From positions 1 through 64,000 of the forward strand of contig JADNRY010000028.1 of assembly GCA_015501585.1 (NCBI GenBank): 64,000 bases of DNA. Direction: 5' to 3'. The DNA comes from Rhodocollybia butyracea. Lineage: Eukaryota > Basidiomycota > Agaricomycetes > Agaricales > Omphalotaceae. Below are positions 1 through 64,000 of the stretch, one piece after another (within the stretch, counting starts at the first letter, position 1; each line of letters opens with the position of its first letter). A program made the translations under genes and the position numbers. The notes below the pieces were generated by a model that made no database searches, was not told the DNA's origin, and was given only the letters and a program-made list of their open reading frames with translations.

Positions 1-589
1 GGATCCCGGCGCAGCTCATTGGAATGGTCTTATTCACCTCTGCCGATACATCATCGGGTCCAAGGAACGAGGAATTGTGTTCAAGAAGTCAGAATTAGGT
101 CTTACTCCAAAGACCTACTGCGACACAAATTACGCTGCATGTACTGATACTCGTCGGTCAGTAACAGGAGTTCTCACTATGCTCGCTGGAGGTCCTGTCT
201 TCTGGATGTCGAAGCGGCAGGATGTTGTTGCTCTATCCACAACAGAATCAGAGTATATTGCGTATGGAAAGGGGGCTCAGCAAGCGAAGTGGGTACACAA
301 CTTCATGTCCAAGATTGGATATCCTTCACCCCTTCCCTCTCAACTCTATGCTGACAACAAGAGCACCATTGCGATCTCAGAAAATCCGAAATTTCATCAG
401 CGTGTTAAGCATATTGACATTCGCTTTCATTTTCTTTGAGACTTGGTTGAAGCTGGGGAGATAAAGATCAGCTATGTCCCCTCTGAGGACAATCTGGCGG
501 ACATCCTTACAAAGCCTTTGGGGGCCACGCTCCATTGTCACATAGTTGGTCTATTGGAATGGGGGATGGCAATGGGCGGAACTAGGGGA
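1..589 (+). pseudogene. Ty1/copia pol 3' end: RNase H and C-terminal tail
   Basis: Plus-strand translation gives the copia RNase H block: CDTNYAACTDTRRSVTG, then STTESEYIA and LYADNKSTI, ending in SEDNLADILTKPLG, which is typical of the last 30 residues of copia polyproteins. The reading frame is broken by a TGA at 437-439 and resumes in the same frame, so a single codon (probably an arginine) has become a stop. The fragment runs off the left edge of the window and is followed directly by its LTR. Positions 1-158 are nearly identical, in inverted orientation, to 5956-6113 of copia element B, so both belong to one family. The family assignment is secure; whether this was once the missing end of element B is open. 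Confidence 0.9.
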
Positions 590-590
590 G

Positions 591-899
591 TGTCAAAAGG
601 GGAGCTACGCGCCAATCCAATGTTTTTTCCTTTGCTTATTTTGTTTATCCCTCCTCTTCATTTATCCAAGTGCCTAGTATTGACTTGGCAGTCTCATGTA
701 GTTAGTTATATAGAGGACAAGTTGTCCTTTGTCCCTCAGTCATTTGTATACTTCTGAGGGTATGTTGATTTATTTATATGTTTATGGAACTTATACTTAC
801 ACTTATATATGTAGCTCGTACTTACTAAGTTCCACAGGTAATTATTTGCAATACGAGTCATTTGTATACTTCTGAGGCTCATACTTACTAAGTTCCACA
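591..899 (+). repeat. copia LTR (3' LTR of the fragment at the left edge)
   Basis: The repeat starts TGTCAAAAGG two bases after the pol tail and ends GTTCCACA, the usual TG...CA form. It matches, in inverted orientation, the 322 bp LTR at 9579-9900. Compared with that copy it has an extra 63 bp at the end (837-899), a partial internal duplication containing TTTGTATACTTCTGAGG and a second TAAGTTCCACA. The same extended form is seen in the split LTR ending at 34437, so it is a real LTR variant. It carries the family's poly-T and palindromic segments and no gene. Confidence 0.8.
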
Positions 900-1009
900 T
901 AGTGGTTTTAACAAACAGAAAGGCTCGCTCTATAGTCTCTATTAATTTATCATTGTTACCACTGAGTTACGTACTGTGAGATACAGTTAGTGGTGATTAT
1001 GGAGAGGCG
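900..1009. other. short unassigned spacer
   Basis: Between the copia LTR and the first tandem-repeat array. I see no gene or recognisable element here. Confidence 0.5.
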
Positions 1010-1860
1010 GAGGCATTACAAGACTATAGATATGGACAGGCTACAGATAGGCTACTCTATGATACACTTGCAGGGGTCAAGGTGTTATGCATTGTTTTTC
1101 TTGAGCATTATGCTCAGAGGCCACCATTATGCATCAACCATAGTGCTATATGTGTAAATGAATAAGCGGGCCAAAGGCCTGGCAGCAAGATTTGCGATGT
1201 TTCAATGCTTGGAGCCTCCTGTTATGTGTTACGCATTGCAAAATCCCCATGCTTGGGGGTCCTGTTACACATTATGGGAGCATCCAGTCATAATTATACA
1301 GTACTCTGAGCATACAAATAGGCTACAGATAGGTTACATCAAGGGTACAGATAGGCTATAGATAGTCTAGTAGGCAAAACCAGGGATACAAATAGGCTAT
1401 GAATGGTCTGCAGATAGGCTACAGATTGGTCACATCAAGGGTACAGACAGGCTACAGATAGATTACAAGTAGGCAACACTAGGGGTACAGATAGGCTACT
1501 CCGAGGCTACAAATAGGCAACAGATAGGTTATACCAAGGTTACAAATAGACTATAGATATGGATGGGCTACAGATAGGCCACTCTGAGGCTACAAATAGG
1601 CTACAGATAGGTTACATTAAGGGTACAGATAGGCTATAGATATGCTACAGATGGATGGCAAGTAGGCAACACCAGGGGTACAAATTAAAGATTTCCACAA
1701 CTCCAGGATGCCGGCAGGTACTTGCAAGTGTATCAAATGGGCTATGGATGGTCTAAAGATAACCTACTCTGAGGATACAACTAGGCTACAGATATGTTAT
1801 ATCAAGCATCCAGATAGGCTATAGGTAGGCTACAGATAGATTACAAGTAGGCAATATTGA
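1010..1860. repeat. degenerate 11-12 bp tandem array (CAGATAGGCTA orientation)
   Basis: A minisatellite-like array with core unit CTACAGATAGG, mixed with variants such as AGGCAACACCAGGGGTA and GATTACAAGTAGG in a loose higher-order order. The reverse complement of the unit (GTAGCCTATCTG) forms the much longer array at 10640-14815, so the arrays on the two sides of the copia elements face opposite ways. The small ORFs inside are by-products of the repeat. No coding function is likely. Confidence 0.85.
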
Positions 1861-1895
1861 AACTATTGAAATAAAAGAGAGTTCTAGGTACACAG

Positions 1896-4538
1896 TCAGT
1901 AAATAGAGCGACGGCAAGCAGGTGGAGCCGGTGGAGGGTCATTGGGAGGAGGAAGATCAGGGGAGTATGGGCGAGAGTCACCGACGTTATCCTCAGAATC
2001 AACCTCAGAAGATGGAGCAGGAGGATGCGGAACCGCTGGAGTCACAGGGGGAGAGTTATCTTCCCACGCATCTCCCACTCGAGAAAAGCCAGGTAGGCCA
2101 TCTCCAGGTACCTCACCATTGTAAAGGATCTGCGAAAGATCCGGAATGGGTAAAGGCGGGCCAGGAGGGTGAGGACATTCATCAAAAATGACGTCTCGTG
2201 AAACGAAAGATTTTCGCTTCTTCGGATCCCACAGAAGGTAACCCTTGGTGTGCTCTTTGTAACCAAGAAAGATGCACTTACAAGTTTTAAAGTCAAGCTT
2301 TGTATGCTTTGATTTGGGGATGTGAGCATAGGCGGGACAGCCAAAAGGTTTGAGTTCCTTGAGTGAAGGCTTTACGCCAGACCAAGCTTCAAGTGGAGTA
2401 GAATTAGGAAGCTGTGAGGTAGGTGAGCGGTTAATGAGATAGACGGCAATAATAACAGCGAAGACCCAAAACCCAGCAGTAAATATAGCATCATGCATCA
2501 TGCATCTGGCACGCTCAATGATAGTGTGGTTGAAGCGTTCAGCAATGCCATTCTGCTGTGGGGTGTGAGGGACTGTGGTCTCATGGATAATCCCAAGGTT
2601 ACGGAGATAATCCTCGAACTGATCAGAGGTATATTCTCCACTGTTATCTGTACGAAAAACCTTGAGCTTAAGCCCAGTCTCGAGCTCTACCATAGCCTTC
2701 CACTCGCGGAAGCATCGGTACGCCTCCGATTTGTGATGGAGGAAATAAACCCAGCAGTGGTGGGTGTTATCATCTATGAAGGTGATGAAGTACCTATAGC
2801 CACCATTGATAGAGTTGGGTAATGGACCGCAAACATCGGAGTGAACTAAATCTAGTTTCCGACGGGCCCTTTTATTGGATGATGGGAACGGAAATACATG
2901 CTGTTTACCGGCTGTACACAACTCGCAGAACTCTATTCGACCTCCCACTTCATCAATGCCCGTTACCATGCCTTTTGCAATCAGACATTTTATGTTGTCT
3001 TGACCGAGATGACCTAGGCAGCGGTGAGTATGATTAATGTCGATATAGCGGGATGTGGTAGCAAGATTTGCGTACTCTTGGGATTTCAGCGGACGGGCGT
3101 GAAGAAGGTAAAGACCTCCTTTGGTCTTGCAACCAGATGCAATGCACTGGCCAGAGCTTTGAGCTTTGACAAAGCACTCCTCTCCATCAAAGAGAATGGT
3201 GTGTTTGCACTTGTCAGTGAGCTGAGAGACAGAAATCAGAGTGGCGGCGAGATCCGGGACGTGTAGCATATTGGGTAGAAAACCAGTGATGATTCCATCC
3301 GGCGTATCCATGAGGTACTGAAGAGTACCCTTACCAACAGCGTAAATGGTAGACGCATCTCCAAGATGAATGGGGATGGGTTTGTCGAGTTTGGTGTATG
3401 AACTGTCTTCGAACCAGTCACGACGTGGACTTAGGTGGCGAGAGCACCCAGAGTCAATGTGACTCACGTCGTTGCTTGTCTTGGCAAGGAAGGTGGCAAC
3501 ATCAGTGGAGATAAAGACATGGACAGAGTCAGAACTTGAATGACGGACAGAGGGAAATTCTGAGTAGGTGGAAGCAACTTTTGCACTGACCTCCTCATCC
3601 GATGAGCTATCGCTATCAGAGTGTTGGGCGGCAGCGGCAGTAGGCTTCCTACTAGATCTCCCACTGCTTCTAGGAGCGGACACAGTGCGGCAGGATGCTT
3701 CCTCATCTCGCTTCTTGTGGTTACAGTCTTCGACAAGGTGAGGACCTTTGTGACAGTAGGAACAGAGCGGACCTTTCTTGGGTTTCTTCTTTGGTTTAGA
3801 TTTCCCTCTAACAGCGGCAGCATTAGCCGCCTCGGAAGAATCATCACCAGAAGTGAGATGTTGATACTCTGCAATGAGGCGGGAGGTGACAAAAGAAGAG
3901 GTGAGCTTGTTTGTTTCAGTAACGGCAGCAAGAGTGACAATGGTAAATGTCTCCCAAGCGTTAGGAGAGTCATTGACAGTACGAGGAAGAGAAGTGAGCA
4001 TAAGTTCCGCAAGGAACTGGTCTCCAAAAGCGTCAGTGTCAGAGAGCTTCTTGTTCTCGAGAGCATAGAAGTTAACGTGATCCTGCATGTTATCACCATG
4101 TTCATACCGTTTATCCATCATACCACGCTTGATATAGAAGGCTTCAAGACCAGCGGTGGTGCCAGCATGAGCTTCCTTAAGCTTAGTCCAGATGTCCTTG
4201 GCGGATGTGAGCTTTTCAATGAGAAGAAGCTGCTCCGGCGCAAGGTGCTCTTTGATGATCCCAATAGCCTTGTCATTACGAGTAATTGATTCCTTGTAGG
4301 ATCGCATATCCTCCCTGTGATCTTGTCTAACAGCAGCCCGGTCAACGGCAGAGGCATCATTAGGCAATGGACGAGGATCGGAAGGTTTAGGATAGACAGA
4401 CATCTCTCCACTGCAGAATATCCAGACCATAGCCCTCTGGAGCTTGCCAGAAATAGGGCCAACCCATCAAGAATAGGTCCCGTAGGTAAGGGTAGGGATT
4501 TGAATGGAATCTGATGATGTGGCAGATGTAGGGGACAT
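1896..4538 (-). pseudogene. copia element A: gag, protease and integrase; RT/RNase H deleted
   Basis: One long minus-strand frame. The natural start is probably the ATG at 4538 (MSPTSATSSD); the frame meets a TGA at 4467-4469 and is then open for 844 codons from 4430. In order it carries a Ty1-type gag, a CCHC zinc knuckle (CSYCHKGPHLVEDC), the aspartic protease motif DSGCSRHLSP, the gag-pre-integrase HHCC zinc region and the integrase core with D (HSDVCGP), D (TDNSGEY) and E (NGIAERF). The C-terminus ends in a proline-rich linker and then runs straight into LTR-like sequence at about 1905. Reverse transcriptase, RNase H and most of the 3' LTR are therefore missing as one clean internal deletion. 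The element cannot copy itself. Integrase and protease residues look intact. Confidence 0.93.
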
Positions 4539-4652
4539 GTGGATGAATGTATGGGATGTGTAGGTGAATGAACGAGTGTGAGAGAGTGAAATGAGTGTGT
4601 TCCGAGGTCTTGTGCGCAGTAGAGAAGCTTCATTAATTCAGTACAGGCTACC

Positions 4653-4665
4653 GGGGCCCATAACC
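4653..4665 (-). other. primer binding site of copia element A
   Basis: On the minus strand GGTTATGGGCCCC lies between the 5' LTR and gag. It is complementary to the anticodon stem-loop of eukaryotic initiator tRNA-Met (GGGCCCAUAACC), the half-tRNA priming known from Drosophila copia. The same site follows the LTR of element B. Confidence 0.8.
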
Positions 4666-4947
4666 TATTGAAAACTATTGAAATAAAAGAGAGTTCTCAG
4701 CGACAGTGGTAGAACGACACTATATTATGTACCTATTGAAATAAAAGAGAGTTCTAGGACACAGTCAGTAAATAGAGTAAAGAAAACAAAGAATGTAAGT
4801 ACTAACCTCAGCGACAGTGGTAGAACAACACTGAGGTGCTAATATCTATGTAAAAACTAGAAGAATGTGATACACGTAATGTATGTAAGGTAACATACAT
4901 CTGAATTAGTGGTCAGGTGACATTTGCGAGCTGGAGCGCAAATGTCA
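4666..4947 (-). repeat. 5' LTR of copia element A
   Basis: Reading the minus strand, the LTR probably begins at TGACATTTGCG, which pairs with CGCAAATGTCA 12 bp further on as a short palindrome, and ends at TTTCAATA before the primer site. It contains an internal duplication of a block with ACTCTCTTTTATTTCAATAG and of CTACCACTGTCGCTGAG. A truncated remnant of the 3' LTR (about 1861-1905) follows the ORF. The exact outer boundary is uncertain because no intact second LTR is present. Confidence 0.55.
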
Positions 4948-5955
4948 TGTGCCCATGAGGTAAAAGTCCACGAATGTATAGATAACATAAGTAGATAAGA
5001 TATCATCAACTTTTAACAGGCAATGCCCAGGCTACAAATAGGCTATAGATGGGCTACAGGTAGGCTACTCCAAGGCTACAAATAAGCTACAGATTGGTTA
5101 CATTGAGAGTACAAATTAGTGATGTGTGGGGCTGGGCTGGGCCTCAAGCCCACAGGCCAGGCCAGGCTTTAGCGGGCCAGGGCCTCCTGAAAGTAAGGCC
5201 CAAGCCCTAGCCAGTTTGTAGGCCTATCCATAGTCTATTCATTGACTATCTGTACCCTCTTTGTAGTCTTGAATATATTTTCAAGGCAGAAAAGATGTGG
5301 CGGAAAATGTGGTAAAGGCTCATCTTGTTGCTCAAGGGTTCTCTCAGGTTCCTGCAGTCAAATATTTTGATATGTATGCACCTGTTGCACACATGACTTC
5401 TATCTCCTTCATCCCCAGTTAATCTGGGCCTAGTAGGTCAAATCCTGTGTATGTCTCAATTTGTACACTGGCATGTTTTCAAGCCTGACCAAGACATATA
5501 TGAGCATTTTGTTCAGAAAGAAGCTCTCTAATGTTGAAAGCAACACATGTAATATGCATTATGAAAAAAAATTCACCATAATGTGAGGGAAGGGGCATCT
5601 AACTCTGATGGTGGATTTAAATGCCCATTCCCAGATATAATTGTCTAGTTCCATGATACAAGTAGGCAACACCAAGGCTACAAATAGACTATAGATAGGC
5701 TACAGGATAGATTACAAGGAGGCATTACCAGGGCGCTAAACCGAACCTACCATAGGCAATGCCTAGGCTACAAATAGACTACTCCAAGGCTACAAGTGGG
5801 GTATGGATAGGCTACATGAAGGCTACAGATAGGCTGCAGATAGATTACAAGTAGACAACACCAGGGGTACAGATAGGCTATGGAAGGGATACAGGTAAGC
5901 TACTCCAAGGCTACAAATATGCAGTAGATAGGCTACGCCAAAGCTAGAAATAGTG
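4948..5955. repeat. degenerate tandem array with embedded fragments
   Basis: Units of the CTACAGATAGG family occur at about 5024-5110 and 5640-5955, in the same orientation as the array at 1010-1860. Between them are a G/C-rich segment rich in GGGCC and GGCCTG (5120-5225), the copia RT fragment listed separately, and unassigned DNA (5430-5640). The segment at 5230-5285 matches the edge of the large array at 14770-14815. Confidence 0.7.
5283..5422 (+). pseudogene. fragment of a copia reverse transcriptase (fingers region)
   Basis: Plus-strand translation gives KAHLVAQGFSQVPAVKYFD followed by MYAPVAHMTSISF. This matches the start of the copia RT domain (KARLVAQGF.Q..G.DY..T.APV). Only this stretch of about 45 residues is recognisable. 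It has no start codon and is embedded in repeats, so it is a relic of a third copia insertion in the opposite orientation to elements A and B. Confidence 0.8.
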
Positions 5956-8900
5956 ACCGACGAGTATCAGTACATGCAGCGTGATTTGCGTCGCAGTAGG
6001 TCTTTGGAGTAAGACCTAATTCTGACTTCTTGAACACAATTCCTCGTTCCTTGGACCCGATGATGTATCGGCAGAGGTGAATAAGACCATTCCAATGAGC
6101 TGCGCCGGGATCCTGTGCAAACTGTGCTAGATCATTCGTCTCAAAAGCAAAGTCAGGGTGGCATGCCCCTTGGCCAAACTGAATCCCATACAGCTTGTCC
6201 TTCATGAAGAATTGTTCCGCTTTGGTCTTGGGAGATTGATCCTTGGTTAGCTTCAGTCCAGGCAGATAAGGCGTGGCTTTGGGCTTCAGATCCTGGAGGC
6301 CAAACCTGGTAAACAGCTGATCCCAATAGGCTGGCATCGAGAGAGTTGCCATCCCAGATTCCCTGTCATGAGTCAAGCACATAGCAAGAGCAAAGTGTAC
6401 TGTATTGGTCTCTTTGATTTGATAGCAACTCCTGATCTTGCTCTTTGCCCTATCCATCTCCTCTTTCATCGACGATCCACCAAGAGTATCTCTGTATATG
6501 TACCCGTCATTGTCTCGCCTATATCTGTCCTCCTAGTCCAAACGCATTGGTCAGCTTGAGATCGCTGGTATCCAAGGTCTTTGTATGTTGCATTGAGGAG
6601 TTTCCACCAGTTCCTTCCGGCCTGCATGGATCTGTATAACGACTTCTTCATTCTCATCACCTGTCCGGTACCCCTACCTTCAAACCCTTCAGGAGGTCTG
6701 ATATACATCTCTTCCTCCATGTCGGCATTGAGATAGGCTGAGGCAAAGTCGATCTGCCAGATAAAATAACCCAGGGTGATCCACACAGCAATGAGTATGC
6801 GAAGTGAATCAAAGCGTAAGACAGTGGCGAAGACCTCAAAGAAATCTCTCCCTTCTTCTGGATGGCCGGCATCCAACGAGTTGGGTCTTCCATGGCTTTC
6901 GAGTATGACTTTGGAACTGGAGGAAGTCCAACTGCCAAGAGAGCTGTATTAAACATCTCGTCAACTTTGGAAGGTAGGTTAGCAGCAAGGGTCGTGAAGT
7001 TTGTGTGAGGTCATCTTGTGTTTGAGCTGGGCTCTGCTGCTCTCCTTCTCCCTATTCTTGGACTTGTAGCTAGCTTTTGCAATTGCAGACGGTGTTCTAT
7101 TGTGGGAGGAGCGGCAAACTTGCAGTGGCTGTGATTTGGGTACCTTTAAGTCATTGGAGATCATGGGCTCAGGGATATTAGAGTTTCTTCCGGCATCAGT
7201 TGTGTTGTCGAGATGTTGACTTTCCGCTTCAATGTCTCCGTCACTCTCATCTCCCCTCTCCCCCACAACTGAGGGCAAAGAAACTTGTACTCTCTCGTTG
7301 AAGGAAACATCCCTGCTAGCGACAATTTGGCCTGTCGGCAAATAAAGCAAGTACACACCTCGCTCTCCATACCCAACCATTTGGCCAGAGAATCCTCGTG
7401 GATTGAGCTTACCGGGACTGCCATTGACAATAGTGCCCCAGGCGATAGCACCCCAAGGCCGCAGGTGAGCAACATCCATTTTCTTCCTATACCAGAGTTC
7501 AGCTGGAATCTTGTAGCCAGTCCTCGCAGCCGGGAGTAGATTTTTGGTATAGACAACGTAGGCACAGGCGTAAGTCCAGAGGAAAGGGGGAAGTCCGGTT
7601 TTGTAAAGAATAGTATGTACATGGTCGAAAGTGATGCCATGCTTTCTTTCTACAATGCCGTTTGCTGCTGACGAATATGCCGGGGTTACTTCAAGCTTTA
7701 TTCCATTCTCCTCAGCCCACTTCATCCACGCTTCACTTCCAAACTCTTTCCCTCCATCGACACAAACATACAGCATCTTCTGCCCAGTCTCGTTCTCTGC
7801 CAATGCCTTATATTTCTCCAAGGCAGCCAAGGTAGACAAGGATTCTTTATTCATCAGGTAGTAATCCCTGGTCATAGCGGAACAGCCATTGACTATAGGC
7901 ATCGAGTAGAAGAGCCCTCCTAACGCCCTAGTACGCATTGGGCCAGTGAGGTCAATCTGGACTCTCTCCAGGATCCTCGATTTGACCTTGGTTTTACTGT
8001 CAAACGGTCTGCACTTAGCCTGACCAATGTGGCATGGGTTGCATTCAGGTGGTTTAGTATTTGGATCTCCAAGTACATTCAGGCCATTTAGCAAGTTCTT
8101 CTCTAATGCAATTTGGATTCTCGTAACTCCAGCGTGACCAAATCGGCGGTGCCATCCCTTGATATCCACTGGCTTATCCAGGGCTCTCAACTTGACCACC
8201 AATGCCGATGTCTCCTTCTCCTGCAAACGGTATAGGCCACCGTGTCTGAAGCCAGTCAAGATATGCGTTCCTGCAGAATGAAACTTTGCAGTTTGTTTCT
8301 TGAACATGACAGTCATACCCTTATCACACAGTTTGGAGATTGATATGAGGTCTGAGGTTATGGAAGATGAATGAAGTGCTTCCTCGAAAGTTATAGTGAT
8401 AACCTTTCCTTCGTGTGTGAAGAATTTTCTGGCCTTCCCATATCCGATAATCTTCAGAGTAGTTGACTCCTCAGAAGATCTGCTCAAGCATGAGCATGGT
8501 GTATAGGTAAGGAAGTCCGATCTTTTCCTGAAGAAATGGTCTGAAGCTCCTGAGTCAGCGAATGTCTCATTCTCCGGTTCCGATATCGACATGGACGCGC
8601 TGTAACCGGTGTAATGCTGGGTTAATTTGCCTACCAAAATGGAAGAGTTAGTGGAGACTGCGGTATTTGCAGCTTGGGTCAAAGATGGCACATCCTTCTT
8701 TACCTCCACCCTGCCTAAAGCAATCTTCTGCCAGATGCCCCTCCCTCAGGCAATTAGGATTTGTACACTTCTTTCCATTCCCATTTCCCCTCGTTCCCAA
8801 TCCACCCACAGCGACAGCAGCAAGTTGGCGCTCGAGATGCTCTATCCTGGTCTGGAGAGCAGCATTTGCCTGCGGGAGGCGATTTCCTGATACTGCAGCA

Positions 8901-9496
8901 TTGGGACAGGTTTCTGTATGTGAAAACTGGTAGGTAATCTGCTGGATCACCGATGCAGAGGTAGGATAAGTCATGGGATTTGCCGTGATGTTCTGGATGA
9001 TAGTATCCATCGACGGCGTCGGGAACGCAGCAAGAACAACACTCTTGAAGATTTTGTCAGAAACATCATTTCCACCTTCAATGGCTTCCCTTTGCAGCTC
9101 TTGGAAAGTTTTGAAGAAGGAATCAATGGCATTCATCTTGTCAACATCAGGGATGAGCAATGGTAGATCCAACACATACGCTTCAATCATTCCCCTAGCC
9201 CGGTCATTACGGAACGTCCACTCATCCTGGGATGGATTCGTGGAGTATACCGGGGTAGGAGGTACGGGTGTGACAGGAACATTTGCTGGTAGCAGGATAA
9301 CAAGGGGGATGGAAATAGTACCATCTATGTACCCGATTAGACCTTGAGCTTTGAGCGCAATCTTCATCTTTCTTTTGATTGGAGCCCAAGCTAGTCTGAC
9401 TCCCCCATCGAACCTCTGGTCTTCGGGGATATCTGGGAAGGGAGGCGGTATTGCACCATTACTAGCCATGTCTGGGTTCAAGTTATTTGAGTTCAA
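5956..9496 (-). pseudogene. copia element B: gag, protease, integrase, RT and partial RNase H
   Basis: Gag starts at 9496 or at the inner MASNGA start and ends with a zinc knuckle (CTNPNCLREGHLAEDC). A frame change at about 8700 leads into protease (ADSGASDHF), the HHCC zinc region ending CNPCHIGQAKC, and the integrase core (QIDLTGP, CVDGGKEFG, NGIVERKHG), open from 8709 to 6979. RT follows in other frames: VPKSYSKAMEDP near 6900, DFASAYLNADMEEE and PPEGFEG near 6700. At about 6490 a frameshift falls on the YxDD catalytic region. RNase H stops abruptly at 5956, joined to tandem repeats, so the 3' end and 3' LTR are absent. At least three frame breaks and the truncation make it a dead copy. 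Its 5' LTR and primer site are intact. Confidence 0.93.
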
Positions 9497-9565
9497 TGGT
9501 CAAAGTATTTCAAGTTCAAGTTGATATTCTTTAGGCAAGAATGTATATTAGTTCCAGTGGTAGGC

Positions 9566-9578
9566 GGGGCCCATAACC
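9566..9578 (-). other. primer binding site of copia element B
   Basis: Minus strand GGTTATGGGCCCC abuts the LTR terminus CCACA with no gap. It is complementary to the initiator tRNA-Met anticodon arm. Confidence 0.85.
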
Positions 9579-9900
9579 TGTGGAACTTAGTAAGTACGGG
9601 CTACATATATAAGCGTAAGTATAAGTTCCATAAACATATAAATAAATCAACGTACCCTCAGAAGTATACAAACAACTGAGGGACAAAGGATGACTTGTCC
9701 TCTATATAATTAACTACACAAAACTGCCAAGTCAATACTAGGCCCTTGGATAAATGAAGAGGAGGGATAAACAAAATAAGCAAAGGAAAAACATCAGATC
9801 CCCCTGAGGGATAAACCTTCTTACACCTAAACATGTCCCATCTGACCCAGAAGCAAAGGCAGGGGGGGGAACTCCTTGGCGCGTAGCTCCCCTTTTGACA
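9579..9900 (-). repeat. 5' LTR of copia element B (322 bp)
   Basis: Reading the minus strand it starts TGTCAAAAGGGGAGC and ends AAGTTCCACA, with the primer site immediately after. It matches the plus-strand LTR at 591-836 over most of its length, including the TGTATACTTCTGAGG segment. A run of seven or eight G on the plus strand near 9871 and extra sequence at 9800-9860 distinguish it from that copy. Confidence 0.88.
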
Positions 9901-9974
9901 TGCTAGGCAAAGAATATATACTCAAACAACTAGGCTCAAGGACAGTCAGTAACTAGTTTGTAATCACAGAAGTT

Positions 9975-10265
9975 ATTATTTGGAGATAGCTCGACAAATA
10001 ATAATATGGTTACATTGAGAAATAGCTTAATAAGTAGTAATATGGATCAGAACTAATACTTGGAGATGGCTCAACAAGTAGTAGTGTGTGTGGTGTCTAG
10101 TACTTGGAGATAGCTCAACAAGTAGTAGTGAGTGTGGTGTCTAATACTCAGAGATAGCTCAACAAGTGGCAATTAAAGAGGTATTCACTAGGAGATAGCT
10201 CAACAGGTAAATATTAGTAGATACAACTTGGAGATAGCTCAACAAGATACAATGAGTTGGTCTGG
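9975..10265. repeat. minisatellite, about 45-55 bp unit with core GGAGATAGCTCAACAAG
   Basis: Six to seven imperfect copies of a unit that includes ACTTGGAGATAGCTCAACAAGT and, in the middle copies, GTAGTGNGTGTGGTGTCTA. It lies just outside the LTR of element B and may be an expanded part of another retroelement. No ORF of note. Confidence 0.75.
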
Positions 10266-10455
10266 TGATTCACACAAGTGATAACAGCAAACAAGTGGGG
10301 GTTGGATTCAAAAAAATAATACATCTACCTTACATTGGTAAATCAAGCCTTCTTATATACTGTTTAATATGTACTATAGTTTTGAGTCATAACTGCAGAA
10401 ATGCTGTGGATCAGTCAGCCTGACTGCAGAATGCTGTGCAATGATTGATATTGAG

Positions 10456-10638
10456 TCATTGATGTAAGGAGGCTGTGCAAGTTCTGGTTCTGTTAGCCCT
10501 GTTTTTGCCCTTTCCCTTCCATACCACTGCCCTTGGCCACTTCCTTGCCATATCCCCTGGCTTGCCACAGTTGTGGCAGGTGAAGGGTTGTCTGTCACTA
10601 GGTTGGAACAATGGGTTCATGGATGTATGTGCAGCCAT
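10456..10638 (-). pseudogene. gag zinc-knuckle fragment
   Basis: The minus-strand frame contains CHNCGKPGDMARKWP after a QPFT stretch. This is a retroelement zinc knuckle (CX2CX4HX4C) in which the histidine has become D and the last cysteine W, so it can no longer bind zinc in the usual way. No other retroelement domain is recognisable beside it. It is a small decayed piece of a gag gene, bounded by the minisatellite on one side and the large tandem array on the other. Confidence 0.6.
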
Positions 10639-10872
10639 GAGTGCTCTATAGCCTATTTGTAACCTATCTGTTGCCTATTTGTGGCCTCGGAGTAGCCTGT
10701 CTGTACCCCTGGGCCCTGGTGTTGCCTACTTGTAATCTATCTGTAGCCTATCTATAGCCTATTTGTAGCCTTAGTGTTGCCTGCTTGTAATCTATCTGTA
10801 GCCTGTCTGTACCCTTGATGTGACCAATCTGTTGTCTATTTGTAACCTCACAGTAGCCTATCTGTAGCCTAT

Positions 10873-10985
10873 CTATAGCTAAGGATGGACATGAGTCCAG
10901 GTCCTAACAGGTGACCTGTGGATTCAACACATGGGAATGCCTGTCTGACCCGGATCCACAGGATCCAGGTACCCATTCCCATGTA
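10873..10985. mobile_element. truncated copy of the 12407 MITE family
   Basis: Begins TAAGGATGGACATGAGTCCAG, almost the same as the terminal repeat of the element at 12407, and continues with the family's GGATCCACAGGATCC core. It breaks off at about 10985 into tandem repeats, so only the left end is present. Confidence 0.55.
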
Positions 10986-11394
10986 GCCTATTTGTAGCCC
11001 TGATGTTGCCTACTTGTAACCTATCTGTAGCTTTTGTGTTGCCTGCTTGTAATCTATCTGTAGTCTATCTGTAGCCTATCTGTACCCTTGATGTAACCTA
11101 TCTGTAGCCTATCTGTAGCCCATCCATAGCCTATCTGTGCCCCTGGTGTTGCCTACTTGTAATCTATCTGTAGCCTATCTGTAGTATATTTTTAGCCTTG
11201 GTGCAACCTATTTGTTGCCTATTTGTCACCTTGGAGTAGCATATCTGTACCTTTGGTGTTGCCTACTTGTAATTCATCTGTAGCCTATCTATAGCATATT
11301 TATAGCCTTGGTGTTGCCTGCTTGTAATCTATCTATTTGTAGCCTTGGAGTTGCCTACTTGTAACCTATCTGTAGCCTTTGTCATGCCCTAGGC

Positions 11395-12228
11395 ATATAC
11401 AGACTGCCGACGTTTCCTGCTTACCATTACATAATCCGCTTCCGCCGCATTTCCGGTTCCGATACACTTCCACTTTGCTTCTGTTTTACTTTTTCCTTCA
11501 CTGTACACTTTCTATGATCCCGTTGATCCATTCTCCATCATTCTTACAATCATACATATGCTTTATGCTCATCCCGCCGCTTCCGCTTATGTTCATTGTT
11601 GTCTTTCATCCCTTGTACTTCTTTTGGCTATTCTTGTCTTTTCTACTCTCAGATTATTACCTATTGCTACTCCGGTCCTCGAGTACCTTTTATATAGTTC
11701 CGTACCATGTCAAGTACAGTAGATTGGAAATATTGCTTAACCCCTTGACTCGTGTGCTCTTGTGTGTTCTGGTTTCTCGCTTTATCTGTTTCTTTAACTC
11801 TGTTTCTTCACTCCATCATTTTCACAACCTCTGCAATTTACTATCATCTATTTGGTTCCACTCTGTTTGCGCCGCATCAGGTCAGCTACCGCTTGACCTT
11901 CTGCTTCCGCTCATATCGCTATCAAAGCTGCTTGCACTTAGTGGGTCCTACCCTTCAAGTCGGAAACTCATCTACTCTTAGGCTTACTTGCCGAGTTCAT
12001 TCTATCACCAGTACAGACCTTCCGTCCCTACATTAGTCCCTTGGACGATCCCAACACAAGTCTTACATCCCATAGGCACTTTGGAACCGTTCTACACTCA
12101 CATCCTTTCACATCTCAAACCAACTTTCCCAGTTCGGCTGAACGACAGAAGTATGGAGCGTATCTGCACTTTGGTTTCCAGGTTTGTAATCCGCGCTCGA
12201 AGGATTCTGCCTAGATCCTTCCAGCCTT
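11395..12228. other. unidentified pyrimidine-rich island inside the array
   Basis: A non-repetitive stretch, rich in C and T on the plus strand, inserted between array units. It contains an uninterrupted 200-codon plus-strand frame (11379-11981) and two overlapping shorter frames. The translation is leucine/phenylalanine/serine-rich in the way expected from pyrimidine-rich DNA and shows no domain I recognise. I do not call it a gene. It may be the remains of an inserted element. Confidence 0.4.
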
Positions 12229-12406
12229 TGTGTTGCCTGCTTGTTGCAGCAGCTTGTAATCTATCTGTAGTCTATCTGTAGCCTAGCTGTACCCTTGACG
12301 GAATCTATCTGTAGCCTATTTGTAGCCTCCGAGTAGCATATCTGTAGCCCATCCATAGCCTATCTGTGCCCCGGGTGTTGCCTACTTTTAATCTATCTGT
12401 AGCCTA

Positions 12407-12742
12407 TAAAGATGGACACAAGTCCAGCTCTTTACAGGTGACCCACTTGGTTTAACCTGTGGAAATACCCGCCTGACCTGGATCCGGCTGATCCAGGTAC
12501 CTGTTCCCACAGGTGCGGGTCAGGTCACAGGTCAGCCCTTGGGGATTTTCAGACCTATAAAGTATATTTTAAGTACAAATACCTACAAATACCTGCAGGT
12601 TGACCTGCATGGCCCGGATCCGGCGGATCCAGATACCCGTTTCCCACGGGTCCGGGTCAGGTCACAGGTTCTGTTTTTTTGGGTGCAGGTACCTGTGCAG
12701 CAGGTCCGGGTTTACCGGGATCTGGACTCGTGTCCATCCCTA
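12407..12742. mobile_element. 336 bp MITE with hAT-like ends
   Basis: Terminal inverted repeats TAAAGATGGACACAAGTCCAG and, from the other end, TAGGGATGGACACGAGTCCAG. GTAGCCTA flanks it on both sides, which fits the 8 bp target duplication of hAT elements; because the target is an array containing that very motif, the duplication is weak evidence by itself. The interior is GC-rich with repeated CCGGATC and CAGGTACC boxes and no ORF. A partial second copy lies at 10873-10985. Confidence 0.65.
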
Positions 12743-13687
12743 GTAGCCTATCTGTAGCCTTGGTGTAACCTATCTGTTGCCTATTTGTAGACCATCCTCC
12801 TTGTGTTTCCTGCTTGTAATCTATTTGTAGTCTTTGAACCCTTTATCAGTAGCCTCTCTGTAGCCCCTCCATACCCTATCTGCACCCCTGGTGCTGCCTA
12901 CTTGTAATCTATCTGCGGTCTATCTATAGTCCATCTGTAGCCTTGTTGTAGCCTATCTGTAGCCCATCCACAGCCTATTTGTATCCCTGGTGTTGCCTAT
13001 ATGTAATCTATTTGTGCCTGGTTGTAATCTATCTGCATTGCCTACTGGTAATCTACTGTACCATTTCAGGCAGTTCGTAAGTCATGGGTCACAAGGGACC
13101 CAGATTGTCTGAAAGGTCACACCTGTTCACAGATATTTGAGGGACCTTACAAAAAAAAAAATTGAGTTGCCAGTGCTACATGTACAAAAGAATTTTCTAG
13201 CACCTGCGGCGCACTACAAAGTTTCATAGTGGTCACACCTACAATTGGCTATCTGTAGACCATCCATAGCCTTGGTGTAACTTATCTGTTGCCTATTTGT
13301 TACCTCCAAGTAGCCTATCTGTAGACCATCCATAGCCTATTTTTACCCCTGGTGTTGCCCACTTGTAATCTATCTGCAGCCTATCTATAGTCTAATCATT
13401 GCCTTGGTATTGCCTGGGGGTAATCAATCTGTAGTCTATCTGTAACATATTTGTAGCCTCAGAGTAGCCTATCTGTAGAGCATCCATAGCATATTTGTAG
13501 CCTATCTGTACCCTTCATGTAGCCTATTTATACCCTACTCATAGCCTTGCCTATCTATAGTCTATTTGTAGCCTTGGTGTCACCTGTCTGTTGCATATTT
13601 GAAGCCTTGGAGTAGCCTATCTGAAACCTATCCATAGATTATGTGTAGCCCTGGTGTTGCCTACTTGGAATCTATCTGCCAGAGCCT

Positions 13688-14060
13688 CATCAGGAAAAGC
13701 CGTTTTTGCCTAGGTGACCCCAGAGTGGCCTAAAGCAAACTAGGTGACCTATGAATCCTATGGCATCCTAGGAATTTGGGCTCGTCCCTTGCCAGTCAAG
13801 GCTCTTGAGGATTCCCTAGGGTATCCTAGGCAAACCCAGGGCAAACCTAGGTCTGCCCAGGCTTGCCCAGGTGTTCCAAAAGTTGTCCTGGAGTTTCCCT
13901 GGGGCTTCCTAGGATACCCTAGGATACCCTGGGGAATCCTCAAGAGCCTTGACTGGCAAGGGATGAGTCCAAATTCCTAGGATGCCATATGATTCATAGG
14001 TCACCTAGTTTGCTTTAGGCCACTCTGGGGTCACCTAGGCAAAAACGGCTTTTCCTGATG
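13688..14060. mobile_element. foldback element, copy 1 (373 bp)
   Basis: Ends CATCAGGAAAAGCCG and CGGCTTTTCCTGATG. The two arms of about 150 bp are nearly perfect inverted repeats, so the whole element can fold into one hairpin. The middle is built of CCTAGG, CCCAGG and CCTGGG boxes. The dinucleotide CT flanks it on both sides (13686-13687, 14061-14062), the 2 bp target duplication also seen for the other three copies. ORFs of about 60-78 codons on both strands arise from the arms. It encodes no transposase. Confidence 0.9.
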
Positions 14061-14815
14061 CTGTCTATAGCCTATTTGTAGCTTTGGTGTTGCCTCCTTG
14101 TAATCTATCTGTAGTCTATCTGCAGCCTATTTGTAGCCTTAGAGTAGCCTATCTGTAGACCTTCCATAGACTATTTGTACCCTTGGTGTTGCCTCCTTGT
14201 AATCTATCTGTAGCCTATCTATAGTCTATTTGTAGCCTTGGTGTAACCTATTTATTGCTTATTTGTGGCCTTGGAGTAGCTTTCCTGTAGCCCATCCATG
14301 GCACACTTCAATGTACCCCTGGTCTTGCCTACTTGTAATCTATCTGTAGCCCATCTATAGCCTATTTGTAGCCTTGGTGATGCCTACTTGTAACCTATCT
14401 GTAGCCTATCTATAGTCTATTTATAGCCTTGGTGTCACCTATCTGTTGCATATTTGTTGCCTTTGAGTAGCCTATCTGTCACCCATCCATAGCTTATGTG
14501 TAGCCCGCCTACTTGTAATCTATCTGTAGCCTATCTGTAGCCTACCTGTGCCCTTGATGTAACCTATCTGTAGCCTCAGAGTAGCCTATCTGTATCCCTT
14601 CCATGGCCTATGATCTGTACCCCTGATGTTGCCTACTTGTACTCTATTTGTAGCCTATCTGTACCCTTCATGTAGCCTATCCATACCCTACTCATAGCCT
14701 TAGTGTTGCCTATAGGCTGTAGCCTATTTGTAGCCTCAACATTGCCTCTCTGTGCCCTTTGTGTAGCCTATCAATAGACTATCTGTACCCTCTTTGTAGT
14801 CTTGACTATATTTTA

Positions 14816-15605
14816 CTTCAACATAATATTCTTGTTTCACTTCAATCTTATAACCATCCTATTTCTATTTATCTTCTCAAACTTTTCACATTCATTTCCC
14901 ATTTTCTATACATGCTCTTTCTTATTATTTTGATATGCCTTTAAATATTCTCCATGATATATCCCTCTTGTTTCCATAAGTCTTACTTCTCCAATATTAG
15001 ACCCCAGGTGAACAATCTTGACATCATTAGCTATTCAAACTTCTCATAACATCCACATTTGCTCTTTGTATGTTTTCTGTCTGTTCATTCAAATGTCATG
15101 AAATAATGATCAATACACCTGAAAGTGCAGTTGTCATAATCCATCAAAATCATCTTGATGCCTTTGTGCTGCCCTATACCATAGCTTAACATAACTCTTT
15201 CACTATTTCTAGTGTTTGAGCTGCATGTTTTTTCAATAATGGTGCATCTTCATTCCAAACAGATAAGAAACTTCTAGGCACCAAATAGGTACAATAGTTC
15301 ATACATTTATTCACTGTATGTCAGTAATCATGACATTCATATTATGCTAATGACATACCTCATACTTTCTATATATCTTTACTAAAACCTGCAACATCTA
15401 CAATGGATAAACAGGGACATTCACTTTTCATATACTCATTATAGTTTTATTATTCATAGCATAACTTACATAAACCAGCATTCCGTAGTATCAGCATTGC
15501 ATTACTGAAGATTCATAAAATTATGTGAAACATTATTTATCTTTAGTGTAATTCCAGCATATATTCTCCATGTTCTGCAATTAATAATGAAGATGTGTTT
15601 GCATG
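14816..15605. other. AT-rich region without genes
   Basis: Low-GC DNA following the tandem array. A 61-codon frame at 14759-14944 is hydrophobic but lies partly in repeat and has no features supporting a gene. Nothing else seen. Confidence 0.55.
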
Positions 15606-16127
15606 ATTATGGCTCATTATAGGTAAAAAACTGGAGTATAACTTGAGCAAAATTATAGCATATATATACCATTACTTTTTTGCATGTTGCTTATATATAT
15701 TACAAGCAATGAATGACATATAGGAGCTAGATATCTACATTTGCTAAACATATATATCTCACAATTATGGCACATTATATGTAAAAAATCAAAAATCTAC
15801 TTCTCATAAGTTTAGCAAAATTTATAGCAGACATTTTACATAACTTTTCCATACATCTTACAATTAATTATGGCTCATTATAGGTAAAAAACTGGAGTAT
15901 AACTTGAGCAAAATTATAGCATATATATACCATTACTTTTTTGCATGTTGCTTATATATATTACAAGCAATGAATGACATATAGGAGCTAGATATCTACA
16001 TTTGCTAAACATATATATCTCACAATTATGGCACATTATATGTAAAAAATCAAAAATCTACTTCTCATAAGTTTAGCAAAATTTATAGCAGACATTTTAC
16101 ATAACTTTTCCATACATCTTACAATTA
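15606..16127. repeat. exact 261 bp tandem duplication
   Basis: 15606-15866 and 15867-16127 are identical as far as I can compare by eye, starting ATTATGGCTCATTATAGG. A third, clearly diverged copy follows to about 16340 (shared CTTCTCATAAGTT and AGCAAAATTATAGCAGA). The lack of any difference between the first two copies implies a recent event or an assembly artefact. Confidence 0.9.
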
Positions 16128-16339
16128 ATAGAAAACATATATGCATTATTTATATATGTTTGCTCAGCATACATATTTCATAATTCTTGCTCCTTATAAA
16201 GAAGAAACCAAAAAGCGGCTTCTCATAAGTTCAGCAAAATTATAGCAGATGTTTTGAATAATGTTTCTGTATGTCTTTTGTATGTAGCACCAGGAATGAG
16301 GGATATATAAGCATTATATATTGACTGGCAGCACTATGT

Positions 16340-18299
16340 TTCCACCATATGTTCAGGATGACTTTTGCCCCTTATACATATTTAATTGTAAATCTATATG
16401 TCTCAGCTTTAACATGATTTTACAATGTTTTCAATGAAAGCATTAGAAAATATGTGAATCCCACTTGGTGAGATTTTCACATTTGTTCAACATATATCAT
16501 GGCAAATCACGTGAACCTGCATCCAGTGTAGCGCTCGCTTTCAGTGGCTTTCAGTCTTTCGGTAACGAAGAAAACGATGCGATTTTGGGCCTCAATGAAT
16601 TTTCGAAGCATTCTTGGCGAACTCAATATACCTAGACCGCCTCTCACAAATCCTCGGAAGTTCTGAAACATCTGGACTCAGCCCGAACGCGATATGCAGA
16701 GGCAAATTCGAAGGTGCAGATGCAGTTAGTCTGGACCAAGGAGACGACAGCGCGGCAGCTAGGAGGTTCAAATAGACATGGAGATGGACGGAGAGTGCAA
16801 CGATGCGACGAGAATGGAGCTGCCTGCGTTGAGATACAATCAAAGCTGTTCGTCAAGCGTTTTGTCCAACACTCGTGTTTATGAACGTTTCCCAGCTTTC
16901 GAGGAAGATCAAGCTCTAGGCTTAGTGAACCGATCGAGGAATATGCCTGTGAGTTAAGCTAGTTAAGGCTTGGGGAAGAGAGAGTTTTACCGGTGCGTTC
17001 TGTACGATTGTTGCTGTTCTCTACTACCTTACAATCTAGTCTACGCTGTTTAGGTCAGTTCAAGCAAGCGGTTAAAAGAGGTCATATCTCCCGGAGTATC
17101 AAAGTTGAAACGTTAAAACTTGATCTTCGGCGAGCCCTGGAGGTCCTTACATTATCGAGCCCAACTCTTATCTGCAAGTCTCACAAGAACGGAAAGCGAC
17201 TAGTGGTCATCGTTTCAACTACCGCTGCCTGTACATGACCGTTCGTTCAATCTGGTCCTTTTGTCGGATTTGGAGGACCAGATTACTTACGAGTCCAATC
17301 CTGAACGTTCTGCCTTCTTCGTCGAACTACTGGAAACCGCTAGGCTACTCCATGAATAAATTTCATTTGTACACCATTCAGAGACTTTACGCAGCTCAAC
17401 TTCAACCACGAAGGTAATGTTCTCCCATCATCTCACTCACGTCTGTCCGTTAAAATCCCTCCCCAAGTGTGCTGTTCGTCCTGTTAGATGATGATTTCCG
17501 ATGCCGAAACACGGTCCTGCTCCCAGAGACGAGTTCAAATGATCAGCGTGCAGTTGCAGAAGATGGAGGACGACAACGTGTGTGACGAACTCTCGGTCAA
17601 CTCACAGTAGAGCACGCTTACCTGGCTCAGAAACTACAGCTCCCATTTGTTCGTCCACTCAAGTCTTTTCGCGTCATTTTCTTGCTTGAGCTCTCACTAG
17701 TGCTCGTATTTGAAACACGAAGCTTGATCCCTCCAGCTGCAACTCCGCACCAGTCGATTCTCGGGATTCAATCATGAACTTCCATCCAAACTTACCGCTA
17801 CCAATCTTCTGACTACTAGTTGGTATGGCTGCTGCCAGTGCGATGTATATACCGTCGGCGAGCTCGACGTACGATAATACATAATAGATCCAGTATTTTC
17901 CCGAACCAGGCGTTACTATTAAGTCCAGTTGTAAAATTCTCTCCTGTAGTAAGTGTCTTTCTCTAGCTTTCTCAATGGTCGGTTATTATGACAGCGGCCA
18001 CAGTGTCCTGTAACGTGTTAGCCTATCGCTGTCTTTCACGGAGACAGCCGTGTCGACCTCCGTGAAGCGTGCTCGATACCCAGCTTTTTGTGCGACGTTG
18101 CTGCCTATTACCTTGTACCTATCGTTGTGCATGTCAGTCGCAATGTCTTACTGTCTAATCGCAGCTTGACACAATATAGTTGGATTATAAGTATTAGTAG
18201 TATGTACTCTACTGCAGCCGACCATGAAGGCAGAACTTGGGCTGGATACATTCAAATCCAGTCGACTTCAACCCACTCAGAAACAACTCTACAGCGTGA
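16340..18299. other. decayed cluster-associated DNA
   Basis: From about 16500 the sequence resembles debris found again at 36-37.3, 40-42, 43.8-44.3 and 50.7-51.1 kb, for example GGATGCGATTTTGGGCCTCAATG (in pieces here and at 40100) and ATTTCATTTGTACACCATTCAGAGACTTT. ORFs of 60-83 codons on both strands show no domain. I read it as a degraded duplicated segment of the secreted-protein cluster. No gene called. Confidence 0.5.
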
Positions 18300-18803
18300 T
18301 CAGACCCTGCGAGGGCTGTGAGGACTGTGAGGACTGTGAGGGCTGTGAGGGCTGTGAGGGCTGTGAGGGCTGGGCGACTGTTACTCCAGTTAGATATTAG
18401 AAGTGAAAATAAAGAACAACAAACGTACTTCTTCCTCCATACATGAAACTGTTATTCCGGTAGCCACATCGCCGCCCTCTAACCTCATAGTGATAGGGTG
18501 AAGCGGGTCCGCTTCCAACCGCCCCTTCCGGTAACCACGGAGGACAAATCCTGTGTGGTCTACTGTGTACAGCGAGACGCTACAGTCTAAGGGCAAGGTC
18601 GTCATGATCCTCCCGTACGTGAATTCTTCACAGATTTTGTTTTGACTCGTTACGGACGCTTCCGTGTAAGTTGTTTCGATCTGGCATACCTCCCCTGCGG
18701 AATCATAGGCAATGACTAATATTTTGCTGGGCGCGGGAGCGGCGAGAACGCAGTTGAAAGTGGTGAGAGCAAATAGCAGAGAAAGAACAGTGGTTGTGCG
18801 CAT
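18300..18803 (-). CDS. small secreted protein, family copy 1, with SPH-repeat tail
   Basis: Two exons: 18803-18429 (125 codons) and 18377-18300, separated by a 51 nt intron (GTACGTTTG...TAACAG). I start at the MRTTTV methionine because every family member begins there and the upstream in-frame codons lie in the shared promoter block. Residues 1-22 form a signal peptide (MRTTTVLSLLFALTTFN...AAPAP). The mature part holds ILVIAYDSAGE, then PLDC and a terminal VSCMEEE; the two cysteines are conserved in the family. Exon 2 reads in frame through a 9 bp repeat into six or seven Ser-Pro-His triplets and ends TGA. Such a tail is absent from the other copies. Function unknown; extracellular location likely. 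Confidence 0.75.
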
Positions 18804-18970
18804 GATGTCTGGATCGGTAGAGTTGTTTGGATTGGTAGAGACCAGCTCGACGTATGTATGACTGAAGGATTTCGGGAGACAAGACCGGCTCGTGGGGATT
18901 GAAAGAAAGGAGATTCTCGAGTTTAAGTATCTATAGTCTCGGTCGTTGACAGCTTGGCAACGTTCCACAA
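18804..18970 (-). promoter_or_regulatory. shared upstream block of the secreted-protein family (copy 1)
   Basis: Upstream of the start on the minus strand the order is ACTTAAACTCGAGAATCTCC at about -115, then GACCGGTCTTGTCTCC-like sequence, TACGTCGAGCTGGTCTCTACC and ATCCAA...ATGCGCAC. The same order precedes copies at 42745, 44950, 49673, 51597, 53923 and 61454. In copy 49673 the first box reads TTATAAAATC, a clear TATA element, so I take this as the core promoter and 5' leader. It stays open in one frame in several copies, which artificially lengthens their ORFs. Confidence 0.6.
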
Positions 18971-19019
18971 CAAAATAAAATGAAATAAAATAAAATATCT
19001 GATGCCACTTGATGTTGGA

Positions 19020-20286
19020 TCAGGACGGCCGAGGGCCGTCGGGGGTAATCTGCGCCAAGCCGGACGGGTCGATAGGGGTCGATTCGTACGAAACGAGTAC
19101 GAAACGTCGGGGTTATGAAGGGTTATGAGCCCATGGCAAGACCCTTAATGGCTTGATAACAATGGTCCCTTTGCATATTCATATATGCATGCCTTTTAGG
19201 ATTGGTTTGAACTCCTAGTCGGACTGCCAGTAAGTAGTGCTGACTTGGAGAGTGAAGAGTGGCTTGAAGATGTATACCAACATCCGACGTACGCAACAGC
19301 GGACCTGGGCCTCTGGACGAGCCTGTATACATAGGCCCGGCCTGCATCAGCGCATCAGGTCTCGTTTGATATGTGATCTTGTGAGCATTTGTGATTTTTG
19401 CTGCTGATATTCCGCGTCAACTCATCACGGATCTGGGGCCACAATACTCATCTTAGTACGTATCACGGACGGAGAGCAATCTAGAGCAATGTAGTACTTT
19501 CGAGGCGACTGGAGGGGATGGGGTTTTAACTTTTGATAGGTTTTGATATCCTCAATGGTATCTCGGCTCCTGTTAGCTCCTGTTTCGCTAATGATGCCGC
19601 TTGTGCGGACAAGGCTACTAGCAGGACCCTTGATTGTTCGCAGAACACTCCCGACGTAAGTTATAATAAGCATATCGCCAAGCCGTGGACAGTACTTACC
19701 CAAATAATCACAAGAAGGGATCAGCGTTATCAAATGAGCCACTACTGAGCCTCGCCAGCATGCTCAAGAGACTTGCCCACAGTTTTCCGGCGTTTCGTAC
19801 GCTGCTGCAGATTATTTTCGCCGTAATCATAACTGAACAAACAAAACAGACGACAGAACAGGACAGAACCCTACAGAACCCGGCTCGCAAGGCCGCCTGT
19901 GATGCCAAGACCCGACGCGACATCAACCAAAATCACAGCGGTCGGTATCACAGCCCTCCGATCATCGATGATACTATTACACAACCAGTCGGGAAACAAG
20001 GGTACAAGGAGGTACTTACAAGGTCATTTGTTTGTGCATATTTATCAAGCCTTGTCGCTTCGAAAACCACGACAATGCAATCAGATTAGAAGTATTAGGA
20101 CTTGTTCATTAAAATGATGAGCCAGGATGTGCGTAAGGACATAGGGTGCAATCTGGACGTATACACGTCTAATGAAATCGAGGAAAGTGAAGGAATACTA
20201 CTAACCGCAGGGGGGGATGTTGAAGGAGATACGGCATGCCAAGGGAGTCTCGCCCCCCGCCTTTTGCCTCCATAGGACATGGGACA
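19020..20286. other. gene-poor segment, paralogous to 35.6-35.9 kb
   Basis: The stretch around 19560-19800 (TAATGATGCCGCTTGTGCG; CACAAGAAGGGA; GCGTTATCAAATGAGCC; CTCGCCAGCATGCTCA) recurs at 35590-35830. ORFs up to 134 codons (19685-20089) have no recognisable domain and sit in this duplicated sequence. No gene called. Confidence 0.5.
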
Positions 20287-20383
20287 TGTTTTGATGCAAG
20301 ATAGGTTTTCCCCACTGGGGGCCGTTAGTTTTACCGCTTTAGTTTTATTTATCCTCCCGATTTCGTTTATCCGAGTGCCTGGT
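20287..20383 (+). repeat. left part of a solo copia LTR, split by nested transposons
   Basis: TTTATCCTCCCGATTTCG and TTTATCCGAGTGCCTGGT match the LTR segment at 640-690 (TTTATCCCTCCTCTTCATT, TTTATCCAAGTGCCTAGT). The match stops at 20383 and resumes at 34199 with CTGGTATCTCCTTGGCAG, matching CTAGTATTGACTTGGCAG. The LTR was thus interrupted here by everything between. The left boundary at 20287 (TGTTTTGATG) is approximate. No internal copia sequence is attached, so it was a solo LTR. Confidence 0.7.
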
Positions 20384-20614
20384 TACCGTAGGCCGGACGT
20401 CCACGGTTCAAATTTTGATGTGATCTGTCAAACCGGCAAGTGACTTCGCCTTAGGGTATTATTGGTACTTTTGCTGGAGTGCTAGTATACTAATATGTAC
20501 TACTAAAGAGTGTGTGATTAGATGAGTATTAAAGAGTGGATATGCAGCAAACAAGGATTGAGTATAAAATCAATGACATCGTTGCAAATTGTGGTAGTCC
20601 ATCAATGGAACTGT

Positions 20615-23109
20615 TCAGGAAGAGTTGGAGTCTGCTTCCACATCATCTGCCTCCACCAGTACCTCCTGAGTAAGTGGATACATGTCGTTTAGTCCGAGGT
20701 TCTTGCATAAGTCCTGGCAGTCATGTTCATCAATGTAAGTGCGGATGCCCTCATCTCCCCAATCTCCAACACCTGACACTCTAGAATTTGAAAGAAAGAT
20801 GTGTCAAATGTAACAGTATAGCTACGCAGGAAAAGCGGACCCGTACCCTGACTCTGTATGCGTCATGAGGTCAAACAGAACCATGATATCCTTGCCCTCA
20901 ATATTTGTCAATGTACCTTTAATGTGTACAGTTAATCGAGCTGGGGCGCAAGACAACTAGATAATCTTACCTTAAATGTCGGCAAGCACAAGCTTCCCCT
21001 TGCTGTATCCGTAAACAAAATGGGAGAAAGCATGGATGATTGCGCTCAAACGATCGGTACGTCGGGCTTGATGGGACATCGTCCCTGTGAATTTTGTTGT
21101 TGCCGACGGCCGCCTTCGTTCTACAAGCCAAGTTGGACCTTCAGTTCCGGTATTAGTTGTACTGGACACTAGAGAGAAAGGCTCAGTCTCTTGAACCAGA
21201 TAAGTGTGTGCAATTTGAATGGCTGTTATAGGGTACTTTCAGAATGAATAAAGTTAAGGAACAAATGACCAACACTCACTGTCGACATCAATATTAGCAT
21301 TCAAGAGCTCTTCATCCAGGATACTTTTGAATGCATCAAGAAACCATTGGGCTTGAGTGAGACGAAACAAGTCATGTTCAAGTTCAATATGATTGGCTTC
21401 CTGGGATATTGAGGCTGAACGGTTCTGGGAAAGCTTGAAAAACTCTTTGAACACCAACTGGGTAACATCATCAAGTACAACCTATAAAGTTTGTGAGACA
21501 TGTCAAGCTAAACAGAATAAAGCACGTACTTGGTGAGCGGCTTTCATCGTTCCCTTTGCAAATGGAGTGCGCGCGATGTGGCCAGAAATGATAGTATTAG
21601 CCTTGACAAGTTCGCATTCCCCAGTATCATCAGTGATTCTGCAGGTAATCTTTTGTCCAACAAACTGGACATCCTCATAGATCGGTGCTTGTCCCACATG
21701 CGAAGAAAGTGAGAACTCCGATGTAGCAGGGCCTATAGGGTGATGGAATGATAACAATTTGAATACCCCACATGAAGAAAATAATCTACGTAGCGCTGAT
21801 CCCATACGCCGGCTCTTTCGTGGTCCCGAAAGAAGGGATTCTACTTGGTTGCGTTTAGCCAAACTGAAATTTTGAGTGCGGCCAGGCTCTGCCTCAATGC
21901 GGAGATTCAACTATATATTTACTTTAAACAAAGAGCGTTGGCTCAATATGAGTGGAAGCATACCGCAGTCTGGTCAATGTATATCTCCAAATACATCACG
22001 GAAAACCCGCGCACAGTCTTGCAGTGATGTTTGTAAGTTGCTGGGGCATTTGCACACACATCGCCCCTGGATGGACTGGTGTAGTATGCGTGAAAGTCAC
22101 TCATGGACAGACCAGATGTGTTGGGCTCAAGGAGCTGATTATTTGCAAAGCAGATAGTACAATCCTCACTGTCGGAGAGAACTTAACTTCCAATAAGCAA
22201 GTCAAGAGTCAAGACTTACTTATGTATGAGCTTGCGCCCATTTCGGGTATACTCCTCATTGAAAGCTCTGACAAGACATGCTTTAACGTCTTTCAAATGA
22301 AAAATTAGCAGAGTACTACTGAATCCAGAACACGAAGAAGCTTACCCAGGAGGTAATCTGATTTCGAACAACAGATCCATTGAAACCCTAAATCGGCATC
22401 AATCTTCAGAGGTTTGCTACTCAGTCGTGCCTAAGAAATTTTGTTTCAGTGGCAATAGTGCTAATTCGATGGGAGATGAACATACTTGGGCACCAATCCA
22501 TATCTTTTGATCAGCTGGAATTATCCCAGCTGCGCTGCTACGGCTAGTATTCTGCTGATGTGAAAGCAGAGTAGCAGTGTCGAGAGGTGTTCCACTGGCT
22601 CGCGGCTGGTTGTCAAGGTTCAACCGGCGCCTGGTTGCATCAAGGCGGGAAGCATTTGCATCGGACATATTGTTGCCAATGGATTGAAGGACTTTGGAAA
22701 GAACAAAATCAGTAGGTGTAAAGAATATTTGACACATGAACTTACTGTTAGCAGGTCCTTGTAATGCAACAGTGGGCGCAATGTTTCCAATTACGACAGC
22801 CCTGTTCACAATTTCAGTGCAAAGTGAATCACCGCATGTTTGCTTTTGGCCCATTGGAGGTCGAGCAAGGTTACGGCCAGTAACACCACATCCAGCACAC
22901 TGGGGCCATTTCTACACAAGATAAATGAGTGGTGGCAGATAGATAAATGTGGTACATACGATCAATTCTTCATACTCTGTGGATCCATAATTGAAGTCAC
23001 AAAGCTTCTTGCACTTCAAGCAAGTTTGATCAGGATTTTGACGACGGGGAAAGACTAGTAAGCAGTCTGGGCAGCCAGATGGGGTAGTTGAGAGAGTAAC
23101 ACTAGACAT
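20615..23109 (-). pseudogene. alpha-kinase domain protein of transposon 1 (eleven exons, one nonsense codon)
   Basis: Exons I can splice: 23109-22960, 22911-22746, 22691-22486, 22430-22346, 22289-22220, 22168-21964, 21910-21530 (possibly with one more short intron), 21481-21280, 21235-20971, 20916-20847, 20780-20615. The N-terminus has paired CxxC motifs (CPDC, CLKC, CAGCG, then C at CGDSLC), probably zinc ribbons. The middle has SMSDFHAYYTSP. The kinase core shows WLVERRR, FTGTMSHQ, AFSHFVYGYSKGKLVLADI, then DIMVLFDLMTHTESG, the glycine loop GVGDWGDEGI and the zinc-type HDCQDLC. This is the MHCK/EF2-kinase (alpha-kinase) fold, which phosphorylates Ser/Thr in proteins. The codon after LADI, glutamine in the family, is TAA (20972-20974). 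The junction near 21280/21235 does not keep frame in my splicing. Probably inactive. Confidence 0.85.
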
Positions 23110-23358
23110 TAAACCTGTAAAGACTGGATAAGTTGGATGGGGAGGTAGGTATTTCACAATGCATGTATAAATACCTTGCTAGATGGTCTGTGCACTGCTA
23201 GAACTAACGTCAGAAAATACCAGAACATTCTCTGCCCAGGTTACCTAAAGCCAAGGAATTGTAGAGAATGTTATTGAATCATATGGGGCACAGATAAAAG
23301 GCGACTCGCATTTCAGTGAAAGACAATACTTATCCTTACTGAATCCCCTTTGTTGTGG
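23110..23358. promoter_or_regulatory. bidirectional promoter region of transposon 1
   Basis: The 249 bp between the two divergent start codons. A TATA-like TGTATAAATACC lies at about 23162-23173. The corresponding region of transposon 2 (29853-30101) has exactly the same length but no obvious sequence similarity to this one. Both genes must be driven from here, so they are probably co-expressed. Confidence 0.5.
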
Positions 23359-25018
23359 ATGCCCAATTACAGTGGGAAAAATGGATACGGTGACAAAAAC
23401 TGTTAGTATCATGCATTGGCTCTTGGACCGGCAAGCAAAACTTACACTTTGAAAATGTAGATCCTCCAGACAAAGTCCTGAAAGAGAGTTTGATGAAGTA
23501 CTCACAGCGTCGACTTTCACGCGAGGAAAAGTTAACTCGCCTTCAATGTGACCATGGCTTGGACATCAAGTACGTTGTCTTTGTAGCTTGATGATTACTA
23601 TTGATGTGTGCTTGTCCCAAAAAAAATCCAAGTTGAGCAAGATCGAGAAACGGTTGCATATTCCCAGTGTCCGCTGAAATCAAATGAATCCGGGTGAGTG
23701 AATACTTGGGAAAATTTATTCCCAGTCTTAATAAAAGTTGCATCAGAGGATGTAAAACAGGCGGTGGTAGACGAAGTTGATAAAGATACGATGCAGAATA
23801 ATGGCCCAAACTTCGTGAGAACAACATTAGCACTGAAAAATGTTCACATACCTCGGTAAGTCTCATATAAAATATCTTTCATTTGCCGAAACTTACAGAG
23901 ATATGTAGAGCCACTATCCGGAAGATCATGCACAACGTCGCAGACAGTGGATTTGATCGAAGATTTTCAGGAAGGAAAGTGCCTAAAATTCCTCGAAAAC
24001 CCCAGGAAGCCATCGGTCCCTTCCATCAGAATGGCTGTGATGGACATGAGAAGTTTGCACGGTTAGCCTTGAAGATGGGAAATGCAAGTATCTCGGTATA
24101 TGGATACAAAGATAAATGGAGTGACAACATACTCAAACTCTACGCAATTCCTGATTGTCGCTCGATTGGTGCAATTGGTCACCTATGGCTTGATTTCGTG
24201 TCGGAAATAGGAGGTAAATTCATGTTTCCAGATTCTGAATGCATCATTGAACTGGTTAAAGGAATACCGATTACACTGACCATGGATAAGGGCTCTGAGG
24301 TAGGATGGCAATATACGCTTCAATGTGTCCTACGGTAAGTAAAATAAATTGACTGCTATTTGTACAATTTTGTGATGCTTACCAACGAAGGGAGATGCAT
24401 GCACCACATATAGATCCACGAACTTACCCACCTGCCGTTCAGATGAAAAGTGTCCATCATACAACAATTGAAGGTTTCTGGAAGTGGCTCCTTGAGAAGA
24501 AAGGCTTAAATATAAAGGATCACATTCTGCGGGGAAAGACAGAACATATATTCAGTGATATTGCCAGTTTCCATATGTGAGTCTCAAACAGTAAGCGTGT
24601 GTTGATATGCTGATAGCTTGATAGCGATCTTTTCCATTGGATATTCCCTCCACTAGTTCAGGAGGCACTGGATGAGTTTGGATTTTGGTGGAATGAACAT
24701 TGTGTAAGGCGCCAGCCTGAGAAGATAATGCCCTCAGGCCATATTCCTGCAGATGCATTGGAGCACCCGGAACTCTATAATGGGCTCAATTGTTTCATAA
24801 AAGTGCCCATGGAATCGGTGAATGAGCTCTGAGAGATATTGAATGAAGAGGTGGGTCCGCAGGAAAAGTACAGCCGCTGGGTCAGTGTCGAGTTTGAAGA
24901 AGAGGCTAGAAGTGCATATCAAGCTATTGGATCACCCAAAATCACGCTTGACAACAGCTGGACAGTATTTGCACATATGTCTGATGCAATTGAGACTCGT
25001 AGACAGAGTACCGTGTAA
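23359..25018 (+). pseudogene. integrase-core (DDE) protein of transposon 1
   Basis: Starts MPNYSGKNGY at 23359, like the copy at 30102. Exons: 23359-23401, 23461-23569, a poorly defined one near 23630-23680, one ending 23855, then 23899-24334, 24391-24576 and 24625-25018. The retroviral-type catalytic triad is visible: D in NGCDGHEKF, D in TMDKGSEVGWQY and E in TIEGFWKWLLEKKG. Downstream LFHWIFPPLVQEALDEF and EKIMPSGHIPADALEHP are typical of basidiomycete integrase-core proteins. Defects: an apparent 2 nt loss just after the 23898 splice acceptor, and a TGA at 24830-24832 after SVNEL; the frame continues in homologous sequence to TAA at 25016-25018. It is the likely transposase of the element, now dead. 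Confidence 0.85.
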
Positions 25019-25210
25019 CAAGTAGCCTGCAATGCCTTGCATGCACTAAATTATACACTAAACATTGGTTTGATATGCATAAGTATAGGTACGACTAAGC
25101 AATGCCGGAATATAAGCCGGACCAGTTTGAAATTTGAACTGTGGACGTCCGGCCTGGTATGAAGTAGGCGGATTGGCCGAGGTTACTTTTTTCATTTTCA
25201 TCAGACCACT

Positions 25211-26597
25211 CATCAGCAGTTACACAACCCCGTAGGAGGGCATAGGACTATGCTCCCTATGCCCTCCTATGCCCCACAATCAGGTGTGTGGCTACAAGGG
25301 GATTGCATAAACCTACACTGTCAAAATTCGTGGGTCTACACCTCCTACACTACCATATCCACACCCCCCACACTCTACATTGCCTTTCTATGGTCTCATG
25401 TCAGATGTTTACATGCTCGCTCATTCAAGTGGTAGTATGAATAAAAACATTGTATTAACTGACGGAATAACTAACACATAATATGATATACCAGTACTAA
25501 TCAACAAACCTCAAATCGCATTGCATCTCAAGTCCACAACCTCACCAAACGTCACATATGGGCTGAGTTGGAATCAGATAGAGGAGCCAATGTGGCAGAA
25601 ACACCAGAATAACTATAATTTCATTAGAATCAGAAATAATACAAGAACGAACTCAGACTCACCAATAGTGGACCACAATATGAATAAAACAACTTCGGAA
25701 ATGAGACAAATTAAACGGCTGTTGACAGAGCGTTAACGCTGGGATACTTGGTTTGCAGCAAAAATCCCAAAAACAGTACTGTACGATTGAGATGATTAGA
25801 TGGCATGCAAGTCAAAAAATAAGACACATACCATATACTACCATAGAGTCGAACAAGCTGGAAAAAAGAATAATGAGTATGAGGAAAATACATCAGAATA
25901 CACTTCAATGCACCACAGGGACTGTTTGTTGTTTTCTCCGCATGTATATACAACCATCATCCAATGGATATTCAAAACTCAATGATCAGCGGCCGTAATT
26001 GTGGAAAAGAAAGATATAACGCCCAAAGCACCCAAACATCAATGAGAGAATAGAGGCAATAGAGACGATGGAGGGAAGGGAAAAAGAGGAACAAAGACCA
26101 CGTGCATTTTTTTTGATCTTGCCTAATCATAACGTGCTCTGCCGGGCGCCGGCAACTTGGAGAAATTAATTTGGCAAAGTTCTTTCGTCTTTCAAGCTGT
26201 GTTGTTATGCTTAAGTTGCTGCATTGCTTCTTCCTTTTACCAGGAGACAGTGTCATAACATCTGTGGGAGTCGATGCAATGCTACTTGGGTCCAACTGGT
26301 GGAGAGACTCGCAATGAGTCGGAAGAAATAATCGGCCCTGGCACTGGTCGCCGACTTGCCTCAGGAAAGTAAAATTGCTCACTTACTAGTCTTGTTACAT
26401 TTGTATAGAAACATAGACTTGAATAAACTGCTTATCTCACTAACTCCGAGTCATAGTACTTAGCGTTCTGTATGTGGGGTGAATATGATATGTAGTGTGT
26501 ATGTGAGATGTAGGAGGTGTGGGATGTATGTGGGACCAAAATGGCCCATACATTTTACACCCCCTATGCTTCCTACAGGGTTGTGAATCTGCTGATG
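25211..26597. mobile_element. non-autonomous DNA element with CATCAG ends (1387 bp)
   Basis: Terminal inverted repeats of about 36 bp start CATCAGCAG and share CACAACCC, GTAGGA and GCATAGG. It sits inside the left terminal repeat of transposon 2; the uninterrupted right repeat gives the empty site (CCACTGATGCC), which shows a 2 bp duplication, CT (25209-25210, 26598-26599). The interior carries T/A-rich DNA and a 136-codon minus-strand frame (25972-26382) with no recognisable domain. The CATCAG start and 2 bp duplication are also those of the foldback family, so both may use the same transposase. Confidence 0.85.
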
Positions 26598-26599
26598 CT

Positions 26600-26879
26600 G
26601 ATGCCGATCACAGGTTCTCGGTCTGAGTATTCAAATTTATATCATATGCTTTCAATATACTAACTATTAAAATGCCCTGATAGCCTAATGGACTACGCTC
26701 CACTTCTGTGACTAAACGAAGCCTCAGCCTGGCCCCGCAGTGATGCAGGAGGTTAATCATTCAGTCCTGGCTGTCACCGTGTTTATTCCCTTCATCTAGA
26801 TATCCTAATAGATAGTAGACTAGGTCTAAAATTATCTAGTACTCTTCCTCATTGCTTTCGTCGTTGTCCTTAAGCCGTT
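26600..26879. other. left subterminal region of transposon 2
   Basis: After the end of the split terminal repeat (26623) there is a TATTCAAATTTATATC stretch and then non-coding DNA up to the kinase stop codon. At about 26673-26775 a tRNA-like pattern is present (see findings). No gene. Confidence 0.4.
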
Positions 26880-27786
26880 TTAGCCCAGTTCTTGACACTT
26901 TTTATCACAGCAGTGTTGATCAATAAATGCCTGAATGCCTTCCTGGCCAAAGTCACCGAGTCCACTGTCACTGTAGGCAGTAGTCAGTAAGCATGGCTGG
27001 ACCAGATTAGTCCCAGACCCACCCAGTTATTGTATGAGACATTACATCAAACAGGACATTAGTCTGTCCCTTACCAGCCTGATTAATCACTGATGCTATA
27101 TACACCAGTAAGTAAGTAAGATTGTTACTCCCTGCCACTACTCCCTGTCACTTACTCTGGAGATCGACAAAAACCAGTGTCTTTTCTGTCCACTCGAGTG
27201 AAAAGTGAGCAAAAATGGTCATCATTAAGCCTAGTTTGCTCCTGTGACTTGGGTGCTGCATGGTTCCAGACCACTTCTGGGTTGTCGTCTGGGGTCACTG
27301 GGGTTCGATCAACCAGATTAGAGTCTGATCTCCAGGCTCTATGCCTTTGATATCGTTACGAGTGTACCCAGAAGCCAGCGAGGGGATTTTGTCTTTTCCT
27401 GAAACCTTGACAGCGACTTGAAAATTGGTAACCTTGACTTCTACAGTGACCAATTCAGTACATCGGGTATGCTCTATGATGGATTATTTCTTACCCTGGC
27501 AGATATCAACCTTTGCTTCCAAAGCATGGGCTTTAAGTGCTTCAAGCACCTGGTGAGCTCAGGTCAGATGAAATACCTCAGATTCATCTTGGGGGACACA
27601 GGACTATTGGCACTTCTGACATTATAAAACTGTTTCGCCACATATGGTTTGTTATTGACAAGGAGCTGAATAGCATATTAGGTCCAGCGATGATAAGATT
27701 GGCTAATCTTACTCGGAAAGCTCTTTTGGGCACCCCATGATCAAGTTCAGTATCAGAAATATACCCCCCCTGGAGCTGGGTGAGAT

Positions 27787-27938
27787 TGTAACGCCTACGG
27801 CACGTTCATTGCTGTTAGCGCCGATATTACATAATTAGTCTACTCTTATCCTCATACCACATACTTGTTTCGGTCTATTTCTCTAATAGAACGAGATCTT
27901 GCTCATGGTCTGAGGCATTAAGAGTCAGGGCTCTTACA
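27787..27938 (+). repeat. 5' LTR of the small LTR element
   Basis: 152 bp, TG...CA ends, contains TCTCTAATAGAACGAGATC and a short GGCATTAAGAGTCAGGG tail. Matches 29112-29263. Confidence 0.93.
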
Positions 27939-27981
27939 CTTTTTTGAGCAACCTTGTCCTGAATAGGACTATTACAGCAAT

Positions 27982-29016
27982 ATGACCACACAACAGCACA
28001 ACTCAAGCCATGACTCTGTCATGGCTCTGGCTTACTCTTTTCTTTCTCAAATCCTTTCCATGTTCCCTCATGATCCTCTCTCACACATCTCTGGGATCCT
28101 GGACTTCTCCTCCCAGGGAATTCAACAGCTGCTAGTCAACTTTAAGCAGCTCTGGGAACAACATGGTCTTTCAGTGGCTGGTAGGGATTTGGCAGAGGCA
28201 GTGGTGCAGGATTCAACATTAAGATGTTGCTGGGCAGTGAAGGAAGAAGGTTTCCAGGCAGAGGTCTGTTTTCAGATGATAGAGTCTATTAAGAGACTGG
28301 GAGAAGAGTTTGAGATGGAACTGTCCAAATCTCAAACACCACCTCCTGCTCCAAGTTCTCCATCACCTTTGACCACTCCTACTGCCTCATCACCGACTCC
28401 CACGCTCGCTTCGAACGCATTGAATGCATTGAAATCATCTCCACATGCTCTGACATTGGTTTCACCCTCCAAACCCACTTCCCCTTCATTTCAACTCCAA
28501 CCAACCTCAGAGTTTGCACGGGAGGTGGCTGAACTGCGGAAAGCAGGCCGGAAACTCGAAGTATTCATGGATGAACATGTCATGGGGCTCGAACACACAG
28601 CTGGCACACCGCCAGCTCGTGTTCATCTCTCAAACACTCCAACCGAGTGTACACCTGTGCCTTATATTGCCCCTGTGACTGCTGTTCCACCAACAGGCCT
28701 TCGTAAACGTGTCAAACACAATGTGTATGGTGCGTTTGGTTTGCTCTTGCTTCATTCAAGTCGTTGCCCATCCCAATCTGGTACACTCATGCCATCACCC
28801 TCACCCACTGAAACTCCCCATCACCATATTTGTGCTCCCAATCAATGCTCCCATTCATGGCGCTGGAGATCTACTGTCTCCAATGTACCACCACCATTTC
28901 AATCTGGACTTAGTGTCAGCATCCAGAGAATCCGGCAATTTTCACAGGACACTTTCTCTTCTTCTGCACTTATGGAAATTGCCAGCATACTACATCGTAC
29001 GTTACCTATTAGATGA
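27982..29016 (+). CDS. gag-like protein of the small LTR element
   Basis: The 344-codon frame begins MTTQQHNSSHDSVM 43 bp after the 5' LTR and is intact. The first 110 residues are predicted mainly helical (LAYSFLSQILSMFPHDP, FKQLWEQHGLSVAGRDLAEA), followed by a Pro/Ser/Thr-rich linker (about 115-170), another helical piece (REVAELRKAGRKLEVFMDEH) and a low-complexity C-terminus. I see no zinc knuckle, protease or polymerase. By position it should be the structural (gag) protein or a captured gene; the sequence alone does not prove gag. Codons downstream of about residue 240 may not be under selection, because an alternative frame (28709-29116) is also open. Confidence 0.65.
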   Translation: MTTQQHNSSHDSVMALAYSFLSQILSMFPHDPLSHISGILDFSSQGIQQLLVNFKQLWEQHGLSVAGRDLAEAVVQDSTLRCCWAVKEEGFQAEVCFQMIESIKRLGEEFEMELSKSQTPPPAPSSPSPLTTPTASSPTPTLASNALNALKSSPHALTLVSPSKPTSPSFQLQPTSEFAREVAELRKAGRKLEVFMDEHVMGLEHTAGTPPARVHLSNTPTECTPVPYIAPVTAVPPTGLRKRVKHNVYGAFGLLLLHSSRCPSQSGTLMPSPSPTETPHHHICAPNQCSHSWRWRSTVSNVPPPFQSGLSVSIQRIRQFSQDTFSSSALMEIASILHRTLPIR

Positions 29017-29111
29017 CTGTATGTTTCTCTTTGTTATGTTTTCCCTTTTCCATCTTTCTCTTTTGTTTTTTTTGGGTAAGATGGACCTGTGGGGTCAATC
29101 TAGGGGGCATG

Positions 29112-29263
29112 TGTAACGCCTACGGCACATTCATTGCCATTAGCGCCGATATTACATAATTAGTCTACTCTTATCCTCATACCACATACTCGTTTCGGTC
29201 TATTTCTCTAATAGAACGAGATCTTGCTCATGGTCTGAGGCATTAAGAGTCAGGGCTCTTACA
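29112..29263 (+). repeat. 3' LTR of the small LTR element
   Basis: Matches the 5' LTR with few differences (for example CACATTC for CACGTTC and CCATTAG for CTGTTAG near the start). Followed by the target duplication GAGAT. Confidence 0.93.
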
Positions 29264-29852
29264 GAGATCCTCTGGCCATACCAGTTCATACTGGTCCGAA
29301 GAATCTGCATCTTTGATTTCACGAATTGAGGCATAGAGAAGATCAAATTCTAGTCACTCCAGCAGGAGTCCGGGCAACCCAGTTTGATCGCAATGGCACT
29401 GGCTGGGATGCTTTGTGCTTATCAGTTAGATATACTAGCCACTCGGTGTGCCTGCAGATCTTTGATGGCATCTGTAGCAGACGACTGGGTACCTACTAGC
29501 AAAGGAATGATTATCAGTATGAATAAGTTAAAAACAGCTACTCACTTTTTTGTTCACAACTTCCACAAAACTCCTTCCCTGGCGCCATGAACATCACAAT
29601 TGCTCCACATCCCTTGCAAAAGGGGGCAGTCTCGAAATTCTGGTTAGCATTGTGAAACTCTGATGTTATATGAATTATACACACCAACATTTTTTTGAAC
29701 CCGTCTGACCCTGGGTCGGAAATACTGAGGAATGTGCACCTGGCATATAGACCCATATCAATCTTATGATCAAAGGACATCTGGCACCCATATCCTGGCC
29801 TGGCGGGGTTGATGCAGATTTGGGGGTTATTGATATTGCTGTCAGTACTCAT

Positions 29853-30101
29853 TTTGCTGAATGCACTGCAAATAACTCGTTACCTCAAGCAGTCTCCTTA
29901 AATACATATTTTGCTGTGTTGCACAGTATGACTTCTTAGATCCTATGGCCCCTGTTATAGCAATCAACATGTCGCTCCTGATGGTGCCATGTCGCTTTTG
30001 ATGGTGACATGATAGGTACTAGGTTAGATATATAAACATCGAGCTGCTCCCCCCAAATGTTCTGTATCCTCTCCCTTTCATAAGCTTCCATATCACTGCC
30101 A
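29853..30101. promoter_or_regulatory. bidirectional promoter region of transposon 2
   Basis: 249 bp between the divergent kinase and integrase starts, the same length as in transposon 1. GATATATAAACATCG at about 30027-30041 is a good TATA element for the integrase, about 65 bp before its ATG. On the other strand TATGTATTTAAGGAG near 29900 could serve the kinase. Confidence 0.5.
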
Positions 30102-31522
30102 ATGCCAAACTATTCAGGTTCCAATGGACACTACAATGGCACTCGTAAGTTCCTTGCAGCTGATCTAATGTCTGTCTGCGCTAAACCTTTCCCAGGCCCT
30201 TCAGATGAGCGACTTCGGACTGTCTTACATGATTATGCACTGCGAGGACTCTTGCTTAGAGAACAACTTCTTTATCTTGAGCAGCAAGAACGCTACAAAA
30301 TAAGGTATATACATTAGTTTTATTGTTTAACTTATACTTATCGACGTTCACTTAGCTATTCTACACTCAAACAATTGAATCGCCAATTTGAGGTTCCGAC
30401 TGTACGGAAGCCACCTCCACTCCTGACAGCTGCTACCTATGTATCAAAAGCAGTATCAGCCAATACTGCAGCAAGAAATGGGCCAAACACAATCAGGCAA
30501 ACGATTGTTCAGCAGGATGGTGTATTGATACCTCGGTAAGTTCTGCAACTTATTATACTTCATGAACTTTGGTGCTCACTGACTATTACAGTGACACAGT
30601 TAGAGCTATCATGAAAGATAATTATTCAGAGGGAGCTGAGATTTGGTTCCCTGGAAAAAAGGTTCTGAGGCCTCGAGGACACCTTCAGCTTGGACAAGGA
30701 GTGTTTCAGGAAGTGCATTTTGATGGTCATGAAAAGCTCGGTGCAAAAGCTCTTAGAATGGGTTCGGTGAGTATTGACATATATGATGGGCGGTGCCACT
30801 CCTCAGGCAAGGTCCTTCTCATGGTGGCTGTTCCAAATGCTCACTGCTCCAGTACTATTGGGCACATCTATCTTGATTTGGTTGAGAAATATGGCAGCAA
30901 GTTTCTTATTATGACTGTTCTACCTGGGCTATAGCTGATTCCATAATTCTTCCCCAGTGGTATGTGAGAAGCTGACTGTTAATGATGGGAGCGAGACTGG
31001 AGAAATGTATGCAAGTCATGTAGCACTCTGGTATGCAAGATATCAATACATATTTATCCTTCTGTGACTGATATCACAGTAGTCAGAGACATTTTCCTGA
31101 TTTCGAATCTCGCACAGTATTTGTTGCACTTCCGAGTACTCAAAATGTTGTGATTGAAGGGTCATGGAAGCATTGGCTTTGATATCGGGGTAAAACTATA
31201 CGAGAGGCGATTGAGTTGGGACAGTCCCAGGGATACTTTAATCCGAGCAAGCCCTTTCATATGTAAATCATCTGCAATTTATCTTGGCATTTAGTTCAGG
31301 CTCATTCTTTCTCTAGTGATCTATTCCATTGGATTTGGCCCAAAATTATCCAGCAAGCTGTTGACAGCTTTATTCGCTACTGGAATGACCACAAGACAAG
31401 AAAGCAGGTCAATAGCAACCTTCCTTCAGGTGTTGCCCCGAATGTTATCTTTGATTTCCCTGCGAACTATGGCCTCAAGCTCGGATAACATTGCGCTGGA
31501 TAAGCTTGATGGTAAATCCTAA
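30102..31522 (+). pseudogene. integrase-core (DDE) protein of transposon 2
   Basis: Exon 1 starts MPNYSGSNGHYNGT and splices (CTC|GTAAGTTCC...TTTCCCAG|GC) into PSDERLRTVLHDYALRG. Further exons give YSTLKQLNRQFEVPTVRK, ANTAARNGPNTIRQ, then RDTVRAIMKDNYSEGAEIW. Catalytic residues appear as D in HFDGHEKLG, D in TVNDGSETGE and E in VVIEGSWKHWL. After HWL comes a TGA, then YRGKTIREAIELG, and a later exon with DLFHWIWPKI. A one-base insertion before DNIALDKL shifts the last frame, which stops at 31520-31522. A splice junction near 30907 does not keep frame either. Gene order and intron positions match the copy at 23359, so the two are homologous, with considerable divergence. Confidence 0.83.
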
Positions 31523-31661
31523 GGGATGCTCGAATGTGGAACATCCACTTAAAATTGCATCTCTGACAGTATAGGGCCGCTGAGAAATGCCCAAATTTAA
31601 TATCTGGAATAATAAATAAGAAAAATCTTAGGGAAGAGTCAACCTGCAGCATACAAGTTTG

Positions 31662-33090
31662 TAGGGTTTGAAGGTCCATGTCAAGTCTCGAACAAAGAGG
31701 CTTGTTAACCAGTTGTATTTAACTAATACTTCCGATCTAACAGATTCGGGGGCTGCTCGGTAGATAATGCTTACAAGAACCTAAACGTTACGGTGTTTTG
31801 GGGGTATCTTTGTATAGAGTTGGTGTGCACTATACGGGTATTGGTGACAATAAGTGTCGGGAATACGTACCTTCAATATCCTTGATATTAAAGTGAGTCT
31901 TGCTGTATTCACTCAGTAGATAATTCCTCAGGTGTTGTTCACACAAAGAATCAAGATAACAAGTGTAATTCTTGTAGGTACTGGGTTACAAAATATAGAG
32001 ACTAAAGAAAAAGGGTGTATCGATAATCCCCTCCTTTTATAGTCTTTTACATGGGAGATCATTAAGTAATTAAATATATATAGTACATGTGTTATCCTCA
32101 AGGCAAACCATGGTTTGTACAGGTAAGCCTTCCTAAGTGAGATAATGACTCGATGTAAGTCATTTAAATAGTCACATGGTCAGGCAGGCCATATCCGCAT
32201 GTTCCGCTGATCTGGTTTGTCGAGTCATTCCAAGTCATTCAGAAGGTTAGGCAACACTTGAGGACACAGTAACTTAACAATCAACAAGTATACAATGTAA
32301 TATATGTGGATTTAGGAGTGTCCCCTTCGTTACTTCTGGCATGAATTGGTTTGATACCTTACAGTCCAATCCAATTCAGTTTATTTACCAAAAATTCAAT
32401 GAATCATGAATTGGACCGGTCCATAAAATACCTAAATCTGGATGAATCATGGACCTGCACTGATTGCACTGGTGCACTGGTCCAATTCATCATAGTTCAT
32501 GCAGTTTAAATCAGTGCAAATTTAAACTGGTGCAGACTGGTCTAAACTGATTTAAACTGTACATGCATGATATGTAATGAGTGAAACAACATAAGAAACT
32601 ACTATAAAACATTCAAGTATCTATGCTCCAGGCTGCCTTACACTGCTCTGTTACCTTTGGGAAATGCTTTCCAGGTTTGGCAGTCATTGGTTGCCTGTTA
32701 AAACAGACCATGGGTAGTGCATTGTATCAGGACTGGCTCTCGGACTTGTTGCATGGCACTGTTCAATAGGTTATGAGTAGTTTTTCCAGGCCTGGCAGCC
32801 TTATATTAGGTCTTATTGTTTGAGACCATTAGAAAATATGAATTTTATGGATAAAAGTTGAAGAAAATATACTCATTTATCTAGATTATATTTACTATGT
32901 GGCTGTGCTGGTTTAGACCGGTTTAAACTGATTCTCTGCGGTTCACTTTTTTTCTGAGATTTTGATGAACCATGAATTGGACCAGGTTTAAATCATGGAC
33001 TGGTCCATCTACCATCAGTTCATTTTGCGGTTCAGTTCAGTGCAATTCATTGGTTTTATGCAGTTTATTGAATTGGACCTTCAAACCCTA
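31662..33090. mobile_element. non-autonomous hAT-type element (1429 bp)
   Basis: Terminal inverted repeats TAGGGTTTGAAGGTCCA at both ends and a perfect 8 bp target duplication, CAAGTTTG (31654-31661, 33091-33098). Both features are those of the hAT superfamily. The subterminal 700 bp on the right is full of short motifs of the type TGAATTGGACC and TTTAAACTG in both orientations, which would suit transposase binding. No transposase ORF is present. Confidence 0.88.
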
Positions 33091-33099
33091 CAAGTTTGC

Positions 33100-33596
33100 G
33101 TTTTTGATTATGTGTAGCCTCTCTCCATATGATCTATGGCTTGCAGCCATTGTAGAAAGACACTCTGTACAATCTCAACAACTTCTGCATCTTTAAATAT
33201 TGTCAATAGCTGGTTAGTCGTTCGGAAGAACATTGGCCACTAGAAATGCTGTATTTCATACAATTCCAGCTTTTCAGTCTTAAAGTCTAACTCACATCGC
33301 ATTCCTTTCCCAAAAAACTCCCCCATGCAGGTAAGAAGTCTGTGGGAGGGAGTATGGAAGGCTTCAGCTTCCACTGTTCTCATCAGGCCAGCCCCTTCAT
33401 TCTGGAGCCAGTTCCACCCTACAGAAAAATATCACAATAATGGTGAATATACATGAACATCACCCACTCAAATCATTCTTGCTTGGCCTTGGTTTGGAGG
33501 GAATGGAGGTCATAGAGGCAAAGGTCAGGCAGAGAAGCAATTCAGCACCTATATATACATAGGTATATACATCAAGCTACTGTCAAATGACTGGTA
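33100..33596. other. unassigned right part of transposon 2
   Basis: No ORF with features of a gene and no further repeat seen. Confidence 0.4.
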
Positions 33597-33969
33597 CATC
33601 AGGAAAAGCTGTTTTTGCCTAGGTGACCCCAGAGTGGCCTAAAGCAAACTAGGTGACCTATGAATCCTATGGCATCCTAGGAATTTGGGCTCGTCCCTTG
33701 CCAGTCAAGGCTCTTGAGGATTCCCTAGGCAAGCCTAGGTTTGCCCAGGTTTGCCCAGGTGCTCCTGGGGAACACCTGGGGAACACCTGGGCAAACCTGG
33801 GCAAACCTAGGCTTGTCCTGGGTCTGCCTAGGATACCCTAGGGAATCCTCAAGAGCCTTGACTGGCAAGGGACGAGCCCAAATTCCTAGGATGCCATAGA
33901 ACTCATAGGTCACCTAGTTTGCTTTAGGCCACTCTGGGGTCACCTAGGCAAAAACAGCTTTTCCTGATG
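33597..33969. mobile_element. foldback element, copy 2 (373 bp)
   Basis: Same ends and hairpin structure as copy 1 (CATCAGGAAAAGCTG...CAGCTTTTCCTGATG), same length, flanked by TA on both sides (33595-33596, 33970-33971). The centre has two GGGGAACACCT units between CCTAGG boxes. Inserted in transposon 2. Confidence 0.9.
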
Positions 33970-34123
33970 TACTATGTGTGCTGTATGCTACTTAATTGGG
34001 ATATGTATCAGTACTCTCGTCTCACAAGACCTATTACTTATATTATTGGATACACAACCTCAGCAGTGAGCACATATTATTAGATACACGGACATCAGAG
34101 ACCCAGCCGATCATGTGTCGCCG

Positions 34124-34198
34124 GACCAAGAACCTGTGATCGGCATCAGTGGTCTGATGAAAATGAAAAAAGTAACCTCGGCCAATCCGCCTACTTCA
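34124..34198 (-). repeat. right terminal inverted repeat of transposon 2
   Basis: Read on the minus strand it starts TGAAGTAGGCGG and contains GGCCGAGGTTAC and CCGATCACAGGTTCT. It is the uninterrupted partner of the left repeat (25160-25210 with 26600-26623) and serves as empty site for the element at 25211. Confidence 0.88.
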
Positions 34199-34437
34199 CT
34201 GGTATCTCCTTGGCAGTTTCGCGTACTTTACTTATATTCAGGACTTTCGTCCTTTCAGCCCTCAGTCGTTTGTATACGTACGATCTGAGGGTAAGCTTCT
34301 TTTATTTATATTACTATGAAACTTATACTTACGCTTATACTTTTAGCTAGTACTTATCCGTTTCACAGGTAATTATCTACTACAATACGAGTCGTTTGTA
34401 TACGTACGATCTGAGGCTAGTACTTATCCGTTTCACA
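34199..34437 (+). repeat. right part of the split copia LTR
   Basis: Resumes the LTR interrupted at 20383 and ends TTTCACA. It contains the duplicated TTTGTATACGTACGATCTGAGG and ATCCGTTTCACA blocks that match the 837-899 extension of the LTR at 591. About 336 bp when joined to the left part. Confidence 0.75.
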
Positions 34438-35076
34438 GGGGATGAGTGAAGTATATGTGGCGGGGAACAAGTTGTAAGTTTGTTTCATCCCCAGGGAAAA
34501 GGATCGAAAGCTGAAGTTGACAGCTTCATATCAGGCCTATGAGCATTGTCAAGAGCATCATGACCACCATGGCAATCCGTCAAAGGCTACAACTTTGAGT
34601 ATGATACTAGAGATTATAGTCGTAATCCTCGATGATACGGCAAGAGAGTCACGTAAAGAATTCCAGGCCAAGGCTGACCGACCTACCCAAGCGAAAAGCT
34701 AGTCAGTCATAACTCATAATGACACGGCGCCATCGAAACAAACCTTGTTCGAAAGTCTGGTAAGATAGTAGTGGAATTGAGCAGCCCTCATAAGCCCTCA
34801 TACTTGTGCATATTAAATGTACCGCTTCATCACAATTTCAAAAACAGCAATAACGCGTTGTATTAGAAAGTATCAGTACCGACATGGTGCACCCTTTCTA
34901 AACAAACGAAGCAAGGAGCAAACGAAGCAAGGGCTGAGAACTTTCAGATCCGGACCACTTTAAACCCGCGCAAATACAACCAATCGGACTTTCAGATGTC
35001 CTCGACGGACCTCTGTTACTTTAGTTAGAGGTTTAGGGTGAAAAGAAAAAGAGCAACCTACTCAATCGTCCAGCTT
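34438..35076. other. gene-free spacer
   Basis: Short frames only. The sequence just before 35077 carries the intron-like CTAACTAAAGTAACAG on the minus strand, the 3' splice site that the secreted-protein genes share. Confidence 0.45.
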
Positions 35077-35454
35077 TTATTCGACACAGGAAAGTGTCAT
35101 CTCATCAAAGAACTCTTCAAAAAGATTGCCTCTCTGGTCTCCGTTAAAAGTGCAGACACTGACAGTGAATTGACCCATTTGACCCATGTGTTTGAACAAT
35201 TCGAGGACACAGTTTTCAGGAATGAATGTCAAGAACTTTACTCTCTCTGAACCAGGAGCCTTGACGGTTTTAATACTGATCTTCTTGGTGTAGTATGGAT
35301 CAAGGGCAGGAGACCCAGGTAGTAATCGAGGCTGAAGAGGAAGGGAATCACGTTGGGAATCATGCGCACGGTCGACAGGAACAGCGAGAACTGAGGTGAA
35401 AGTGGTGATGGCAATGGCGGCATAGAGCAGCAGCAAAGGGAGAGTTGTGCGCAT
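35077..35454 (-). CDS. small secreted protein, family copy 2
   Basis: 125 codons from the family start MRTTLPLLLLYAAIAITTFTS to the stop after MTLSCVE. A signal peptide ends near VLAVPVD. The mature protein (about 100 residues) has the family features FIPENCVLELFKHM and a terminal LSC, but the central IVIxAYDA segment is changed to ISIKTVKAPGS. The in-frame upstream codons to 35544 belong to the leader. An intron donor (GTAGGTTGC) lies just after the stop, where copies 1, 3 and 7 splice into a second exon. Function unknown. Confidence 0.72.
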   Translation of the reverse strand: MRTTLPLLLLYAAIAITTFTSVLAVPVDRAHDSQRDSLPLQPRLLPGSPALDPYYTKKISIKTVKAPGSERVKFLTFIPENCVLELFKHMGQMGQFTVSVCTFNGDQRGNLFEEFFDEMTLSCVE

Positions 35455-35579
35455 GTTTGTTTGGATTCGAGACCAGCTCAATTTCAGGAGATAAGACCAG
35501 CTCGTTGGGTGTTGAAAGAAGGGAGACTGACATCCGCGTGTCATGTAAAGGTATCTCGGTCCAATGGTCCGGTGTTCTC

Positions 35580-37340
35580 ACATTTCGCTAATGATGCCGC
35601 TGTTCGCTTGTGCGCCACCACTAGCTAGGACAAGACTACTCTAGCAGGAATTGACCTTGATTGTATGGCAAGGGGGACAGGACAATGATTGTACAGCACC
35701 AAACCATGGACAGTACTCACCTGTAAGTACTTACCCAAAACAATAATCACAAGAAGGGACTAGCGGGGACCAGCGTTATCAAATGAGCCTCGCCAGCATG
35801 CTCAGAGTCTTGCCCACTGTTTTCCAACATTTTGTATAAAGTGCTTTGAATACGGCCGAAGATGAAGAATATCCAAAAGTTTCACGAGCGAGGTCAACTG
35901 GCAGGTCTTCAAGCTTCAAAGCTTCAGCTTCGATGCTGGTTACCCGATACCAGAGCTTTGGTGAGAGTTAGAAATATCCTAGTCCGTTGGTAGTTACTTT
36001 CAAATGAGCCACGCCTTTGATGACTGGCATGGCGGTAAGTACGAGAAGGTGGGATGGAGGCCTGAAGATTGCCATGCTGAGTGCGTAGTTCGACGAGCAA
36101 AGACAGATCAAGTGAGTATGAACAGTCGGTGGATGAGGAACAGCATCGCAGTTGCGGAGGCCTCAGTACTCATTTCACCATACTCCTTTCGAATTCAGAG
36201 TTCTGGTCTAGAAAGAACATGGTATCGATGAGCGCTGAATGAAAGATAATCGATAAAACAAAATGTAAGATTTTTCCTGTCTATCTACCCGTTCAACTTT
36301 GTATGGTGATAGTTTTCCTGTGGTAAAACCCTGAATAGGTGGATCAGTGCGCCTGATGATGTGAGTAGGAATCCGATATTCCAGCAATATTAATTCTTCC
36401 TCCTCCTCCAGCTTATTTTTCTAGCAGCTTTCTCTATGCGGCGTACATTCTGTCAGGTAATAATTGATAAAGCTTTGGACAGTTTTGCCAGTGCGTTTCG
36501 TACCATTACTTGCTGCTTTAAGTTTCTTCTACCTAATCTAGGCTGTTTGGGTGAAATAGCATTTCCATGAAGTTCCGAGAAATTTTCTGGAGTCCCTCGC
36601 TGAAGATGAGCAACGCCAGTTCGAAAGCAACACACCATTCAGAGACTTTATGCAGAGACGAATTCGATATCTCTCGTCGAACAATCATTTATGTTTGTAA
36701 ATGGTAAACTATCGAGGAAAACTATCTTGAAGGAGAACATGATGGCTGATAAATCCTTGCAAACGAATAAACCGTCGAAATGGTGGACAACGGTATAGGC
36801 TAAGCCAATTGATTGTATTTTCGAACAAAAAAACCGGGATCAGGGGCATTGTGGTCACTGTGGACGCATGAGTATAACACTATCGAGAGTGTACCTCACA
36901 AGGAAATTTCTTCCAGACACCAACGGAAGATGCCAAGTCGGCTGGAAGGAGTCTAACACTTAAAACTGCACCTGTTGTATCTTCTGCTGCATCGCTGCCT
37001 GCTACGAGCCCAGCCTGCAACTCCATCCCAGTCCAATCTCGGATTTAATCGTGACTTTCGTTCACAGTTCCCACTACTACGAAGGATGATCGATGATGTA
37101 CCATCAATAAGCTCTGCGTCTGAGAATATGCATATCAGTTTCAATGCCTCAAGTACTCTGAAGTCCCGTCTAAGCACCGTACAGCTTCGGAAGCGACAAC
37201 AATACGGTTGGATTAGAAGTATGGGAACTACTTACTGCAACCCCAGTTTCCAAACCGTTGAGGGCAGGAACCCACACAAACGCACTGACTCTACAAGTTG
37301 ATGGGAGCGGCTGGAAATAGTGGCCGACAATGGCTCCAGC
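35580..37340. other. decayed cluster-associated DNA
   Basis: 35590-35830 repeats 19560-19800; 36440-36700 and 37000-37260 resemble 17000-17420 and 41190-41350 (CTACCTAACCTAGGCTGTTTAGG; AACACACCATTCAGAGACTTTA in parts). ORFs up to 108 codons have no domain. No gene called. Confidence 0.5.
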
Positions 37341-37952
37341 TCACCCACTTGGTGCTCCAGCCGCTATCAAATGCTCGACCTGAGCCATGTTAGCCTGTTA
37401 CTCGAGTCAGAAATTCAGTGTGAAGAAAAGGAGCAAGAAACTTACTTTATGCCCATGCGGGAAACAGATAACAGACAGGTAGTTATAGACCCCACCAAGA
37501 TCAAGATGCTCATTCGCGGCCTGTCCGACGCCATAGATCGTATGGGTGCCGTCGCAAACTTCCTCTCCATGCTCTATGATTATTTTTTCCGCTTCGAGCA
37601 AACAGTTTTTTGGAAAGGCCTTCAAAAACACCCCTTTCGCCGTCTTCTCAGCATGGACGCGTTCAAAATGAAGGAATATGCCAGGAGTTGACCCCTCAAC
37701 AGGCTTGTTCAAAACTGGTCCGAGTATGCCTGTCGGTTTATCGTCGGCACTTAAGAACTGGATACTGATTAGTTCGTTGTACAGTGAATCATCATGGGAG
37801 CTAGATGGCGGATGACCGGCGGCCTGCGGGTTGCCATATGGCGAGGCGCCATGGATAGGGAGGGAGGGATGATTCATAGGAACAGCGAGAACGCAGTCGG
37901 TGATAGCTAGGATGGCATAGAGCAGCAGAGAAGGAAAAGCAGTTGTGCGCAT
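37341..37952 (-). CDS. small secreted protein, family copy 3
   Basis: Exon 1 37952-37446 (169 codons) and exon 2 37394-37341, with a 51 nt intron (GTAAGTTTC...GAGTAACAG). The signal peptide is MRTTAFPSLLLYAILAIT to about residue 25, followed by a longer Pro/His/Ser-rich spacer than in other copies (NHPSLPIHGASPYGNP). Then come LISIQFLSADDKPTG, AFPKNCLLEAEKI and LSVICFPHGHK, holding both family cysteines. Exon 2 adds ANMAQVEHLIAAGAPSG. The start is chosen by homology with the other copies. Secreted, function unknown. Confidence 0.75.
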
Positions 37953-37999
37953 ATTTTTCGTGGTAGAGACCAGCTCGACGTATGACTGATGAGTTTTAG

Positions 38000-38750
38000 A
38001 AGACAAGACCAGCTCGTTGGGGATTGAAAGAAGGAGAATCCCAAAGATGCAGGTTCATGATGAAACGGTACTTAAACCACCCTGGATGGCGAATGGCTCT
38101 CATCAAGACTCTGGTCCCATTGAATATCCATATCCATATTTCACCGCAATATGCCTTTTAGGATTGTTCGAACTCCTAATCGTACTGTCTGGTACTGTCC
38201 ACAGTTTAGTGCTAACCTTGAGCTTGGAGGGTGACCAAGGTGACTGAAAATGGCGCAAGAATAAATCAAGGGTTAGTTGCAACAGGTCGCAACATGTGGG
38301 GCGCATCAGTTTGAGCATTCGTAATTTTTGCCACAAACAAAAACTCGGCTCCGCCTACCATATGCTCAGGCGCGACATCCTGTAAACATCCTCGAGTAAT
38401 TCCCAAGCCCCCATACTTACTTATTATTATGAACGGGTCAAACGGCACACAAGGTATATTCATGGCTAATCATGTCGATCCCGTTGGCTTGTTACCTTGT
38501 GCAGTTTCCCATTAATGTCATATCAAGCATTACCGCCTAACCACAGCTTCGACAGTAATAACACTGTTAGATATACTACTTTGAACCCTTTCCAAACCAA
38601 TGAAAGCAGGATCCAGATGACTTTATGTAAACCCGCGCAAACGCCAACTCTACAGGGCGATCCAGCGCGCAATTTATATCCTTGACCATCGATGATAGAT
38701 CTCTGTGACTCTGTCACTCAAGTTGGAGAATTGGGGTGAAAACAAAAAAC
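38000..38750. other. cluster repeat unit upstream of copy 3
   Basis: Contains GGGTGACC...AAAATGGCGCAAGAAT and GCGCGACATCCTG, a motif pair that recurs at 43320-43530, 45340-45535, 48770 and 52970-53035. No gene. Confidence 0.5.
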
Positions 38751-38764
38751 TAGGGATCATATAT

Positions 38765-39041
38765 GATAGGCCGCGATAACGATTTTGTGGGAGCAGTATA
38801 TGAAGGAGGGCTAGGTGAAAGTAATCGAAGTTGGACAGGATGGGATGAACGATCGACAGAAGGGAATCACGACCGACAGAAGGGAATCACGACGACAGAA
38901 GGGAATCACGACCGACAGAAGGGAATCACGACCGACAGAAGGGAATCACGACCGACAGAAGGGAATCACGACCGACAGAAGGGAATCATGACCGACAGGA
39001 ACAGGTGGCAGCTGTGACAAAATAGAGCAGCAGCGATGCAT
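38765..39041 (-). pseudogene. decayed secreted-protein copy with expanded minisatellite
   Basis: From ATG at 39041 the frame keeps the family's AAACAAACATG leader and a CTGCTGCTCTATT..CACAGCTGCC signal-peptide stretch, then GTTCCTGTCGGTC. The segment that codes for the start of the mature protein in copy 2 (GTCGACCGTGCGCATGATTCCC) has expanded to about seven 20 bp units at 38851-38998. Twenty is not a multiple of three, so the frame is lost. No downstream cysteine motifs are recognisable. Confidence 0.55.
38851..38998. repeat. minisatellite, 20 bp unit GACCGACAGAAGGGAATCAC
   Basis: About 7.4 head-to-tail copies, one shortened to 19 bp (38891), nearly identical to each other, so recently expanded. 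It lies inside a decayed secreted-protein gene. Confidence 0.92.
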
Positions 39042-39431
39042 GTTTGTTTCGATTTTTCGTGGATAGTCCTAGGCTAGATCAGCTTGACGTACATATGGCT
39101 TGAAGAGTTTTAAGAGACAAAACCAGCTTGCTGAAAGAAGAGAGACGAAAAGGGCTCGGCGTTCACGCGTTCACGTCGCATTGTGGTATACATCCACGGT
39201 ATGAAGCTACTAAGTATGGTGATCCGAAGTGGAATCTGGATCCCGGAAGAAGGAATTTTACTGGACGGATGGGAAGGCTTGAGAGTTGGGGAGAGGGGAG
39301 AATAACAGTTCGACTATTGCTGCCTTTGATAGCTGACGAGGTGTTATTTAAATTATCAGCTATCTGTCCAAGGTGTACGCGAAAATGGGATGGAGGAGGT
39401 CCGAAGATGTCGATGAGCGCTGGCTTTGTCC

Positions 39432-39514
39432 GCTGACGAGAAGCGTCTGAAGGGGTGATGGATGCTCTAGACGCTGGTGCGAATGTGAACGCGACTGATG
39501 TGTCAGGAGGGTAA
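39432..39514 (+). pseudogene. possible ankyrin-repeat fragment
   Basis: Plus-strand translation gives VMDALDAGANVNATDVSGG, which matches the second helix and loop of an ankyrin repeat (ALxAGAxVNxxDxxG), followed by a possible GTAATGTG donor. Only one repeat is visible and stop codons lie upstream. A relic at most. Confidence 0.4.
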
Positions 39515-39519
39515 TGTGT

Positions 39520-42196
39520 GAGATAGCTGGGTTACAGTGCGCGTGTCTTCCACCGTTTTACTCTTTCAGCGTTCTGAAACTCACTCAGAGCGCGCAGTTT
39601 GACGTTCAATGACAGACCAGACAAGGACTAGTACTAGATTCCTAAACTGTTTACTATTTCAGTTTCTCGAGTGTATAATAATCAAAAGAACACTCGCCGA
39701 AGTTCCGGATCCAAAATACTTTCTGATTCCCCTTCTTCCACTGTTCTACCGCAATAGCGAAACAAGATGCGAGATTTTCCCTATCCGCTGCCCTCTACCT
39801 GTTCAACTTTCCATAGCAGTGGTTCTCGTGCAATGTGGTGGAGTCCAGTGCGTCTGTTGGTATCCGATGTTCCAGTTACAGCCTTCCCCGATGCGCCGGG
39901 CATTCCATCAGGTAATAATTAAAGAAGCTTGAAGCCTAAAGTACGTCTCGGATGTGTCGATGCAAGGTGAGCCAACTCTACCGGTTCTAGGACAGAAAGT
40001 GCTTTCACAGAGGTGATGGTAGCGTGTTAACGCCTGAGTATGCGGGCCGGAATTTCGTTGCGATTAGCGCTCGCTCTCAGTCTTTCCCCATGTACAACAA
40101 CGAAGAAAAGGATGCGATTTTGGGCCTCAATGGATTTTCAAAGCATTCTTGCCAGATCTCAATATACCTAGCGGTGCTCTTACCAGCTCAGAAGTTCCGG
40201 ACTCAGCCCGAACGCGATTCACAACGTTAACTTCAGGTCAGATAGCCATGGAAATGCCCCAGGAGGATCCCTACCATATACCAAAATTTGATATCTTATA
40301 GGGAATACCGAAGAAGAGGTTATCCCTGCGACGAGTTTTTGATTTTTTCAGTTTGTTACCGATCAGCCAAACATCGCTACCAGCCAGCAATCCCTCTTTC
40401 TATGTCGTGCGGCCTCGTATCGGGTTCGACGTCTTGCTCACGATACTAGGAAACAAGAATATGCATGTCCTCACACCGGGTTCAAGAAGCCAGTTACTTC
40501 TTTCATACGCGATTACTCTGGGCAGACGATACAGGGTAAGTACTACATGCGCGTCTTCTCTGTAGAGACTGTTTTCAGGCGTCCGGGAGTCTCATCTCCT
40601 GCTTCGATGTTCTCCAGATCAAGATATAGTGAAATCTACGCAGTATGTGACTTTTGCTCACTCGGGTTCTACTGTGTATTCACCAACAGAATAGTCAACA
40701 GAAAATGCTCCAAATTTGTTCGGTGTAAAGCCGCTGGAAGACTTTGAGCGGAACCGTTACCACAGGCGAAATGACTACATATCGCCGATGCGTTTTTTTC
40801 GTTCGTCCACTTATCTGTTCACGCAATCTTGAATGGAAGCTTACGAGTGGATATGCACGATGTCTCCTTTTTTCAATTGCAGATATCCTCTTAACTTCAC
40901 AAGCATAAACCGCAAGTTGTGACGAATTTCTTTTTATACTTTTCAGGCCTTTCAACTCCTCTCTGTAACCAAACAAGTCGGAAATCAATATGCAAACCTT
41001 TTGAATACAGTGACGCGGTGAGAATACAGCTGCGCTGCAGTACGAAGATGGAGTGAAAAAGCGCTTCGCTGAAGACATCTATCAGCGTTGCTCAGCTTTT
41101 GAGCAAGATCAAGGTCTAGATTTTAGGTTTAGTGACCTGTCCATGGGATACACCGACCAGACACTGACTGTAATAGACAATTTTTCTGGTACGTTTCGTA
41201 CCTTTAATGCTGCTCTCTTCTACCTAACCTAGGCTGTTTAGGTGAAATAGCATATCCAATTGGAAGAAAAAAACTTCTTAAAGTCCGTCGCTGAAGGTGG
41301 GCGGTGCCAGTTCGAAAGCAACACACCATCCAGAGACTTTACCCAGCTCGATTCCAACCGTGAAGATAATGTTGTCCCATCAGAATGCTCCCGTCTGTTG
41401 AAATTCTTCCAGCACGCCACTTGTCCTGGATAATTCCTCAGATAATGTTTTGGAAACCGGGAACGCCTCAAGAACGGTTCCACTCCCAGAGACGAGTTCA
41501 ATCTTTCGATCAATATTACCTTGGCGTAAATGCTCGTAAAAGATGGAGGACGACACCAGGTGCGAGAAATTTCAATCAGCTCACGCCTACCTGGACTTTT
41601 TTTTGAAATAACAAGCTCGCCGCACGATCTTTCCTGCTCACATCTTTCCCAGTCGAATCTCGTGTTCAGTCAAGGACCTCTATCAACACTCCCCAGTACC
41701 AATCCTCTAGTCACTGTAACTACGGCAAATGACGATCAGACGATGTACCATTGACAAGGCATACGAGAATAAATAGACATTGTCCTGAACCAGGTGTAGC
41801 TGCTATAGGCCACGGAATGGTCGTTCCTCAGATGGAGAGTCATGTTGACCTCGTTGAAGCGTACTCGATATCCATCTTTCCGTCCGACATCGCCGCTTGT
41901 TATATACCTTGTCTATGTTCTACGATACCTATCTTTGCGCATATCCTCAAGTACCGCCCTGATCACAGCGTTAGAACCAACAGCAGCACGATTGGATTAG
42001 AAGTAGTGGTACTATCGCAACCCAGAAGAGGTTAGGAGTTGGGCGAGATACATTCCGATCTAGACGACTTTAATCCGCTCAACCCGCTCAAACGAATCTC
42101 TACCCCGGACTTTCACGTTTCCTAAATCATGCCATAGGCACCTGTTACTCCAGTTAGATTCGCAGTGAAGAAAAAGGAGCAGAAAACTTACTATGT
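39520..42196. other. decayed cluster-associated DNA
   Basis: 40075-40215 resembles 16570-16700 (GATGCGATTTTGGGCCTCAA; CTCAATATACCTAG; CTCAGCCCGAACGCGAT). 41380-41480 resembles 17460-17560, and 41700-42020 resembles 43870-44230. ORFs of 60-127 codons on both strands show no domain. Probably degraded copies of one unit. No gene called. Confidence 0.5.
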
Positions 42197-42745
42197 CTAC
42201 AGGTAACGATATCCATCACATGTAACACACAGATGGTAAATGTACTTCAAACCCTTAAACCGATGGATTAGAGCTGAGTTTAGTTGTCCATAAATAGTGT
42301 CCACTGCTTCTTCTGGTCCCCATGCTTCGAGCATACATTGTGTAGGCAAGGATTTATCCAACCTCACTTCCACCGAATTGTGGGGAACATCCGTGCAAGC
42401 AGAATGAATCTTCCCGTCCGGATCGACCTGGGTAGGCTTGCTAGTTGTTTTGAGTGTGCCTGTCTCTTTATTATGGGCATCATAGGCAGTGATAACGATT
42501 TCGTCGTATGCAGCAGGATTGACAGAACCATATACGACAACGCCTTTTTGGACAGAACCTTTTTTAGTTATGACAGGACCTTGTTGGATCCAATTTTTAG
42601 CGACATAATTATGGGAATCGTGGACAGGATTATCGGGATCGCGGACAGAACCACTGGCGACCTCGACAGGAAGAGCGACGACGGAAGTGAAAGTGGTGAC
42701 AGCTATGACAGCATAGAGCAGCATAGAAGGAAAAGCGGTACGCAT
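42197..42745 (-). CDS. small secreted protein, family copy 4
   Basis: 182 codons from MRTAFPSMLLYAVIAVTTFTS; signal peptide to about VVALPVE. A longer N-terminal spacer (DPDNPVHDSHNYVAK, WIQQGPVITKKGSVQKG) precedes the family core EIVITAYDAHNKETGTLKTT, SLPTQCMLEAWG and HLCVTCDGY. One more cysteine pair is present (SACTDV and CVTC). The stop TAG is followed within 10 nt by the conserved donor GTAAGTTTTC, so the intron is in the 3' UTR here. The leader frame extends to 42880 but is the shared promoter region. Confidence 0.75.
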   Translation of the reverse strand: MRTAFPSMLLYAVIAVTTFTSVVALPVEVASGSVRDPDNPVHDSHNYVAKNWIQQGPVITKKGSVQKGVVVYGSVNPAAYDEIVITAYDAHNKETGTLKTTSKPTQVDPDGKIHSACTDVPHNSVEVRLDKSLPTQCMLEAWGPEEAVDTIYGQLNSALIHRFKGLKYIYHLCVTCDGYRYL

Positions 42746-42899
42746 TGTTGCTCGGATTTTTTTCGTGTGTGGGTGGAGGGAGACCGGCTCGACGTATGAC
42801 TGAAGGATTTCAGGAGCAAGACCAGCTTGTTGGGGATCGAAAGATAGGAGATTCTCGAGTTTTAAGTGTCTCGAAACCAATGCAGGTTCATCGCCCGAT

Positions 42900-44428
42900 A
42901 AGAACCGAAGCTGGCCCCGGAAAGCCCTAGAAAGCCCCAGAAAAGTTCATGGTCCGGCGGCTCTCCGATATTTCAAATGTTGAGGTAAGTATCCTCGGGA
43001 GGGAGAGGAGTTTCATCTAATTGCGGTAAAAATCGCGAATAATCTGCTCACAGATGCTCATCTGACACCTATGCTCACGAGCGCCGCTGAAGAATGCCTG
43101 ATCGTCGATAAATAGCCGGATGTGTATATGCATGCCCTTACAGCGTACGAAACGTTGAGGCTGTGGGGCCACTGGGAAACATCGAGCAAGACCCTCAATG
43201 GCGAGGCTCTCCTCAAGAGTCTGGTCCCTTGTGTTACTGTATCCATATTTCACCACAATATGCCTTTTTAGGATTAGTTTGAACTCCTTAGTCGCACTGA
43301 GACTATCCATAGTCTAGTGCTAACATTGGAGGGTGGCCGAAAATGGCGCAAGAATCAAGGGTTAGTAGCCTTTAGTAGCATTATGCGACAGCGGACCCAA
43401 GCACTGCCCCGAGAGCCCAGCCAGCATCAGCTCTTATTTGAAGCATTCGTGATTTTTGCCACTGATATCAACAAATAATCAGCTCAAGCCTCAGTCTACC
43501 GTGCGCGCTAGCGCGAGTGACATCCTGCGAGCATCCCAAACCGGAACAGGTCAAACGGGACACAAGGTGTATTCATGGAGAGTCATGTCCCCCGTCTGTT
43601 TGTTACCTTGTGTAGTCAATGTCAAATCAAGCATTACCAGCCGGCTAGCCACAGCTTCGAAAGCAATATTAACGTGGTTGGGTTGAAGGGCATTAGTACT
43701 AGGACCTTGATGAGCTGTTTTAGAAGCAACAGCAACACGATTGGATTACTATCGCAACCCCGATGAGGGCAGGAGTTTGGCGAGATACATTCTCAGATTC
43801 GGGTGACTTCAACCCAACTCAACCCACCTCCTTCCAGCTTCAACTCCATCCCAATCGAATCTTGTATTCAACGGTAGACTTATATCAGCACTTGCCACTA
43901 CCAAGAGTCCTCTGGCCACTAGTCTGCCTATAACTACTGCGAATGACGATCAGACGATGGACCATTGGCAAGCTCTGCGTCGGAGAGTAAATTAAGAACC
44001 AGGCGTAACACATAAGTCTGCAGGCCATAAAATTGGCATTCCTCAGTGGGCTGCGGCAGCATGGAGAGTCATGTTGACCTCGTTGAAGCATACTCGATAT
44101 CCATCTTTCTGTCCGACATTGCTGTTCGTTGCACACCCTATGTTCTACGAAACCTATCTTTGGGCATATCCTCAAGTACCGCCCTGATCACAGCTTTAGA
44201 AGTAACAGCAACACGATTGGATTAGAAGTAGTAGTATACTATCGCAACCCCGATGAGGGCAAGAGTTGTGCGAGATACATTCAGATCCAGACGACTTTGA
44301 CCCACTCAACCCACTCAACTCGCCCAAACGAATCTCTACCCCAGGACGTTCACGTCTCCTAGACCATAGTATGCCCCTGTTAATACTCCAGTCAGATTCG
44401 CAGTGAAGAAAAAGGAGCAGAAAACTTA
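42900..44428. other. cluster repeat unit without intact gene
   Basis: Holds the AAAATGGCGCAAGAATCAAGGG motif (43340) and the 43870-44230 segment paralogous to 41700-42020. Short frames only. Confidence 0.5.
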
Positions 44429-44950
44429 CTATTCGGGATATTTAACACAGGTAACACACAGTTCATGAATGTTCCTTGACTGAGGAAAGCTAATCTTTGG
44501 TCTCGGATTTTTTTCCCCTTTGATTATGCGCTTGATTTCTTTCCCATCTTTTACCGCTCGTCCCTTCACTTCGACGTTACAGTTTGGAGGTAAGGGGTAC
44601 ACAAACTTCTTTTCCCCAAACGTCCCTTTCCCAAACTTCCCTTTCACCGACTCGGTGGGAACCTTGACGCAATAAGCAAGAGCGTTCCCATGTTCATCGA
44701 CCTCGGAAGGCTTGTTAGTTGTTTCGAGTTCGTGTGTCTTTTGGCCATCGGCACGATAGACAGTGATGGCTATTTCTTCGGAGTATCGATCACGATGGAC
44801 AGGACCTTGTTGGACAGGACCTTTGTGGACAGTATTTTTGGGATCGTGGACAGGACCACCGGCGACCTCGACAGGAGCAGCGACGACGGAAGTGAAAGTG
44901 GTGACGGCTACGACAGCATAGAGCAGCGTAGAAGAAAAAGTGGTGCGCAT
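44429..44950 (-). CDS. small secreted protein, family copy 5
   Basis: 173 codons from MRTTFSSTLLYAVVAVTTFTS to PE-TAG. The signal peptide ends near VVAAPVE and is followed by GPVHDPKNTVHKGPVQQGPV, similar to copy 4. Core motifs: EIAITVYRADGQKTHELETT, KFGKGTFGEKKFVYPLPPNC and ELCVTCVKYPE. The stop TAG overlaps the donor (TA|GTAAG), and splicing to the next acceptor would recreate TAG. Copies 4 and 5 also share their upstream regions and are sister duplicates. Extracellular, function unknown. Confidence 0.75.
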   Translation of the reverse strand: MRTTFSSTLLYAVVAVTTFTSVVAAPVEVAGGPVHDPKNTVHKGPVQQGPVHRDRYSEEIAITVYRADGQKTHELETTNKPSEVDEHGNALAYCVKVPTESVKGKFGKGTFGEKKFVYPLPPNCNVEVKGRAVKDGKEIKRIIKGEKNPRPKISFPQSRNIHELCVTCVKYPE

Positions 44951-46039
44951 TGCTGCTTGGATTTTTCGTGTGTGGGTGGAGGGACACCGGCTCGACGTAT
45001 GGCTGACTTCAGGAGCAAGACCAGCTTGTTGGGGATCGGAAGATGGGAGATTCTCGAGTTTTAAGTGTCTCGAAACCAAACCAACGCAGGTTCACACCCG
45101 ATAAGGACCGAAGCTGGCCCCAGAAAGCCTCTCCAATATTTCAAACGTTGAGATCATTTTGCTGCTCAGAGTATAGGTTACAGTAACCAGTTACAGTAAG
45201 TGGCTGATTGGTATACTCGGGAGGGAGAGGAGTTTGGAGAGGAGTTTGATAGGACAGTTCAATTCGAATTACGGTAAAAACCGCGAATAAGCTCAGAGAT
45301 GCTCACCTATAGTAGTCCAGTGGTACTTAACGTTGGAGGGTGGCTGAAAATGGCGCAAGAATCAAGGGTTAGTATAATGAGTGGCAATATGCGACGGCGG
45401 GCCCCAGCACCGCCCCCAGAGCCCAGCCAGCATCAGCTCTTATTTGATTCACTGGTGAGCAACCGTGATTTTTGCCACTGATACCGACAAATAATCGGCT
45501 CAGCCTACCGCGCTGGCGCGACATCCTGCGAACATCCCAGTGGGATCCCCGAGCCAGAACAGGTCGAACGGGACGGAGGGTATATTGACGAAGAGTCGTG
45601 TCGACCACGTTTGCTAGTTAAAAGTGTAGTTTCCCTCATATCAAGCATTAGCTTCAAAAGCAACAATGACGCCGTAAGATTAGAAAGTATTAGTACTAGG
45701 ACCTAAGTACATTGACTTGACGAGCTTCTTTCCAGAGCAACGAAGGCAGGAGTCAGCCTGAATACCTCCAGATCTGGACGACTTCAAACTTGCTCAAATG
45801 CAATTCTACGCGATCGAACTTTCATATCGAACCATAGACCTCTGTCACTCAAGTTAGAGAATCGTGGTAAAAAGAAAAAAAGAGAAACCTACTCGATTTT
45901 CTTTCAGCGCCAGCTTCAAGTGCACGTAACTTCAAGAACAGTTATATCCATCAACTTCTTTGAGCAGTGGACGACAAGAACTTCCCTTCCTTGAACGAGA
46001 AGCATGCAGACGGTTATAACACCGTGAGGTGCGGTAGTT

Positions 46040-46228
46040 TGAGTATCGATTGGGATCATAGGCCGCGGCAACGGTTTTGTGGGAGTAGTATCTTAAGTAG
46101 TATGAAGGAGCGCTAAGTGGAAGTAATCGAAGTTGGACAGGATGGGATGAACGATGGACTTCGAAGGGAACCGCGACTGACAGGAACGGTGACGGTTATG
46201 ACAGTATAGAACAGCAGCGACGCTTGTT
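46040..46228 (-). pseudogene. decayed secreted-protein copy
   Basis: The minus strand at 46228 reads AAACAAGCGTCGCTGCTG; the ATG of the family leader (AAACAAACATG) is deleted. The CTGTTCTATACTGTCATAACC signal-peptide stretch and CACCGTTCCTGTCAGTC follow. No open frame of useful length. Confidence 0.5.
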
Positions 46229-46599
46229 TGGTACGATAGTCCTAGTCGAGCTCGACGTACGTATGATTGAAATTTTCAAGAGACAGGACCAGTTCGTCGA
46301 AAGAAGGGAGATCCTCGTATTGGTACTAGTACATTGACTTGATGAGCCGTTTCCAGACCAACGAAGGCAAATCCAGACGACTTTAAGTAAACTCCCGCAA
46401 AAACACACCTCTATATGGCGACATAGCTTCGACCGCAGCTGTCACTCAAGTTAGAGAACTGGCGTGAAAAACAAAAAAGAAAAACTCACTCAAACCTCCT
46501 TCATAACCATCAACTTCTTTGAGCAAACAGTTCCTCCCTTTCCTTGAGCAGCATGGACGCGTTTTCTGTTTCGAGTATCGATTGGTATCATAGGCCGTG

Positions 46600-46731
46600 A
46601 CAACGATTTGTGGGAGTAGTATGCATATGGGTGGAAGTATTCGAGGTTGAACAGGATGGGATAAACTACAACGATGGGCAGAAGGAACTCATGTTGAGAA
46701 TAGCGCGCACGAGCACCGTTGGCAGCAGCAT
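46600..46731 (-). pseudogene. decayed secreted-protein copy
   Basis: A leader-like TGGATTTTTC-type stretch (CCATGAAAAATTGAACC on this strand) leads to ATG at 46731 and a short CTGCTGCC stretch, then diverges. Upstream it has the TACGTCGAGCTG box and GACCAG. A relic of the same family. Confidence 0.4.
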
Positions 46732-47424
46732 GCGTACTTGGTTCAATTTTTCATGGATAGTCCGGCTAGCTGTCGAGTTCAGCTCGACGTACGAAGAGTT
46801 CTGGGAGACCAGTTCGTTGAAAGAAGCAACCGTCGTGGCAAAATCGGCCGCCTGGGCCGGGGCCCGCCTGGCGCTCGCCTGCAATGCGCGCGCTATTTTC
46901 AGTCACTGCAATACAACACAGCACCAGAGTGGCCAGTCAATAGAAGTGTTCAATGTTCATGGAGAGCAACCCATAATGCATAACCGGTAACCTGTTGATG
47001 GAGAGTCTTATCGACTCGGTGAAACGTGCTCGATTTTTATCCTCTTCAAACTATGTATGGTAATAATGTACCTTGTCTCGCGTTTCCCGAAGTTGTGCAT
47101 AACAAGCTTTACTTCCTAATCAGAGCTTCGAAAGCAATAGTAACGGCGTTGAATTATATAAAAGTACTAGTACCAAGTACCATGAACCCCTTCCAAACCA
47201 ACGAATACAGGAGTCGGACTAAATACTTTCAGATCCACACGACTTTAACCCACGCAACTGCCAACTCTACAGGGCGATCGGACTTTCGCATATATAGACC
47301 ATCTGTTACCGCCGTGGATGCTGGGCAGGAGGGCTAGGTGGCGGTGGCGATGATCCCAGGTGACGATGGGGATCTTGGACCGGGCCCACTGGACTATCTG
47401 GGATCGTACATCAGTTCAGCAGCT

Positions 47425-48079
47425 CTAATATGGCTGGATGTTGGCTTGCGTACCCCCAGCGTCCGAGTCCCCTTTTTGCTTCCAGGTCTCCACCACCGGC
47501 TGGATTTTTTCTCTCCAATGTTCCAGCCAAGAGGCTCTCTCAGGCAGGTGCGCTTCAAACTTCTCATCGTGATACTTTGCCTGTCTGTCCGTGAACCCCT
47601 TCGGCCATAAAATTCGCTCTTTTTCCCAACCGGTCGGATCGCTGCCCGAGACGCTGAAGAGTGTACCAAAGACGACGGCCTTCGATCTATATTGAGCCCA
47701 GCCGAAAGATGGATAGGCCTCTCCATCCTCCAGGAGCGCAAAACGCAACATCGGCTTACCAGGCTGTGGCTCGCTGAGTATAAGCTCCATACTACCTTTG
47801 AAATGAATGTCGCACTCCGACGGCTGGAAGTGTCCGCGAATCATTTGAGAGATCCGGGTTTCTGTGGATATGATGAATTTTTCAACTGGAAGGAGTTTCT
47901 CATCCAAGTTAATCACAGTAAGTTTCCTTACATCCTGTTTCTACACAAGTGCCAAGTGGTGTGAACAAATGGGAAAATCAAAGTTGGCTCGCCTCGGGAG
48001 TGGGCATTCCATGCACAGCAAAGATGAGCATAGAGAAGAAGATGAGCCCTAGGCAATGGAGACGCGAGTGAATAAGCAT
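47425..48079 (-). CDS. secreted protein, different family, probably spliced
   Basis: An ATG at 48079 opens MLIHSRLHCLGLIFFSMLIF followed by AVHGMPTPEASQL, a good signal peptide, before a stop at 47978. The main exon lies further down: EKFIISTETRISQMIRGHFQ, ELILSEPQPGKPMLRFALL, then FGWAQYRSKAVVFGTLFSVS, ending NIQPY and TAG at 47425. One or two introns must join them (a donor GATGTAAGG near 47938 and acceptors TAGAAACAG and CTTCCAG are visible), but I cannot fix the first splice. The mature part is rich in Trp and charged residues and has no family I recognise. It lacks the MRT leader and cysteine motifs of the neighbouring family. Confidence 0.55.
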
Positions 48080-48199
48080 ATTGGAAGCGAGCTGACAGCT
48101 CGCTCCCTCTTTTAATCATCTTTCCAGAGTTTTCGTGACCAAGGAGGTTGTCCCGCCCCTTGATTAACCTCGTAACAAATTGCAATTAACCGTTGAAAC

Positions 48200-49202
48200 C
48201 TGTACCTAATTCAAATGAATTGTGCTCAGAGTGGAGCCTAGTGGAGCAGGACAGCAGGACGTTGATACCAACAAAATATCGCCACCGAAACATGAACCTT
48301 TTTTGCCGCCTTTTTTGGGCCAGGTTTTCGGCTGTTTTCGGGCGACCATGCTGAAACAAGAGGATCAGAATCGGGCCTTGTCATGTCTCGCAGCTTGTTG
48401 CCCAAAGTTTTTCAGTCATATGAGTAGTCTCTATACCATACCTGAAAAATCCAAACGAACATGCGCTTTCCTTCGGCTCTACTTATACCATGCTCCCCCA
48501 TCTCAGCATGTATGATATTGGGCTGTTCAATTCTAATCGAGGCAAAAATAACCAATAGTTGGACGGGTCCGCAACCGTACGAAACGCCAGAAAGCTGTGG
48601 GCGGACCCTTGAGAGGTTTTCTTCAATCTTGCTTCAACTGTTGAACTTGAAAACGCTAAGTCCTGTGATATACTTCTACTTGCCGTTCCAGGTTTAGTAG
48701 AGTGCTGTGTTGTGCTTAAATAAATCAAGGGTCACTTCCTGGTAGGAGGCTGTAGGCCCGCATGCGCGACATCCTACGAACATCCCAAGGTGCCCAAGCC
48801 CCTATACGAACCAGTCAATGTAACACAAGGCACTTATGTTAGGATATAATCATGGAGAGTCATGCCGATCTTCGCGAAGACTTCTATCTCCTTGGCAGTC
48901 TGCTTGTGTCTATGTACCGTGTCTAGTTTCCCAATGTCATGCATGCTTCTGCCGCCTAATCACAATTTCGAAAGAAACAATAACACGGATCGCCGTTGGA
49001 TTAGACTACTACATTGACACGATAAGCCCGTCCAAATTGACGAACGCAGGAGCCTCGGAGCTGGATACTAAGTGCACATCCAGACAACTTTTACTCTCGC
49101 AAACGCAATTCTACAGGGGATCGTACTTTCACATCTCGTTGACCATAGACTTCTGTTACTCCAGTTAGAGACCCACAATGAGAAAAAGAGGAAGTAACTT
49201 AC
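48200..49202. other. cluster repeat unit with a plus-strand fragment
   Basis: At 48445-48540 the plus strand reads AAAAATCCAAACGAAC then ATGCGCTTTCC, which is the family leader and first codons in opposite orientation, and degenerates after about 15 codons. CAATTCTAATCGAGGCAAAAAT follows, as it does at 52715. No intact gene. Confidence 0.5.
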
Positions 49203-49673
49203 TCATTCCCACTTAAACTTGACATCGGTCCCGTAACACGTCGCTACCATTTTATCAAAGACCCCCCCATCCCACACGGCGGTAAAAAATGTATTCGCTT
49301 TCCTTGGTCCCCTAATTCGGTCCCTGTCGGTGGGAACCCTCCCAACCTTTGGTTTCTTTTCGATTTTGTACAAATCGAGGACACAGTTTATAGGGAAGTC
49401 CGTCACAAACTTCCCTTTCGTCGAACCGTAAGCAGGGGCTGAATCCATTTCAGGCTTGACATTCGGCTTTGTCACAGGCGATACTTCGAGTCTAGCTTGC
49501 TCTTTATCCATGGCATTAAGGCCAATGATAACTATTTTTTCGGTATCGGAAGAGCTAGTGAATTTCGGAATTTCGAAGCCGATGCCCCAACCGACAGGAA
49601 CAGCAAGAACGCAGTTGAAAGTGGCGACGGCTACGAGAGCATAGAGTACCAGAGAAGGAAAAGATGTACGCAT
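49203..49673 (-). CDS. small secreted protein, family copy 6
   Basis: 156 codons, MRTSFPSLVLYALVAVATFN start; signal peptide to about VLAVPVG. Family core: EKIVIIGLNAMDKEQARLEV, GKFVTDFPINCVLDLYKIE and MVATCYGTD. A basic segment (PTDRDRIRGPRKANTF) lies between the cysteines. The TGA stop is directly followed by GTAAGT. The upstream block has the best TATA element of the family (TTATAAAATC, 49781-49789 region). Confidence 0.78.
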   Translation of the reverse strand: MRTSFPSLVLYALVAVATFNCVLAVPVGWGIGFEIPKFTSSSDTEKIVIIGLNAMDKEQARLEVSPVTKPNVKPEMDSAPAYGSTKGKFVTDFPINCVLDLYKIEKKPKVGRVPTDRDRIRGPRKANTFFTAVWDGGVFDKMVATCYGTDVKFKWE

Positions 49674-49777
49674 GATTGCTTGGATTTTTCGTGTGTGATA
49701 AAGACCAGCTCGACGTGTGACTGGATAATTTCAGGAGACAAGACCAGCTCGTTGAGGATCGAGCGGAGGGAGATCCT

Positions 49778-49790
49778 TGATTTTATAAGT
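49778..49790 (-). promoter_or_regulatory. TATA element of secreted-protein copy 6
   Basis: On the minus strand ATACTTATAAAATCAAGG, about 110 bp before the ATG at 49673. In the other copies the same position reads TACTTAAACTCGAGG or ACTTAAAACTCGAGA. Confidence 0.55.
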
Positions 49791-49949
49791 ATCTCAAAAC
49801 CAGTGCAGACTTCGGTCCCCCGAAACCCCAAGTGTAGGCTCATGTTCCCGTTGTTCTCCGATATTTCAAATGTCGAAATCACTTTACTGAACTGCTGCGG
49901 TACTTGTTTAGGACAGTCACTGAGATTTATTTGAAGCACCCAACGGACA

Positions 49950-51079
49950 CGATGTTGTGGATCGGGGGAGGAGTTTCAGCTGTTCGATAAAAGTCATGAA
50001 TGCCACGCGCTCCCGAGTGAATGAGAGCAGATGAGAGCAGATAGTGAGAGATAGTGAGCTATAGTCTGCTATATAGTGAGCAGATGAGATGCCTGATACA
50101 TCGTTGGCCATAAGTAGCCAGACGAGTCAATGCCCTCACACCGCCGTACTGACGAAACGTCAGAAGTCTGTGGGCCCACAGGCGGGGGTGTGGGAGGGTG
50201 TGGGCTGGGGAGGTCCTCATACCCCCCGGATGATACGGGTCAACCGGCACATAAAAATATATTCATAGAGAGTTATAAAGAGTATGTCGACCTTGGTGAA
50301 GCGTGCTTGAGTTCTATTCTCTTTGCGGTATCTACCTTGTCTCATTTCCCACTAGTGCATATTAGCCTATGCTTTACCGCCAAAACACAGCTTCGAAAGC
50401 AACCGTAATGAGGTTCGATTAGTCGAAGTATTAGTACTAGTACATCAGACTTCTGTTACTCCAGTTAAAAATTTACAGCATAGTGCGGTTGGATCAGAAG
50501 CATTAGTACCAGTATATAGACGTGAACTCTTCCAAACATATGAAGACAGGAGTCAGGCTGGTTACTAAGTTCGATCCAGATGACTTTAACCCGCGCAAAC
50601 GCAGCTCTACATGGTGATAGATCCTCGACCTTAGACCTTTGTTACTTCAGCTAATTTAGGCAGTGAAAGTAAATCGGATTAGACCCTGGGTTTTTTACTT
50701 CCCAATTTTCAATGATAGTCGCATGACGGTGTACCATCGATAAGCTCTGCGTCCGAGAGTCACTTAAACATTCGCCTGAACCAGGCGTTATTAAGTCTGT
50801 TCATAAAATTCTTTTGACCTTCCCAAAGGGTCGGTATAAATCTTATGAAATACTCAGCGGGCTGCTACTCTGTGTGTCCAACGTTGCTACCTCAATATAC
50901 AAAACTAAGATTTGTGCATATCGGCTGCGCCTTACCACCTAAGCACAGCTTCGAAAACAACAACACAGTTGGATCAGGAGTATTGGAACTACATATTGTA
51001 ACCCTTCCGAACCGATGAAGATAGGAGTTGGGCTAGATACATTCAGATCCAGACGACTTTAACCCACACAAACGCAACC
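49950..51079. other. cluster repeat units without intact gene
   Basis: 50000-50650 is paralogous to 60345-60930 (GAATGCCACGCGCT; GTGGGCTGGGGAGGTCCTC; GATGATACGGGTCAACC). 50730-51060 repeats the CCTGAACCAGGCGTT debris. Short frames only. Confidence 0.5.
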
Positions 51080-51597
51080 CTAAATCGGATTGATCGTAGA
51101 CCTCTGGTACTCCATTCAATGATTTTGCATGAAGAAAAAAAGCAAGAAACTTACTCGACCCCCGACATTCATTTCGTAACAGAAAAGTCGCAGCCGATTA
51201 AAAGCCCCCCACGGAGGCGTGATAGTTGCACCGAGCTGTGCTTTGTTCATCCTGTACTGTTTCGCGATGCCCGCGGTTGCTGCTGGGTCTGCCCTAATTA
51301 TTTCGATTTGACAGTTGCTAGGAAGAGCCTTGATAAACTTCCCACTCGTCCAAGTACTCGTCGAGTCGGGAATATCGAATGTAGTAGAAGTACGTATGCC
51401 AACTGTTGCCCCCGCCCCCAAGGCGAGTTAGTTCCGCGGAATGTGTGTTTCATTCCATTGGCAGTATCGCATTCGATTTCTACTGGCTGGGTGTAGTCGT
51501 AGGTATCAGCTCCTGCAGGAGCAGCGAGAATCGAGGTAAAAGTGGCGACGGCTATGACAGCACAGAGAAGCAGAGAAGGAAATGCGGTTGTGCGCAT
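51080..51597 (-). pseudogene. small secreted protein, family copy 7, frameshifted
   Basis: Start MRTTAFPSLLLCAVIAVATF at 51597; signal peptide to about ILAAPAG. The frame breaks at a GGGGGCGGGGGC stretch (about 51410-51421), after FRGTNSPWG. In the next frame the family continues: TWTSGKFIKALPSNCQIEII, LRLFCYEMNVGGR. Exon 1 ends at 51155; a 51 nt intron leads to exon 2 at 51103, RSTINPI and TAG at 51080. A single base change in the G-rich run would account for the break, so it could also be a sequencing error. Confidence 0.7.
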
Positions 51598-51969
51598 GTT
51601 TTTGGATTTTTCGTGTATGCGTGTGGTAGAGGCTAGCTCGATGTGTGACTGAAGAATTTTGGGAGACAAGACCAGCTCGTTGGGGACTGAAAGAGGGGGG
51701 ATCCTCGAGTTTAAGTATCTCGACAACTGCAGGTTCACGCCGGATATGGGAGCATTCCGGATCCAGATAGGGCCCTTGGATATACACTTGTGCCCACGGT
51801 TGACCGGTTCGTGTCATCGGACGGGTTTGGGGGCCCTCCCTGGTTGGGATGTTCGGTATCAAAGGGTCCGTGCAGGCGGGTCGGATTTTTTGTTCGTATG
51901 AAGTATCATGATTCATGACCCTGTGGCCCTTCAATGGGCTCGGGATTTTTGGAGTATTTCTCAAAGGCA

Positions 51970-52598
51970 TGAGTCAGTTTCCAGCTAAGTTAGTGTCTAC
52001 ATTGTGATAATTTAGTATGTAGGAAGCTCCAGACCATGTAGAAATGGAAAAAAGCAAAATTTGAAGCCCTGGGCATTTGTTCCAGAAAATTTTGTTCAGC
52101 GGGCTGCGCAAGGGTCCTGTCCAGATTGCAATTTTGGCCCCAAACGGCCGCCGTTGGTGGCAGGTCGAAGCCAATTTTCGGATCGTATCAGTCAGGAGAG
52201 GCGGGACCAGGCACACTAAGTAAGGCGCCCTAGCGATGCATTTGAGATTGGAAATTTTGTTGTAAGTTACACAGTCTATAGACTGTCTAAACCAATGCAA
52301 GCCACTCAGCGCCAGCACTAAGTACTAATAGTGCTGGCGCTGAGTGGCTTGCATTGGTTTCTGGAATCATTCGGCATTCATACCTACCCTGTGGCATTGC
52401 GGGAAGCTGGAAATTTACATGATGCGCGTTCTCGGCTTTTCTCGGCTAACAGGGGAGTGGGCTTGCCGCCATGCCGCAGGATAGTGGTGATTTCAAACTT
52501 TTTTGGGGGACAGGTTCAGCCGGGGTTCAGCAAGGATCAGTATCAACCTCAGTCAGGTCGTCCGAAATTTTTAATACCTAGTATAGTCTCTGCCATAC
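51970..52598. other. unassigned segment with a perfect hairpin
   Basis: No gene. A 32 bp perfect inverted repeat lies at 52289-52360 (listed separately). The ORFs starting MLALSGLHWF on both strands are the two arms of that hairpin. Confidence 0.5.
52289..52360. repeat. perfect 32 bp inverted repeat with 8 nt loop
   Basis: Left arm 52289-52320 (AAACCAATGCAAGCC...), right arm 52329-52360, loop AGTACTAA. A second palindrome ACAGTCTATAGACTGT lies at 52271-52286. There is no mismatch in the arms. Confidence 0.9.
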
Positions 52599-52726
52599 AC
52601 GAAAAATCCGCTTTCTTTCTCTGCTGCTCTGTCCTAGCCGCCACCACTTTCAACTGCGTTCTTGCTGTTCCTGTCCCCCTCAGCCAGGAAATTTTTGTTT
52701 GTACGTATCAGGCTGTTCAATTCTAA
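52599..52726 (+). pseudogene. plus-strand fragment of a secreted-protein gene
   Basis: The translation FFLCCSVLAATTFNCVLAVPVP is a family signal peptide without its MRT start, preceded by ACACGAAAAATCC of the leader. It stops after 15 further codons. It is in the opposite orientation to all intact copies, so it is the edge of an inverted duplication. Confidence 0.65.
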
Positions 52727-52729
52727 TCG

Positions 52730-53500
52730 AGGCAAAAATGACCCGTATTTGAAACCTGGACGGGTCGAAGCACCGTACGAAAGGTTAGCAAGCTGTGGGC
52801 CCGGGTCGTGGGCAAGAGCCTCAAGCATGCTGGCGAGGCTCTCCTCAATTTCACTTCAACTACTGAACTAGTCACTTCGTGTATTTCTGCTTGATCTCCT
52901 TGTCATTATTGTGCTTTGGGTACTGTTCATTGTTTAGTGCTGTGCTTACGTGGAGGCTCGGAGCAGACTGCAAATGGCGCAAAAATAGTGCGAAACATCC
53001 GCAAGTTGTGGGAGGCTGTGGGAAGGCGCGACATCCTGCAACATCCTACGAACGTCCCAGCGGGGGTAGGCTGGTATTGGGGCCTTCATATCCCTCCGAT
53101 GATAGTAGATACAACTAGTCAACAGGCACACAAATATTCATAGAGTCATGTCGACCTTGGTGCTTGACTTTGCGGTATGCTTGTATTCACCTTGTCTGAT
53201 TTCCCAATGTCATGCTAGTGCATATCAGACTTTACTGCTAAATCACAACTTCGAAAGCAAACATAATGCGGTTGGATAAGAAGTATTAGTACTAGTAGTA
53301 CATTAACATGAATGATGAACCCTTCTAAACGAACGAAGGCAGGAGTCAGGCTGAACACTAAGTTCAGATCCAGACGACTTTAAACCCGCGTAAACGCAGC
53401 TCTACATGGTGATCAACCATCGACCAGACCTTGCGGCCTGTTACTACAATTAGAGATTTGCAGTGAAAAGAAAAAGAAGAGAAACTTACTCGCTCTTTCA
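52730..53500. other. cluster repeat unit
   Basis: Contains AAATGGCGCAAAAAT and GGCGCGACATCCTGCAACATCC, and a block paralogous to 60600-60930 (GTATGCTTGTAT..ACCTTGTCTGATTTCCCAATG in parts). No gene. Confidence 0.5.
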
Positions 53501-53503
53501 GCT

Positions 53504-53923
53504 TTATCCATCATATTCGTAACAGATAACTTCCATCTCATTAAAGACCCCATGTGAATACTTAAAAGGCGTCTCTTTTGGCTTATGTCCTTCAATACGT
53601 TCCTCGTCAACTTCCTGTTGTCCGTTCATTTTAAATATGTGGAGGACACAGTCTCCAGGAAAGGGGGTCACGAACTTCCCGTGAGTCGAACCAGGAGCGT
53701 GGAAGCGATTTCGGCTATCCTGGACAGGCGCGTTTGTTGTTTTGACTCTGCCAGTCTCTTTACCCTCGGCATCAAAGGCAACGATAACTATCTCTTCGGG
53801 TTTCGGGGATGGACTTTTTTTTGTGGAAGGACGCTTCTTGATAGCAACTGCGAGAACGCAGTTGAAAGTCGCGATGGCTATGATAGCATAGAGTATTAGG
53901 GAAGGGAAAGCAGCTGTGCGCAT
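53504..53923 (-). CDS. small secreted protein, family copy 8
   Basis: 139 codons, MRTAAFPSLILYAIIAIATF start; signal peptide to about VLAVAIK. Then a short Lys/Pro/Ser stretch (KKRPSTKKSPSPKPEE), the core EIVIVAFDAEGKETGRVKTT, THGKFVTPFPGDCVLHIFKM, a charged loop, YSHGVFNEMEVICYEYDG and TAA. Both conserved cysteines are present. About three quarters of residues match copy 9, the closest pair in the window. The donor GTAAGTTTC follows 15-20 nt after the stop. Confidence 0.8.
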   Translation of the reverse strand: MRTAAFPSLILYAIIAIATFNCVLAVAIKKRPSTKKSPSPKPEEIVIVAFDAEGKETGRVKTTNAPVQDSRNRFHAPGSTHGKFVTPFPGDCVLHIFKMNGQQEVDEERIEGHKPKETPFKYSHGVFNEMEVICYEYDG

Positions 53924-54059
53924 ATTTGTGTAGATTTTTTTCGTGTATACGGGCGTGTGGTAGAGACCAGCTCGATGTAGAGTATGACTGAAGAATTTCA
54001 AGGGACAAGACCAGCTCGTTGGGGAGAAAAGAGGGAGGTCCTCGAGTTTAAGTATCCTG

Positions 54060-55835
54060 AAACCAATTCAGTATTACGCGTTCACGTCGAATTGTGGTAC
54101 GCATCCACGGTATGAAGCCCCAAGGGGTGATCCGATGTGAATCCGTGAGGAATGAGTTTTAATGGGCAGCCCGGGCAGGCTTGAGAGTCAGGACAGCTTG
54201 CGACAGTTTGGGACTGGGTATATGCAGTGTATTAGTACGTATACATACATACATATATACATGGCCAAGGAACCCCGAGCTGTTGGGCCCATTCCAGATG
54301 AGCTCCTCGGTGCAATTACCGTGGTAGATTTACAGAAAGATCACCAGAGCACTCGGAGCTCAGTCACAAGCTGGGGTGAGAAAGGTTTGGGAGGAGCAAT
54401 CGGTCTGTCGGAATAGGTACCAGAATCCAGATGTAGATGTGTACCTAGTGGCGCAGTAACCGGGATCACAACGACGCTTTGGCTCTACGAGAAAGCTATG
54501 CCGGCAGTGAGGCGGGTTGCGCATTGTATGAAAGGCAGATTAGTTGCCTCGTTTCTGAATTAGGAGTGGCTCTAGCTTCTCGCTCCTGGTCCTTCATAGA
54601 CAACAGTTGCATCGGAGGCTAACGGCTCTCACCGCACAAGTACGAAATAATTGTGCACGCTCACAGCCAACCGCAGCAAGAGAACCTCTGCAGAAAGATA
54701 ATGGAGAGTTTACAAGATGAAACACGGTTCGAAACGTGTACACGCCATCTGCACCGATAACAGCCTCAAAGGAGCAGAGTTGTAAGTCCAGTAGGTCGAG
54801 GTCGAGGTGGCAATGCTGGCTGTCCAAAGCAGTTTCAGAACCGAAGAAGATAGTGAATGGAGTAGGAACATTCTTGAAACGGACCTTCAATAATGAATAG
54901 GTACCGAAAGTGAAGATAGAAACAGGCACGAGAGCCAGAATTAGAGACAACACAATGGAGACTACATAATCTCTCCAACCTGTATACGATGAATCTGTCA
55001 ATATGCGAACTATCTGTGAAAATGTATCGATATACCTACCCTGACAGGCGAGTCACCGATTCCTTCAAACTCATTGGAAGACTCTCTTGGTTTCTAGGTA
55101 CCCTCATTGCGCCGTTGTGCATTGAGCAGCTTGGGGACCGTCGCCTGGACAAATCTCCATTGTAGAGTATGTGGTCATTGTCTTGACAAATGGAAACAGT
55201 TCTATATGCAACGGAGTCTTCGTTGGCCATCGCGTTACTCGGAAAGAACTGAGAAGTTTTGAGAAGTAACGTCTCGATTTTCGAACGTTGAGTGAAATCG
55301 AGAGCGGAAGCCTACGTCGGAGGACGGGAGCGGTGAGGACGGCGAAAAGATCCGAAGAAAGCAATCGAGTTTGAAGCGAGTGTCAGAAGCGCTGTGAGAA
55401 GGGCGACTACCTCGACCACGGGCATATTGGTCGGATAACCGCGTGTTTCATAACCCCGCAACGTGGGCCCTGCGTCAAGGAACTCAATGTGTTTCCTCAA
55501 GGGATAGCCACGACGGCGCCACGACGACTTCGAATTACAGTTTTTATATGAGCAAAAAACTTGAACGGCTGCTATCACTCTAATCTCTTATTCGAGCAGG
55601 GATGGATCGTTGCACGATCACTTCCCAGACCGATTAATACGCAAAAAAACGCTAGAGTTGAGTATAGAAGAGGCGCGAGCGTGCTGGGATAGTCACGTAG
55701 GCTGGGATCAGAGTCCAGAGTCTAAGTCGTATCAGTAAAGCACAGACAAGATGATTATGAATCAACTGACTTTCATCACTTGTGAGTTAGCCCGGTTTAT
55801 GGTTCCTAGCCAAGATCAAGGGAAGGAAGGAAGGA
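54060..55835. repeat. duplicated segment, partner of about 61600-63410
   Basis: Matches in the same orientation from downstream of secreted-protein copy 8 (CAGGACAGCTTG, GGGACTGG, GTATTAGTA) through the membrane-protein gene to about 55825 (CAAGGGAA). Together with copies 8/9 the duplicated unit is about 2.3-2.9 kb. The partner contains a foldback insertion that this copy lacks. A short ATAC/ATAT microsatellite is at 54240-54262. Confidence 0.75.
54594..55578 (-). CDS. hypothetical membrane protein, three or more exons
   Basis: Exon-like blocks on the minus strand: one ending in IEFLDAGPTLRGYETRGYPT then NMPVVEVVALLTALLTLASN with a first hydrophobic helix; a second with NEDSVAYRTVSICQDNDHIL and YNGDLS; a third with YVVSIVLSLILALVPVSIFT, a second helix, then FKNVPTPFTIFFGSETALDS and FEAVIGADGVYTF. 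Donor-like GTAGGCTTCC (about 55315) and acceptor-like TTCCGAG (about 55235) separate the first two. The first block and NEDSV..Y..V...Q.ND.ILY.GDLS are conserved in the decayed partner at 62.4-63.1 kb, which supports coding. I do not recognise the family. The start is uncertain; the partner has V for the M of NMPVV, so translation begins upstream of it. Confidence 0.5.
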
Positions 55836-55839
55836 AGTG

Positions 55840-56341
55840 AATTACTCGGCACGGTCCAAGATCTGAACGCCGGGGCAGCCGAAGCTCCCATGGGTCTTCG
55901 GGCTGACTGCCATCAGACAGGGACGAGCTCGCAACTAGCACTAAAACTGCTGCTGTAGATCCCTGCCCAACAACAGCCACCAATTATTTACAGTACAGGC
56001 ATTGTACATGCTTATATACGGTGTTATGTATTTGTTACCTACAGTATGATGTTGCATTAATGATAGTGCATATATTGAGTGCAAACATAGAAGGAGGTTT
56101 GAATCATATATTCTCAAATATCCATATTGCAATGATTGAGAAGGGAATTTGACATGAGACCAGATAGCCTACACATGCTCCTTTCTTTTTGTTTATTGTG
56201 TATCCACTGAGTCATACGGCATTGGGGTAAGTTGCATTCTAAGAGTGCATGTCCAGCCTGAGGTGTTTCAACACTTCGCCAATAAGCTAAGCCATGGCTT
56301 TCTGGTGATGAAACAGATGGAAGTTTGTAGACTGTACTGTA
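55840..56341. other. left part of an insertion relative to the paralogous segment
   Basis: In the partner (63410) the sequences equivalent to 55825 and 58446 are adjacent, so about 2.6 kb was gained here or lost there. This first part has a GGAA repeat and no gene. Confidence 0.45.
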
Positions 56342-56606
56342 CGATTATGACCGTAAGTTCAGCCCTCTGGAGCGTTACGGGCTAAATTTGAGTTGCACCC
56401 AGTTCAACGCCCAAATTTTTGCGTTACGCATTAGTTCAGGCGCTGTAGGCGCCGCTAAAATTGCATATTGAAGCACAAAAATGCAGTTTAATGTGTTATG
56501 ACCAGATTTTTTGCAGTTCATGCCGCTGCGTTATGCGTTACAGATCTGGAGCCTTACGAGTTCAGAGTGGTTGCGTTACACGTTACTGAACTTACGGTTG
56601 TAATTG
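56342..56606. mobile_element. 265 bp MITE with TA target duplication
   Basis: Ends CGATTATGACCGTAAGTTCAG and, from the other side, CAATTACAACCGTAAGTTCAG; TA lies on both sides (56340-56341, 56607-56608). The interior has several GCGTTAC motifs in both orientations. A TA duplication fits Tc1/mariner-like mobilisation. No ORF. Confidence 0.7.
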
Positions 56607-56773
56607 TACAGTAGTTCTGAAGCAGCTATGTATTGATGGCTTCAGAAATTTACTAACATCAGGAGCTTTGCCTGCTGCTAACATATTGGCAGGAGTACAG
56701 TCTAGGATGTAATATGTATTCCCAGCACTGCAGTGCAATGTAAAGAATTGTTATTTAGTTTTCTAAGTCGCTG

Positions 56774-57146
56774 CATCAGGAAAAGCCATTTTTGCCTAGG
56801 TGACCCCAGAGTGGCCTAAAGCAAACTAGGTGACCTATGAATCCTATGGCATCCTAGGAATTTGGGCTCGTCCCTTGCCAGTCAAGGCTCTTGAGGATTC
56901 CCTAGGCAAGCCTAGGTTTGCCCAGGTTTGCCCAGGTGCTCCTGGGGAACACCTGGGGAACACCTGGGCAAACCTGGGCAAGCCTAGGCTTGCCCTGGGT
57001 TTGCCTAGGATACCCTAGGGAATCCTCAAGAGCTTTGACTGGCAAGGGACGAGCCCAAATTCCTAGGATGCCATAGGATTCATAGGTCACCTAGTTTGCT
57101 TTAGGCCACTCTGGGGTCACCTAGGCAAAAATGGCTTTTCCTGATG
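56774..57146. mobile_element. foldback element, copy 3 (373 bp)
   Basis: CATCAGGAAAAGCCA...TGGCTTTTCCTGATG, full-length hairpin, flanked by TG on both sides (56772-56773, 57147-57148). Nearly the same centre as copy 2. Confidence 0.9.
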
Positions 57147-57148
57147 TG

Positions 57149-58788
57149 TGTTGTAAAATATTAGAGAATGCCTGTTTCTGTATATTGACAGACCCCTTAA
57201 TAGAGGTTTGATCATCCCAACAGTCTACAAAAGTGACTGTTGGACTCCAGTGTCCACCATGGTTGTCTGTCCAGTGAGTGCCTTGTTAGTGTTTAAGTAT
57301 TGTGACTTCACAGCCTCAGCCGTTAGGTCCCATGTAGTTGTAGTGTGTGACCCTTGGTGAGGGCACTAATCACTGATCCTATATGTACAAATACAATTGC
57401 ATAATGTATGGTTTAGGAGGGCAGATGCATCTATTTTCATCGGTAGTAGGGCATATATAAGACCATCAAGCTAAGGCTCTTACATATACCAGGGAGATAT
57501 ATAATAAATATATTATATTCAACTGTGAAGTTCAAGAGCCAGGACAGTCAAGTTTCGGTTCAACGAACCTTTTCTTTTGTAGTTTACTTTGAGTTTATGT
57601 TTTGACAGAAGTGACCCGTGGCTAGGGTAACTAGAGTATTATAGCTTGATTATAGCAGATTGTCCCAAGAATATGAGAACCAAGATGAGAACCGTTCAGT
57701 AATAAGTATTGATAGTGTATGTACAAATAGTATTATAGCAGTTTGTCCTGAAAATATGAGAACTGTTCAGTAATAGTATGTACAGACTTCCCATGCAATG
57801 ATAAGTTCTTCGATACGTGTTGCTGTCATCTGACTCTCAACTGCAATTTGACTGAAATCTTGGAATCTCTGATTGGTGGGATTGCGGAAAGTTTCAGCAT
57901 AAGAGTTAACGCCGTACTAACGGCGTTGGTAATTTACCAAAGTATACCTAAGGGCGTCTCAGAGAACGGATGGGTTGCCAGAGGCGAACAGATCTAGAGA
58001 GATACATGTAGGAAGCGGCGGGCCGGAAACGAGCCTGCACCATTGATATCAATAATCGATAGGCACGTGAGATCTTGATTGGAAAATTTTACTTTTAGAA
58101 TGAGTGGTTGTTCAACGTAGTGCTAACGGGTGAGACAGCAGCATAGCAGAACAGACAAGAGATTTCTTGGGTAGGATGAATAATCTTTCAGTATTCAATG
58201 AATACTAAGTAATATGTAACGAGAATTTTGTATCATAATGATATAACCCGTGCAGAAACACGAGCAGAATACGCCTGTTTTACAGGACTTTTATATTTTT
58301 GGCTTTGCGCAAGGCGCTAGGCCTATTTTTGTTGCTCTCAGAGCTATGAACGTACCATTTTCACTTGTTTTCTTCGAGGTTAACATCGTTTAGGGTTTGG
58401 CGCTTATTTGATGGTGGTGGCGGGAAGAGGAATTGCCGAAATTCAACGGGGATGAATCTTTCAACTGAGTGTTTGAAATTTCATAGCCCTGGGGGTCTTC
58501 AAGCTTCAAGCTCAAGCTCCATAACGACGTCGAATCTAGCTAGACCAAAAAAGATCAATGAACGAGGCGAAATGCAGGAGATATAACGAGACTTGCTCAG
58601 CATGAGCAAAAAACTGGCCCTTTTTTGTAAAGGAGGTAATCAACGGAGAATCCACTTTTGACTACTCGGCCTAAAGATGGGTAATGGTGATGTGCAGCGT
58701 AATGAGATCGTCAAATTGAAGCGGAGGAGGTATGTTGGGTATTGGAGATAACGATAGAAGTTCATTCTAATACGAGTTGAGGTAGGAG
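57149..58788. other. unassigned DNA, possible LTR remnant
   Basis: 57350-57800 has LTR-like features: TGTGACCCTTGGTGAGGG, a TATA box in GGGCATATATAAGACC and an imperfect direct repeat of about 75 bp (57645-57780; ATTATAGCAG.TTGTCC, GAGAAC.GTTCAGTAATA). No terminus pair found. 58380-58790 is paralogous to 63410-63830. No gene called. Confidence 0.4.
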
Positions 58789-59088
58789 CTAAAAAAGAAG
58801 CCTACCGTGTCCGGGTCTAATATAATCAAACAATCCAAGTCCCAAGCAAAGGAAAAAGGCATCCTGTAGCGTAAGTTGAAGAGGTTCCAGGTGTTCCAAA
58901 GGCTCTTCCTTCGTTTCAGCGTCTTTTGCATCACCCAACTGCTCCTGCTCTAAACCTGCGTCCGCTTCAGGTCTCATGGTACTGGATTTCCGTGTAGCTC
59001 CATCTGGACCAAACAGCGCAGGAACAGCCACCCTTCCTTCAGTTTCAAGAATAGTGTCGGCTTCGGCGGTGGCTGCTGCGCGATGCAC
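58789..59088 (-). CDS. hypothetical protein, single recognisable exon
   Basis: An acidic stretch (LETEGRVAVPALFGPDG, AGLEQEQLGDAKDAETKEEP) followed by LQLTLQDAFFLCLGLGLFDY and IRPGHG, then a donor-like GTAGGCTTC. An AG just before ACCGTGCATCG suggests the exon is internal, so the ATG at 59088 may not be the true start. A decayed partner lies at 63830-64000 (QRTLQEAF, GTWIV). No family recognised. Confidence 0.4.
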   Translation of the reverse strand: MHRAAATAEADTILETEGRVAVPALFGPDGATRKSSTMRPEADAGLEQEQLGDAKDAETKEEPLEHLEPLQLTLQDAFFLCLGLGLFDYIRPGHGRLLF

Positions 59089-59089
59089 G

Positions 59090-59899
59090 GTCTAATTTGA
59101 AGTATTTGCGGTCAGCGCTACGTTTCTCTCGATCTAAGAACAAAGATCATAAACTCTTTGCAATAAAGCAAAAATAACACATTTTACCCACTTTCCTTTT
59201 CCTATCCTTCGTCTGCTGCACACCAGCTTGGTTTGCTTCTTTAGAGATTCCCTATGCCCAAAAAGCTTCTTCTCCAGATCTCAGTGACTATCCAGACAGA
59301 ACGCAAATAGTCTAAGCGCCTGTTCTGTCATGACGTGTGATCACAATCATGACTCATCGACATTATTCACTCTCGGACTCTGAGACTTGCACACAAGAAT
59401 GTAGTACGTATACTGTGCATAGTTTTGGGGCTGACAAGCGTTAACATTGAAAAGTTACGTTGACCCCTTGATGCTTTGCATACAGAAAACTTGGTATGTT
59501 TTTGCGCCTCTTTCCTGGGCTGAAACGCCCAAAATGCAGTCCAGATCTTTCTTTGTGGAACGTTGCCAGAAACCAGCGACTTTCATTGCTTTAATCTCTT
59601 GGCACCATCGGGGGACTCACATTGTTGTCCCCTGCTGTCCGTTAAGTTTGCAAGGTAGGGGACCGAGATACTTTTTAAGATTTGCACTTGCCAGGTACTA
59701 GGTAGTCTGTGGGACTCCGGGCAGGCTCTCCTTCCATCTCCTTCCACTCCCCTGTTTTTTGTTAGTAAATATAAATCATAATTTCATATACCTTTCATAA
59801 ACCCCGCCTTCTCGTGCCCACCTGTTTAGTATTTACACCACTAAAACCCCGGGCCCGGCCAGTATGAGTAATTTGGTTAGGACTAAGATTTTCCCGGAC
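59090..59899. other. gene-free spacer and LINE 3' flank
   Basis: The right part (from about 59700) is probably the 3' untranslated end of the LINE fragment. The 84-codon frame at 59447 has no features. Confidence 0.4.
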
Positions 59900-60346
59900 T
59901 ATGTGCATCCAAGTTGATCTCACCATGCTTTTAGATAGTTTCTGCCAGCCTTATTTGCTTGATGTGAGGAGGGTGTCCAGTTGGTACTGGCTTTCCAGTG
60001 TCCATCGCCACCGGTTCTCAATTTCTCGTTTTGATGGTGGGTTTTCCCCGTTGATTACACGTTTTTTTCTCATCTTCCAGATCAAGTATGCGCTTTCTGA
60101 TACTAGGATGCGGTACCGGCGTGATTCACCTGGGAGGGCTTTCCCATCTGCATCACAGAAGTTTGTCCTACCACAGGCCATCATTATCCCAGAGGTGGGC
60201 TCTATTCATTCTGTGTGTCGCTTCTCCCATGCTTTCTGGGCTAGTCCCCATACCTCCTTCTGGCCCGGGCAGGAGCACTCAAAGAGGATGTGCTCCATTG
60301 TTTCGGGAACTTGGCAGACATTGCATCCCCTTCTATGTTCAAAGTG
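59900..60346 (-). pseudogene. C-terminal end of a LINE (Tad/I-type) retrotransposon ORF2
   Basis: On the minus strand the frame reads RRGCNVCQVPETMEHILFEC, the CCHC zinc motif (CX2CX7HX4C) that follows RNase H/RT in fungal LINEs, then WGLAQKAWEKRHTEW, GIIMACGRTNF, RRYRILVSESAYLIWKMR and EIENRWRWTLESQYQLDTLL. All are typical of the C-terminal region of basidiomycete LINE ORF2. The copy starts abruptly at about 60346, joined to cluster repeat sequence, so it is 5' truncated as usual for LINEs. Confidence 0.85.
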
Positions 60347-61034
60347 TCATGAATGCCACGCGCTAATGGAGCAGATAGAGATAGTGAGCTATAGAGTGAG
60401 CAGATGAATAAATAGCCGGACGAGTCAATGCATGCCTTCACACCGCCATACTTACGAAACGCCCGAAGTCTGTGGGCCTCCAGAAGCCCCACAGGCACGG
60501 ACATCTCAACGGGGGCATGGGAGGGTGTGGGCTGGGGAGGTCCTCATACCCCTCCGATGATACGGGTCAACCAGCACACAAAGGTATATTCACAGAGTCA
60601 TAGAGAGTCATGTCAACCTTGGTGAAGCATATCTTGATTTCTATCCTCTTTGCGGTATGCTTGTATCTACTTTGTCTGATTTCCCAATGTTATGCCAGTG
60701 CATATCAGACTTTACCGCCTGATTGCAGCTTTGAAAGCAGCCGTAATGCGGTCGGATTAGAAGTATTAATACTAGTACATAGACACGAACCCTTCCAAAC
60801 AAACAAAGACAGGACTCAAGCTGAATACTAAGTTCAATCCAGATGAGATCCAGATGAGTCAGACTTTAAACCCGCGCAAACGCAACTCTACATGGTGATC
60901 GATCCTCCACCATAGACCTCTGTTTTATATGTAAACGAGTATTCTCTTTGCAAAAGACTAGATAGCTAGGCTAGACCTCTGTTACTGCAGTTAAATATTT
61001 GTAGTGAAAAGTAAAAAATGGGAAACTCACTTGC
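60347..61034. other. cluster repeat unit
   Basis: Paralogous to 50000-50650 and in part to 53100-53410. Short frames only. Confidence 0.5.
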
Positions 61035-61454
61035 TTAACCATCATATTTGTGACAGATCACTTCCATTGCATTAAACACCCCGTGTGAGTACATAAAAGG
61101 CGTATCCTTTTTCTTCTTTCCTTCAATCCGTTCCTCGTCAACATTTCTTTCTTTGTCCAATTTGAATATGTGGAGGTTACAATCATCTCCAGGAAAGGGA
61201 GTCACAAATTTCCCGTGAGTTGAACTGGGAACAACCAAGCGATTTTGGTTATCCTGGATAGGTTTGTTTATTGATTCGAGTGTGCCAGTCTCTTTACCAC
61301 TGGCATCAAAGGCAACAATAATTATCTCTTCGGGTTCCGGGGATGGACTTTTTGTGGAAGGACACTTCTTGACAGCAACTGCGAGAACGCAGTTAAAAGT
61401 GGCGATGGCCATGGTCGCATAGAGCAGTAGGGAAGGAAAAGCAGCTGTGCGCAT
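61035..61454 (-). CDS. small secreted protein, family copy 9
   Basis: 139 codons, same length as copy 8. MRTAAFPSLLLYATMAIATF start, signal peptide to about VLAVAVK, then KKCPSTKSPSPEPEE, EIIIVAFDASGKETGTLESI, THGKFVTPFPGDDC, a charged loop (EERIEGKKKKDTPF), YSHGVFNAMEVICHKYDG and TAA. It has an extra cysteine at KKCP compared with copy 8, and an aspartate inserted before the first family cysteine. The donor GTGAGTTTCC follows the stop. Confidence 0.8.
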   Translation of the reverse strand: MRTAAFPSLLLYATMAIATFNCVLAVAVKKCPSTKSPSPEPEEIIIVAFDASGKETGTLESINKPIQDNQNRLVVPSSTHGKFVTPFPGDDCNLHIFKLDKERNVDEERIEGKKKKDTPFMYSHGVFNAMEVICHKYDG

Positions 61455-62034
61455 ATTTGTATAGATTTTTGTGTCTATACCGGCGTGTGGTAGAGACCAA
61501 CTTGATGTATGCCTGAAGAATTTCAAGAGACAAGACCAGCTCGTTGGGGAGTGAAAGAAGAGATATCCTTGAGTTTAAGTATCTAGAAACCAATTCAGGT
61601 GACACACATACACGGTATGGACAGCTCGGGACAGCTTGGGACCCCAAGTTGGGACTGGTTGTATTAGTAAGTATACACATATTTAGGAGCTCTTGAGCCA
61701 AATCTTTGAGTGGATAGGAGATCAGTCACAAGAGGTGGTGACAGAGGTTGGGAGGTGCAATCAGCCTGCCAGAACAGGTACCAGATATGGCCCAGTAAAG
61801 GGGTTGCAACGACGCTTACTACAATTTGGCTCTACGAAAAAGCTATGCCGATAGTGTATGTCGTTTCAGAATTAGGAGTAGCTCTAGCCCCTCACTCATG
61901 GTCCTTCATAGGCAATGACAGTTGCATCAGAGACTGAAACATCTGCCACCTCCGAAGTAATGATAAATTACTGCACAATCACAGTCAACGTATGATCATC
62001 GCAGAGAACCTCTGCCGTAAGATAAAGGAGAATT

Positions 62035-62387
62035 CACCAGGAAAAGCCATTTTTGCCTAGGTGACCCCAGAGTAGCCTAAAGCAAACTAGGTGACCTATG
62101 AATCCTATGGCATCCTAGGAATTTGGGCTCGTCCCTTGCCAGTCAAGGCTCTTGAGGATTCCCTAGGCAAGCCTAGGTTTGCCCAGGTGCTCCTGGGGAA
62201 CACCTGGGGAACACCTGGGCAAACCTGGGCAAACCTAGGCTTGCCCTGGGTTTGCCTAGGGAATCCTCAAGAGCCTTGACTGGCAAGGGACGAGCCCAAA
62301 TTCCTAGGATGCCATAGGATTCATAGGTCACCTAGTTTGCTTTATGCCACTCTGGGGTCACCTAGGCAAAAACGGCTTTTCCTGATG
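62035..62387. mobile_element. foldback element, copy 4 (353 bp)
   Basis: CACCAGGAAAAGCCA...CGGCTTTTCCTGATG, flanked by TT on both sides (62033-62034, 62388-62389). About 20 bp shorter than the others in the central CCTAGG/CCCAGG region. The paralogous segment at 54690-54710 (GAGAGTTTACAAGATG) is an empty site and supports a 2 bp duplication. Confidence 0.9.
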
Positions 62388-62399
62388 TTGACAAGATGA

Positions 62400-63200
62400 A
62401 ACACGGCTAGACACCATTTCCACCGATAACAGCCTCAAAGGTAAGTCCAGTAGGTCGAGGCGGAGATGGCTGACTGTCCAAATCAGTTTCAGAACCAAAG
62501 AAGTGAGTGGAGTAGGAACACTCTTGAACTGGAGCTTCGACAATGGCTAGGCAACCGAAAGCGAAGAAAGATAATATTTTTAAAAAAAAGGAGACAAGAG
62601 GCCAGAGTTAAAGACAGTATGCATTGAGAACACCATATACGATGAATCTGTCAATATGCGAACTGTCTGTGAAAATGGATCAATGTACCATGTTTCCTAA
62701 CAGACGAGTCACCGAGTCCTTCAAACTCATCAGCAGATACTCTTGTTTCTAGGTACGGCCCTTGTGGCACCGTTGTGCTTTGATCAGCTAGGGAGCTGAG
62801 AGATCACCACTGTAGAGTATGCGGTCATTGCCCTGGAAGATGAAAACAGCTGTATACGTAACGGAGTCTTCGTTACCGCGTTACTCGGAAAAAAAATTGA
62901 GAGAAGTTTTGAGAAGTAATGACCCGATTTTTGAGCATCAAGCGAAATTGAGAGTGGCAGCCTACATCGGAGAACGGGGAGCGGTGAGGGCGACGAAAAG
63001 ATTCGAAGAGGGCAATTGGGTTTGGGGCGGGTGACAGGGGCGCTGTGAGAAGGGCGACTACCTCGACCACGGGTACATTGGTCAGATAACCGCGTGTTTC
63101 ATACTCTTGCAACACGAGCCCTACCTCACAGAACTCAATGTCTTTTGGTGATTCCTCAAGCGATAGCCACGACAGTGACTTCGAAGTACTGAACGGGAAT
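62400..63200 (-). pseudogene. decayed partner of the membrane-protein gene
   Basis: Recognisable pieces: EYETRGYLTNVPVVEVVALL with IEFCEVGLVL before it, NEDSVTYTAVFIFQGNDRIL, and HFFGSETDLDSQ with FEAVIGGNGV near 62400-62500. The second transmembrane helix is lost, frames change between blocks and a poly-A tract at 62580 marks a break. Paralogous to 54594-55578. Confidence 0.55.
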
Positions 63201-63410
63201 GAATCGTTGCACGATTACTATCCTGACCGAGTAATACGCAAAACATGCCGGAGTGTTGAGGTTGAGGATGCTCCACGAGAGGCATGAGCGTTCTGGGATA
63301 GTCAGGTAGGTCAGAATCAGAGTCGCCAGTAAAGCACAGACAAGATAATGGGGAATCAATTTGCTTTTGTCATTGGTTAGTTTGATTTATCCTTCCTAGC
63401 GAAGAGCAAG

Positions 63411-63829
63411 GGAACGGGGATGATTCTTGTCACTCAGTGCTTGAAATTTGTTGACCTTATGGGGCTTTATAACGGTGGCAAATCTAGTTAGAGCAAAAAG
63501 GGTCAACAGACGAAGCGGAATGTAGATAACGACACTTACTCATGATGCAGGAGTACTTGAGTATTAGTGACCCTCTTTTGTGGAGGTAATCAACGGAGAA
63601 CTTGGGTCCACTTTTGACTATCCATCTTAGGTCTTGAGATTTGGTAATGGTGGTACGCAGCATAATGCATAATGTATGAGGAAGGGATTGTCAGATTGGA
63701 GCTCGGAGGGATGGGCGAGGTACACTTTATGGAAGATTATTCATCCGATAAAGGTTCATCGACATCCTAATAAGAGCTGAGGTAACCAAAAAACAAAGGA
63801 AAGAAACATACCGGGTCCAAGTCTGATAC
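63411..63829. other. paralogue of 58440-58790, no gene
   Basis: Similar to the region before the 58789 exon (for example AGGTAATCAACGGAGAA and GGTAATGGTG). No gene. Confidence 0.45.
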
Positions 63830-64000
63830 GCTCGAACAATCCAAGTTCCAACAAGGAGAAAGGCTTCCTGAAGCGTACGTTGTAGCTCAGGTTCCTTCGA
63901 ATTTGTTTCAGATCCTTTGCATCACCCAACTGCTCCTCGCTTCAGGTTCAACGGTCTTGGAAATCCATGTAGCACCAGAAGGAATTTCTGCGCAGCAACA
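63830..64000 (-). pseudogene. partner of the 58789-59088 exon, running off the window
   Basis: The minus strand keeps KEPELQRTLQEAFLLVGTWI and the CAGTTGGGTGATGCAAAGGA stretch (followed by stops) of the partner. The frame is interrupted by TGA within about 25 codons of the window edge. Confidence 0.45.

Follow-up and report, generated by a model that had tools for sequence, protein, structure and literature searches.

Two adjoining, probably IS3EU-type transposons of the agaric Rhodocollybia butyracea encode a predicted alpha-kinase beside a DDE transposase

Positions 20384-34198 of the analysed window, a 64,000-nucleotide stretch of contig C583 (JADNRY010000028.1, assembly GCA_015501585.1) of Rhodocollybia butyracea, contain two adjoining DNA transposons, both with inverted-repeat ends. 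In each of them an alpha-kinase gene on the minus strand lies head-to-head with a gene for an integrase-type DDE transposase on the plus strand; both genes and the terminal inverted repeats (TIRs) were found in each element, as the preliminary description had stated. Very probably these are fungal cut-and-paste transposons of the IS3EU type, in which the DDE transposase is accompanied by an inherited and conserved accessory alpha-kinase. The host is an agaric of the Omphalotaceae and the genome searched comprised 95.6 Mb in 1381 contigs. Judging from their sequence, both copies in the window look defective.

Element 1 extends from 20384 to approximately 25155, as delimited by its self-inverted repeat and by comparison with a second copy on contig C850. 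The self-comparison of the window revealed TIRs of 26 bp with 96 % identity (20390-20415 and 25130-25155), and the left terminus reads TACCGTAGGCCGGACGTCC. Compared with the C850 copy, whose tip is complete, the right tip in the window lacks about 10 bp; the right end is exact to within a few bases and abuts the CTGGTA duplication of element 2. The alpha-kinase gene (20615-23109, minus strand, approximate model of 12 exons) encodes N-terminal CxxC motifs and a C-terminal PF02816 domain, and its exon 10 ends in an in-frame stop inside the catalytic DxQG motif. The transposase gene with the integrase core (23359-25018, plus strand, approximate model of 7 exons) is interrupted by an in-frame stop in exon 7, about 60 residues short of the end of the homologues. 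A second stop in model exon 3 was not counted as a defect because P0001, the protein modelled in the database for the C850 copy, has it spliced out.

Element 2 (25160-34198) carries TIRs of 54 bp with 98 % identity in the self-comparison (TGAAGTAGGCGGATTGG...) and is surrounded by the exact target duplication CTGGTA, present at 25154-25159 and 34199-34204 on the plus strand. The inner part of the TIR (26598-26623 and 34124-34149) is cut off from the left end by a nested insert. The alpha-kinase gene (minus strand, approximate limits 26860-29880) encodes N-terminal CxxC motifs and is broken by stops and an LTR-flanked insert, and the transposase gene (30102-31488, plus strand) consists of about 7 exons with in-frame stops; in all, no fewer than four nested inserts lie in the element alongside the stops. 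According to the approximate models MPNYSG is the start of both transposases, whose first two exons measure 43 and 109 nt in each case, in agreement with the common intron positions and start motif noticed earlier. The exon limits may be off by one base or more, strict splices having lost the frame, and searches were run on in-frame pieces.

The presence of 6 bp duplications, previously attributed to the elements in general, held for element 2 but not for element 1 in the window, where none was found; on C850, by contrast, element 1 stands between two copies of GCCTGGT (7 bp). The whole locus occurs twice in the assembly, on C583 and C850, and since the identity of 98.5-99.4 % includes the left flank, common to both, we read the two loci as alleles. 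A local tandem duplication across transposase exon 2 was seen in the C850 copy of element 1 (C850:93356-93699).

The transposases of elements 1 and 2 are only 34-41 % identical over the matched pieces, so the elements are not recent copies. Two adjacent copies with the same layout could also arise if a host gene pair were duplicated in tandem, the refuting alternative of the preliminary description, but this explanation is extremely improbable given the low similarity of the transposases, the different TIRs of the two elements and the recurrence of the pair within TIRs on four other contigs, direct repeats being present at three. It was rejected because TIRs were present at all six pairs detected in the genome.

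An integrase-type DDE catalytic core is present, and the catalytic residues, located with the P0002 model, are conserved in the homologues of the element 1 transposase, which fits the previous designation of this protein as the transposase. The closest database protein was P0001 of R. butyracea (90 % identity over 86 % of the element 1 query). With the P0002 model Foldseek placed TnsB, IS and IstA transposases in its top rows, at low TM-scores, and VIA-align placed retroviral integrases there. PF24764 was recognised in P0002 and in P0011 of Mycena crocata, with P0001 just below the cut-off. A search of PDB sequences with a profile of the transposase gave no match up to E 1. In an alignment of 23 homologues, the columns that are invariant or nearly so include no HHCC zinc motif ahead of the core; the IS3EU and GingerRoot transposases are likewise described, in the consulted part of PMC10045372, as having no HHCC motif before the core.

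The Pfam alpha-kinase domain PF02816 (cut-off 21.3 bits) was matched at C583:20705-21220 (58.8 bits, E 3.1e-14) and C583:27031-27345 (36.2 bits, E 3.2e-7). A whole-length kinase query returned no homologue, presumably because its search words came from the first 500 residues; the kinase part alone returned four. PF02816 scored 78-99 bits in three homologues, for which Pfam shows no second domain. The N-lobe lysine and the H.C...C zinc motif are present in all four homologues and DLQG in three (P0097 differs). The lysine, DxQG and zinc motifs are recognisable in all three clades of element kinases described below, the lysine of the C525 clade only when pieces picked by hand were aligned, and N-terminal CxxC motifs occur in all three. 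The element kinases carry the features of the alpha-kinase family and are predicted to be kinases. Their resemblance to MHCK A, eEF2K, ALPK1 and the TRPM7 kinase lies in the C-terminal part, which includes DxQG and the H.C...C zinc motif, and the N-terminal CxxC region sets them apart. The kinase structure prediction made from four sequences was unusable (mean pLDDT 36).

The transposase clade of elements 1 and 2 was detected at 18 places, reduced to 15 loci by merging allele pairs (two C583/C850, one C1173/C777); these counts are lower bounds. Both genes were present at six of the 15 loci, namely elements 1 and 2, C180, C525, C472 and C823. The C1173/C777 locus retained only a kinase trace (17 residues, E 0.03), no kinase was found in the DNA examined at five loci (C620, C628, C929, C739 and C478, the last at a contig end), and three (C550, C994, C339) were left out of kinase scoring. 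Conversely, 16 alpha-kinase places were reduced to 13 loci by merging two C583/C850 pairs and C1083/C32; C759, C459 and C816 were counted separately, though C759 matches C459 at 97 % over 1.8 kb. Six of these loci are the pairs, two contain transposase remnants (C712 and C1083/C32) and five (C759, C459, C816, C1227, C647) had no transposase in the DNA examined. The alpha-kinases at C759, C459 and C816 form a repeated type of their own, with 297-codon frames that are almost the same, and no transposase of the element 1/2 clade was found near them in the DNA examined.

All six pairs are enclosed by inverted repeats and 6-7 bp direct repeats flank five of them (in the case of element 1 the allele only), which upholds the proposal that the pair forms one mobile unit. 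The pairing of kinase and transposase is not incidental. For the broad PF24764 family the situation was different: none of the 50 places found with the HMM (alleles unmerged, elements 1 and 2 not among them) lay within 10 kb of any of the 16 alpha-kinase places detected, and the shortest distance was 11.6 kb. With six of 15 against none of 50, the kinase goes with the element 1/2 clade and not with integrase-core genes at large; the refuting condition set beforehand, that most integrase-core genes have no kinase neighbour, thus had a divided outcome, with the pair at six of the 15 loci of this clade and no detected kinase within 10 kb in PF24764 as a whole. A number of the 50 places sit in open frames of approximately 300 codons. 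The genome search for TET/JBP genes with PF12851 gave four matches, all below the cut-off and none on a contig with a pair.

Exact 6 bp duplications surround the elements at C525 (ACTGCC) and C823 (AACGAG), and a 7 bp duplication (GTACTAG) surrounds the one at C180, which ends in TAGCGC. At C472 the pair lies inside TIRs with no clean duplication. C739 holds a deletion derivative of 1,955 bp whose ends resemble those of element 1; it retains a piece of the transposase and has GATGAG on either side. The ends TACGG..CCGTA were found at C525, C472, C823 and C739; element 1 has TACCG on the left and TACGG on the right (C850 copy), and element 2 has TG..CA. As a search for empty sites, the flanks of C525 and C180 were joined, and no match across the junction was obtained in the assembly.

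Ends of the element 2 type (roughly TGACGWARGCGGATTGGCCGAGGTTAC...) occur at 30 genome sites with up to two mismatches. At C976:4240-11780 two such ends enclose no transposase of the element 1/2 type, and the nearest transposase relatives of element 2 do not share its TIR: C180 ends differently, and none was found in the C929 stretch examined at up to 6 mismatches. Because of C976, C180 and C929, the outer TIR of element 2 may belong to another family. Its TIRs would then be those of an unrelated transposon, with an older kinase-transposase element nested inside, whose own ends are not visible. The 30 sites, C976 and the TAGCGC ends of the close paired relative C180 point in this direction, but we consider the nesting unlikely, since exact 6 bp duplications accompany element 2 as well as the C439 element (approximately 345478-347450, element 2-type ends, GTAACA on both sides), GTAGGCGG occurs at an identical offset in the ends of element 2 (TGAAGTAGGCGG) and of the element 1 type (TACGGTAGGCGG), and at the cut-offs used no further inverted repeats surrounding the two genes were detected. 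The frame enclosed in C976 looks, from reading alone, like an NACHT-type NTPase.

The reading of the kinase as an inherited part of the element draws on the common history of the two proteins. Fragment comparisons divided the transposases into three groups: element 1, two Mycena proteins, C620, C628 and C777; element 2, C180 and C929; and C525, C823 and C472. The kinases fell into element 1, C1083, Mycena and Hypholoma; element 2 and C180; and C525, C823 and C472. The C180 kinase scored best, by a small lead, against a Mycena protein (125 bits vs 104 bits against element 2), and the best match of the element 2 kinase was C180. The similarity matrices of kinases and transposases for eight pairs (matches with E <=1e-3) correlated at 0.69, a value reached by 8 of 5000 permutations, and those for the six own-genome pairs alone at 0.72 (4 of 720 permutations). 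With all weak matches kept the correlation was 0.55 (6 of 5000); other cut-offs gave 0.64-0.69 (14, 8 and 10 of 5000) and, for the own-genome pairs only, 0.68-0.73 (17, 4 and 19 of 720). The matching relationships anticipated for the two proteins were accordingly recovered, both falling into the same three clades. The layout also tracks the groups as far as seen, being head-to-head in element 1, element 2 and C180 and tail-to-tail in C525, C823 and C472.

Between C525 and C823 codon positions 1/2/3 differ by 28/20/57 % in the kinase (577 codons) and by 18/9/45 % in the transposase (407 codons; dN/dS 0.08). These differences by codon position indicate that both genes have been under purifying selection, the transposase more than the kinase. 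For the kinase dS was saturated and no ratio is given; a rough dN/dS of 0.16 was set aside, as overlapping frames had been mixed. The signal was weaker for the kinases of element 1 and C1083, two damaged copies (dN/dS 0.37 over 97 codons), and the C628 and C777 transposases gave a rough dN/dS of 0.71, as expected of decayed copies. Outside R. butyracea four proteins matched the kinase, two of which share species and contig with a transposase match: in Mycena crocata both matches are on a contig of 122,350 bases and in Mycena pura on one of 379,723 bases, the evidence being the same contig (identical size), not adjacency.

Kinase and transposase appear, on the basis of these comparisons, to make up a single unit that has been inherited and conserved as a whole. 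The kinase could instead be a passenger gene riding along and serving the host or nothing, like the TET/JBP genes, argued in the accessible part of PMC12730594 to be passively moved among fungal transposons. Some transposase loci without a kinase and some kinase loci without a transposase in the DNA examined would suit such a role; a passenger, however, is expected to decay or change partners, whereas the two proteins show the same three clades, CxxC motifs persist in all three and the kinase codons of C525 and C823 are constrained. This makes a passenger quite unlikely. As a gene of the element, the alpha-kinase would have descended together with the transposase from a time before the three clades diverged, maintained by purifying selection, the codon constraint coming from the one compared pair, C525/C823.

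In the proposed mechanism the DDE transposase, with its retroviral-integrase-like core, would bind the inverted repeats and excise the element, and insertion at staggered cuts would produce the 6 bp (sometimes 7 bp) duplications. From the sequence data we infer both cut-and-paste activity and help of the kinase in the element's own spread. As the leading reading, though held with appreciable doubt, the kinase may phosphorylate the transposase or the transposase-end complex and so set its activity or nuclear entry. By an alternative route it would act on a host silencing or repair factor. A predicted kinase phosphorylating host factors of silencing, chromatin or repair, and thereby allowing the element to evade silencing or to insert at open targets, is the main alternative and somewhat less probable: transposon-borne TET/JBP proteins of fungi are thought to aid escape from methylation-based silencing (PMC12730594, as far as its text was available), and the one point in favour of the transposase as the substrate is tight co-inheritance.

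The proposed comparison with IS3EU proved apt, as termini and 6 bp duplications agree. In the portion of PMC10045372 consulted, IS3EU and GingerRoot have TA..TA ends, usually 6 bp duplications and a DDE transposase, with occasional TG..CA ends in GingerRoot. The elements described here, with TACGG..CCGTA ends, 6 bp duplications and a DDE transposase, are provisionally assigned to IS3EU by matching to published descriptions. Like that group, they have TA..TA ends, and the TG..CA of element 2 may be compared with the occasional GingerRoot ends; duplications are 6 bp at element 2, C525, C823, C739 and C439 and 7 bp at the C850 copy and C180, with none at C472. The word kinase does not occur in the IS3EU/GingerRoot text, and the kinase sets the present elements apart from that account. 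IS481EU elements, described there as encoding one protein and duplicating roughly 4, 15 or 25 bp of target, were rejected as the identity since the duplications here are of 6-7 bp and two proteins are encoded. KDZ was rejected on its other duplication lengths; TET/JBP-carrying KDZ and other fungal transposons are alike in having a non-transposition enzyme aboard, but their transposases and the accessory enzyme differ (PMC12730594, in part).

The preliminary description had regarded a kinase-integrase mobile unit as unreported, but this does not stand. According to Kojima 2025 (PMC12730594, available section), in all TET+ IS3EU families the TET/JBP gene lies between the oppositely oriented transposase and alpha-kinase genes; these families come from rusts (Pucciniales) and the truffle Tuber indicum, and the rust families end in TAYGG..CCRTA. 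As judged from that section, the present elements are TET-free agaric members of an already printed, little-studied kinase-IS3EU pairing. Common to both are the opposite orientation of transposase and alpha-kinase, 6 bp duplications and, at C525, C472, C823 and C739, TAYGG..CCRTA-type ends. The present elements differ in the agaric host, in that no TET/JBP gene was found at the loci, in the TG..CA ends of element 2 and TAGCG ends of C180, and in having head-to-head and tail-to-tail layouts, the printed families being described only as oppositely oriented. What the present analysis adds to the section available is that the two genes have congruent relationships, that their codons are constrained and that two layouts occur.

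The alpha-kinase family is highly expanded in rusts, with 79 and 39 members in two table columns of PMC4469406 (seen in part). No transposon link is made in the sections seen of the alpha-kinase papers PMC4469406 and PMC5295586, the literature search having covered few subscription papers. There is close to an even chance that the IS3EU kinase is required for or tunes transposition, has co-evolved with the transposase across agarics, rusts and truffles, and that the expanded alpha-kinases of rusts and mushrooms are mostly transposon genes. If the pairing is general, many expanded rust alpha-kinases would be transposon genes and not parts of host signalling, which matters for annotation. A transposon that keeps a kinase together with its transposase would have an uncommon means of regulating itself or its host.

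Element 2 has itself been a target of insertions. The insert at approximately 25212-26597, inside the left TIR, has its own inverted ends CATCAGCAG..CACAACCC in the self-comparison, and the one at 31661-33091 has 17 bp inverted ends (GTAGGGTTTGAAGGTCC) with AAGTTT on either side. Within the kinase gene lies a small LTR element (27787-29263, plus strand) with 152 bp LTRs 97 % alike, a 5 bp duplication GAGAT and an open frame of 342 codons, which we read as gag-like. A piece of this element is also present at C816, approximately 1 kb from another alpha-kinase. The fourth insert, near-palindromic and of about 379 bp (33594-33972), was recognised by self-comparison, and a related copy of it sits within the C180 element.
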